Shown in pieces: positions 1 through 31,191 of a DNA stretch of 31,191 nt. The stretch's first letter is position 1, and the number at the start of each line of letters is the position of its first letter. Source of the DNA: a virus; IMG/VR virus record IMGVR_UViG_3300031236_000029, positions 1 to 31,191 of that record. One strand, written 5' to 3'. The position numbers and the translations under genes were made by a program. Under the pieces are notes generated by a model. That model saw nothing but the letters and a program-made list of their open reading frames with translations. It was not told where the DNA came from and did not search any database.

Positions 1-2664
1 CGGGCTGCTGCCGTCGTAGGGGTCTCGGCTGCGGTCCGGGCTGGACCCGCTGTAGCTGGCGGTGCGGGCGACGCTGCTCCCGGCGTAGCTGGCGGTGCGG
101 TCGTAGGTGGGCCCGTCGTAGGGGTCCCGGCTGCGGTCGCTGCTGACCGGCAGTATCACCACGTACCCGGTTTCGGTGCCGCTGCCGGTGTCGGTGCCGA
201 CCACAGTGAAAGCCACGTAGCCGCTGTCGGCCCCGGAACCGGTTTCGGCGGCCACGATGTCGACGGCTACCAGGGTGAACTCGGTGCCGCTGCCGGTGTC
301 GGTGCCGGTCACGGCCGCCGCCAGGGCCTGGGTGTCGGTGCCGCCGCCGGTGTCGGTGCCGGTCACGGCGGCGGCCACACCGCCGCTGTCGGCACCCTGC
401 CCGGTCTCGCTGCCGATGAGGGCGGCGGTTATGGTCTGGGCTTCGGTCCCCGCTCCGGTGTCGGCCGCGGTCAGGGATATGCCGGTGGAGGTGTCCGTGC
501 CGGTCCCGGTCTCGGCGGCGGTCACTAGCTGGCCGACGCTCTGGGCTTCGGCCCCGGACCCGGTCTCTGTGTCGGCGATGTTGGCCGCGAGGCTGGCGCT
601 GTCAGCCCCGGTGCCGATGTCGCTGCTGTTGAGGGCAATCCCGGTGGCACTGTCGCTGCCGGTGCCGGTCTCGCTGCCGGGGACGCTGACCGCTACTGCG
701 GTGGTCTCGGCGGCGCTGCCGGTTTCGGTGTCGGTGACCCCGATGACGGTAGGGGTGTCGGTCCCGCTGCCGGTTTCGCTGTCGGCCACTGTGGAGGCGT
801 AGGAGGCCGCTTCGGTGCCGGTGCCGGTGTCGGTGTCAGCTAGGGCGATTGCGGGGCTGGTGTCGGCTCCTGAGCCGGTCTCGGAGGAAGCTACCGCTGC
901 GGTGATGGCGCCGGTGTCGGTTCCTTGTCCGGTGTCGCTGCCGGTGAGGGCGATACTGGCGGCGGTGTCGGCGCCCTGGCCGGTGTCGCTGTCGGTGACC
1001 TGGGCCGTGAGGGTGGATGTGTCGCTGCCGCTGCCGGTGTCGGTGGTGTTCAGGCCGAGGGACGGGTCGCTGTCGGCCCCGGTGCCGGTCTCGGCCCCGG
1101 TCACAGCGGCGGCCACACCGCCGCTGTCGGCCCCCTGCCCGGTCTCCGGGTAGCTGGCTGCGATGGCGGGGTTGGCGTCTGAGCCCGCCCCGGTTTCGCT
1201 GCCGGTGACGTCGGCGGTGAAGCTGGCCGTTTCGGTCCCGGTGCCGGTCTCGGCCCCGGTCACCCCCACGAGGGTGACAGCGTCGGTGCCGGTGCCGGTG
1301 TCGGTGGCGGTCAGGGTGGCTGCGATGGTTCCCGTGTCGGCGCCCGCCCCGGTGTCGGTGGCGGCCACTGTGGAGGCGTAGGAGGCCGCTTCGGTGCCGG
1401 TGCCGGTGTCGGCTACCCCGATGAGCGCCTCGATCGCCGAGTCGGCCCCGGAGCCCGTGTCGGCGGAGCCGACCGAGGCACCCGCTGAAGCGGCATCGAC
1501 GCCCGAGCCGGTCTCGGCTACCTGGCTGACCGTGACGTCGGCGTAGACGATCGAGAGGACCGCTTGAAGCTCGACCGCAACAACGCACATGGTGTTCGAA
1601 GGAGAGAAGGACCAGGAGTTGTTCTGCGCCCCTCCGGTGTTGATGTAGCTGGTCTGCTCATAGGTCGCCCCGGCCGCTTGGAGAGCGAGAGCGGTGAAGC
1701 CCGCTGGCGGTGTGATGGTAGGGACGCTGCCGACGCGTTCCATCGCTGTCGCTATGACCAAGCTCGATGCCAAGGGGGCGGCCGAGAGATCGACGGTCAC
1801 GGGGCTCGCCGTAGCTGGGCCGACAGCGACCGACGCTCCGGGCCCGGCCACGTTGGTCGCATAGAGGAACCGGGCGATCCCGTCGCTGATCGTCGCGGTG
1901 CTCGTCACGGTGACGGTCCCGGCACTGAGCCCGGCCGGACAGACCGACGAGATGAACAGGACGCTCCCGTTGTAGAAGCCCGTCAGGCCGAGGCCGGGCG
2001 TCGACGCGTACCTACTCCACGTAAGGCCCCACCCGCCAGGGGAGGCGATGCTCAGCGACCACCCGGACGCGGAGGCTGACTGGCCGACCGAGACGATCAG
2101 AACCGCTCCGGCTACGGGCGTGAAGCTGGCCGAGACATAGGTGGTGCCCCCGGTCTCGGTCACAACAGCCGCAGCGATAGCCGGGGTCGAGATCGCCGAA
2201 GCCGAAGAGGAGATGATGTCGGAGCCAGAGCCGGTCTCGACTGGGCCCGTCAGGCCGACCGTGCTGGTGATGTCAAGGCCGACTCCAGTCTCGATGTCTC
2301 TGACTGAGGCGGCAACCGAAACAGCCTCGATCCCGGAGCCGACCTCGGCGACAGGGATGGTCACGGAGACGGCCGCGTCCGAGCCGGACCCAGTCTCGAT
2401 GTCTCTGACTGAGGCGGCAACCGAAACAGCCTCGATCCCGGAGCCGACCTCGGCGACAGGGATGGTCACGGAGACGGCCGCGTCCGAGCCGGACCCAGTT
2501 TCGGATGCGTAGACGTAGATGAGCGTGACCGCATCGACGCCGGTCCCGGTCTCGGTGTCGGTGACCGCCAGGTTCCCGGACAGGCCGGTGAACTGCTGCG
2601 GGTAGATGAAAAAGTCGTATGCGTCCGGACCGCCGCCGAACCACGAGGCGTCGATCCCGGTCAT
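1..2664 (-). CDS. Repeat-rich tail fibre or adhesin-like protein (3' end beyond window)
   Basis: The frame is open from the ATG at 2664 to the left edge, at least 888 codons without a stop, so the C-terminus is missing. The start lies 5 nt after the preceding stop and has no clear Shine-Dalgarno. Layout: residues 1-37 unique; 38-168 seven repeat units; about 170-383 a non-repetitive Ser/Thr/Gly/Ala-rich domain, probably beta-rich; 384-841 about 26 further units; then an Arg/Ser/Tyr/Asp-rich tail with repeated DRSRDPYDG and RTASY motifs. Each unit is 17-18 residues and opens with [DE]TGxGx[DE]. No cysteine-rich or enzymatic motif is seen in the repeats. Position after a tail spike and a glycosyltransferase-like gene suggests an extended receptor-binding or surface fibre. 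The repeat could form a beta-solenoid, which is inference. The long plus-strand frames in this stretch are antisense shadows. Confidence 0.85.
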   Translation of the reverse strand, partial: MTGIDASWFGGGPDAYDFFIYPQQFTGLSGNLAVTDTETGTGVDAVTLIYVYASETGSGSDAAVSVTIPVAEVGSGIEAVSVAASVRDIETGSGSDAAVSVTIPVAEVGSGIEAVSVAASVRDIETGVGLDITSTVGLTGPVETGSGSDIISSSASAISTPAIAAAVVTETGGTTYVSASFTPVAGAVLIVSVGQSASASGWSLSIASPGGWGLTWSRYASTPGLGLTGFYNGSVLFISSVCPAGLSAGTVTVTSTATISDGIARFLYATNVAGPGASVAVGPATASPVTVDLSAAPLASSLVIATAMERVGSVPTITPPAGFTALALQAAGATYEQTSYINTGGAQNNSWSFSPSNTMCVVAVELQAVLSIVYADVTVSQVAETGSGVDAASAGASVGSADTGSGADSAIEALIGVADTGTGTEAASYASTVAATDTGAGADTGTIAATLTATDTGTGTDAVTLVGVTGAETGTGTETASFTADVTGSETGAGSDANPAIAASYPETGQGADSGGVAAAVTGAETGTGADSDPSLGLNTTDTGSGSDTSTLTAQVTDSDTGQGADTAASIALTGSDTGQGTDTGAITAAVASSETGSGADTSPAIALADTDTGTGTEAASYASTVADSETGSGTDTPTVIGVTDTETGSAAETTAVAVSVPGSETGTGSDSATGIALNSSDIGTGADSASLAANIADTETGSGAEAQSVGQLVTAAETGTGTDTSTGISLTAADTGAGTEAQTITAALIGSETGQGADSGGVAAAVTGTDTGGGTDTQALAAAVTGTDTGSGTEFTLVAVDIVAAETGSGADSGYVAFTVVGTDTGSGTETGYVVILPVSSDRSRDPYDGPTYDRTASYAGSSVARTASYSGSSPDRSRDPYDGSSP
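142..1515 (-). repeat. Coding tandem array, about 26 units of 17-18 aa
   Basis: Within the fibre gene, units beginning [DE]TGxGx[DE][TAS] follow one another without interruption. Examples of unit openings are ETGSGVDAAS, DTGTGTEAAS and ETGQGADSGG. Degenerate copies keep the Thr-Gly and the acidic residue, for example ETGSAAE. The remaining 9-11 residues are Ala/Val/Thr/Ser-rich and look like one beta-strand. Unit lengths alternate between 17 and 18, and all insertions keep the frame. Confidence 0.85.
2161..2553 (-). repeat. N-terminal repeat array of fibre gene, about 7 units
   Basis: The same 17-18 aa unit as in the larger array occurs here, separated from it by a domain of about 215 residues without repeats. 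Two pairs of units are exact duplicates at DNA level. Some copies open with EVGSGIE rather than ETGSGSD, so units alternate in pairs. Confidence 0.8.
2287..2496 (-). repeat. Exact 105-bp tandem duplication inside fibre gene
   Basis: Bases 2287-2391 and 2392-2496 are identical by eye over all 105 positions. The unit encodes 35 residues, two repeat units of 17 plus 18, so the duplication keeps the frame. Identity ends abruptly on both sides. Absence of any third-position difference points to a recent event. Confidence 0.92.
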
Positions 2665-2669
2665 TTAGG

Positions 2670-3023
2670 TCAGCCCTCGGGCTTCGCCTTCCTGGTGAGC
2701 GCCGCCGCCTTCTTCGGGGCCGCCGCCTTCGCTCGACGGACGGCACGCGGCGGAGTGACAGCGGCCGCCGTGTCGACCTGATTCTGCTTGAACTGCGCTC
2801 GCAGCGCCTCGAACATCACCGGCCATCGGTCCTCCTCGAAGCGGCCCAGATCGCCGACCGGGACCGGGGTGCCGCCGAGGCCGACGTCGCCGACCTTCTT
2901 GCCGGTCTCGATGTTGATGACCTGCGCTATCGGGATGACGGTCCATCCCGTGAGGATCAGGAACTCCGTGTCGGGGTTGGGGACTGGCGGGGCCAGCGCT
3001 GCTGCCTCCTCGGGGGTGGTCAT
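2670..3023 (-). CDS. Small protein with basic Lys/Ala/Arg-rich tail
   Basis: 117 residues. ATG at 3023 overlaps the upstream stop as ATGA and is preceded by GAGAGGA at a spacing of about 7 nt, which supports this start rather than longer readings of the frame. The N-terminal 75 residues are mixed, with a hydrophobic stretch around FLILTGWTVIPIAQVINI and many turns. The last 30 residues (PPRAVRRAKAAAPKKAAAL and following) resemble a histone-H1-like tail that could bind nucleic acid or an acidic partner. I do not recognise a family. It lies between a glycosyltransferase-like gene and the repeat fibre, so a virion or fibre accessory role is possible. Confidence 0.7.
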   Translation of the reverse strand: MTTPEEAAALAPPVPNPDTEFLILTGWTVIPIAQVINIETGKKVGDVGLGGTPVPVGDLGRFEEDRWPVMFEALRAQFKQNQVDTAAAVTPPRAVRRAKAAAPKKAAALTRKAKPEG

Positions 3024-3529
3024 GTGGAGATCCTCTCTGGTCGGCCATCCGGCGTGAGCGACCACTGTGCCACTTCGAGGTAGTGGTGGTCGTGGCCGGT
3101 GCGGCCGTGGACGTGCGGGGTCTCGCCTCGCTGGGCCAGGCCCCCACAGACCGCCTCGTCCAAGCCTGTCCACGGCGTCGGATGGAGAGCGACGGTCGGG
3201 TGCCTCTCGATCAACGACTGACGGAACCGGACCAGGCCGAGGCCGAAGGCCAGCCAGGTCGACGTCTCGTTGTGGCACTGGTACTCGTAGCAGCACCACG
3301 GCTTGGGGCACTCCTCGAAGGAGGCGCTGGCGTCGGGAGGGACCACGACGTCGTGCTCGATGATGACGAAGTCGCGTTGCGCCTGCCAGAGCGACCGGAA
3401 CGCTTTCCAGTAGGCGTAGTCGTCACCCGACACGTCAATGCCGCTATGCACCAGACCGAATGAGGCGGCGGCCTCAGCGAACGTCGCGTCGCGGGCTCTG
3501 CTCGTGTAGGGCAGCATGACGTGGGTCAC
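3020..3529 (-). CDS. Glycosyltransferase-like protein (GT-A type, putative)
   Basis: 169 residues from a GTG that overlaps the stop of the tail spike gene (GTGA). Residues 52-64 read RDFVIIEHDVVVP, which resembles the nucleotide-sugar and metal-binding strand of GT-A folds, with the acidic residue at D60. It is followed by ECPKPWCCYEYQC (73-85), a hydrophobic LGLVRF strand (97-102), W120-x3-D124, and a His-rich end (H139, H141, H146, H148, H149). This arrangement recalls a family of small phage and environmental proteins that I associate with glycosyl transfer, but no activity is shown here. Coupling to the tail spike suggests it might decorate a fibre or another virion protein. It is short for a free-standing enzyme. 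Confidence 0.5.
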   Translation of the reverse strand: MTHVMLPYTSRARDATFAEAAASFGLVHSGIDVSGDDYAYWKAFRSLWQAQRDFVIIEHDVVVPPDASASFEECPKPWCCYEYQCHNETSTWLAFGLGLVRFRQSLIERHPTVALHPTPWTGLDEAVCGGLAQRGETPHVHGRTGHDHHYLEVAQWSLTPDGRPERIST

Positions 3530-6500
3530 GCGACCTGCCGCCAGTACACCATCTGTGGGGTGACGGTCTGCGAAGTCGAGCCGGTGATGATAGTTAGCTC
3601 GATGAACAGAGCGCCGGTCAGCGTGTTGAGGGTCGCGAGCGTGCCGGTCCCGGCAGCGAAGGCCGTGCCCGGAGCGACGGCGCTCTGGCTGTTAGCGAAC
3701 CCTACGCCGGTACCCGTCGCGGAAGTGTTGATCATGGCGAACGTGCCGACGATGGTCCCGGTCGTAGCGTTGATCGTTCGGACGGTGAAGGCGGCCTCGA
3801 TCATGAAGGCCGAGGGGACAGCGGTCGGCGTGGCCGAGTAGGTCTGGAGTACCGCGTCGCCCGCGACGGTCCCGGCCGAGCCGCATCTCAGCCTGACCAC
3901 GTTGGCTGTCGTCCCGGCCGCAGCCGCGTATGTGCACCAGGCGACGCACTCGTAGGTCGCACCGGCCCGGAGCGTCCCGGCTGGCATGACGAGTTGGGTG
4001 ATGATGGTCTCGGTCGTCGTGAAGGGCGTGCCTGCGGCGACGGTCGGCGTCGGGGCGGTCGGCTCGCCGTTGTAGGTCCACGCTCCTGCGCCGACGAAGC
4101 AGCCGGTCCCGACCACCACGGCTGGCTCGCCGTTGGCGATCTGCTGGTGGTCCCAGTAGCTCTGGCTGGCAGCGAAGGCGTAGGAGTAGTCGTTCGTGCC
4201 GCGCAGTCGTGCGCCGTTCGTGCCAGGCGAACCGCCGTAGAACTGCCAGTTGCGGCCCGATCCCGCCGCTCCGAGAAGCGATGTCGCTCCCTGGATGTCG
4301 ACGCCGTATCCGGCGCCGGAGGAGTTGACGACCAACCCGAACACCGAGCACGAGTCGCTGTTGCCTGCGTAGATGCCACCACCGTTGGCCATCTCGGCGA
4401 CGAGGTTCTCCATCGTGTGGAGGCAGGAGTTGGCGGTGGCCGAGCCGTGGTGGACCATGAAGCGGGCGTGGTTCGAGTCGGCGTGGCGCACGAGCGCGCC
4501 GGAGAACATGAGCGCAGAGGGGATCGCCGAGCCCGACCCCGGGCCGCTCGAAGTGTTCGGGTACGTCGCGAGGCACGTGACTCCGGTCAGGGTCGTGGTG
4601 TTGGCGCCGCCCGTGTAGCAGCACAGGTAGTCCATGACCGTGCCCGTCACCTGGTCTATGGCCTGCACCGTCAGGTAGCCGGTAGCGGGCCAGTTCGTCG
4701 TAGCGATCGCCATCGCCAGCGACGAGGCGGACAAGGCGCTCACGTTCGTGGTGGCCGTCGTCGTGGTGTGCGGGTAGAGGAAGATGGCGCCGTTCGTTGC
4801 CAGAGCGCCGAAGGGGTTGCCGATGGTCGTCACGCCCGTGAGGGTCGTGCCCGTCGCCCCGGTGTAGACGAGGGTGGCGTTCCCTGCCGACGTGGCGACC
4901 AGGGCGTAGCCGCCGCACGTGCCGGCGTTGTTCGTGTTGAGGTTGACCGTGCCCGCCCCAACGAAGGAGCTGAGCGCCACGCCGTTCGATCCGGCCGCAA
5001 TCGAGTTCGTCAACACGATCGCCGACTCTGCTCCGCGACCGCGTACGTTCTTGATGTGGCCTCGGGTGCAGTCGTGCGCCTCGCCGAGCGATCCGTTCTT
5101 CAAGACGTTGAAGGCGTAGTTGAAGCGGATCGGGTCCATCACGAAAAGGTTCTCGATGTCGGGCTCGTGGCAGGAGATGAGGTCGACGCCGTTGGCGATA
5201 CCCACCCCCGAGCTTGTGTTGCCTCGGCAGTCGACCCAGAAGTCGTGGAGACGCAGTCCGACCAGCGCCGTACCCGTCGACGCGTTCGTCCACGGCATGG
5301 CTCGAATCACGCCGCAGTCGCTTCCGTTCGTGCCCGGCGTGAGACACCAGGCCGACGCCCCCGTCGAAGCGTTGACCGACGTCGACGCAGCGAAGCACGT
5401 CCCTCCGCCCTGAGCGTAGCTGCCGGTGTCAGTCTGCGAAGAAGCCGCGTCGCCCTGCAAGCTGAAGCCACCCGTCGAGATCCAGATCGGGTAGGTCAGC
5501 AGGTAACTCCCAGCCGGGCCGTAGACGGCGCCGCCCGGGTAGGTCGCCTGCGGGCCGAGGAGGCTACCGGAGAGGATGATGCCTCCGCTGTAGCCCGCCG
5601 TCGCCGAGACAGTGCAGGACGTGAGTGTCGTCGAACCGCCGCCCGCTCCGTAGGCGATAAGGATCGGGCCCGTGGTCGTCTGGCCGATGAGCGTGCCCGA
5701 CGCGGCGAGAGAGTTAGCGGTGACAGAGATGGAGAACGTGCCGGTGGCAGTGACGTTGGCGGTCGTCGTCACGATCTGCGCCGCGGTGACCCCGGCGCCG
5801 AAGTAGCTCATTGCCATCGCGTTGTAGATCGCCAACGTCGAGTCGTTCGTCCTCGTCGGGTCGGCTCCGAAGTCGATGATGTTGTAGCGGTTGAAGGTCG
5901 GTGTCCAGCCCGCAGAGCGGTAGTCGTGCTGCTGGCCGAGGACCGGCGTCGTCGAAACGATCGGATAGTCCTGAAGCCCGGTGACGGTGACAGCACCACC
6001 GGAGGCCATCGTGGCGTCTTGGCTCAGCGCCACCGCCACCCACGCGCTGCCGTTCCAGTCGAGGATCTGGCCGCCGACTGTCCCGGCCGGAACGGTCCCG
6101 GTGATGGTCGCCGTCGACACCGCTGTCAGCTGGCCCGCCGCGTTGTAGGTGATGACGGGCACGACCGACGCCGAGCCGGTGGGTCCTCCGGCCCCGACGC
6201 CTGTGGCGGTGATCGTCGTGGCGAAGGTGCCCGTGCCGGAGCCGGTGACGGGGCCGGTGAGGGTGATGGTCTGATCCCCGGTGTTGTTGCCGCTGATAGT
6301 CCCCGATGACGGCACCCAAGCTGAGGAGCCGGTGCTCCAGACGAGCGGCTGGTTGTTCGTGGCCGGAGCGGTCGCCGACACGGCGTGGCCCTGTAGAGCG
6401 ACGACGGTGGCAGCGTTCGACCCGGTGGCGATCGTGACGTCGGCGGTGATGGCGGGCCGGCTCAGCTGGTTGCCCGTCTTCGTGATCGTGGCGTCGACGG

Positions 6501-8034
6501 TGATCTCGCCGGCGCCCGAGAACTGCGTCCAGAGGATCGCCGTGGTCCCGACCGTGTACGGGCCTTCGCCAGCGACGACGAAGCCAGCCCCGGTATTGGA
6601 CGTCCCGCCCTCGCAGAACGTGAAGGCTCCCGGGACTTGCGAGCCGGTGCTCATGTCCGTCGCCCGGGTGACCGTCAGGTTCGTGACGTTCGAGACCACG
6701 GTGTAGATGCCGTTGGCTGGCTGCGTCGTGTTCGGCGAACTCCCGGCCCCGCTCGCTGCGGGAGCGTTCTTGATCAGGATGCGGTCGCCGTTGGCGGGGC
6801 TGCTGCCGTCGAGAGTCGTGCCCGAGATGACCGTGACCGACCCGGCCGCGATGGTGTAGGTCTCGGCGCCGGTCGTGGCCCACTGCACCGAGGGCTTGAC
6901 CGACAGCCCGGTCGAGACCGCGTCGACGTAGCTCTTGATGGCGAAGTCCGTCGCTGCTGTCGGCGTCGCCCCGCCCGTGATCTTGAAGCCTGCGTTAGAC
7001 CAGGCCGCCAATGGGGCGTGGAGAGTCGCTATCTGGTCCAGCGTTCCGGTCTCGATCGTCGGGTTCGCTGCCGCACCGCCGACAGTGATTGAGGCGTCTC
7101 CAGCTGCGACCGTCGAGTGGGTCCACGTCTGAGCGGTCGAGTCGATCGTCAGCCCGGCAGCCGGAGCGGTCAGCATCCAGACGGTGCTGGCGTAGACCGT
7201 GCCGTTGCCGACCAGGACGGTGCGGCCGCGCTTGACCACGCCAGCGGTCGGGTACTCGTGTGGCCGGGTGAGCGCGGCGGCTGCGCCGTTCCAAGTCCAC
7301 ACGCCGTTCTGCGTGTTGGTGGACTGGTTGGTCAGCAGGACCTCGTCGTTGGTCTGAAGGGTGTAGCCGTCGAGGGTCGCTCCGGGCGCTGCGATGTTCA
7401 CGTTCGCCACCGCCACAGCTGCGACGGCCGACAGCGTCGCGATCGACAGGTTGAAGCGCGACGAGCCAGCGTCCGACAGGTCCGACAGGTTGTTGGCCGG
7501 GATGAGGACCGTCTCGGGCACCCACGCCGAGCCGTTCCAGCCGAGCACCTGGTTGGTCGCCGCTCCGCTTAGCGTCCCGAGGGCCGTCCCGTTGATCTTC
7601 GAGACAGTCGGGTTCGGGTATGCGCCCGACAGGTCGCCGCCTGCCACACCGCCGATCGTCGACAGCGCCAAGCCGGACGACGAGTACACCGTCCATCCAC
7701 CGGCAGCCTCGTAGGACGCCCACCCGCCAGCGGGGATGATGAACAACGCCACCTGATTCGAGGCGGCCGTGCCGTCGATGTAGACGGCAACGGTCTGCGG
7801 CGTCGAGCCGTTCGTGTTGAACAGCAGAATCGACGACAGCTGAGCCGACAGACCAGACGTCGGCGAGTACATCGACCCGGCCGACGACCCAAGCTGGCCC
7901 TGAGCGAGAACCTCATAGGCGTTGGCGATAGGGGGAGTCCCGGTGGTGACCAGCAGGCCGCTGATCGTGTAGTTGACGGTCGCTGCGTTGGTCGCCGACC
8001 CCTCGATGGCTTGGCTGGTGCCGAGCGTCAGCAT
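3526..8034 (-). CDS. Tail spike/tail fibre with right-handed beta-helix (pectate-lyase-like) domain
   Basis: 1502 residues, starting at ATG 8034, 10 nt after the upstream stop. The N-terminal half is low-complexity, Thr/Ser/Ala/Gly-rich shaft material with motifs frequent in phage tail fibres: GGDLSGAYPNPTV near residue 130 and three copies of a W-x-GSAWV-like module. From R716 the sequence RYNIIDFGADPTRTNDST matches the opening of pectate-lyase-3-type beta-helices, and the following 550-600 residues have the Gly/Asn/Ser-rich turns and hydrophobic strands expected of the helix. The last 180 residues, starting near TPFTTTETIITQLVMPAG, look like a beta-sandwich tip or trimerisation domain. Likely role: binding and perhaps degrading host surface polysaccharide. 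The 771-aa frame on the other strand is a shadow. Confidence 0.85.
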   Translation of the reverse strand: MLTLGTSQAIEGSATNAATVNYTISGLLVTTGTPPIANAYEVLAQGQLGSSAGSMYSPTSGLSAQLSSILLFNTNGSTPQTVAVYIDGTAASNQVALFIIPAGGWASYEAAGGWTVYSSSGLALSTIGGVAGGDLSGAYPNPTVSKINGTALGTLSGAATNQVLGWNGSAWVPETVLIPANNLSDLSDAGSSRFNLSIATLSAVAAVAVANVNIAAPGATLDGYTLQTNDEVLLTNQSTNTQNGVWTWNGAAAALTRPHEYPTAGVVKRGRTVLVGNGTVYASTVWMLTAPAAGLTIDSTAQTWTHSTVAAGDASITVGGAAANPTIETGTLDQIATLHAPLAAWSNAGFKITGGATPTAATDFAIKSYVDAVSTGLSVKPSVQWATTGAETYTIAAGSVTVISGTTLDGSSPANGDRILIKNAPAASGAGSSPNTTQPANGIYTVVSNVTNLTVTRATDMSTGSQVPGAFTFCEGGTSNTGAGFVVAGEGPYTVGTTAILWTQFSGAGEITVDATITKTGNQLSRPAITADVTIATGSNAATVVALQGHAVSATAPATNNQPLVWSTGSSAWVPSSGTISGNNTGDQTITLTGPVTGSGTGTFATTITATGVGAGGPTGSASVVPVITYNAAGQLTAVSTATITGTVPAGTVGGQILDWNGSAWVAVALSQDATMASGGAVTVTGLQDYPIVSTTPVLGQQHDYRSAGWTPTFNRYNIIDFGADPTRTNDSTLAIYNAMAMSYFGAGVTAAQIVTTTANVTATGTFSISVTANSLAASGTLIGQTTTGPILIAYGAGGGSTTLTSCTVSATAGYSGGIILSGSLLGPQATYPGGAVYGPAGSYLLTYPIWISTGGFSLQGDAASSQTDTGSYAQGGGTCFAASTSVNASTGASAWCLTPGTNGSDCGVIRAMPWTNASTGTALVGLRLHDFWVDCRGNTSSGVGIANGVDLISCHEPDIENLFVMDPIRFNYAFNVLKNGSLGEAHDCTRGHIKNVRGRGAESAIVLTNSIAAGSNGVALSSFVGAGTVNLNTNNAGTCGGYALVATSAGNATLVYTGATGTTLTGVTTIGNPFGALATNGAIFLYPHTTTTATTNVSALSASSLAMAIATTNWPATGYLTVQAIDQVTGTVMDYLCCYTGGANTTTLTGVTCLATYPNTSSGPGSGSAIPSALMFSGALVRHADSNHARFMVHHGSATANSCLHTMENLVAEMANGGGIYAGNSDSCSVFGLVVNSSGAGYGVDIQGATSLLGAAGSGRNWQFYGGSPGTNGARLRGTNDYSYAFAASQSYWDHQQIANGEPAVVVGTGCFVGAGAWTYNGEPTAPTPTVAAGTPFTTTETIITQLVMPAGTLRAGATYECVAWCTYAAAAGTTANVVRLRCGSAGTVAGDAVLQTYSATPTAVPSAFMIEAAFTVRTINATTGTIVGTFAMINTSATGTGVGFANSQSAVAPGTAFAAGTGTLATLNTLTGALFIELTIITGSTSQTVTPQMVYWRQVA

Positions 8035-8044
8035 CGGCGGGAGC

Positions 8045-8431
8045 CTACGTCGTGGCTACGTCGGGAGCACCCGCAGCCGCAGCCTCATCGGCAGAGCCGG
8101 ACTCGGAGGCGGTCTCTGCGGAGGTCCCGGTCTCAGCGGACAGCACCCGGCGCATGTAGGTGCCAGTGGCCCCGTCCCAGATGACGTCGTCGCTGTCGGC
8201 GTCCACCGCCGGGGCCGCATTCGGGTTGGGGTGCTCGCCTTTGGTGCCGTCCGGGAACTCGAAGCGGATGGTCTGGTCGGTGTTGTCGGCCGGGTAAGTG
8301 AAGCTGGCGGTCTGGCCGGTGGCCGGGTGGGTGACGGTGGCGACGCTGTGCTTGGCCGGGTCGTACGGGTCGGCGTGGCTGTGGGCGGTGCCCTCGGGGG
8401 GCCCGGTTGTCGTCGGGGTCTGGTCGCTCAT
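8045..8431 (-). CDS. Small acidic hypothetical protein upstream of tail spike
   Basis: 128 residues. The ATG at 8431 has a clear ribosome-binding site, CAGGAGGCCACGC before ATG. The protein is acidic and rich in Thr, Asp and Pro. A central stretch (HPATGQTASFTYPADNT, then IRFEFPDGT) may be a small beta-domain. The C-terminal 35 residues are disordered-looking, Ala/Glu/Ser-rich, with AETGTSAETASESGSADE, which faintly echoes the ETGxG repeats of the large fibre. No family recognised. Its place between virion proteins and the tail spike suggests a tail or fibre accessory protein. Confidence 0.65.
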   Translation of the reverse strand: MSDQTPTTTGPPEGTAHSHADPYDPAKHSVATVTHPATGQTASFTYPADNTDQTIRFEFPDGTKGEHPNPNAAPAVDADSDDVIWDGATGTYMRRVLSAETGTSAETASESGSADEAAAAGAPDVATT

Positions 8432-8444
8432 GCGTGGCCTCCTG

Positions 8445-9104
8445 TCAGGATTGTGTGATGGTCACGGTGAAGGCCCATGCGCTCGCTGAGGTCTTGGTGC
8501 CCAGGTTGACGCCTTTGTGGTTGAACATGTCGCCGCTGGCGATGGCGGCCGTGCTGGAGGCGCCCCCTTTGTCCATGGCCCATTCGTTCCACACAAAGTT
8601 GGCGTTCCCGCTGGCCACGGTGGCGACCGCCGTCAGGACGGCGCTGGCGCTGTTGTTGCCGCCGCTGGGGACGCTGGGGTAGGTGTTGTCGCAGGCGTTG
8701 CAGTAGCGGTGGCTGGCCCCGGTGGCGGCGGCCAGGTCGGTGTCGCCCACTGCAGCAGTGGGAACGCTGCCGCCGCCGTCGCCGACGCACAGGCGGGCGC
8801 TGCCGTTGGCGTAGTTGGTGCCTCCGGCGCTGACGGTGGTGCCTATCAGCAGCCGCAGCATGGCGTTGAGGCCGGTGTACACCTCCAGGTTGTGTTCGGC
8901 CTCGGTGACGCTGTACGGGCGCAGCCCGGCCGCGACCATCTGGGCCTTCTGGACCCGCTGGCAGCGAACCGCCAGGCGCTTCTCCCGGGGGAGCAGCAGG
9001 GCTCGGGGGCCCAGGTGCGGCCGGACCAGTCCGGCTCGCACCGCTTCTTCGATGTCAGCCTGATGGAACCTTTCGACCACCAGGCTGGCCGTCCATTCGC
9101 TCAT
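8445..9104 (-). CDS. Phage structural protein, putative tail-associated
   Basis: 219 residues from ATG 9104, 6 nt after the upstream stop. N-terminal 65 residues carry charged helices (EWTASLVVERFHQADIEEAV; VRCQRVQKAQMVAAGL). The rest resembles a type of actinophage virion protein that I know from its motif order: GSARLCVGDGGG, then DLAAATGA, then a C-terminal NFVWNEWAMDKG and an ending with alternating beta-strands (WAFTVTITQS). Two cysteines sit in YCNACDN. The family is usually found next to head or tail genes but its exact role is not known to me. Alternatives are a baseplate or a fibre attachment protein. Confidence 0.6.
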   Translation of the reverse strand: MSEWTASLVVERFHQADIEEAVRAGLVRPHLGPRALLLPREKRLAVRCQRVQKAQMVAAGLRPYSVTEAEHNLEVYTGLNAMLRLLIGTTVSAGGTNYANGSARLCVGDGGGSVPTAAVGDTDLAAATGASHRYCNACDNTYPSVPSGGNNSASAVLTAVATVASGNANFVWNEWAMDKGGASSTAAIASGDMFNHKGVNLGTKTSASAWAFTVTITQS

Positions 9105-9110
9105 CCCTGG

Positions 9111-9764
9111 TCAGGTGGCGACGAGGGGCTGGGCGCCGCACTCCGGCGTCGGGATGGTGGCGCACATACGCCACGCCAGCTGGGTGTCGCTGGCGAAGGG
9201 CCAGTCGTCCTCGGGTCCGTGGTACCAGTTCGGGTTGCTGCTGGTGAACCCGCTGAACATGCGGACCATGGGGTTGTTCTCGAACGTGACCGGGGTGGCC
9301 AGGCTGAACTTGACCCGGGGGCATACCCACTGGATGTAAGGGTAGACCGGGTCCTGGTCGCCGTTGACGATGTGCTTGCTCCACAGTTCGAGGCTGACGC
9401 CCGGGAAGTACCCGGCGTAGGCGGCCACGTAAGGGGAGCCGCCGCCGATGTTGAGGCCGCCCTGGTTGAATAGCTCGGTCCCCAGGAGCAGGTTCTCCAG
9501 TTCGGGGTCGAGGTACTGCAGGTTCAGGGTGACGTCGTACCGCTTGAAGCGGTCCATGTCCTTGTACAGGATGGCCGGGAAGCCGCAGGCGCTGATCGAC
9601 TCCATGTCGACGCCCTTGACCACCTGGGCCTGGAACTCCACCTTGGCCACCGCATCAGCGATGTAAAGGTTGCTGGCTCCGGGCAGGGGCACGCCGTCGA
9701 GCTCTAACAGGGCCACGCGGATGGCGCAGCACTGTACAGAACCTCCACAAGCTGGCTCAGCCAT
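9111..9764 (-). CDS. Putative major tail protein-like virion protein
   Basis: 217 residues. The ATG at 9764 has a strong ribosome-binding site, AAGGAGG with an 8-nt spacer. Early motifs (VALLELDGVPLPG, ADAVAKVEFQAQVVKG, ESISACGFPAILYKDMDRFKRYDVTLNLQYLDPELENLLLG, given here in parts) follow the layout of tail tube-like proteins of actinophages: variable N-term, a beta-strand pair, an acidic-Gly-Cys turn, then x-DPEL-x-LLLG. Five or so cysteines are present. Its position two genes after the capsid protein fits a tail tube or other abundant virion component. A neck or decoration protein cannot be excluded. Confidence 0.5.
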   Translation of the reverse strand: MAEPACGGSVQCCAIRVALLELDGVPLPGASNLYIADAVAKVEFQAQVVKGVDMESISACGFPAILYKDMDRFKRYDVTLNLQYLDPELENLLLGTELFNQGGLNIGGGSPYVAAYAGYFPGVSLELWSKHIVNGDQDPVYPYIQWVCPRVKFSLATPVTFENNPMVRMFSGFTSSNPNWYHGPEDDWPFASDTQLAWRMCATIPTPECGAQPLVAT

Positions 9765-9794
9765 GGGTAACTCCTCCTTGGGTGCTCGGGTGCC

Positions 9795-10718
9795 TCATGA
9801 CAGCCCGTTTAGGTTCGGCAGGTCGACTTCTACTGCGATGAGCGTGCAGGGCGGATAGGTGGCGTCCGCGTACCTGTAGGCCAGGAAGCTCAGTTCGTTG
9901 GGGGTGGGCGTGAACCGGTAGATGGCCTCCTCGAAGGTGTCGGGGATGACCTCTATCGGGCTGCGCCTTACGGTGGGCAGCAGGGTGGCGTAGGCCCACT
10001 GGCTGCCGTCGGTGACGGCCTGCCCGGCCGGGCCGGTGCCCGGGTATCCGGCGTCGGGGCAGATAACGGTCCCGGCGTATGTGAGTATCTGGCCGTTGAC
10101 GTTGCGGAAGGTGTTGCCCAGTTGGCTGAGGGCGCTGCCCATCTGGCGGGTGCAGTGGATGAACCCTTGCTGGCCGTTGCTGGTGTCGGCGATGGCCTGC
10201 TCCAGCATGTCCAGGGCGGTGCCGACGTCCACCGGCATGGTCGTCACCACTTGGGCGGCGGTGGAAGCCAGCCAGCCGACGCCGTCGGCCTCCCAGTCGC
10301 TGGCCTGGGCCTGGGTGCCCAGCCATAGCTCCCGGGCGATCAGGTAGCTTTCGCTGGCCTCCAGGGCCCGGCTGGCCCGGCCCTTGTAGTCCCGGGCCCC
10401 GAAACCGAAGGTGCTGCAGGTGTCCCCGGCCCATATCAGGCGGGGTATCCCGACGACCTCGGTCGGGTTGGGCGGCGGGACCATGCTGGCCGGGGAGCAG
10501 GGGTCGGTGCTGCCGCCGGTCAGGCAGGTCTGCTCGGGGGCGTACCGGTAGCCCGTAACCCATCTCTGGGGGACGTCGGTGCCGTCCACGGCTTCGGTCT
10601 CGCCGTCCCGCAGGTAGTCCGGTCCTAGCATCCCGCAGGAGGCCACCAGCCCGACAATGGGCGGTTTGGCCGGGGGGGCGTTTACCGCCGCCAGACCCAT
10701 CTCGGTTGCTGTGCTCAT
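9795..10718 (-). CDS. Conserved capsid-adjacent virion protein (actinophage family)
   Basis: 307 residues from ATG 10718, which has a strong site AAAGGAGG 5 nt upstream. The motif set RWVTGYRYAPEQTC, DPCSP, IWAGDTCSTFGFGARDY and RASRALEASESYLIARELW belongs to a family that I associate with the gene immediately after, or close to, the major capsid gene in actinophages. The role is not established to my knowledge. Options are a head-tail connector, a minor capsid protein or a capsid-like paralogue. Six or more cysteines in the N-terminal half may form disulfides or bind metal. It follows the capsid gene across a strong hairpin, so its expression may be lower than that of the capsid protein. Confidence 0.65.
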   Translation of the reverse strand: MSTATEMGLAAVNAPPAKPPIVGLVASCGMLGPDYLRDGETEAVDGTDVPQRWVTGYRYAPEQTCLTGGSTDPCSPASMVPPPNPTEVVGIPRLIWAGDTCSTFGFGARDYKGRASRALEASESYLIARELWLGTQAQASDWEADGVGWLASTAAQVVTTMPVDVGTALDMLEQAIADTSNGQQGFIHCTRQMGSALSQLGNTFRNVNGQILTYAGTVICPDAGYPGTGPAGQAVTDGSQWAYATLLPTVRRSPIEVIPDTFEEAIYRFTPTPNELSFLAYRYADATYPPCTLIAVEVDLPNLNGLS

Positions 10719-10742
10719 CGGTGCCTCCTTTCGGTCCTAGGT

Positions 10743-10789
10743 GAGAGGGGTGGGCCGCCGGGCCCGAGGGTGAGCCCGGCGGCCCCTCT
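10743..10789 (-). terminator. Strong GC hairpin after capsid gene, probable terminator or attenuator
   Basis: Arms 10752-10763 and 10774-10785 are perfectly complementary over 12 bp (gggccgccgggc with its reverse complement) around a 10-nt loop. An outer AGAGGG/CCCTCT stem can form with a small bulge. No U-run follows, as is common in high-GC hosts. It lies in the gap after the capsid stop, where phages often limit read-through so that capsid protein is made in excess. Confidence 0.65.
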
Positions 10790-10800
10790 GGTGGGTATCC

Positions 10801-12588
10801 TTACGACCCGATGTTCTCCGGCGGGCTGACAGTGCCAGCCGAGGCGCCGGTCGGGGCGATCTTGAGTGTCAGCTGCACGCTCTCGTGCCCCCGGAAGATG
10901 GCCTTCTCGAAGGACTCGGAAAACATTTGGAAGTCATTCGTGCGATTCAACGTCGAGTCCCGGACCATGCCGAGGTTGAGCTCCCCGCCGTCGAGGAACA
11001 TCCAGGCGCCCTCGTGGTAGAGCCACATCTGGGTCTCGACCGGCCACGGGGCCAGCTGCCCGGCGCCCTGAATCGGTATCCAGGTGAGAGCGGCGGCGCC
11101 GGTGGTGGCGGCGTTGGTCTGGGCCTCCATGGACCAGGTGACGTTCACGTTCCGGCTGCTCAGGTACTCGCCGATCTGGGCTTCGCTGGTGCTCAGCCGG
11201 TCCCAGGCGCTGTTGCTGTCGCCGGGAAGCTGGCGGGCCAGGTCGGCCTTGACCATGTCCTGTATCCACTCGGGGCAGATGAGCCGCAGTGGGGTGGTGC
11301 GGCGCATCCGGTTCCGGTAGCGGTAGGCGGCCGCGGCCCGGTCGATGGTGGCCACGAAGTCTCGGGCTGCGCCTAGCTCGTAGGTGTCGGCGATGGTGGC
11401 TGTCGACCCGGCGCTCACCTGGGCCAGCAGGTTGCTCTCGGCCACCCGGGCGTGCACGGCGTCGACGGTGTCCATGTACTCGGTGATCTGCTCGGGGAAA
11501 TACCGGGCCTGGAAGTTGCCGAACTGGACAATCGACGTGATGGCGTCGACGTAGTTCTCCAGCACGCCCTGGCACACGAAGGTGGCGTGGGGCTTGACGC
11601 TGGCGCCGGGGGCGGCGTCGGTGGCCTCGGTCCAGATGCTGCACGGCCCGTCGGCGGTGACGGCGGCCAGGGTGTGGGGGAGCACGTACCGGAGGCCGCC
11701 CCGGGTGGCCCCGAAGTTGGCCATGGCCCCTTGTACGGGCCGGTCGGCCACGGCGATGGCGGTCAGGCTGTAGTCGACGGCTACCGGGGCACACACGCCA
11801 CCGGAGGCCACCAGGGCCTGCTCGCCCACCACGGCACTGATTTTCTCCATGTTGCCTAGCTCGTTTTTGTCGAGCAGGCGGTCCTCGGGGAAGTCGACGT
11901 TGATGGAACCGAAGTAGACCTTCTCGGCCTGCCCGGCGGGCATGGGCTGGACCCGGAGGGCGGCCTGGCGGCGCATGCAGCTGTCAGCCCAGGAGCGCAG
12001 GTCGTCGGGGTCGACGCTGGCCCCGGCGGCCAGCCCGGGGATGTCGGCGGCTGCCACCAGTACGGCCCGGCCGCTGCGGGCCCCGTCGGTGGCGGTGGGG
12101 ATGGGAGCGGCCCGGTGGGGGCGGCTGCGGGCCAGGTGGGCCATGCTGGGTAGCTGGCGCCGGGCCGGGGTCGCCACCGGTTCGGGGGTGAAGGTGGCGC
12201 CGCTGGCGGCCACCGGTTCCGGCTCGACTACCGGTTCGGGTTCGGCCGGGGCGTCGACCGCTACGGGCTCGGCGGCCGGGTCGGCCTCGGCTACGACGGG
12301 CTCCGGGTCGGCGGCCGGGGCGGGCGGGTTGATCTGCTCAAGCAGGGCCTGAGCTTCGGCGGCCCGCTCGGCGGCGGCGGTCTCCCGCAGGTCGATTTCC
12401 TCCTGCACCCGGTTGAGGTTGTCGGCTGCTTCGCTCAGCAGTTCGATGTCCTCGGCCGTGGCCGCAGCGGGGTCGACGGTGGCGGCGGTCTCTCGCAGCG
12501 CAGTGCGCAGGCGCCCCAATTCGTCGTCGGTGAGCGGGTTGGTGGTGTCGCCCACTCGTGCCAGCAGGTCAAGCAGTTCCTGGTCCAT
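10801..12588 (-). CDS. Major capsid protein, HK97 fold, with N-terminal scaffold-like domain
   Basis: 595 residues from ATG 12588; GGAGGAGAGG lies 8 nt upstream. Residues 1-90 are strongly helical and acidic (a coiled coil of the delta-domain or scaffold type). Residues 90-145 are a Pro/Ala/Glu/Val linker with repeated EPEPV-like motifs. The HK97-type core starts near 170. Near the C-terminus, MFLDGGELNLGMVRDSTLNR followed by TNDFQMFSESFEKAIFRGHES matches the conserved P-domain and A-domain end of an actinophage capsid family. The N-terminal part is probably cut off by the protease encoded upstream; the site is not identifiable by eye. Expression is likely high given the good ribosome-binding site and the downstream hairpin. 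Confidence 0.9.
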   Translation of the reverse strand: MDQELLDLLARVGDTTNPLTDDELGRLRTALRETAATVDPAAATAEDIELLSEAADNLNRVQEEIDLRETAAAERAAEAQALLEQINPPAPAADPEPVVAEADPAAEPVAVDAPAEPEPVVEPEPVAASGATFTPEPVATPARRQLPSMAHLARSRPHRAAPIPTATDGARSGRAVLVAAADIPGLAAGASVDPDDLRSWADSCMRRQAALRVQPMPAGQAEKVYFGSINVDFPEDRLLDKNELGNMEKISAVVGEQALVASGGVCAPVAVDYSLTAIAVADRPVQGAMANFGATRGGLRYVLPHTLAAVTADGPCSIWTEATDAAPGASVKPHATFVCQGVLENYVDAITSIVQFGNFQARYFPEQITEYMDTVDAVHARVAESNLLAQVSAGSTATIADTYELGAARDFVATIDRAAAAYRYRNRMRRTTPLRLICPEWIQDMVKADLARQLPGDSNSAWDRLSTSEAQIGEYLSSRNVNVTWSMEAQTNAATTGAAALTWIPIQGAGQLAPWPVETQMWLYHEGAWMFLDGGELNLGMVRDSTLNRTNDFQMFSESFEKAIFRGHESVQLTLKIAPTGASAGTVSPPENIGS

Positions 12589-12657
12589 CTTGGGGTCCTC
12601 TCCTCCGTACCAGCGGGTGTTGCTCGATGGGGTACCGGAGAACTTGATCCGCCCGGA

Positions 12658-13350
12658 CTAGGTCTCGTGCGGTCTCGGAGAACCAGGACTAGGTGCTGGC
12701 CTGCCTCGGTGTTGTGGAAGGGCATCGTAGGCACACCCGGGCAGGGAGGTGGTGTATACCCCGGTGGGCGGTGGTCTAAACAGGGGGCGCGCCGAGGAGC
12801 CCGGCGGGGATGGAAGCCACTCCGGCCCCGCTCGGGCCCGCTCGTGCCCTTGCCCTCGGGGCGAACCTAGGGCGAGGCTTGGGGCCCCCATGGCGGCCTG
12901 AAACTCTGGGTGCTCCAGGAACCGGCGGTAGGCGGCGGCGAGCCCGGGCGGCAGTTTGGCCCGCTGCCATCCGGCTAGGGGTGCCAGGTGGGTGCGGACG
13001 GCGATGGTGTCGCCGGTTCGTTGCGCCACGCTGAACTGCTGCAGCCGGGTTATCGTCCGGGTCAGCGGGCAGTACTGGCTGGTGCTCCACCCGACGCCCA
13101 TGCGTCCGGCTAGCTCCTCCGGGTCGATGCTGGTCCCGATGGTCTCCACCAGGTGGCGGGCCAGCAGGTAGCTCGTCGGGCCTATCGTCGGCAACCAGAA
13201 CCGTTCGACGGCCTTGGAGTGCATCGGCCATCCGATCTGCTCGGTGCGCGGGTCTGCCCAGGCCACGATGCTCAGCGGCGTCCTGGCGAGCGGGCGGGCC
13301 GGGAGGCGCCCCGGCTTCGTGTCGCCAACGGTCGGCTCGATAGTGGTCAT
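12658..13350 (-). CDS. Actinobacterial winged-helix-like protein (putative DNA-binding)
   Basis: 230 residues. The ATG at 13350 overlaps the upstream stop as ATGA. Residues 30-140 contain the ordered motifs VAWADPRTEQIGWPMHSKAV, ERFWLPTIGPTSYLLARHL, GRMGVGWSTSQYCPLTRTI and RLQQFSVA. This matches a protein type common in actinobacterial chromosomes (a W-x-DP, then FWLP-x-LGPT, then a helix-turn-helix-like core), which I infer to be a winged-helix regulator. The C-terminal 75 residues are Pro/Arg/Gly-rich and look unstructured. It sits directly before the capsid gene, an unusual place for a regulator. It may be a captured host gene that modulates late transcription, or a virion protein of unrelated use. 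Confidence 0.6.
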   Translation of the reverse strand: MTTIEPTVGDTKPGRLPARPLARTPLSIVAWADPRTEQIGWPMHSKAVERFWLPTIGPTSYLLARHLVETIGTSIDPEELAGRMGVGWSTSQYCPLTRTITRLQQFSVAQRTGDTIAVRTHLAPLAGWQRAKLPPGLAAAYRRFLEHPEFQAAMGAPSLALGSPRGQGHERARAGPEWLPSPPGSSARPLFRPPPTGVYTTSLPGCAYDALPQHRGRPAPSPGSPRPHET

Positions 13351-13625
13351 GCGCCCGAACTGTCGATCTGCGTGATTCGCCACGGCGTCACGAAGCGTTC
13401 CTCCATGACGACCTCGGTTATGTGTGGCTGCCAATCCTCGGGCACGTCAGCACCGATGCGGGCACGTTCGGAGTCGTAAACCCGCTGGTCGGCGTGGTGG
13501 TGTACGGACGAGAAGGTTTCGGGTCCATGCCGTCCATAGTCATGCAGGCCATCCACTTTCCAGCCCTTGACAATCACACGCCGCTCAACCTTGATTGGCA
13601 CAGAATCGGCGTTCTGCGTGCTCAC
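13347..13625 (-). CDS. Small hypothetical protein
   Basis: 92 residues. The GTG at 13625 overlaps the upstream TGA (GTGA), giving the tightest packing, and the stop overlaps the next ATG (ATGA). The sequence alternates basic and hydrophobic residues at the start (IKVERRVIVKGWKV), then a His-rich SSVHHHADQRVYD segment, and ends with MEERFVTPWRITQID. It looks like a compact alpha/beta domain. No family recognised. Part of the accessory block between protease and capsid genes. Confidence 0.65.
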   Translation of the reverse strand: MSTQNADSVPIKVERRVIVKGWKVDGLHDYGRHGPETFSSVHHHADQRVYDSERARIGADVPEDWQPHITEVVMEERFVTPWRITQIDSSGA

Positions 13626-13858
13626 AGGTCCCGGTCCCAGTCTGGGTCGGCCAGGCCGCGGGCGGCCCGGTCGTCCATCCAGTTGTCGTAGTCCAGCAGG
13701 CTCGGGAAGGGCCAGAGGACGGGTTCTTCGTCGGTCTCGTTGTCGTCCGGTTCGGGTGCGGCGGTGGCCTGGATGGCCGCTGAGCGGGCCAGCCCGGCCT
13801 GGATGCGGGCCGTGAGCCTGAGCCCGGACTGCGCTGCGATGGTTGGGTTGGTGGTCAT
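13622..13858 (-). CDS. Small acidic hypothetical protein
   Basis: 78 residues from ATG 13858, chosen because AGGAGG lies 5 nt upstream. Alternative starts in the same frame are ATG 13897 and GTG 13906, the latter overlapping the upstream stop; these would add 13 or 16 residues. The N-terminal half is a possible amphipathic helix (GLRLTARIQAGLARSAAIQ). The C-terminal half is acidic with ETDEEPVLWPFPSLLDYDN and DPDWDRDL. No family recognised. Confidence 0.6.
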   Translation of the reverse strand: MTTNPTIAAQSGLRLTARIQAGLARSAAIQATAAPEPDDNETDEEPVLWPFPSLLDYDNWMDDRAARGLADPDWDRDL

Positions 13859-13902
13859 GGTCTCCTCCTCGGGGACGATAGGTGCGGTGTCGGTCATCTC
13901 GC

Positions 13903-14838
13903 TCACCAGCCCTTGCTGGCGCAGGTGGGCCCAATGCCTCGGGCGATGCTTTCCGGGTCGGTCAGGGGGCTGCCGCACCGGCCGCAGGAGCCGACCTCGT
14001 GGCCGAACCGGATGCAGGCGGCCTCGGGGCCGTCGGCGGCGATCTTGGCCAGGATGGTGGCGGCCTGGGCCCGGTAGGTCTTGAGTTCACGGAAGTGGCC
14101 GGGGGCGCCGACCAGCAGCACCACGAAGGTCCGGCCTTCCCAGTTGCCCTTGCCGTGCTCGACCTTGCAGAAGGCCGTGTGGCCCTCGTCGGCCGTGAAG
14201 GCGTAGCGGCCCTCGGGGACCTGGGCGGCGGGCTCCTGGGCGACCTGGGGGGCTTCTGCCGGGACGTGGGCGGCGGTGGCGGCTGGGCGGCGGTTGATGT
14301 CGGCCCTCCAGCAGTTCAGGGTGCCCTTGGCCTGCCCGGTGCTCAGGCTGCGGCGACGGGCGGCGGTGCGCATCTCGACCATGAACTCGAAGTCCCCGGT
14401 GTAGGCCTTGGCCCACTCGGTGGCGGCTAGGCGCAGGCCCTCGGTGACCTCGCCCAGTTCGCATTTGCGGCCCAGGCTGCTCAGCCAGGCCTCGACCTCG
14501 GCTACCGGGGTCGCCGTGACGTGGGCGGCCGGGCGGGCGGTGCCGCCGTGGTTGACCGGCTGCGGAGCGGGGGTCTCGCTGATGCCGTAGGGCATGGCAT
14601 CCACCGGCACGCAGTCCGGGCAGAGCCAGTCGGCGTCGGCGCTGGTCTCGCCCTCGGGGCTGAGCCAGGTGCCGTCGGCGTTCACGGCCACCGGAGTCCC
14701 GGTCGCGGCGTGCTTGCAGGCCGGGTCGGCGTGCGCCTCGGTGTAGGTGCCGCCTTGCAGGCCGGGCTGGGCGGTGATGAGCGTTAGGGCCGCTAGGGCG
14801 GCGTCGAAGTTGCTGCGGGCGGTGGTGGTGGCTTCCAT
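13903..14838 (-). CDS. DUF6011-type zinc-binding protein
   Basis: 311 residues from ATG 14838. The C-terminal 35 residues (GSCGRCGSPLTDPESIARG then IGPTC) match the DUF6011 pattern: C-x2-C, PLTDPES, GIGP, C, a likely zinc ribbon. An N-terminal region carries further Cys pairs (DPACKH; WLCPDCVP). Between them, residues 105-180 are helical, and residues 185-280 include RYAFTADEGHTAFCKV and GRTFVVLLVGAPG, which look like a small beta-domain found before DUF6011 in other phage proteins. Function unknown; nucleic-acid binding is plausible. No ribosome-binding site is seen; a TAGACT box ends 7 nt before the ATG, so the message may be leaderless. It starts a transcription unit inside the head module. 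Confidence 0.7.
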   Translation of the reverse strand: MEATTTARSNFDAALAALTLITAQPGLQGGTYTEAHADPACKHAATGTPVAVNADGTWLSPEGETSADADWLCPDCVPVDAMPYGISETPAPQPVNHGGTARPAAHVTATPVAEVEAWLSSLGRKCELGEVTEGLRLAATEWAKAYTGDFEFMVEMRTAARRRSLSTGQAKGTLNCWRADINRRPAATAAHVPAEAPQVAQEPAAQVPEGRYAFTADEGHTAFCKVEHGKGNWEGRTFVVLLVGAPGHFRELKTYRAQAATILAKIAADGPEAACIRFGHEVGSCGRCGSPLTDPESIARGIGPTCASKGW

Positions 14839-14845
14839 GGGGCTA

Positions 14846-14864
14846 AGTCTACGCCCCGGTTTAC
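14846..14864 (-). promoter_or_regulatory. Promoter-like motif, copy A (leaderless start of DUF6011-type gene)
   Basis: On the minus strand the 19 bases read GTAAACCGGGGCGTAGACT. The last six bases fit an actinobacterial -10 box (TANNNT) and end 7 nt before the ATG at 14838, the spacing typical of leaderless transcripts. No clear -35 box is seen. A second copy with the same spacing lies at 26281-26299 (16 of 19 bases equal). Confidence 0.5.
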
Positions 14865-14883
14865 TCTTTCGATAGTCCCCTGG

Positions 14884-15036
14884 TCAGGTTTTCTTTCTGG
14901 GCCATCCGGCCCGGCGGTTGGCGCCCCGCAGGACCTTGGCGCCCCGGCCCTGTAGCCGCAGCTGGCGGCGCTGCTCATCGATGATGCGCACGAGCTCCCG
15001 TTGGCCCTTCGGGACGTAGCCGGGAGTGCCCTTCAC
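14884..15036 (-). CDS. Small, very basic protein coupled to protease gene
   Basis: 50 residues. GTG at 15036 overlaps the protease stop (GTGA). The sequence starts VKGTPGYVPKGQRELVRIID and ends with NRRAGWPRKKT. It is rich in Arg and Lys throughout, with a probable central helix (RELVRIIDEQRRQLRLQ). A basic peptide of this size beside head genes could bind DNA or an acidic scaffold. No family recognised. It is the last gene before the 45-bp gap that carries promoter-like motif A. Confidence 0.6.
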   Translation of the reverse strand: MKGTPGYVPKGQRELVRIIDEQRRQLRLQGRGAKVLRGANRRAGWPRKKT

Positions 15037-17711
15037 TTGGCTCCGGCGGCGGCCGGTGCGGGCTCCTGGTCCTCTTGGCCGTCGCGGCTCTGGGCGATGA
15101 TGGCCTCGTTGAGGGCGCTGAGCATGTCCTTGAGGTGGCTGCGGACCTGGGCGTCGTCGGGGTCGGTGGCGGCGTCGGGGTCGGCGTCCTGGGCGGTCAT
15201 GGCGGCGTGGGCGTCGCTGAGCAGCTTGTTGAGGGCTGCGCTCACGACGGCGTCCTGCTTGGTCGGGGTGGCGAACGTCCCGCTCATCTGGGCCTGCAGC
15301 CGTTCGGCCGCCAGGGGCCGTAGCGGGGCGACGGCCCGCTCCAGGCGCTCGAGCCGGTCGGCCAGGTCGCTGTTGTCCCGCTCCAGGGCGGCGATGTGCC
15401 GTTCCCATGGGAGGGGCTGGCGGACTACCCCGGCGGCGACCAGGGCCACGGGGACGTCGTTGCGCCATCCGATGCGCTGGGGGCCGATGGCGACGGCTCC
15501 GGCGGGCACGGTGAACCCGGCCGCGGCGAGGCTGGCGATGGGGAAGCCGGGGACGGTCACTCCGGCGAGGACGGCGAATAGCTCGAGGCCCTTGCCTTTC
15601 CAGACCTCGCGCCAGTCGCCGCTCAGGCTGCAAGCGAGGAAGGCGTCGACCTGTTCGTCGGTGGCGGCGGGCTCGATGTACCCGGCTACCCATGGGCCGT
15701 GGGGGTCGTGCCCGGCTGCCACGTGGGCCATGCGGATGGCTCCGGGGCCGCCGTCGTAGTGGGCCCGGACGTCGCCGAGTGGTAGGCGGGGGTCGGTGTC
15801 GGCGTGGCCGACGCCCATGGTCAGGTGGCCGATGTGGATGGCGTCGCCCTCGGCTGTCATCACCGGGCGCAGGTTGAAGGCGGCGTACCCGGTCTTGCTG
15901 AGCGGGGCCGTCACGCAGCGGTCGGTGATCCCGGTGTGGCAGGTGTTCTTGGGGGCGACGTGGCCGTACACGCGGCGCAGGCCGCCGTTGGCCGGGTCGG
16001 GCTCCTCGACGGTGAGCGGTACGGCGTAGTCGCCGTTGGGCTGGCGGACCAGGCGGGGGTCGCCGGGCTCCATGTCGGGCATCGTGAACCAGTCCCGGGG
16101 CGGGAGGGCGCCGGGCTCGGCCGCCGCGGTCAGGCTCGGGATGGTGGTGAACTCGATGCGGCCGTCCGGCTCGAATGGGTTGTCGAGGAAGGTCCCGGCG
16201 TCAATCCTGGTGACTGGGGCGGCGGTTCGTAGTGGCTCGGTGGGGCCGTTGCCGCCGATCCCTCCGGGCCTGTACCCGCCCTCGGTTATCACGCCGAGGT
16301 GCAGGCCGTCTACGGCTCCGGCCGGGAGGAATGTCTGGTGGACGGTGATACCGCTGGCAGCGGTGGGGGCTGGTGCGGGCTGGGCGGCCGCGGTCATTTC
16401 GATGTAGGCGTCCTGGAACGCAGGGAACGGGGTGCCGGTCAGGCCCATGACGGTGATGAGGCTGAAATGGGTCTCCCAGTTGCAGTCCATGTCGCACGCT
16501 TCGAGGTCGGTGCCGTGGGTCTCGCACTGGGGGGCGCCTTCGGCCTCGGCCACGTCGATGCTGACCCCGAACTTGCCTCGGGCCTGGATGATCTGCACGA
16601 ACTGGCGTCCGGCGTCGGTGGCGTCGAAGTCCCCGGCGCCGATGGCGATCTGGCCGATCTTGCCGGTGTTCATGATGGCCCCGGCGAGGACGGCGCCCAT
16701 GTGGCCCGGTTCGGTCTCGGTCTGCAGCATGAGCGGCAGCGGACAGTCCCGGTAGCCGATGGCGCCCGGCTCTATGAAGCGGCCGTCGCCGGTCGATACT
16801 CCCTCGAAGGCCATCTCGCTTTTCCAGCCGTCAGCGAGGACGGGCCGGGTGTCGCCGCTGTCCGCCAGTTGGCGGGCGATCACCTCGAGGGCGGCGGCGT
16901 AGCTGGGCGCGTTGGTCCACGGGACGCCTCCGGCGGTGAGGACGTGCCAGTTGTCGCCGTCCTGCTTCACGCCCCAGCTGCTCCCGAGCATCGGGTCCGG
17001 GTTGGCGTTCCCGCTGGCCATGAACACCATCCCGGCCAGCACGTTCTCCCAGTTGCCCTCGGCCCCGGGCGGGGTCTCCAGGCGGAAGCTGCCGGAGATG
17101 GTCGGCCGCCGTCCGCTGGCCGCCACCGGGCTGGTGCTGGCGGCGGCGTGGTCGTGGCGGTGCAGGTTGTCGCCCTGGTGGGCGTGGGCGTGGTCGTGGG
17201 TGTCGTCGTCGCCCTGCTGCCCGTAGGCGCTGTGGGGGTGGCTGTGGCTGCCGGTGTAGCTCTCGTGCAGGGCCGCGAACTGGGCGGCCAGGTCGTCGGG
17301 GGTGTCGTCCCGGTCCCATGCCTCTATCAGGGCGGCCAACTCGGCCATTGCGCTGGCGGCGATACTGTCGGGCGGGTCCTCCTTCAAGGCGGCGTAGTGG
17401 CTGCGCAGGTGGGCCTTGGCCTTGCTTACAGCCCCGGCGTCGTGGCCTTTCAGGCTGCTGGCCCGCTGGGCGGCGGCGTGGACGCCGTTCACGTTGACCT
17501 GGCCTCCGGGTTCGTGGTGGGGTAGGAAGCAGGCCGTTTTGGGCGGCGAGTCGCCCGGGTCGCAGGCCGCCGTCGCCATCTTGTACTGGGCGTCACTGAA
17601 CCGGCTGGCGCTCCCATCCCAAGGTTTGTCGGTGGTGCCCGCCGAGGTGGGACCGAAATGGTCCGCTCCGAACTCGTCGCCGCAGTCGGTGCAAGGCTGG
17701 TCATCGTCCAT
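15033..17711 (-). CDS. Capsid maturation protease with scaffold-like C-terminus
   Basis: 892 residues from ATG 17711. Residues 1-110 hold Cys/His motifs (CTDCGDEFG; C61-F-L-P-H-H) and a segment frequent at the start of actinophage proteases (RFSDAQYKMATAACD to NGVHAAAQR). Residues 155-188 are His-rich. Residues 297-440 form the protease core: EPGAIGYRDCPLPLMLQ, then GH337 in PGHMGAVLAGAI, then S384 in GVSIDV, then TPFPAFQDA; His and Ser fit the HK97-type catalytic pair. Residues 580-725 are the associated domain (VYGHVAPKNTCH, AHYDGGPGA, LSGDWREVW, VPGFPIAS). A coiled coil (772-810) and an acidic, helical end suggest a fused scaffold. It should cleave the capsid N-terminus during head assembly. 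The start lacks a good ribosome-binding site. Confidence 0.85.
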   Translation of the reverse strand: MDDDQPCTDCGDEFGADHFGPTSAGTTDKPWDGSASRFSDAQYKMATAACDPGDSPPKTACFLPHHEPGGQVNVNGVHAAAQRASSLKGHDAGAVSKAKAHLRSHYAALKEDPPDSIAASAMAELAALIEAWDRDDTPDDLAAQFAALHESYTGSHSHPHSAYGQQGDDDTHDHAHAHQGDNLHRHDHAAASTSPVAASGRRPTISGSFRLETPPGAEGNWENVLAGMVFMASGNANPDPMLGSSWGVKQDGDNWHVLTAGGVPWTNAPSYAAALEVIARQLADSGDTRPVLADGWKSEMAFEGVSTGDGRFIEPGAIGYRDCPLPLMLQTETEPGHMGAVLAGAIMNTGKIGQIAIGAGDFDATDAGRQFVQIIQARGKFGVSIDVAEAEGAPQCETHGTDLEACDMDCNWETHFSLITVMGLTGTPFPAFQDAYIEMTAAAQPAPAPTAASGITVHQTFLPAGAVDGLHLGVITEGGYRPGGIGGNGPTEPLRTAAPVTRIDAGTFLDNPFEPDGRIEFTTIPSLTAAAEPGALPPRDWFTMPDMEPGDPRLVRQPNGDYAVPLTVEEPDPANGGLRRVYGHVAPKNTCHTGITDRCVTAPLSKTGYAAFNLRPVMTAEGDAIHIGHLTMGVGHADTDPRLPLGDVRAHYDGGPGAIRMAHVAAGHDPHGPWVAGYIEPAATDEQVDAFLACSLSGDWREVWKGKGLELFAVLAGVTVPGFPIASLAAAGFTVPAGAVAIGPQRIGWRNDVPVALVAAGVVRQPLPWERHIAALERDNSDLADRLERLERAVAPLRPLAAERLQAQMSGTFATPTKQDAVVSAALNKLLSDAHAAMTAQDADPDAATDPDDAQVRSHLKDMLSALNEAIIAQSRDGQEDQEPAPAAAGAK

Positions 17712-17743
17712 GGGCCTAGAGGGTATGCCCTAGCAGGGGCTCG

Positions 17744-17761
17744 GGGTGGTGACCCCCACCC
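17744..17761 (-). other. Small hairpin in gap before protease gene
   Basis: The 54-bp gap 17712-17765 holds a 6-bp GGGTGG/CCACCC hairpin (arms 17744-17749 and 17756-17761) just after the stop of the 81-aa gene. A near-palindromic CTAG-AGGGTATGCCCT-AG also lies close to the protease start. Either could slow transcription or affect initiation. Evidence is weak. Confidence 0.25.
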
Positions 17762-17765
17762 GTTT

Positions 17766-18011
17766 TCAGGGTTCGGGCGGTCCCTTCGGGGTGGCCTTCG
17801 GTGCAGTGTCGATGGGTGGCGGCCAGCCCGGCAGCGGGAGGGCGGGCTTCATCTGGGCGACTATGGCCGCCGCCACCATCTGGGTGCGGACCCGGGCCAT
17901 CTTGATCGGGTTTTCCGGTCTGGCTCCGCTGGCCGGGCGCTTGCCCTTGGCCCGGGCGATGACGTCGGCGGTCCAGCGGTTGTCGGCCCGGGGCGGGGTC
18001 GGCTTGGTCAT
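17766..18011 (-). CDS. Small basic, Pro-rich protein after portal fusion
   Basis: 81 residues. ATG at 18011 overlaps the portal stop (ATGA). The N-terminal half is basic (KPTPPRADNRWTADVIARAK; ARPENPIKMARVRTQ), followed by a hydrophobic, Ala-rich stretch around MVAAAIVAQM and a Pro-rich end. No family recognised. Coupling between portal and protease suggests a head-assembly accessory protein, but this is only positional. Confidence 0.6.
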   Translation of the reverse strand: MTKPTPPRADNRWTADVIARAKGKRPASGARPENPIKMARVRTQMVAAAIVAQMKPALPLPGWPPPIDTAPKATPKGPPEP

Positions 18012-21000
18012 ATGAGGCCGCCTTCCCGGGCCGTCTGAATGATGGCCTGGTACAGCTGGGCGTAGCTCATCTGGCCGTCATCGAGCCCGGCCGGTATCAG
18101 CTGGTTGACCCGGTTGATTATGGCCTGGTCGGCCTCGCTGTAGTACGGCCCGGTCCACTCGTCTGAGCCTATCGGCTGGACGGCGGCGGCTTCGGGCTCG
18201 AGGGCGGTTAGCTCGGCTATGTAGTCGGCCTCGGTCATCTCGTATGGCGGGGTGCCGACACCGGGGCCGCTGGCGTACCCGAATATCTGTATGGCGTCGT
18301 CAGCACCCTGCTCGGCGTTGACCTGGGCCACCATGCCCACGCCTAGCGATTTGTCTCCGGCCCCGAACATGGCGTCCAGGTCGTAGGGGCTCTCCAGTAT
18401 TTTGTTGTAGCTCCAGCCGCCGTAGCGGGCCAGGTTGATCTGTTTGCCGTTGGCCAGGGCGTCGGCCAGGTCGACCATGCGGGTGTACTCCACCCAGGCC
18501 GACATGGGTTCGGTGCCCCGGCCGATGGCGTCCTCAAGGTCGGGTAGCAGCCGCTTGAGTTTGTCCTCGACCTCGGAGGGCTGCATGAGGGCGTGTTCCT
18601 CGGCGCTGCGAGATTTGGCGACGTTCTCCCGCTCGACCCAGCCGTTGGTGCGCAGGCGGCTGCGTTCCGCCTTGCTCATGTCGCTCCAGTACCAGTCCTG
18701 CTGGGCGTCCCGGGCGATGAACCCGATGCGGTCCATTTCGTTGTTCTGCAGCCAGCCTCGGGTGTCGTAGGCCAGCTGTTTGGCTCGGGCCTGAATGTCG
18801 GCCCGTATCTTGTTGTAGGCCGCCTTGGCCGCTTTCAGGTCCTCGTCGGTGACGTCGCCGGTGGCGTCTACCCAGCCCATGCGGGTGGCGAACTCGGCCG
18901 GGGTCTCGGTGCTGGCCGCGTACGCTTCCGCTTCGGCCTCCGCTTCGGCCTCCGCTTCGGCCGGGCCCACGCTCACGCCTTCGGCCTCGGCTTTGACCTC
19001 GATGCTCTGCGCCAGGGCGTCCTCCGGGGTGGCGGCCAGGGTCTTTAGGTCCTCTAGGGCCTGCACGTCGGCCGGGTCGGGTTTGGCCGCCGAGTACAGC
19101 CGCACGATCCACTTGTCCTTCGGCAGGCCGAACGGGCGGGGCGCTCCGGGCGGTATGAGCTTCTGGACGGTGTACTTGGCGCCTTTCGGGAGCACGGTCT
19201 CCTGTAACTCGGAGCGTTCCGTGTAGCCCAGCGGGTTGGCGATGGCACCGATGATGCCGTTGCCGTCCTCGATGACGACTATGGCCTGCACCTGGCGGGC
19301 GCCTTCGCCTTCGAGGTCGCTCTCGGCGTACTGGATGGCCACGTCCTTGGAGCCGGTGGTGGAGGTGAGCCGGTTCAACTCGGTGCGCCCCGGCTTCCAG
19401 GCGGCCCGCAGGTCGTCCTCGCTGGCGTAGCTCTCGCCCCGGAACACCGCCTTCCACGGCAGCGCCTGCCCTTTGGCCTCGGTCTGGATGAGGTTGGCCC
19501 ACTGGGTCAGTTCGTCCTTCTCGTCTGCGGTCAGGACGTGCCCGTTGTCGTAGTTGCGCATCTTTTCCGGCATGGTGCCGTCGAGCGCAGAGCGGAAGTC
19601 CGGTTCCCGGTAGGCCCACTGTTCCCACACGTCGCTGTTGACGATGCTGACGGCGGCCTCGTCGTCGTGGTAGCCGACGTGCGCCAGTTGCTTCCAGGTC
19701 GTGGCCGGGTCCGGGGTCGGCTCGGGCGGCTCCACCGGCAGCACCGTGCCCTCGGCGCTGGCGGGCGTCCCCATCTCGGCTTCGCCCGGCGCCTGGGCCT
19801 GCATCTGGGCCAGAGCCTGCTCCATGTCAGGGGTTTCGGTGCCCTGGCTTTCGCCTTCCGGCCCGACCAGGATCGGGATCAGATCACACGAGCAGCCCGG
19901 GTGGTCTCCGGGGAACGGGGTGTCGGTGTCAGGGAAGCCGTCGTAGCTGGCCCCCCACTCGAACTCGCTGGGCTCGGCCCGTATCTCGCCGTCGAGGTCG
20001 AGGTGGGGTTGGAACTCGCTGCGGACCCCGGCGCCGTACTCCCACTGGTAGCCCTCGGTGCTGCCCCCGGCGTCCTCTAGCACGCCCATCACCTGCGGGC
20101 CGGTGGCTATCCCGCCGACGGGGTCGCCGTCGCCGTCGGTCACGGGGCCGCCGCTTATCTCGGCCCAGGCGCTGGCGCTCAGCCCTTGGCTGACCATGGT
20201 GCCGCCCTTGGGTATTACCCCTCCGGCTACGGCCAGGGCGGCCCGGACCAGGTTGGCCGGGATGAGGACGGTGCCGTCCTGCTCGCCGGGCTCGGCTCCG
20301 GGGGCGGGCTCGTACAGGCGTTGGGCCGCCAGGGCCTGCAGGTTCTCGGTCAGCCAGTCCTTGGCCCGGTCGACGTGGGCGGCGTGGTCGGTGTCCATCT
20401 GCTCCCGGGTGGCCGGGGCTATCGGCCCGACTACTTTCTCGACCGCGGTCAGGGCCCGCTCGTAGCCGCCGTCCATCCACATGGCGATGGTCTCTACCGC
20501 CGGGCCGAAGGCCCCGTCCAGCAGGGCTTCGTCGCTCATCCCGGTTTGGGCTACCACCGCCCGGCCCAGGGTGGCCGCGATGGCGGTCGGGTGGGCGTTG
20601 ATGATGGCCGTGTGCATCAGGTTCTGGCCTTCGCCGGGGTCGCCGTACACGCCCTTGCGGGCCACCTCGACCCGCTTCAGTCGGCCCTTTATGCGGTTCC
20701 CGGCCCGCTCTAACCCGGTGGCCATGGCGTTGTCCAGCCGGGCGGTTATACGGGACCGCAGGTCCCGGTCCACCCCAGCCAGGAAGATACCGAGTTTACG
20801 CCAGGCGTCCGGGCCGGGCCGGGCCGCGGCGGTGAGCGGGCCGGGGCCTAGGGCCCGGGTGGCCTGGGTCGGCAACGGCGGCGGCGGTGTCGCTGGCGCT
20901 CCGGCCGGGGCCTGGACGGGCAGGGCGCTCACCGGGCTGGTGTCGTCGAGCACTCCGGCCGCCGGGCCCGGTATCTCGATGTCGGGGAAGATGGTGGCCC

Positions 21001-23521
21001 GGAGTATCTGCCCGAGGATGGTGGGGTCCATGCGGGGGGCGTTCAGCACCAGGCGCAGGAGCCGCTCAATGTCGTCGGGGGCGTCCTCCTCGCTGTAGCC
21101 CAGGTACCGGCGGTAGGCCTGGTCGCTGATGAGCATGTCCTTGTGGGCGGTCGGGGCCTGCTCGGCCACGTCAGGCTGCAGGATGACGTCGGCGGCGTCG
21201 AACCACACGAAGATGGTGCGGGCTATCTCGGGGTCGACTCCGGCTTCCTCCAGGGCCCACTGGAAGTAGCCGCCGGTGATGGCGTCGCACACCAGCACGG
21301 CCCGAGGTTCGATGTGGTCATCGAAGATGCTGCGCCGTATCTGCAGCTGGTTGTTGAAGGTGGTATTAAGCGAGCCGGTCGTGGTCTCCACCGGCATGTT
21401 CAGCCCCCGGCCGATACGCAGGATTCTCTGCTCTATGCGGGCGTCGAGCGTCGGGTCCATGCCCCGGTCCAGGCTGATGTGGGCGACGGCCTTCAACACT
21501 TCGGCCGGGCCGCGCACCACGAGAGGGACGACGGCGCTGGCTGAGCCCTCCTCCTGGATGGGGGTGATCATGGCTTCGGCCAGTTCGGCGTCGAACGGGT
21601 CGTCGGTCTCCTCGCCGTCGCCGCCGTCGCGGGTCGGGTCGACGCTCCCGAAACTCAGTTCGCTGGGCATCAGCAGGATGCCGTTGCTGAGTCGGCTCTT
21701 GCTCGAAGCCCGTATCTCTCGGCTCAACAGCAGCAGGGCTTCTATCTCGGCCAGCACCTTGCGCATGGCGCAAGTGGCGAGCTCCGAGAACCTCGGGTGG
21801 CGCTCCCAGATCCGTATAACCAGGTCGGTGTCGGGGATCGGGTCGAGGACCTTGACTCCGGGTCCCCGCCGGAGGGCGAAGCTGTCGCCGTGGATGACCA
21901 GTTCGTCCACGCTGCGGACCTGCCAGTCCTCCACGTCATTCGGGCTGGGCGCCGGGAAGGTGTCGGGGTCGTTCGGGTCGTAGTCCTCGTCGGGGTCGGG
22001 TAGCTCCGGGTTCTCCAGGTGGCCGTGCAGATACAGTTCGCCGCACACCTCCAGGTTGAGGCTCAACTCGCGGACGATGGCGCTCTGGCCGCCCTGGATG
22101 CTTCTCAGCCGGGCCAGGGTGTCGGTGGCGATCTTGGCTATCTCCGGGCTGATCTGGGCTTTCTCGTCGTCCACGGCGACGGGTGCCTCTTTGGTGTCGG
22201 GCCGGACGGCCGGGTAGAGGCGCAGCTTGCTCATCAGGTTGGCTATGAAGGTGGTCGTGTATGCGACCTCACCGCAGTTGCCGGTGTAGAAGACGGTCCC
22301 GTTGCGGCGGGCCAGCCAGGTGTGGTTGGCGGTGGTCGGGCACCAAACGGTGCCGGTGTAGGCGGTCTGTTCCCGGCGGCATTTCCCGACCCATGCCGTT
22401 GTCCGCTGGCCGATAGTCAATAGCCAGCGGTCCTCGGTGGCGTCTTTGTGGAGTCTCGGGGTTCGGCCCGAAAGGATGACGGCCATTTCGAGGGCGGCTA
22501 GGCGGTCGCGTTCGGCTTGGCCTATTACGGTGGCGCCGCTGGCCCCGCGGTGCCCGTCGGCGTCGATCGATACGTTGATGAACAGTTCTAGCTGGGCGGC
22601 TGTCAGCGCCATCACGAACTCGGGGCGTACGTGCTTGTTGGGGGCTAGCGCCAGGATCGTGTCGGAAGCTGTCTTGTTGAGCTTGAAATGTGAGATGCGG
22701 CTCCCGGCCGGACGGTGTTCCCGCCAGGCCGGGTTCGGGTTCGGTCTGCGTCCGGCTCCCAGCGAGGCCGATTCGTGTCCGAAGACGTCTGTGAGCACGG
22801 CTCGGATACGGGCCGTGTGGCCTGGGTTGTGAGCCCATGACTGGTAGATGGTCACTCGTCCTCGAGGGATGGTGCCTTCGGTCCAGAACCAGGCCATCAC
22901 CTCCACTAGCGCATCCGAATATTTCGCTTCGGTGGGCAGGTCGGCACACGGGGCGGCCGTGCGGAACCGGTCGTGTGGGGCCAGGTCGGCCGAGGTGGCC
23001 CACATCTCGGTATAGAGATAGTTGCTGGTGCGGCGCTCGACGTACCAGCGGTGGTCGAGCGTCGAGAGCGAGGAGTGGGACTGGTTTTCCATCGCCATCA
23101 TCGGTCTGTTTTCGACGGCGATCCGGGTGACCCGCTGGACCGGCTGCCATTCGCTGCGGGCCGTGTCGGTGTTCAACGTAAGGACGATGTCGCCTGGCCG
23201 TAGCGTGTCGTGGCGCTCCCAGCCGCGTTCGGTCAGTATCTCGGTGTCGTCGCTGAGGCACTCGTCCCAGTAGTCCCAGGCTTCGGTCTGCCAGGCCTGA
23301 CGGCGGCGCCGGGTGTTCTCTATGGCCCGCCGGTCGTGCATGTTGATGCGGGCGGCGCTGGCCACGAAGGCGTTGGGTACGCCGTCGGCCCGGCCGTAGG
23401 GGTGGTGTCCGTTGGTGCCCGGTTCGGCCAGCAGCAGGTCGCCCTCGTCGTCGGGGGGGGCGGCGTTCCCGGCTGCCTCGCGGGCCCGGCGTTCTTTGGG
23501 GGTTTCCGGTCCGGCTGGCAC
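18008..23521 (-). CDS. Portal - MuF-like - ADP-ribosyltransferase fusion, interrupted by an intein
   Basis: 1837 residues (1509 after splicing), from GTG 23521 directly after the DUF1360 stop. Layout: portal 1-87 and 416 to about 870 (AWDYWDE joined to CGEVAYTTTF; DRGMDPTLDARIEQRILRIG; PVETTTGSLNTTFNNQLQIR); Pro-rich linker 870-900; MuF-like head protein about 905-1217, ending in the diagnostic PGDHPGCSCDLIP; ADP-ribosyltransferase-like domain about 1275-1460 (VFRGE with R1361; LTSTTGS 1385-1391; ELQETVLPKGAKYTV from E1438); an Ala-Glu repeat 1521-1533; and an unrecognised C-terminal region of about 300 residues. Portal forms the ring through which DNA is packaged. MuF proteins usually sit inside the head. 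The transferase may act on host proteins after injection, which is inference. No frameshift or stop separates the parts. Confidence 0.88.
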   Translation of the reverse strand: MPAGPETPKERRAREAAGNAAPPDDEGDLLLAEPGTNGHHPYGRADGVPNAFVASAARINMHDRRAIENTRRRRQAWQTEAWDYWDECLSDDTEILTERGWERHDTLRPGDIVLTLNTDTARSEWQPVQRVTRIAVENRPMMAMENQSHSSLSTLDHRWYVERRTSNYLYTEMWATSADLAPHDRFRTAAPCADLPTEAKYSDALVEVMAWFWTEGTIPRGRVTIYQSWAHNPGHTARIRAVLTDVFGHESASLGAGRRPNPNPAWREHRPAGSRISHFKLNKTASDTILALAPNKHVRPEFVMALTAAQLELFINVSIDADGHRGASGATVIGQAERDRLAALEMAVILSGRTPRLHKDATEDRWLLTIGQRTTAWVGKCRREQTAYTGTVWCPTTANHTWLARRNGTVFYTGNCGEVAYTTTFIANLMSKLRLYPAVRPDTKEAPVAVDDEKAQISPEIAKIATDTLARLRSIQGGQSAIVRELSLNLEVCGELYLHGHLENPELPDPDEDYDPNDPDTFPAPSPNDVEDWQVRSVDELVIHGDSFALRRGPGVKVLDPIPDTDLVIRIWERHPRFSELATCAMRKVLAEIEALLLLSREIRASSKSRLSNGILLMPSELSFGSVDPTRDGGDGEETDDPFDAELAEAMITPIQEEGSASAVVPLVVRGPAEVLKAVAHISLDRGMDPTLDARIEQRILRIGRGLNMPVETTTGSLNTTFNNQLQIRRSIFDDHIEPRAVLVCDAITGGYFQWALEEAGVDPEIARTIFVWFDAADVILQPDVAEQAPTAHKDMLISDQAYRRYLGYSEEDAPDDIERLLRLVLNAPRMDPTILGQILRATIFPDIEIPGPAAGVLDDTSPVSALPVQAPAGAPATPPPPLPTQATRALGPGPLTAAARPGPDAWRKLGIFLAGVDRDLRSRITARLDNAMATGLERAGNRIKGRLKRVEVARKGVYGDPGEGQNLMHTAIINAHPTAIAATLGRAVVAQTGMSDEALLDGAFGPAVETIAMWMDGGYERALTAVEKVVGPIAPATREQMDTDHAAHVDRAKDWLTENLQALAAQRLYEPAPGAEPGEQDGTVLIPANLVRAALAVAGGVIPKGGTMVSQGLSASAWAEISGGPVTDGDGDPVGGIATGPQVMGVLEDAGGSTEGYQWEYGAGVRSEFQPHLDLDGEIRAEPSEFEWGASYDGFPDTDTPFPGDHPGCSCDLIPILVGPEGESQGTETPDMEQALAQMQAQAPGEAEMGTPASAEGTVLPVEPPEPTPDPATTWKQLAHVGYHDDEAAVSIVNSDVWEQWAYREPDFRSALDGTMPEKMRNYDNGHVLTADEKDELTQWANLIQTEAKGQALPWKAVFRGESYASEDDLRAAWKPGRTELNRLTSTTGSKDVAIQYAESDLEGEGARQVQAIVVIEDGNGIIGAIANPLGYTERSELQETVLPKGAKYTVQKLIPPGAPRPFGLPKDKWIVRLYSAAKPDPADVQALEDLKTLAATPEDALAQSIEVKAEAEGVSVGPAEAEAEAEAEAEAYAASTETPAEFATRMGWVDATGDVTDEDLKAAKAAYNKIRADIQARAKQLAYDTRGWLQNNEMDRIGFIARDAQQDWYWSDMSKAERSRLRTNGWVERENVAKSRSAEEHALMQPSEVEDKLKRLLPDLEDAIGRGTEPMSAWVEYTRMVDLADALANGKQINLARYGGWSYNKILESPYDLDAMFGAGDKSLGVGMVAQVNAEQGADDAIQIFGYASGPGVGTPPYEMTEADYIAELTALEPEAAAVQPIGSDEWTGPYYSEADQAIINRVNQLIPAGLDDGQMSYAQLYQAIIQTAREGGLI
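19142..19699 (-). other. ADP-ribosyltransferase-like domain within portal fusion
   Basis: Residues about 1275-1460. The pattern fits the R-S-E type: aromatic-Arg-Gly in WKAVFRGES (R1361), a Ser-Thr motif in LNRLTSTTGSKDVAIQYA, and an acidic motif followed by LPKGAKYTV, as in EXE-LLP-x-G-x-KF of known toxins. The exact E-x-E is not present: the Glu residues are E1435, E1438 and E1441, and the residue two before E1441 is Leu. Activity is therefore uncertain. Confidence 0.65.
22277..23260 (-). mobile_element. Intein with LAGLIDADG homing endonuclease, class 3-like (WCT) signature
   Basis: 328 residues, C88 to N415 of the portal fusion. Block A starts CLSDDTEILTERGW. Block B is STLDHRWYV, with T154, H157 and W159 (position B:12). 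Block F is TVWCPTTANHTW, with C394 at F:4. Block G is FYTGN followed by C416, with T413 at G:5 and N415 as last residue. W159, C394 and T413 make the Trp-Cys-Thr set of class 3 inteins, yet Cys is kept at position 1. The penultimate His is replaced by Gly. Endonuclease motifs LVEVMAWFWTEG (E215) and FINVSIDADGH (D322) look intact. Flanks WDYWDE and CGEVAYTTTF join into a continuous portal sequence. AT-rich patches (for example near 22920) suggest a composition slightly unlike its host gene. Confidence 0.93.
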
Positions 23522-23824
23522 CTAGCCCTCGATCCTGGTGAGCGTCGCTTCGATTATGGGGGCGGCGGCGGCAGCGGTGAGGGCCAAGGCTATCGGGCGC
23601 CAGGCTCGGGGGGTCAGGAGCCGGGCCGCGGTGACGGCCGCCCCGGTCCAAATGCCGACGCAGTACGAGCAGGTCACCAGGTAGGTGATGCTGCTGTCCG
23701 GGCCGAAGAAGTCCATCACTTTGTCGCGCAGGGCTGCTACCGGAGGGAAGGCGTCGGCCGTCACGAGATGGGTTATGCGCCACGCACTGGCGCAGTCCGT
23801 CGCCAGGTCCAGGGCGGTGCTCAC
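23522..23824 (-). CDS. DUF1360-like small membrane protein
   Basis: 100 residues from GTG 23824, overlapping the upstream stop (GTGA); its TAG stop directly abuts the portal GTG. Motif YLVTCSYCVGIWTG (C52-x2-C55, with the VGIW ending) is characteristic of DUF1360 proteins. Two hydrophobic segments (about 48-70 and 76-95) are probably membrane-spanning, and the Cys pair lies in the first. DUF1360 members occur in phages and in some Gram-positive bacteria; their role is not known to me. A membrane protein next to a portal gene is odd. Confidence 0.7.
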   Translation of the reverse strand: MSTALDLATDCASAWRITHLVTADAFPPVAALRDKVMDFFGPDSSITYLVTCSYCVGIWTGAAVTAARLLTPRAWRPIALALTAAAAAPIIEATLTRIEG

Positions 23825-24132
23825 GCCGCCACTCCGATGGCCTTCAGTACGGCCGTGTGGCTCATCCGCTTGAGCGGGCTCCGGCAGCCGCAGTTCGTGC
23901 TCCTGTCGATGGTCCAGCGGCCCTGCTCGGTGTCGACGTGGCGGACCTGGCGGCCATGCATAACCTCAAGCGGGCCGGTCACGTTGGCGCTGGCCAGCAC
24001 GGTCGGCTGGTTGTCCGTTAGTCCGATGGCGTAGGCCCGGCCGCCCAGGACGAGCAGGCGGGTGGTGCGGTAGATGGTGTAGATGCCAGTGTCGTCGGGA
24101 ACGCCGATATCGGCTGGGAACTGGTCGACCAC
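23821..24132 (-). CDS. Small hypothetical protein
   Basis: 103 residues from GTG 24132, 4 nt after the stop of the 55-aa gene. The first 75 residues form likely beta-strands (GIYTIYRTTRLLVLGGRAYAI; PTVLASANVTGPLEVM). The C-terminal part has TEQGRWTIDRSTNCGC followed by a basic helix (SPLKRMSHTAVLKAIG), resembling a small beta-domain with a DNA- or RNA-binding tail. No family recognised with confidence. It lies between a zinc-finger-like peptide and a membrane protein in an accessory block. Confidence 0.65.
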   Translation of the reverse strand: MVDQFPADIGVPDDTGIYTIYRTTRLLVLGGRAYAIGLTDNQPTVLASANVTGPLEVMHGRQVRHVDTEQGRWTIDRSTNCGCRSPLKRMSHTAVLKAIGVAA

Positions 24133-24349
24133 GGCGTCAGCGTACGCTAGCGGGCTGGTCCTCTTGGGGATCGGTGCCGTCGGCCTTGGGTTGTGCCGGG
24201 GCGCTCTTGGCTGGCTGATGGGCGCTGCAGAACCCGTCGGGGCCCGGTGCGCTCTGGCAGTAGGCCGCTCCGGTGCCAGTCAGTGCCACGATGGCCTTGC
24301 ACATGGCGTCAGCGTACGCTAGAGCGCCTGGCCTCCCGGGGATTGGTGC
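24133..24349. repeat. Imperfect 45-bp direct repeat with palindrome flanking the 55-aa gene
   Basis: Copies lie at 24133-24177 and 24305-24349. The first 18 bases (ggcgtcagcgtacgctag) are identical and contain the perfect palindrome AGCGTACGCT; the other 27 match at 19 positions. In the minus strand, both copies read as a C-terminal peptide ending SVR-stop in the same frame (GTDPQEDQPASVR and STNPREARRSSVR). Copy 2 lies in the gap before the 55-aa gene, copy 1 at its own 3' end. Confidence 0.75.
24137..24304 (-). CDS. 55-aa zinc-finger-like protein (DUF5763-like)
   Basis: Starts at ATG 24304 and ends TGA 24137. The N-terminal 30 residues (MCKAIVALTGTGAAYCQS and GFCSAHQ) follow the C-x13-C-x9-C-x2-H layout of very small zinc-binding proteins such as DUF5763 (CKA-I-x-TG-x-C, then G-x-C-x-x-H). 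The remainder is Pro/Ala/Lys-rich. No good Shine-Dalgarno is seen, but GC-rich packing, a 4-nt gap to the next gene and the motif support coding. Function unknown. Its last codons fall in a 45-bp sequence that is also found just upstream of its start. Confidence 0.65.
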   Translation of the reverse strand: MCKAIVALTGTGAAYCQSAPGPDGFCSAHQPAKSAPAQPKADGTDPQEDQPASVR

Positions 24350-25504
24350 TCAGTCGGCTGCTGCCAGCCACAGGTCTTTGAGGATGGCCTTGCCTACAAT
24401 GCGCAGGGCGTCGGCGTGCTGGTGGCCTGCCGCCCAGGGCGATCCCGGCTGGGCCGGGTGGCCGCTGGGGCCGCACCGGACACAGGGCCCGGCGTGAACA
24501 CGCTCGGCTGTGATGGCTCGGCGTTCCTCGTACACCTGTCGATACGGCCACGCAGCCGCCGCCACCGTGGGTTCCGGCCCTGCGATGGGCTGCGTGGCCG
24601 AAAGATTCCCATCAGCCGGTTTTCCCATGGGTTCCGGATCGACGCTGGGCTGGTGGGAAGAGGTCGAGCCCAGCGGGGGGGTTTTGGGTTCCGTGCGCCC
24701 GCTGGCTGGGCGAGAGGGGTCCTGGTCCGGGGATTGCTTGGGTTGCGGGTGGGCGCTGGGACCAGGAGGGGTCTCGCTCAGCGGCTGTTCTCTGGGTTGC
24801 GAGCTGACACTGGCTGGGCGAGAGGGGTCCGGACGGTGTCTGGCCTGCCGAGGGGTCGTGCGGCCGGGTTCCTTGATGGCGCTCTCGGCCAGGAGATGGG
24901 CGAGCATTTTGAGCGTCGGGTTCCCGAGGGCGAATAGCTCGTCGGCGGTCATCCCTTTCGTCGCCCGCCCGGGCCGTCCGTGGCCGCAGTACTGCCATAG
25001 CTCACCCACGGTGCGCTCGAATGGCGGGTCGGGCACCAGCTTGCGCTCGTCGCCGCTGCCCTCCCAGTGGGACGGGGTGGCGATGCGGGGGTGACCCAGG
25101 TGACCTAGGAGCCGGGCCAGCAGGTCGATACCGATGCCCGTCGAATCGGCCTGCCATTGTTTCACTCCTGGCGGTGCGGCCCGCCGGTACTGGCGGCGCA
25201 GGCCCAACCGGATGCGATGCTCGGCGGCCTCGGCCTCGGCTAGCTCGGCCGCGAAAATGTCGGGGAACACCGGGGCCCGCTCGATCCGGTTGGCTAAGCG
25301 AATCCGGGCCACCTGGGCGTCATGAAACATCTCGGCCCAGACCTTGAGAATGCGGTACTCGGTCAGGTCGTAGTTCACAGGTCGTACGCCCGAGGCGGCG
25401 GATGCCTGGGTTGCGCCACTCCTATGGCCTCGGGCGTACGTGGTCCCCGAAGGGCCGGAAGCCGTATGGGTTCCGGAAACTCTCTGGGCCCGTCGGGGGA
25501 TCAT
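24350..25504 (-). CDS. IS110-like helix-hairpin-helix domain protein (putative DNA-binding)
   Basis: 384 residues from ATG 25504, overlapping the upstream stop (ATGA), with GGAGG 4 nt upstream. Residues 1-45 are low-complexity. Residues 46-110 are helical and charged. Residues 113-212 contain KQWQADSTGIGIDLLARLLG, HPRIATPSHWEG, RTVGELWQYCGHG and GMTADELFALGNPTLKMLAH. This matches the helix-hairpin-helix half of IS110/IS116/IS902 transposases (GIG, G-x-P, L-x-x-Y-x-G) as found in stand-alone actinobacterial proteins. No DEDD catalytic domain is seen, so transposition is unlikely. Residues 213-325 are Pro/Ser/Gln-rich and disordered. The end has CVRC and a His-rich turn, perhaps metal-binding. 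Confidence 0.6.
   Translation of the reverse strand: MIPRRAQRVSGTHTASGPSGTTYARGHRSGATQASAASGVRPVNYDLTEYRILKVWAEMFHDAQVARIRLANRIERAPVFPDIFAAELAEAEAAEHRIRLGLRRQYRRAAPPGVKQWQADSTGIGIDLLARLLGHLGHPRIATPSHWEGSGDERKLVPDPPFERTVGELWQYCGHGRPGRATKGMTADELFALGNPTLKMLAHLLAESAIKEPGRTTPRQARHRPDPSRPASVSSQPREQPLSETPPGPSAHPQPKQSPDQDPSRPASGRTEPKTPPLGSTSSHQPSVDPEPMGKPADGNLSATQPIAGPEPTVAAAAWPYRQVYEERRAITAERVHAGPCVRCGPSGHPAQPGSPWAAGHQHADALRIVGKAILKDLWLAAAD
25383..25440. repeat. Perfect 14-bp inverted repeat, 30-nt loop, inside coding region
   Basis: Arms 25383-25396 (cgtacgcccgaggc) and 25427-25440 (gcctcgggcgtacg) are exact reverse complements, 30 bases apart. Both lie in the 5' part of the 384-aa gene, in its low-complexity N-terminal coding stretch. 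No U-run follows, so it is not a classic terminator. It could be a protein-binding or recombination site, or a chance result of Arg/Gly-rich codons. Confidence 0.6.
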
Positions 25505-26202
25505 GCCGCCTCCAGTACGTCGTCGAGGCAGGATGCTCCGGCTTCGGTGATGACGGTGATGGCGAGCAGGTGGCGGTCTATGTCGGCCTGGACGCCGTTG
25601 CGCAGCCGCGTCTGCTCGGTAACTCGGGTCTGGTGCTGCTCGACGGTGGCCTTGCCCCAGCGGACCATTTCGCCTGCGGCGTTGAACTCCAGTTTCAGGA
25701 GGGCCCGTAGCTCAACCACGTCCGGCTCGTAGCCTCCGGCCACCACGGTCACCTGGCGATCCCGGCGCTTGCGGATCAACCGGAGAATGCGGCCCTCCTC
25801 GCTGCGTACGTTGCGGCGCCGGTGGTGTTGTACGGCACGCGAGACCAGCGGCAGGAGGATCGTTCGCCACTGCAGACGGGGGATGCCCTTCAGGACTCGG
25901 ACGGCCACCTCGTCGTCATCTAGATCCGGGTGGGCGTCGGCCTCGGCTGCTATCCGGTCGTAGATGGTCCCCCCGGCGCCTGTCGGTTGGGTTTCGGCCC
26001 GGGGTTGGCCGAGGGGGGTTTGCCCGTTCGCCGGGATCTCTATTGGTGTCGTGGCAATAGTGGGCGTGTGGGCAGTGGTGCTGACCCCGGCGGGAGCACA
26101 TTGGGGATCGGGGACGATCTGGCCGGGGTCAGTAGGGTCGACCCCGGCGTTGCTCCGGTGGGTCTCGGGTGCGGGCTGGTCGGGGTCGAGGTTGTCTGTC
26201 AA
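25501..26202 (-). CDS. Hypothetical protein, 233 aa, TTG start
   Basis: The TTG at 26202 is chosen because AAGGAGG lies 5 nt upstream and no better start is in frame. Residues 1-75 are Pro/Thr-rich and probably disordered. Residues 80-233 are helical: ADAHPDLDDDEVAVRVLKGI, LQWRTILLPLVSRAVQHHRR, a basic RSEEGRILRLIRKRRDRQ stretch, then long helices to the end. It could be a DNA-binding or head-assembly protein; a small terminase subunit placed after the large one is possible but not supported by any motif. It follows the 93-bp gap that carries promoter-like motif B. Confidence 0.65.
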   Translation of the reverse strand: MTDNLDPDQPAPETHRSNAGVDPTDPGQIVPDPQCAPAGVSTTAHTPTIATTPIEIPANGQTPLGQPRAETQPTGAGGTIYDRIAAEADAHPDLDDDEVAVRVLKGIPRLQWRTILLPLVSRAVQHHRRRNVRSEEGRILRLIRKRRDRQVTVVAGGYEPDVVELRALLKLEFNAAGEMVRWGKATVEQHQTRVTEQTRLRNGVQADIDRHLLAITVITEAGASCLDDVLEAA

Positions 26203-26203
26203 G

Positions 26204-26215
26204 GGTCCCTCCTTG
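26204..26215 (-). promoter_or_regulatory. Strong Shine-Dalgarno deciding a TTG start
   Basis: The minus strand reads GACAAGGAGGGACCC and then TTG ACA GAC. AAGGAGG is a near-perfect match to the 16S rRNA anti-Shine-Dalgarno, 5 nt from the TTG, and supports the rare start codon. Confidence 0.7.
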
Positions 26216-26280
26216 TCGATTTGAGGCCGAACCCGCCGGGCCCATGGGTAGCGATGCGAGGCTGGGGTCCGGCTGGCTCT

Positions 26281-26299
26281 ACTCTAGCCCCCGGTTTAC
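26281..26299 (-). promoter_or_regulatory. Promoter-like motif, copy B
   Basis: On the minus strand it reads GTAAACCGGGGGCTAGAGT. TAGAGT fits a TANNNT -10 box, about 80 nt before the TTG start of the 233-aa gene. Its upstream edge overlaps the TAA stop of the 82-aa gene. It equals copy A (14846-14864) at 16 of 19 positions with the same spacing. Both lie in gene gaps and point the same way as the genes. Confidence 0.45.
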
Positions 26300-26544
26300 C
26301 TCCGGCGTGGTTGGCGCTCGCTGGGCGACTGGCGGGGTCCTACCTTCGGCAGGTCGCTGCCGCTGCCTCCGCTGTAGTTGGGGTGGCCCTGCACCCATTT
26401 CCACCATCGGGCTCGGGCCGCCCGGCGGCTGGGTGGGGGTGCGGCCGGGGGCAGGCTGCTCACGAACTCGGGTCTGTCTTTCGTGTCGGGGGCTATCTGG
26501 CGTTGCACCTCGGCCAGGCGGTCGGCTTTCTCGTCGCGGTCCAT
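26296..26544 (-). CDS. Small basic protein coupled to terminase
   Basis: 82 residues. ATG at 26544 shares a base with the terminase stop (TGATG). N-terminal 25 residues are a charged helix (DRDEKADRLAEVQRQI). After a Pro-rich turn comes RRAARARWWKWVQGHPNYSG, a basic, Trp-rich stretch, and an Arg-rich end. Trp/Arg-rich segments of this kind could contact DNA or the terminase. No family recognised. It ends with TAA inside the promoter-like motif B. Confidence 0.65.
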   Translation of the reverse strand: MDRDEKADRLAEVQRQIAPDTKDRPEFVSSLPPAAPPPSRRAARARWWKWVQGHPNYSGGSGSDLPKVGPRQSPSERQPRRR

Positions 26545-28250
26545 CAGTAGCCTCCGGTCCTGGGGGTCACGACCCGGCCGGTGCGGGCAGCGGTGGTGCC
26601 CTGGCGGGTGTTGATGGGCGCTTTCGGGATCGAGCCTGCCGCCCTGGTGACGGTGGCGCTCCCTCGGGCCAGTTTGCTGAGGGCTTGACTGGTGGCGTCG
26701 CACTGGTCGTCGTGGGCGCCCTGCGGGAAGCTGGCCATCTCCTCCAGGTAGGCGCCGATGTAGTCCCGCTTCAGGAGGTGGACGTCGCCCGCCTCCATGT
26801 AGCCGCTCACGGCCCGCAGCCGGACGCCCTTGCTGCCCTTGACGATCACCGGCAGGAGGGCTCCCATGCCCCGGCGGCGCAGGTTATTGACGGCGTCGGC
26901 CTCGCCGGGGCCCATGCCTAGCTGCCCGGCAACGTCGTCGCTGACGGTGTAGCCGGGGTGGCTGGAACGCAGTGCCTCCATCACCTCTGGACCATTCCCG
27001 GTATTTTCGATGTGGTGGGCTCGTATGTCGGGGTGACGTACGGCCATGAGGGCGATGGCGGCCTCGGTGGTGGCCTGGTTCCACTGGCCCCGTAGCTGGT
27101 CTCCGAGCCAAAAATCTTTGCCGGTGCGGCCCCAGTACTGGCCGACCACGTAGTCGCCGGTCTCCTTGTCCTTCAGTTTCATGTCCCAGCTTGAGATGGC
27201 GGTATCGAAGCGGGGGGGCAGGGCGTCCTCTATCCGGAACCAGGCCCGCTTTATGTCGCCGCCCTCCTCGGGGCTGGGCCGCTGCTGGTACATGCTGGCC
27301 GTTAGGTAGCTCCCGGCGATGCGATGCTTGAGGCGGATGCTCTCGATGCGGAACCGCTCGGGCTCTATGGGCTGGCCCGGGGCCCGGCCGAGGGGGTCGG
27401 GGAGGCGCAGCCAGGGGTGGGCGCTGTCCATCTGGGGTGGTTCGGCTAGCTCGGGAATGCGGACCAGTTCCCACTCGACGCCGCTCTCCTGCTCCATGCG
27501 GGCCAGGAGCCGTCCGCTCAAATCTTCCTCGTGCCAGCGGGTCATGGGCACGATCATCCAGCTGGTCTCGGTCTCCAGGGTTCCCGCCACTACCGACCGG
27601 AATTGATTGTCGATGGCGTCGCGCTGGGCCGCTGAGTGGGCTTCGGGCCAGCCCTTGTGGGGGTCATCGAAGATGGCCCCGTCGGCGCCGAACCCGACGA
27701 TGCCGGAGTGGATGCCTCGGGCTAGGACGCTGCCGCCTTCGGTGGTCACGAAGCGTCCGGCCTGCTGGCGGTCGGGGCGTAGCTGGGCTCTCAGCTGGTC
27801 GCCGTGCTGGCGGAGTATGTCCCGTACGGCGACGGCGTTCTCTAGGGCTAGCTCGTCGCCGTAGCTGACCAGGAGGAGCTTGAGGTGGGGGTAGTGGTCG
27901 AGCGCCCAGGCCGGGCCCCATTGGCTGGCGAAGAAGCTCTTGCCGTACCGGCGGGGCAGGTTCCATATCTGCCGGGTGCTGCGGCCTTCTACGGCGTCGA
28001 CGAACTTCTCGCCCAGCAGGCGGCTGTAGCGCCATAGCTTGACCCGGCCGTTGGTCAGGTGGTGGGCCATGGTGGTCGGGGTGGCCCGCCAGTCGGCGCC
28101 CTCGTATTCCAGGGCGGTGATGGCGGTGGCTACAACTCGGGCCTCGTCCGGGTTGAGCCCGGCGATGTAGGCGGCCCGCTGCTCGGTGGTGAGCGCCTGC
28201 AGGGCCCGGCCTAGTTCCATGGCTTCGGCCGGGCTGATGGTGACCGTCAC
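26544..28250 (-). CDS. terL: Terminase large subunit (packaging ATPase and nuclease)
   Basis: 568 residues from GTG 28250, one base after the lysin stop. ATPase half: Walker A LPRRYGKSF (98-106), Walker B GAIFDDP (191-197), coupling motif VPMTRWH (234-240). Nuclease half: D356 in SSWDMKLKD, E415 in HHIENTGNG, and D514/D515 with D518 in GAHDDQCDA, the three acidic clusters of the RNase H-like fold. Length is normal for the family. It drives DNA into the procapsid through the portal and cuts the concatemer. The N-terminal 60 residues are an extra helical stretch. No small subunit is recognised beside it; the gene before it is a lysin and the gene after it is an 82-aa protein. Confidence 0.93.
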   Translation of the reverse strand: MTVTISPAEAMELGRALQALTTEQRAAYIAGLNPDEARVVATAITALEYEGADWRATPTTMAHHLTNGRVKLWRYSRLLGEKFVDAVEGRSTRQIWNLPRRYGKSFFASQWGPAWALDHYPHLKLLLVSYGDELALENAVAVRDILRQHGDQLRAQLRPDRQQAGRFVTTEGGSVLARGIHSGIVGFGADGAIFDDPHKGWPEAHSAAQRDAIDNQFRSVVAGTLETETSWMIVPMTRWHEEDLSGRLLARMEQESGVEWELVRIPELAEPPQMDSAHPWLRLPDPLGRAPGQPIEPERFRIESIRLKHRIAGSYLTASMYQQRPSPEEGGDIKRAWFRIEDALPPRFDTAISSWDMKLKDKETGDYVVGQYWGRTGKDFWLGDQLRGQWNQATTEAAIALMAVRHPDIRAHHIENTGNGPEVMEALRSSHPGYTVSDDVAGQLGMGPGEADAVNNLRRRGMGALLPVIVKGSKGVRLRAVSGYMEAGDVHLLKRDYIGAYLEEMASFPQGAHDDQCDATSQALSKLARGSATVTRAAGSIPKAPINTRQGTTAARTGRVVTPRTGGY

Positions 28251-28251
28251 G

Positions 28252-28494
28252 TCAGGCCGGGTCGGGGCTGTGCTCCACCAGGATGGCTTGGACCTCGGTG
28301 ACGGTGGCCTCGTCCACCTGAGCGTGCCAGCCCGCCGAGGTCATCTCCCACGTCGGGATGCCGGGGCCGTTGGGCGGCGCCACCTTGCCCGAGGCCCAGT
28401 CGGCCGGGCTCATGGCCGTGACCTGCGTGCAGTTCTTGAGCACGACACCGCCGTAGTCGGGTTGGCCTGGCTGGCTTTGTCGTAGGAACACCAT
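28252..28494 (-). other. Possible internal translation product of lysin (C-terminal domain, 80 aa)
   Basis: In the lysin frame, ATG 28494 is preceded by GAGGAG (28501-28506) with a 6-nt spacer, a good ribosome-binding site placed exactly at the end of the Pro linker. Translation from here would give only the C-terminal domain. Some phage lysins are known to make such a second product that joins the full-length enzyme. The site could also arise by chance from the EEND codons. Confidence 0.45.
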
Positions 28495-28992
28495 GTCGTT
28501 CTCCTCGTGGCTCGGTGTGATGGGTGGCGGTGGCGGGGGCTCGTCAGCGTAGGCGTCGTAGATGATGCGGGCGAACACACCGCGCTGCGGCTGCGGCTGC
28601 ACCAGCGGCGCCTCGTAGAACTCGCATATCACGGCGGCGGCGTCCTCGGGCGTGCTCGTGGCCTTGAGCTTGGCCAGGGTCTCGGCGTAGCCGTGGGTGA
28701 GCTCCCACCACGAGAACTCCAGTTCCCGGGCCAGGTCGATGGTGTTGTTGCCGGTGGGCGCCCCGAACATGGCCAGGAACGTGGACCAGCGGCCCGGGTC
28801 GCTCCATTGGGCTATGCCTCGCCCCGGTCCGCCGCCGTCCTGGTTGCGGTCGGGCTCGATGCCAGACTCGGCCCAGTAGTTGCCGGGCGCCCCGCTGGCC
28901 TGCGCCGCCGTCAGCCCTTTGGCCTGGTAGAACCGGAAGGCCGGTAGGGCGTTGGCCGGTATCTGGGCGGCTAGCTCGGCGCTTACCTTCAC
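28252..28992 (-). CDS. Phage lysozyme (Phage_lysozyme2-like) lysin with C-terminal domain
   Basis: 246 residues. GTG at 28992 overlaps the upstream stop (GTGA). Residues 18-148 match the Phage_lysozyme2 pattern: FRFYQAKGLTAAQASGAPGN, then WAESGIEP with E42 as likely catalytic acid, then GGGPGRGIAQWSDPGRW, then AVICEFYEAPL and RGVFARIIYDAY. A linker EPPPPPPITPSHEEND (151-166) precedes an 80-residue C-terminal domain of unknown type (QPDYGGVVLKNCTQ; WASGKVAPP; TWEMTSAGWHAQVDEA), perhaps for cell-wall or virion binding. No signal peptide is seen. It may be the endolysin or a virion-associated lysin; neighbours (two virion- or surface-type proteins, then terminase) do not decide. An internal start is possible (see separate entry). 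Confidence 0.82.
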   Translation of the reverse strand: MKVSAELAAQIPANALPAFRFYQAKGLTAAQASGAPGNYWAESGIEPDRNQDGGGPGRGIAQWSDPGRWSTFLAMFGAPTGNNTIDLARELEFSWWELTHGYAETLAKLKATSTPEDAAAVICEFYEAPLVQPQPQRGVFARIIYDAYADEPPPPPPITPSHEENDMVFLRQSQPGQPDYGGVVLKNCTQVTAMSPADWASGKVAPPNGPGIPTWEMTSAGWHAQVDEATVTEVQAILVEHSPDPA

Positions 28993-29951
28993 CGCAGGGT
29001 CGGGCAGTTGGTCGCCGTCAGCAGGCCGGGCACCGAGCAGCACGAGAACGCCGTCCACGGGTAGGTGATGCCGCCGCCTCCCAATGGCAGGAAGCGGCCG
29101 ATGGCGCAGAGCGGGTTGGTGCCGCCGGACGGGGAGGTCCACCAGTCGATACCGGCGTTGCAGGCCAGGAGGGCAGAGGGGCTGTCGGGGGTGATGCGGG
29201 CCTGGTAGGTGCTGTAGGCCCCTTGGACTCCGGCGGGCAGCGGGCCTCGGGCTCCGGGCCAGAAATGGTAGTTGTCGCCGGGGACCATGAGCACGCTGGT
29301 GGTGCCGTCGGCCTCTTTGCGGAACTGGGGCGGGTGGCCGCTGTCGTCGCTGAAGGTCGGGTCGGTGAAGTGCTGGCCGTCGGCGGCCGTGAAGCCGCCC
29401 TCCAGGTCCTGGGTCTTGTGCCAGCCGCTGGCGGTCAGGGCCCAGCCTTCCTGCCAGCGGTAGTTCACCCACACACCGGCCGGTTGCGGGCCTCCGGCGG
29501 GCCAGTAGAACTGACCCCAGGCCGTCATGTAGCCGCACCCGGCCGGTGGTGTCGGGTTGGCCAGCTGGCCTTTCGTGGCCCAAGACCAGTCGGCCGGGAC
29601 GGCCGGGTCCTCCAGGTCGGGGTCCTTGAAGTCGCTGCCGCTCAGGATGGCGGCCAGGCTGTTGACGGTGGCGGGCGGTGGCGGGGTGGCCTCCGGGGTG
29701 GCGCTCACCGTCGAGGCGGCCACGCCGACGATGGGGGTCACCTCGAAGTCGTAGTCGACGCCGTTGGTCAGCCCGCTAATCACGCTGGTGGTGCCGCTGG
29801 TTTGGGGTGGGTTGCCCGCCAGGTCGCCGGTGGCGGCGTCGGAGCAGCCCACGCTGTAGCCGAGGACGGGGGCTGCTGGTGCCGTCCATTTGAGTGTCAC
29901 TTGTCCGTCGCCGGGGGTGGGCGTGAGCCCGGTCACTGCGATGTCGGTCAT
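28989..29951 (-). CDS. Fibronectin-III plus lectin-like protein
   Basis: 320 residues. ATG at 29951 overlaps the upstream stop (ATGA); longer readings of this frame run antisense-like through the previous gene. Residues 3-88 form a fibronectin type III domain (VTGLTPTPGDGQVTLKW, then GYSVGC, then VISGLTNGVDYDFEVTPI). After a Pro linker, residues 96-320 are a beta-rich domain with GQFYWPAGG, VWVNYRWQEGWALTASGWHK, NYHFWPG and NAGIDWW motifs, resembling a domain found in secreted actinobacterial proteins whose role I do not know. Several Cys near the end. Probably a virion surface or host-adhesion protein. It lies between a concanavalin-like protein and the lysin. Confidence 0.7.
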   Translation of the reverse strand: MTDIAVTGLTPTPGDGQVTLKWTAPAAPVLGYSVGCSDAATGDLAGNPPQTSGTTSVISGLTNGVDYDFEVTPIVGVAASTVSATPEATPPPPATVNSLAAILSGSDFKDPDLEDPAVPADWSWATKGQLANPTPPAGCGYMTAWGQFYWPAGGPQPAGVWVNYRWQEGWALTASGWHKTQDLEGGFTAADGQHFTDPTFSDDSGHPPQFRKEADGTTSVLMVPGDNYHFWPGARGPLPAGVQGAYSTYQARITPDSPSALLACNAGIDWWTSPSGGTNPLCAIGRFLPLGGGGITYPWTAFSCCSVPGLLTATNCPTLR

Positions 29952-31191
29952 GGCTGGACGATACCTCCGGCACCCTGGAGCACCAGGCTGATGTTGGAGA
30001 AGTTGAGCCACGGGGTCTCGGGCTCGGAGAACGTGAAGGTGTTGACCCCGGCCACCACCTGGGCGAAGGGCACGGGCAGGGCCAGGCAGGTGGCCGCGGT
30101 GTCGGGGCCCTCGGCTGTGGGCTGCTCGGTCAGGGCCGTATTGAAGGTGTTGAGGTGGCCGTTGACCGAGAAGTCGACGGTGGCCGTGTCCTCGGCCTCG
30201 GTGCAGAACGTCAGGAGGGCGCCGAGGGCGGCGGTCAGGTCGGCCGCGGTGGGGCTGTTGTCGGCGTTGGTGGATACCGTGACCGGGTCGGCCGCGTAGC
30301 CCAGGTTGGTGGAGGGTAGGCCTGAGGGGGCGTCGCCCATGGTGGAAGCCGGCCCCGCCGCGGTGTTGTCGTTGACGTCGAAGCCCAGGTCTCGGGGCTC
30401 GAGCGGTCCCGAGAAGGCCAGGTCGCTCCAGGCGTAGGTGTTCTGCTGCTGGGCCGCGGGCGGGAACTTGGAGCCGTTGTAGTGCTGGTCCTCCAGCCAG
30501 ACCACGCCCTCGGTCAAAGGCAGGGTGAAGGTGGCCGAGTCGATGAGGTGCATGGTGGTGGTTCCGGCGTCTGACATATAGACCTTCATCGAGCCCGCCG
30601 ACACCAGTATCTCGACGTGGTTGAGGTTGGTGACGCCCGACATGGCGTGATAGAGCGGAGCCGACGAGCTGGCCTCGATGGCGCAGCCCGGGTTGGACTG
30701 GGCAGGCACGCTCCTGGCGTAGTCGGTGGTCTCCCATATCTGGGCCTGCACGCAGCCCGGGGTGGGTGAGCCGGTCAGGTCCACACCCACACTGAAGGGG
30801 GCGTCGAGGTTGCCATCGGAGATGTTGGAGCCGTCCGGGTTGGGCACGGGCACGTTGGAGATGGCGAAGTCGGGCCAAGAGGAGTGGGAGCCGCCGGTGT
30901 TGTCGCTCACGTTGAACTCGACGTCCTGGGTGCCGGTGGCGAAGTTGAAGGGCTGGCGGGGGTACATGGACAGGATGCTCTGGCCGCCGTTGTCGTCGCT
31001 GGCCTCGACGGTGGTGCCGCCGCAGGTCACAATGTCGTTGAGGTTGGACACAACCTTGTTGGTGCCGCACTGGTCCTCGCTGACCTCGGGCCACTGGTCG
31101 ATCAGATTCTGTGAGGGGTTGTCGTCACCACCGAGGCGGTCCACGCCCCACAGCACGCCGTTGAGGTCGCCGGAGCGCGTACCAGCTGTCG
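29948..31191 (-). CDS. Concanavalin-like/glycoside-hydrolase-like protein (5' end beyond window)
   Basis: At least 414 codons. The GTG at 31156 is not a reliable start, because the frame stays open to the right edge (the codons before it read TAGTRSGDLNG), so the N-terminus is missing. Motifs PRQPFNFATGTQDVEFNVSD, SSWPDFAISNVPVPNP and ETTDYARSV, with alternating beta-strands over about 200 residues, recall a concanavalin-like fold as in GH16-type enzymes or lectins. A second beta-rich part (EPRDLGFDVNDNTAAG; FSVNGHLNTFNTAL; VAGVNTFTFSEPETPWLNFS) ends the protein and may be a jelly-roll. No catalytic E-x-D-x-x-E pattern is seen, so binding is likelier than hydrolysis. Probable virion surface protein. 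Confidence 0.7.
   Translation of the reverse strand, partial: TAGTRSGDLNGVLWGVDRLGGDDNPSQNLIDQWPEVSEDQCGTNKVVSNLNDIVTCGGTTVEASDDNGGQSILSMYPRQPFNFATGTQDVEFNVSDNTGGSHSSWPDFAISNVPVPNPDGSNISDGNLDAPFSVGVDLTGSPTPGCVQAQIWETTDYARSVPAQSNPGCAIEASSSAPLYHAMSGVTNLNHVEILVSAGSMKVYMSDAGTTTMHLIDSATFTLPLTEGVVWLEDQHYNGSKFPPAAQQQNTYAWSDLAFSGPLEPRDLGFDVNDNTAAGPASTMGDAPSGLPSTNLGYAADPVTVSTNADNSPTAADLTAALGALLTFCTEAEDTATVDFSVNGHLNTFNTALTEQPTAEGPDTAATCLALPVPFAQVVAGVNTFTFSEPETPWLNFSNISLVLQGAGGIVQP

What the first reader, a model, noticed from the sequence alone, without database searches (positions are those of the whole stretch)
1..2664. Long open frame without stop: 33-unit [DE]TGxGx[DE] repeat fibre
A gene of at least 888 codons fills the left edge on the minus strand, built of 17-18-residue units around a non-repeat domain. 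Because both its stop and much of its sequence are unusual, it could be overlooked. The regular unit suggests a solenoid or a long flexible stalk; the acidic residue in each turn could bind Ca2+.
Basis: partly seen in the sequence, partly recalled or inferred. Interest (0 to 1): 0.6.

Follow-up and report, generated by a model that had tools for sequence, protein, structure and literature searches.

The report
Phage tail-fibre gene with DTGxGxD repeats
The left edge of this virus fragment carries a real, truncated gene for a long repeat-built surface fibre of a tailed phage; the same unnamed 17-19-residue repeat recurs in dozens of unrelated phages, including the 'minor tail proteins' of many cultured mycobacteriophages, so the gene is one more member of a widespread but undescribed fibre family.

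Summary
Confirmed: the minus-strand frame 2664-1 is open to the contig edge (888 codons) and holds 33 units of [DE]TGxGx[DE], spaced 17/18 residues, in blocks of 7 and 26 around a ~224-residue non-repeat domain. Shuffled protein gives 0.2 motifs on average, at most 3. Coding is supported by GC3 of 86% and by motif conservation relative to synonymous change.
It is not a curiosity of this phage. DNA-pattern scans of IMG/VR and bacterial genomes gave 99 loci with such arrays, 61 non-redundant. Isolated phages carry it too: mycobacteriophage 'minor tail proteins' (Phrann gp21, Taquito gp27, Curiosium gp29), Rhodococcus REQ1 gp64 and, degenerate, Bacillus SP-15. In two loci the array is fused to the distal tail protein Dit. 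A small conserved gene (window 8445-9104) lies on the same strand near 43 of 61 arrays.
Best reading: the beta-rich stalk of a modular virion fibre or receptor-binding protein, grown by 35-residue (two-unit) duplications, in a fibre/glycosylation hotspot. Fold and Ca2+ binding remain unproven: AlphaFold pLDDT is 54-60, and the RTX membership test is not met. The kind is known; the repeat has no Pfam or NCBIfam name.

The parts
1..2664 (-). Repeat-fibre gene, 888 codons, 3' end cut off by the contig edge
2554..2664 (-). N-terminal leader (residues 1-37, MTGIDASWFGGGPDAYDFFIYPQQFTG...), no relatives found in the held loci
2188..2553 (-). Array 1: 7 units (residues 38-159)
2285..2503 (-). Recent two-unit (105 bp, 35 residues) tandem duplication, 99% identical, inside array 1
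1516..2187 (-). Non-repeat domain (residues 160-383), no family or relative found
139..1515 (-). Array 2: 26 units of 17/18 residues (residues 384-842), arranged largely as 35-residue dyads
1..138 (-). Start of a different short-repeat C-terminal tail (SDRSRDPYDG, RTASYSGSS), cut by the edge; complete relatives end a median of 71.5 residues after the start of the last unit
8445..9104 (-). 'GVGDS' protein (phrog_23653/phrog_5417, unknown function): conserved neighbour of the arrays in other phages
3526..8034 (-). 1502-residue virion structural protein (hits PHROG head-decoration and structural families); tailspike-like by eye
3020..3529 (-). 169-residue protein, glycosyltransferase-like by eye only (no family hit); homologues lie beside arrays in L220 and L228

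Best explanation
The gene encodes a surface fibre (minor tail or receptor-binding type protein) of a large actinophage-like tailed phage. The DTGxGxD units form an extended, beta-rich spacer that holds receptor-facing or glycan-facing domains away from the particle. The length of the spacer is tuned by tandem duplication of 35-residue two-unit blocks, and its flanking domains are exchanged freely between phages. Shown here: the reading frame, the repeat, conservation of the motif, recurrence in many phages, fusion to Dit in two loci, and linkage to the GVGDS gene. Inferred: presence in the virion, role as a stalk, beta fold. Speculative: Ca2+ binding at the paired acids, and glycosylation of the Ser/Thr-rich units by the neighbouring enzyme.
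For: 33 in-frame units, far beyond chance, with the motif conserved relative to synonymous change. The neighbourhood is a late operon with terminase, portal, capsid, tail gene and a structural protein. 61 non-redundant array loci were found. Arrays lie beside head-tail adaptor, capsid and terminase genes. Two arrays are fused to Dit, with Pfam SPP1_Dit and Sipho_tail above their cut-offs. Isolated phages: 167 records matched at E<=1, 151 of them Mycobacterium, and every listed mycobacteriophage match lies under an annotated minor tail or hypothetical protein. Phrann gp21, Taquito gp27, Curiosium gp29 and REQ1 gp64 were read by translation and hold the units; Phrann gp21 and REQ1 gp64 join them to Gly_rich_2 domains. 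The GVGDS gene lies near 43 of 61 arrays, always on the same strand, with a median distance of 1.05 kb. The closest phages with a fetched locus have other fibre-like and sugar-modifying genes there and no array, as expected of an exchangeable fibre.
Against: No virion proteomics or microscopy. The window protein itself has no sequence match in PHROGs, Pfam, NCBIfam or the PDB, and its non-repeat domain has no relative; it is linked to the annotated tail proteins only through the repeat. Arrays occur in several genomic positions (minor tail cluster, beside head-tail adaptors, before terminase), so head fibre versus tail fibre is not settled. Both structure models are low confidence.
Confidence: 0.8

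Rival explanations
1. The array is a Ca2+-dependent RTX-like beta-roll: each 17-19-residue unit is one turn of a solenoid with a single TGxGxD calcium loop.
For: T-G-x-G-x-D-x-hydrophobic fits GGxGxDxUx (PMC2174480) except for the first Gly. Acids at positions 1 and 7 persist in 73% and 79% of degenerate units against 2.7% elsewhere, more than Gly3 (54%) or Gly5 (63%). Models are all-beta. RTX-like proteins with 20-residue TGxGxD units also came up in the pattern scan (L119).
Against: Position 2 is Thr/Ser, not Gly. Position 7 is Glu in 15-31% of units. There is no second nonapeptide per unit. No RTX Pfam match appeared even at E<=1. Weak fold matches are not to beta-rolls with any confidence.
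Confidence: 0.25
2. The array is a trimeric fibre shaft in which each unit gives one beta-strand and a glycine turn, comparable in principle to the triple beta-spiral.
For: Hydrophobic residues alternate at 9, 11, 13, 15 and 17 of the 18-residue unit. The second model gives one long strand per unit. A monomer prediction would be expected to fail for an obligate trimer.
Against: The unit is 17-19 residues, not 15, and the hydrophobic positions differ from the c, e, g, k, m pattern (PMC3150272). The 35-residue dyad is not expected from a single-repeat shaft. Trimers could not be modelled here.
Confidence: 0.3
3. The array is an intrinsically flexible, glycosylated low-complexity linker without a defined fold.
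For: The window units are dominated by Thr, Ala, Gly, Ser and Asp. Model confidence is low. Outside the motif the units drift at pN/pS about 1.1-1.2. Sugar-enzyme-like genes lie in the locus and in relatives, and mycobacteriophages are known to glycosylate capsid and tail tube proteins (PMC12363180).
Against: The spacing is strict and the hydrophobic alternation is conserved across the family. The lag-2 similarity in several arrays argues for structural constraint. No family model identifies the neighbouring gene as a glycosyltransferase.
Confidence: 0.3
4. The open frame is a chance product of a GC-rich DNA repeat and is not translated.
For: The region is 72% GC and repetitive.
Against: GC3 signature, motif conservation relative to synonymous sites, a start 5 bases after the upstream gene's stop, and the same protein repeat encoded by unrelated DNA in many phages.
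Confidence: 0.01

Closest known systems
Mycobacteriophage minor tail proteins of phrog_416 (Phrann gp21; Taquito gp27 and Curiosium gp29 by the same architecture)
   Same: Same 17-19-residue DxGxGxD unit, virion gene cluster, non-repeat domain attached
   Different: About 6-7 units only, a short N-terminal segment and a C-terminal Gly_rich_2 domain; last of the minor tail genes before lysis; no sequence match to the window outside the repeat
phrog_1696 ('major tail protein', profile of 2079 positions)
   Same: Contains the repeat: the L159 protein matches at E 3e-195 and the L211 protein at 2e-12
   Different: The window protein itself does not match it
Rhodococcus phage REQ1 gp64
   Same: Array followed by a different short-repeat tail, as in the window; Ser/Thr-rich units
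   Different: Gly-rich domain at the N-terminus; lies two genes upstream of the terminase gene
RTX beta-roll (GGxGxDxUx nonapeptides)
   Same: TGxGxDxU loop with conserved acid and hydrophobic position
   Different: One loop per 17-19 residues, first Gly replaced, Glu allowed, no Pfam match
Triple beta-spiral fibre shafts (adenovirus, reovirus sigma1)
   Same: Short repeats with alternating hydrophobic residues and a Gly turn in a virus fibre
   Different: 15-residue consensus with other hydrophobic positions; no sequence relation shown

Membership tests
Phage minor tail / fibre protein | Encoded in the virion structural gene region | tested here: met
   Operon with terminase, portal, capsid and tail gene; neighbours of other arrays are adaptors, capsid, terminase
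Phage minor tail / fibre protein | Shared sequence with annotated tail proteins | tested here: met
   Repeat unit shared with minor tail proteins and fused to Dit in L171, L212; for the window this holds for the repeat only
Phage minor tail / fibre protein | Present in the particle | not testable with these tools
   Needs virion proteomics
phrog_1696 | Profile match | tested here: not met
   Window protein has no PHROG match at E<=0.01
RTX beta-roll | Tandem GGxGxDxUx nonapeptides | tested here: not met
   Position 2 is Thr/Ser; period 17-19 with one motif; Glu at position 7 in 15-31%; no Pfam match at E<=1
RTX beta-roll | Ca2+-dependent folding | not testable with these tools
   Needs biophysics
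Triple beta-spiral | 15-residue repeat, hydrophobic at c, e, g, k, m, Gly/Pro at j | tested here: not met
   17-19 residues, hydrophobic at 9, 11, 13, 15, 17
Triple beta-spiral | Trimer | not testable with these tools
   No multimer prediction available

The most novel reading that the evidence does not exclude
The DTGxGxD array is an undescribed fibre-shaft fold used across tailed phages of several bacterial phyla, stabilised by metal or hydrogen bonds between paired acids, built from 35-residue dyads, and assembled with the GVGDS protein as its dedicated partner.
Probability: 0.25. Interest if true: 0.65.

Novelty: new member of a known kind. Interest (0 to 1): 0.42.

Why it matters
A phage repeat seen in dozens of unrelated lineages, with no Pfam or NCBIfam entry found here, is easy to miss, and low-complexity filtering is a likely reason: searches with the window protein and several other arrays found nothing in isolated phages, while one array query found 167 records. 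Naming the repeat and its conserved neighbour would help annotate receptor-binding proteins in actinophages, including those considered for therapy. The question whether it is a new fibre fold becomes directly testable in cultured mycobacteriophages.

Tried and rejected
tblastn of the window protein, of L024, L020 and L165 proteins, and of the non-repeat domain against isolated phages: no match; masking of low-complexity sequence is the likely reason for the arrays. Relatives by capsid in IMG/VR: none; relatives by terminase succeeded but show no array in the fetched regions or record searches, so the missing 3' end could not be read from a relative. PDB chain 9e5c_0q matched the array profile at E 6.8e-17, but its best single stretch is E 0.014 with a bias larger than the score: a composition artefact. 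Foldseek matches to FapC, CsgA and ice-binding proteins have TM-scores near 0.13 and are not usable. Six-residue DTGGGG runs (L013, L022 and others) and RTX-type or 20-residue proteins (L119, L060, L130) from the pattern scans were set aside as different things. No paper describing the repeat turned up.

Full report
Observation. The minus-strand frame from ATG 2664 to base 1 has no stop in 888 codons. The window is the whole virus record, 31191 bases, classed as linear and so possibly a fragment. The missing stop is therefore the contig end, not a biological oddity. The protein has a 37-residue leader, 7 units, a non-repeat domain of about 224 residues, 26 units, and the start of a different short-repeat tail. 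The motif count is 33, against a shuffled mean of 0.21 and maximum of 3. GC3 is 0.86 in this frame. Between units, the motif has pN/pS 0.33 (17-residue units) and 0.67 (18-residue units); the rest of the unit has 1.1-1.2. These values compare paralogous units whose synonymous sites are near saturation, so they are a guide only; with the frame statistics they show that the array is a translated protein feature.

Unit anatomy. Over 493 distinct units from other loci, the 18-residue consensus is D-T-G-x-G-x-[DE], followed by hydrophobic positions at 11 and 15 (76% and 83%) and weaker ones at 9, 13 and 17. The acids and glycines are partly fixed by the search pattern, so a second test was made. 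In 78 degenerate units located without using the acids, acids stood at positions 1 and 7 in 73% and 79%, against 2.7% at other positions; Gly3 and Gly5 stood in 54% and 63%. Window units alternate 17 and 18, and the part outside the motif is more alike at a distance of two or four units than at one or three (6.8, 10.1, 7.0, 11.6). The same even-lag pattern shows in L159, L015, L183 and L257, but not in all arrays. A 105-bp duplication at 2285-2503, 99% identical, shows growth by two-unit blocks.

Distribution. A DNA pattern for two units, scanned through IMG/VR and bacterial genomes, brought 106 loci with at least four regularly spaced motifs; seven were other repeat types, leaving 99, or 61 after removing near copies. 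Isolated phages carry the repeat: tblastn with the L159 array at E<=1 hit 167 records, 151 from Mycobacterium. At that threshold some may be chance. Phrann gp21, Taquito gp27, Curiosium gp29 and REQ1 gp64 were read by translation and do hold the units; SP-15 has a degenerate form. No Pfam or NCBIfam model covers the repeat; PHROG phrog_1696, called 'major tail protein', does in some members.

Context. The window operon runs terminase, portal, capsid, tail gene, GVGDS gene, a 128-residue gene, a 1502-residue structural protein, a small glycosyltransferase-like gene, a small gene, and the repeat gene. The GVGDS gene is phrog_23653, unknown function. Its homologues lie near 43 of 61 arrays, all on the same strand, 38 upstream, median 1.05 kb. 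Of 44 loci scored as lacking an array, seven also have it, and all seven show short or degenerate arrays on inspection. Many of the 18 arrays without it have little stored flank on the upstream side. Neighbouring genes elsewhere include head-tail adaptors (phrog_442, phrog_195) and a major head protein by profile, and terminases by eye. In L171 and L212 the array is fused to Dit, above Pfam cut-offs. Other domains joined to arrays include Laminin_G_3, fn3 and Gly_rich_2. The nearest phages by terminase (56-61% identical) have other fibre-like genes and sugar enzymes at this place and no array; those gene names are by eye.

Structure. Two AlphaFold runs, one on window units and one on a more hydrophobic family member, gave all-beta models at pLDDT 54 and 60, pTM 0.46 and 0.47. 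They disagree on strands per unit. Foldseek found nothing usable in the PDB; among predicted viral proteins the best match is an uncultured phage protein (E 6.7e-5), and a mycobacteriophage minor tail protein ranks eighth at E 0.013. Beta structure is a reasonable guess; the fold is not known.

Mechanism. The most likely role is a spacer in a virion fibre: repeated, expandable, with exchangeable end domains. A tail position is favoured by Dit fusion and by the minor tail cluster; head-fibre attachment is not excluded. Complete relatives end a median of 71.5 residues after the start of the last unit; in the window 64 such residues are already present, so the true end is probably close.

Verdict. 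Observation confirmed; fibre reading supported; solenoid and Ca2+ readings open. New member of a known kind, interest 0.42.

Noticed in passing
8445-9104: GVGDS protein (phrog_23653, unknown function) is a conserved neighbour of the arrays in other phages; in SP-15 and LIS04 it lies just after the baseplate genes.
   Followed up: partly
3020-3529: Glycosyltransferase-like gene by eye, no family match, with homologues beside arrays L220 and L228.
   Followed up: partly
18008-23521: Very large 1837-residue ORF whose portal match covers only residues 415-955; a neighbouring 892-residue ORF also hits portal and maturation-protease families.
   Followed up: no
24350-25504: ORF with a PHROG 'transposase' match (E 4.5e-38) between portal and terminase genes.
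   Followed up: no
L363, L364: Related phages carry at this place a 654-residue protein with another repeat, and genes that look like sugar-nucleotide aminotransferase, ketoisomerase and glycosyltransferase.
   Followed up: no
L273: An 8-kb IMG/VR contig encodes a terminase identical to the window's; it does not reach the left edge.
   Followed up: no
L208, L146, L211, L020, L173, L248, L214: Arrays are often followed by other short C-terminal repeats (NRTYVVPAQ, KRSVTFAM, SDHPAFRVT, SFSWNT), a second layer of repeat families.
   Followed up: no

Follow-up and report, generated by a model that had tools for sequence, protein, structure and literature searches.

An intein with Cys1 and the Trp-Cys-Thr set in a portal gene

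The Trp-Cys-Thr (WCT) set, consisting of Trp at B:12, Cys at F:4 and Thr at G:5, serves to assign inteins to class 3 on sequence evidence alone. We asked whether this set decides the splicing class of a portal-gene intein that carries it together with a Cys at position 1, in the window (the whole 31,191-nucleotide stretch of viral DNA analysed here). The intein is 328 amino acids long and lies at 22277-23260 on the minus strand, exactly where the original prediction had placed it; the assignment rests on a frame that is open throughout, on full-length relatives and on the predicted structure. The N-extein comprises the first 87 codons of the portal ORF (23261..23521, minus strand, from the ORF translation). 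The C-extein (20657..22276, minus strand) contains the portal domain, identified through homologues and through a match of host ORF residues 415-955 to the PHROG portal family phrog_776 (E 2.1e-78).

The first intein codon, TGC, encodes Cys1 (23258..23260), the putative first nucleophile of class 1 step 1, and the last, AAC, encodes Asn328 (22279-22277; all residues are on the minus strand). Block B reads T67-L-D-H70-R-W72, with Thr67 at B:7 (23060..23062), His70 at B:10 (23051..23053) and Trp72 at B:12 (23045..23047). Cys307 occupies F:4 (22340..22342), Thr326-Gly327-Asn328 fills G:5-G:7 (22277..22285), and the C-extein opens with Cys+1 (codon TGC, 22274..22276). W159, C394 and T413 of the ORF, which the original prediction had recognised as the WCT set, are intein residues 72, 307 and 326, and its reading of Cys1, Cys+1, a TGN end and no penultimate His agrees with the sequence. 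Features of two classes therefore meet in one protein. Position 1 is Cys, within the Cys, Ser or Thr of class 1, and block B has the TxxH of class 1 (T67-L-D-H70), with Gly327 in place of the G:6 His that is usual, not strict, in that class. The complete WCT set is that of class 3, whereas Cys1, shared by 92/92 family members, departs from that class as it is defined, by the absence of Cys at position 1. We ruled out class 2 from Cys1 and the portal host, as class 2 has a non-nucleophile at position 1 and a KlbA host (PMC4031507, in part).

An AlphaFold2 model of the intein (pLDDT 97.1, pTM 0.93) matches the full-length HINT+LAGLIDADG intein 7qsu over 299 residues (Z 25.8), and prediction and comparison together give the architecture of a LAGLIDADG homing-endonuclease intein, in which a two-motif LAGLIDADG domain splits the HINT domain. 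As predicted from the sequence, both motifs look intact: VEVMAWFWTEG (residues 116-129; 22874..22915, minus strand), whose acid E128 is kept in at least 90% of 52 rows, and LFINVSIDADG (residues 224-236; 22553..22591, minus strand), whose acid D235 is invariant in 52 rows. Sequence-level searches with the intein gave no Pfam or NCBIfam match above cut-off, Pfam Hint_2 falling below its own, and no PDB match at E 0.001.

The intein-free portal homologue that the original prediction had suggested looking for was found (L260). The portal residue aligned to Cys+1 is Val in this homologue and Ile in L025, and Cys+1 is not a conserved portal residue. Four insertion points of related inteins all fall within 16 aligned portal columns, a segment that is an insertion hot spot for these inteins. 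Cluster C1 mycobacteriophage inteins likewise sit in a portal gene (PMC5050341, Table 1, in part), a likeness in host gene.

Cys1 and the WCT set are invariant across a family

The portal intein belongs to a large LAGLIDADG intein family of actinobacterial phages and prophages. Across 92 non-redundant members, the query included, 10 of the 328 columns never vary, and these include Cys1, His B:10, Trp B:12, Cys F:4, Thr G:5 and the terminal Asn. A residue set that holds without exception in 92 non-redundant inteins cannot be put down to chance; the combination of Cys1 with WCT is a family trait and not peculiar to the portal intein. B:7 is Thr in 89 and Ser in 3 of the 92, and the +1 residue varies (Ser 51, Thr 33 and Cys 6 of 90 members).

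Part of the sample was gathered with the motif itself. The viral scan, from which the best 80 of 214 loci were taken, used block F and block G patterns as query and hence biases F:4, G:5 and G:6 in those 80 loci; the counts for Cys F:4 (92/92 aligned) and for Thr, Gly and Asn at G:5-G:7 (92, 91 and 92 of 92) are to be read accordingly. One natural relative, L071, ends in THN. Removal of near-copies cut the family rows from 108 to 90. The decayed L112, the query copy L002 and L012, which lies outside the family, were left out of the counts, and a tblastn match (L068) that merged two inteins was split, both being counted among the 92. A genome scan with the block C pattern alone gave Cys1 in 20/20 and Cys F:4 in 19/20 inteins, L112 being the one that lacks it. 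Finally, actinobacterial genomes were searched with a whole-intein profile built from 13 rows that all carry the motif, which yielded 35 distinct full-length inteins among the loci returned (33 without near-copies; 10 identical to inteins counted earlier and 25 new), and all 35 have Cys1, HRW, Cys F:4 and TGN. Since WCT and Cys1 are both invariant within one family, the motif may not decide class. We found no description of the family in the literature searched (portal, class 3, endolysin, Tfu2914 and TOPRIM/Nocardioides inteins); one may exist elsewhere.

The intein might instead be a splicing-inactive passenger of its endonuclease or a cleaving HINT domain: we found no splicing data for the family, and two splicing-dead free-standing relatives exist. 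These dead copies look different, however, as neither L112 nor L304 has a recognisable extein or a terminal Asn, and each has lost a further residue (Cys F:4 in L112, Cys1 in L304). The portal intein keeps all recognised catalytic residues and interrupts a gene expected to be essential, which makes inactivity exceedingly improbable.

Comparison with class 3 inteins

We assembled class 3 inteins with an endonuclease-motif pattern, keeping the best 80 of 589 loci; 79 of the 80 could be parsed (the truncated L163 was left out) and 76 remained after near-copy removal. L126, with Ser at G:5, was excluded from the analyses, and two rows without HxW, L195 (Phe at B:12) and the reference L127 (Asn at B:12), were kept out of the trees and the B:7 count. 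Class 3 resembles the family in Trp B:12, Cys F:4, Thr G:5, His B:10 and the HINT fold, a likeness that covers the Msm and Mch DnaB1 inteins and those of phage TerL, phage DnaB and the ET08 exonuclease. At F:4, Cys occurs in 74/76 class 3 rows by fixed offset, L218 being truly Ser and L176 an alignment shift. The two groups differ at the other diagnostic positions and form separate clades in free trees. Position 1 in class 3 is Ala in 48/76 and Cys in 2/76 (Cys in 1/52 where the match starts at query residue 1 or 2 and position 1 is sure). B:7 is mostly Asp (Asp 52, Thr 2 of 83), and G:6 is His in 72/76.

The original prediction took WCT to make this a class 3 intein, so that Cys F:4 would attack the N-terminal junction directly and Cys1 would be an unneeded leftover. 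For this route speak the full WCT set together with His B:10, unchanged in 92/92, and the structural comparison, in which the class 3 DnaB entries show the highest identity (6rix 26%, 6riy 24%, 6bs8 23%), against 13% for class 3 AceL and 11-19% for the class 1 entries listed, with similar Z; among splicing-domain-only entries, AceL NrdHF (class 3, Z 19.4) ranks top. Tori and Perler (2011) are said to have described WCT inteins with Ser1 or Cys1, and reportedly assigned one or more of those that keep a nucleophile at position 1 to class 3. Ser1 and Trp-Cys-Thr also meet in the gp202 intein of ET08, which interrupts an exonuclease gene and which we take to be of the same type as that of Catera Gp206. 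Catera Gp206 is listed as class 3 (PMC3196547, in part). The ET08 intein is nonetheless no precedent for the family, because it falls inside the class 3 clade of our tree.

Other evidence argues against this route. If Cys1 were dispensable, one would expect it to be lost over time, as has happened in class 3, yet in the family it is invariant. Block B is TxxH, which is typical of class 1, with Asp or Gly, or DxxH, given for class 3 (PMC7891396 and PMC12245125, both in part). The absence of Cys1 defines class 3 in a survey of 1701 inteins (PMC7891396, in part). Each letter of WCT has moreover been reported outside class 3: Trp is among the class 1 residues at B:12 (PMC7891396, in part), Cys is the second commonest residue at F:4 in inteins in general (PMC4031507, in part), and Thr occurs sporadically at G:5 within class 1 (PMC12245125, in part). 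We count these reports in favour of a class 1 start with a separately arisen WCT set, and regard the class 3 route as unlikely.

The family groups with Cys1/xGN phage inteins

Outside the signature, the family falls with Cys1 phage inteins that end in xGN, the majority of which lack the Trp. Trp-less examples are those of mycobacteriophage RDF/phosphoesterase, TOPRIM/primase, DNA methylase and nucleotidyltransferase genes. These share Cys1, TxxH, Cys F:4, Gly G:6 and the two-motif endonuclease region with the family, and differ from it in having Val or Met instead of Trp at B:12 and in a G:5 that is not always Thr. Profile comparison of the family with four Trp-less xGN inteins gave E 3e-35 over 311 columns, versus E 2.5e-10 over 259 columns with class 3. 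With the signature masked, 30/30 family rows scored best with the model of Trp-less xGN inteins, and the query averaged 87.8 bits with that model, 19.9 with class 3 and 3.6 with bacterial class 1, from which the family is thus also far; a smaller xGN model was best for 32/32 rows (30 family rows and two other Cys1/Trp inteins). The phosphoesterase intein of phage MetalQZJ (L016) served, going by its annotation, as a presumed stand-in for the Bethlehem RDF intein. The latter, placed in class 1, has a penultimate Gly, whose replacement by His slowed splicing (PMC5050341, section 12, in part), and it is the only xGN intein for which we take the class 1 label from print (PMC5050341, in part). For neither the family nor the RDF intein did the literature searched yield a Cys1 mutant.

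Trees were built from 30/92 family and 30/83 class 3 rows chosen for diversity, with signature columns removed; 112-114 columns were usable and bootstraps had not settled. Class 3 is described as a monophyletic clade (PMC3196547 and PMC4031507, in part). In the larger free tree it forms one clade (100/99) with the query outside it, and the query groups with family and xGN inteins in a clade of 41 rows (100/96; 36 rows and 100/95 in the smaller tree). Joining family, xGN and class 3 against bacterial class 1 gave a tree 10.5 log units better than the smaller free tree. A single WCT origin, which would speak for the class 3 route, was not rejected by AU tests, either for a clade uniting the family and class 3 (p 0.227; 0.379 with L017 added) or for one holding every WCT row in the larger set (p 0.145). 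The tree proposed at the outset to settle class does so in part: free trees set the query apart from class 3, and firm placement within class 1 was not reached, as a joint WCT clade passes the AU tests.

Descent of class 3 from this family was not supported, with 12/30 class 3 rows scoring best with the family model and 18/30 with that of bacterial class 1. When four-row models were used, the best matches of class 3 rows were family for 6, Trp-less xGN for 11 and class 1 for 13, and a six-row xGN profile matched class 3 better (E 1.1e-14) than the family profile did. For bacterial class 1, F:4 letters were taken from the alignment, not from a fixed offset.

A probable class 1 start and its alternatives

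We favour, with a probability of about 0.6, a reading in which Cys1 starts splicing by the class 1 route and WCT arose apart from class 3. A mobile LAGLIDADG intein would splice itself from the portal protein in this way: Cys1, helped by TxxH, would form a linear thioester, the N-extein would pass to Cys+1, and Asn328 would cyclise without a penultimate His, with Gly in that position, as the phage RDF intein has. The assisting role that Asp plays at F:4 in the majority of class 1 inteins would fall to Cys F:4. Within the Cys1/xGN lineage, Trp B:12 and Thr G:5 may have been fixed as packing or assisting residues, and the WCT set would therefore have arisen apart from class 3. The endonuclease would spread the gene to portals that lack an intein. 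Against this reading stand the AU tests, the better joint tree, the distance from bacterial class 1 and the structural identities to the class 3 DnaB entries. Nor does a pure class 1 route fully account for Cys F:4 and Thr G:5 being just as invariant as Cys1.

That invariance could instead point to two nucleophiles, the acyl group passing from Cys1 to Cys F:4 and on to the +1 residue, or either Cys starting the reaction. Both Cys residues and Trp, His and Thr are invariant together in 92/92 members and in the 35 profile-found inteins, and +1 varies among Ser, Thr and Cys. Yet Trp-less xGN relatives also keep both Cys1 and Cys F:4 (9/9 rows), and Cys F:4 may therefore simply assist, as in class 1; moreover, class 3 rows score no better with the family than with bacterial class 1 (mean 10.1 vs 12.0 bits). 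Such a relay is decidedly unlikely. That the family is a stable hybrid of class 1 and class 3, with both Cys residues acting as nucleophiles in one splicing path, strikes us as a long shot; if true, it would offer a living model of class 3 origin in which WCT was fixed first and Cys1 lost later.

For the question of whether WCT was gained before residue 1 was lost, the family offers a wealth of naturally occurring proteins to test, some of them from Gordonia phages in culture. Named members are portal inteins of Gordonia phages Belphegor, Hail2Pitt, Lahirium and Woes and of Caudovirales GX15bay, TerL inteins of Gordonia phages GMA3, GordTnk2 and GordDuk1, and the gp135 intein of Mycobacterium phage Pinkcreek. 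These full-length homologues are 33-42% identical to the portal intein and differ from it in gene or insertion site. The features shown for the records of seven of these phages (Belphegor, Pinkcreek, GX15bay, Hail2Pitt, GordTnk2, GMA3 and GordDuk1) do not mention an intein. The inteins of these seven have Cys1, HxW, Cys F:4 and TGN, as do those of IMG/VR L003 and L004, and the +1 residue in the nine is Ser in 6, Cys in 2 and Thr in 1.

An intein in a portal gene of the head module

The 31191-base virus contig encodes on its minus strand an intein of 328 residues without interruption (22277-23260). As originally predicted, its translation starts with Cys1, ends in Thr-Gly-Asn (TGN), is followed by Cys+1 and contains Trp B:12, Cys F:4 and Thr G:5 (WCT), the signature set of class 3 inteins. 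The same prediction placed it in a portal gene, and the part of the enclosing open reading frame (ORF; 18008-23521, 1837 aa) downstream of the intein indeed matches portal family phrog_776 (E 2.1e-78). A terminase (26544-28250), a second portal-matching ORF hitting portal and head-maturation-protease PHROGs (15033-17711; phrog_859, E 6.3e-61; phrog_18402, E 2.6e-24) and a major head protein (10801-12588) lie nearby, placing the gene in a head module. GC content is 65.0% in the intein versus 69.1% in the window. The portal ORF also has about 880 residues beyond the portal match (18008-20656) without a Pfam or PHROG match, an ORF near it (24350-25504) hits phrog_4285 (E 4.5e-38), which is annotated as transposase, and a 504-aa ORF overlapping the intein in another frame (22269-23783) is probably a high-GC artefact.

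Cys1 and WCT occur together across a family

Searched by tblastn with the intein at E 0.01, a set of 50,697 phage records yielded 234 with a match, a count that takes in wider relatives. We recruited 214 relatives among 262 pattern matches in IMG/VR, using the best 80 of the 214, and 20 among 27 in bacterial genomes. After near-copy removal, ten columns never varied in the 92 aligned inteins, query included: Cys1, Gly13, Trp38, His70, Trp72, Trp306, Cys307, Gly321, Thr326 and Asn328, with F:4, G:5 and G:6 (the penultimate residue) biased in the viral scan by a pattern that held blocks F and G. A whole-intein profile run at E 0.001 on two overlapping actinobacterial samples matched 23 of 394 genomes in the first and, counting wider relatives, 44 of 200 genomes of one bacterial family in the second. 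Among the loci returned were 35 distinct full-length family-type inteins (33 without near-copies, 10 identical to earlier ones); all 35 have Cys1, HRW, Cys F:4 and TGN, and most share one insertion site. Judged by these alignments, Cys1 plus WCT is a stable family trait, and WCT by itself is therefore a doubtful class marker.

Several loci depart from the pattern. Five relatives in the same profile set lack the Trp and keep Cys1, Cys F:4 and Ser/Cys-Gly-Asn ends. One member among the 92 (L071:2612-3586) ends in Thr-His-Asn, providing a natural control for the penultimate His. Two free-standing, splicing-dead copies have open endonuclease regions: L304, which ends TGA, has neither the junction Cys1 nor the terminal Asn but retains HRW and Cys F:4; L112, from Streptomyces tateyamensis, has lost Cys F:4 and the terminal Asn. 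Three inteins (L284, L285 and L292) with Cys1, Cys F:4 and SGN or CGN ends follow an MRDRHG motif, which we take to be that of ThyX.

Relationship to class 3 inteins

The original assignment to class 3 is probably wrong, given the fixed Cys1, the Thr at B:7 and the affinities of the sequence outside the signature. Our class 3 comparison set came from an endonuclease-motif pattern built on nine phage references (best 80 of 589 matches); one reference, the Omegavirus terminase intein, matches the solved class 3 DnaB inteins 6rix, 6bs8 and 6riy. Within this best 80, position 1 is Ala in 48/76 and Cys in 2/76, so the residue is free in class 3 and fixed in the family. G:6 is His in 72/76 of them, whereas the query ends Thr-Gly-Asn. 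B:7 is Asp in 52/83 and Thr in 2/83 class 3 inteins, in contrast to Thr in 89/92 and Ser in 3/92 family members. PMC7891396 defined 1701 class 3 inteins by absent Cys1, so a census on that criterion would necessarily miss this family.

With six signature columns masked, 30/30 family rows fitted best to a model of Trp-less xGN inteins (Cys1 phage inteins ending x-Gly-Asn), as did 32/32 rows, including two other Cys1/Trp inteins, in another run. Profile comparison gave E 3e-35 against four Trp-less xGN inteins versus 2.5e-10 against class 3. In trees of 82 and 85 rows omitting the same columns, class 3 formed one clade (100/99) apart from the query, which grouped with xGN inteins (100/95 and 100/96). 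AU tests did not reject a joint WCT clade (p 0.227, 0.379 and 0.145), and a tree that sets bacterial class 1 apart from a group made of the family, xGN inteins and class 3 was as good or better. The family alone formed one branch side in 32% of bootstrap trees for the first tree and 0% for the second, forks inside the clade being mostly open. Taking the sequence comparisons together, we tentatively favour acquisition of WCT by convergence.

An AlphaFold2 model (window protein plus 51 relatives; mean pLDDT 97.1, pTM 0.93) matches VMA-type inteins with a LAGLIDADG domain in Foldseek and VIA-align. Against 7qsu it gives TM 0.70 by query length and Z 25.8, with an rmsd of 3.4 over 299 residues spanning 1-328 and 1-371, and against Ssp DnaB 1mi8 Z 17.2; a predicted fold of this kind does not tell intein class.

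A class 1 start is favoured

The Bethlehem RDF intein is of a kind that we assume to lie in the wider family/xGN lineage, with the phosphoesterase intein of phage MetalQZJ as stand-in. PMC5050341 counts this intein as class 1; its splicing is complete with Gly as the penultimate residue and becomes slow when that Gly is replaced by His. Other papers report B:12 Trp and G:5 Thr in class 1 inteins (PMC7891396, PMC12245125), Cys as the second commonest F:4 residue in inteins generally (PMC4031507), and class 3 as monophyletic with F:4-Cys class 1 inteins polyphyletic (PMC3196547, citing Tori and Perler 2011). This precedent, with Trp, Thr and Cys found outside class 3, favours splicing that would start at Cys1 in class 1 fashion, Cys F:4 acting as a putative helper. 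A relay or hybrid mechanism, a less probable alternative, would fit Cys F:4 and Thr G:5 being fixed to the same degree as Cys1.

Insertion sites and host genes

The search for an intein-free homologue, part of the original proposal, yielded the L260 portal, 48% identical to the window portal over 535 aligned columns and gap-free across the insertion site. L025, with intein and portal each 55% identical, carries its intein six columns downstream of the window site; those of L029, L031 and L032 lie five columns upstream and that of L030 nine, making four insertion points in 16 columns. In phrog_776 portals L035, L040 and L050, family inteins sit much further along, the profile match breaking near positions 339-344. 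We infer homing activity for the window intein.

Host genes scanned for 15 members comprised eight portals (L025, L029, L030, L035, L040 and L050 in phrog_776; L055 and L068 in other portal families), a terminase (L027), two endolysins (L053 and L102), a PD-(D/E)XK nuclease (L026), a cytosine methylase (L113) and two glycosyltransferases (L045 above Pfam's cut-off, L100 under it). For mycobacteriophage inteins, PMC5050341 describes hosts that bind nucleic acid, a property not expected of endolysins and glycosyltransferases. In Herbidospora, Nonomuraea, Nocardiopsis and genomes like them, a family intein occupies one site in genes of endolysin/amidase-like type, assigned by host-gene scan for L053 and L102 and by shared flanks for others (for example, L263-L270). 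One portal ORF (L068:3065-6046, IMGVR_UViG_3300037258_000549; phrog_12, E 3.8e-53) holds two family inteins, both with a Cys start and TGN end, the first of which, at 143 aa, is too short for an endonuclease.
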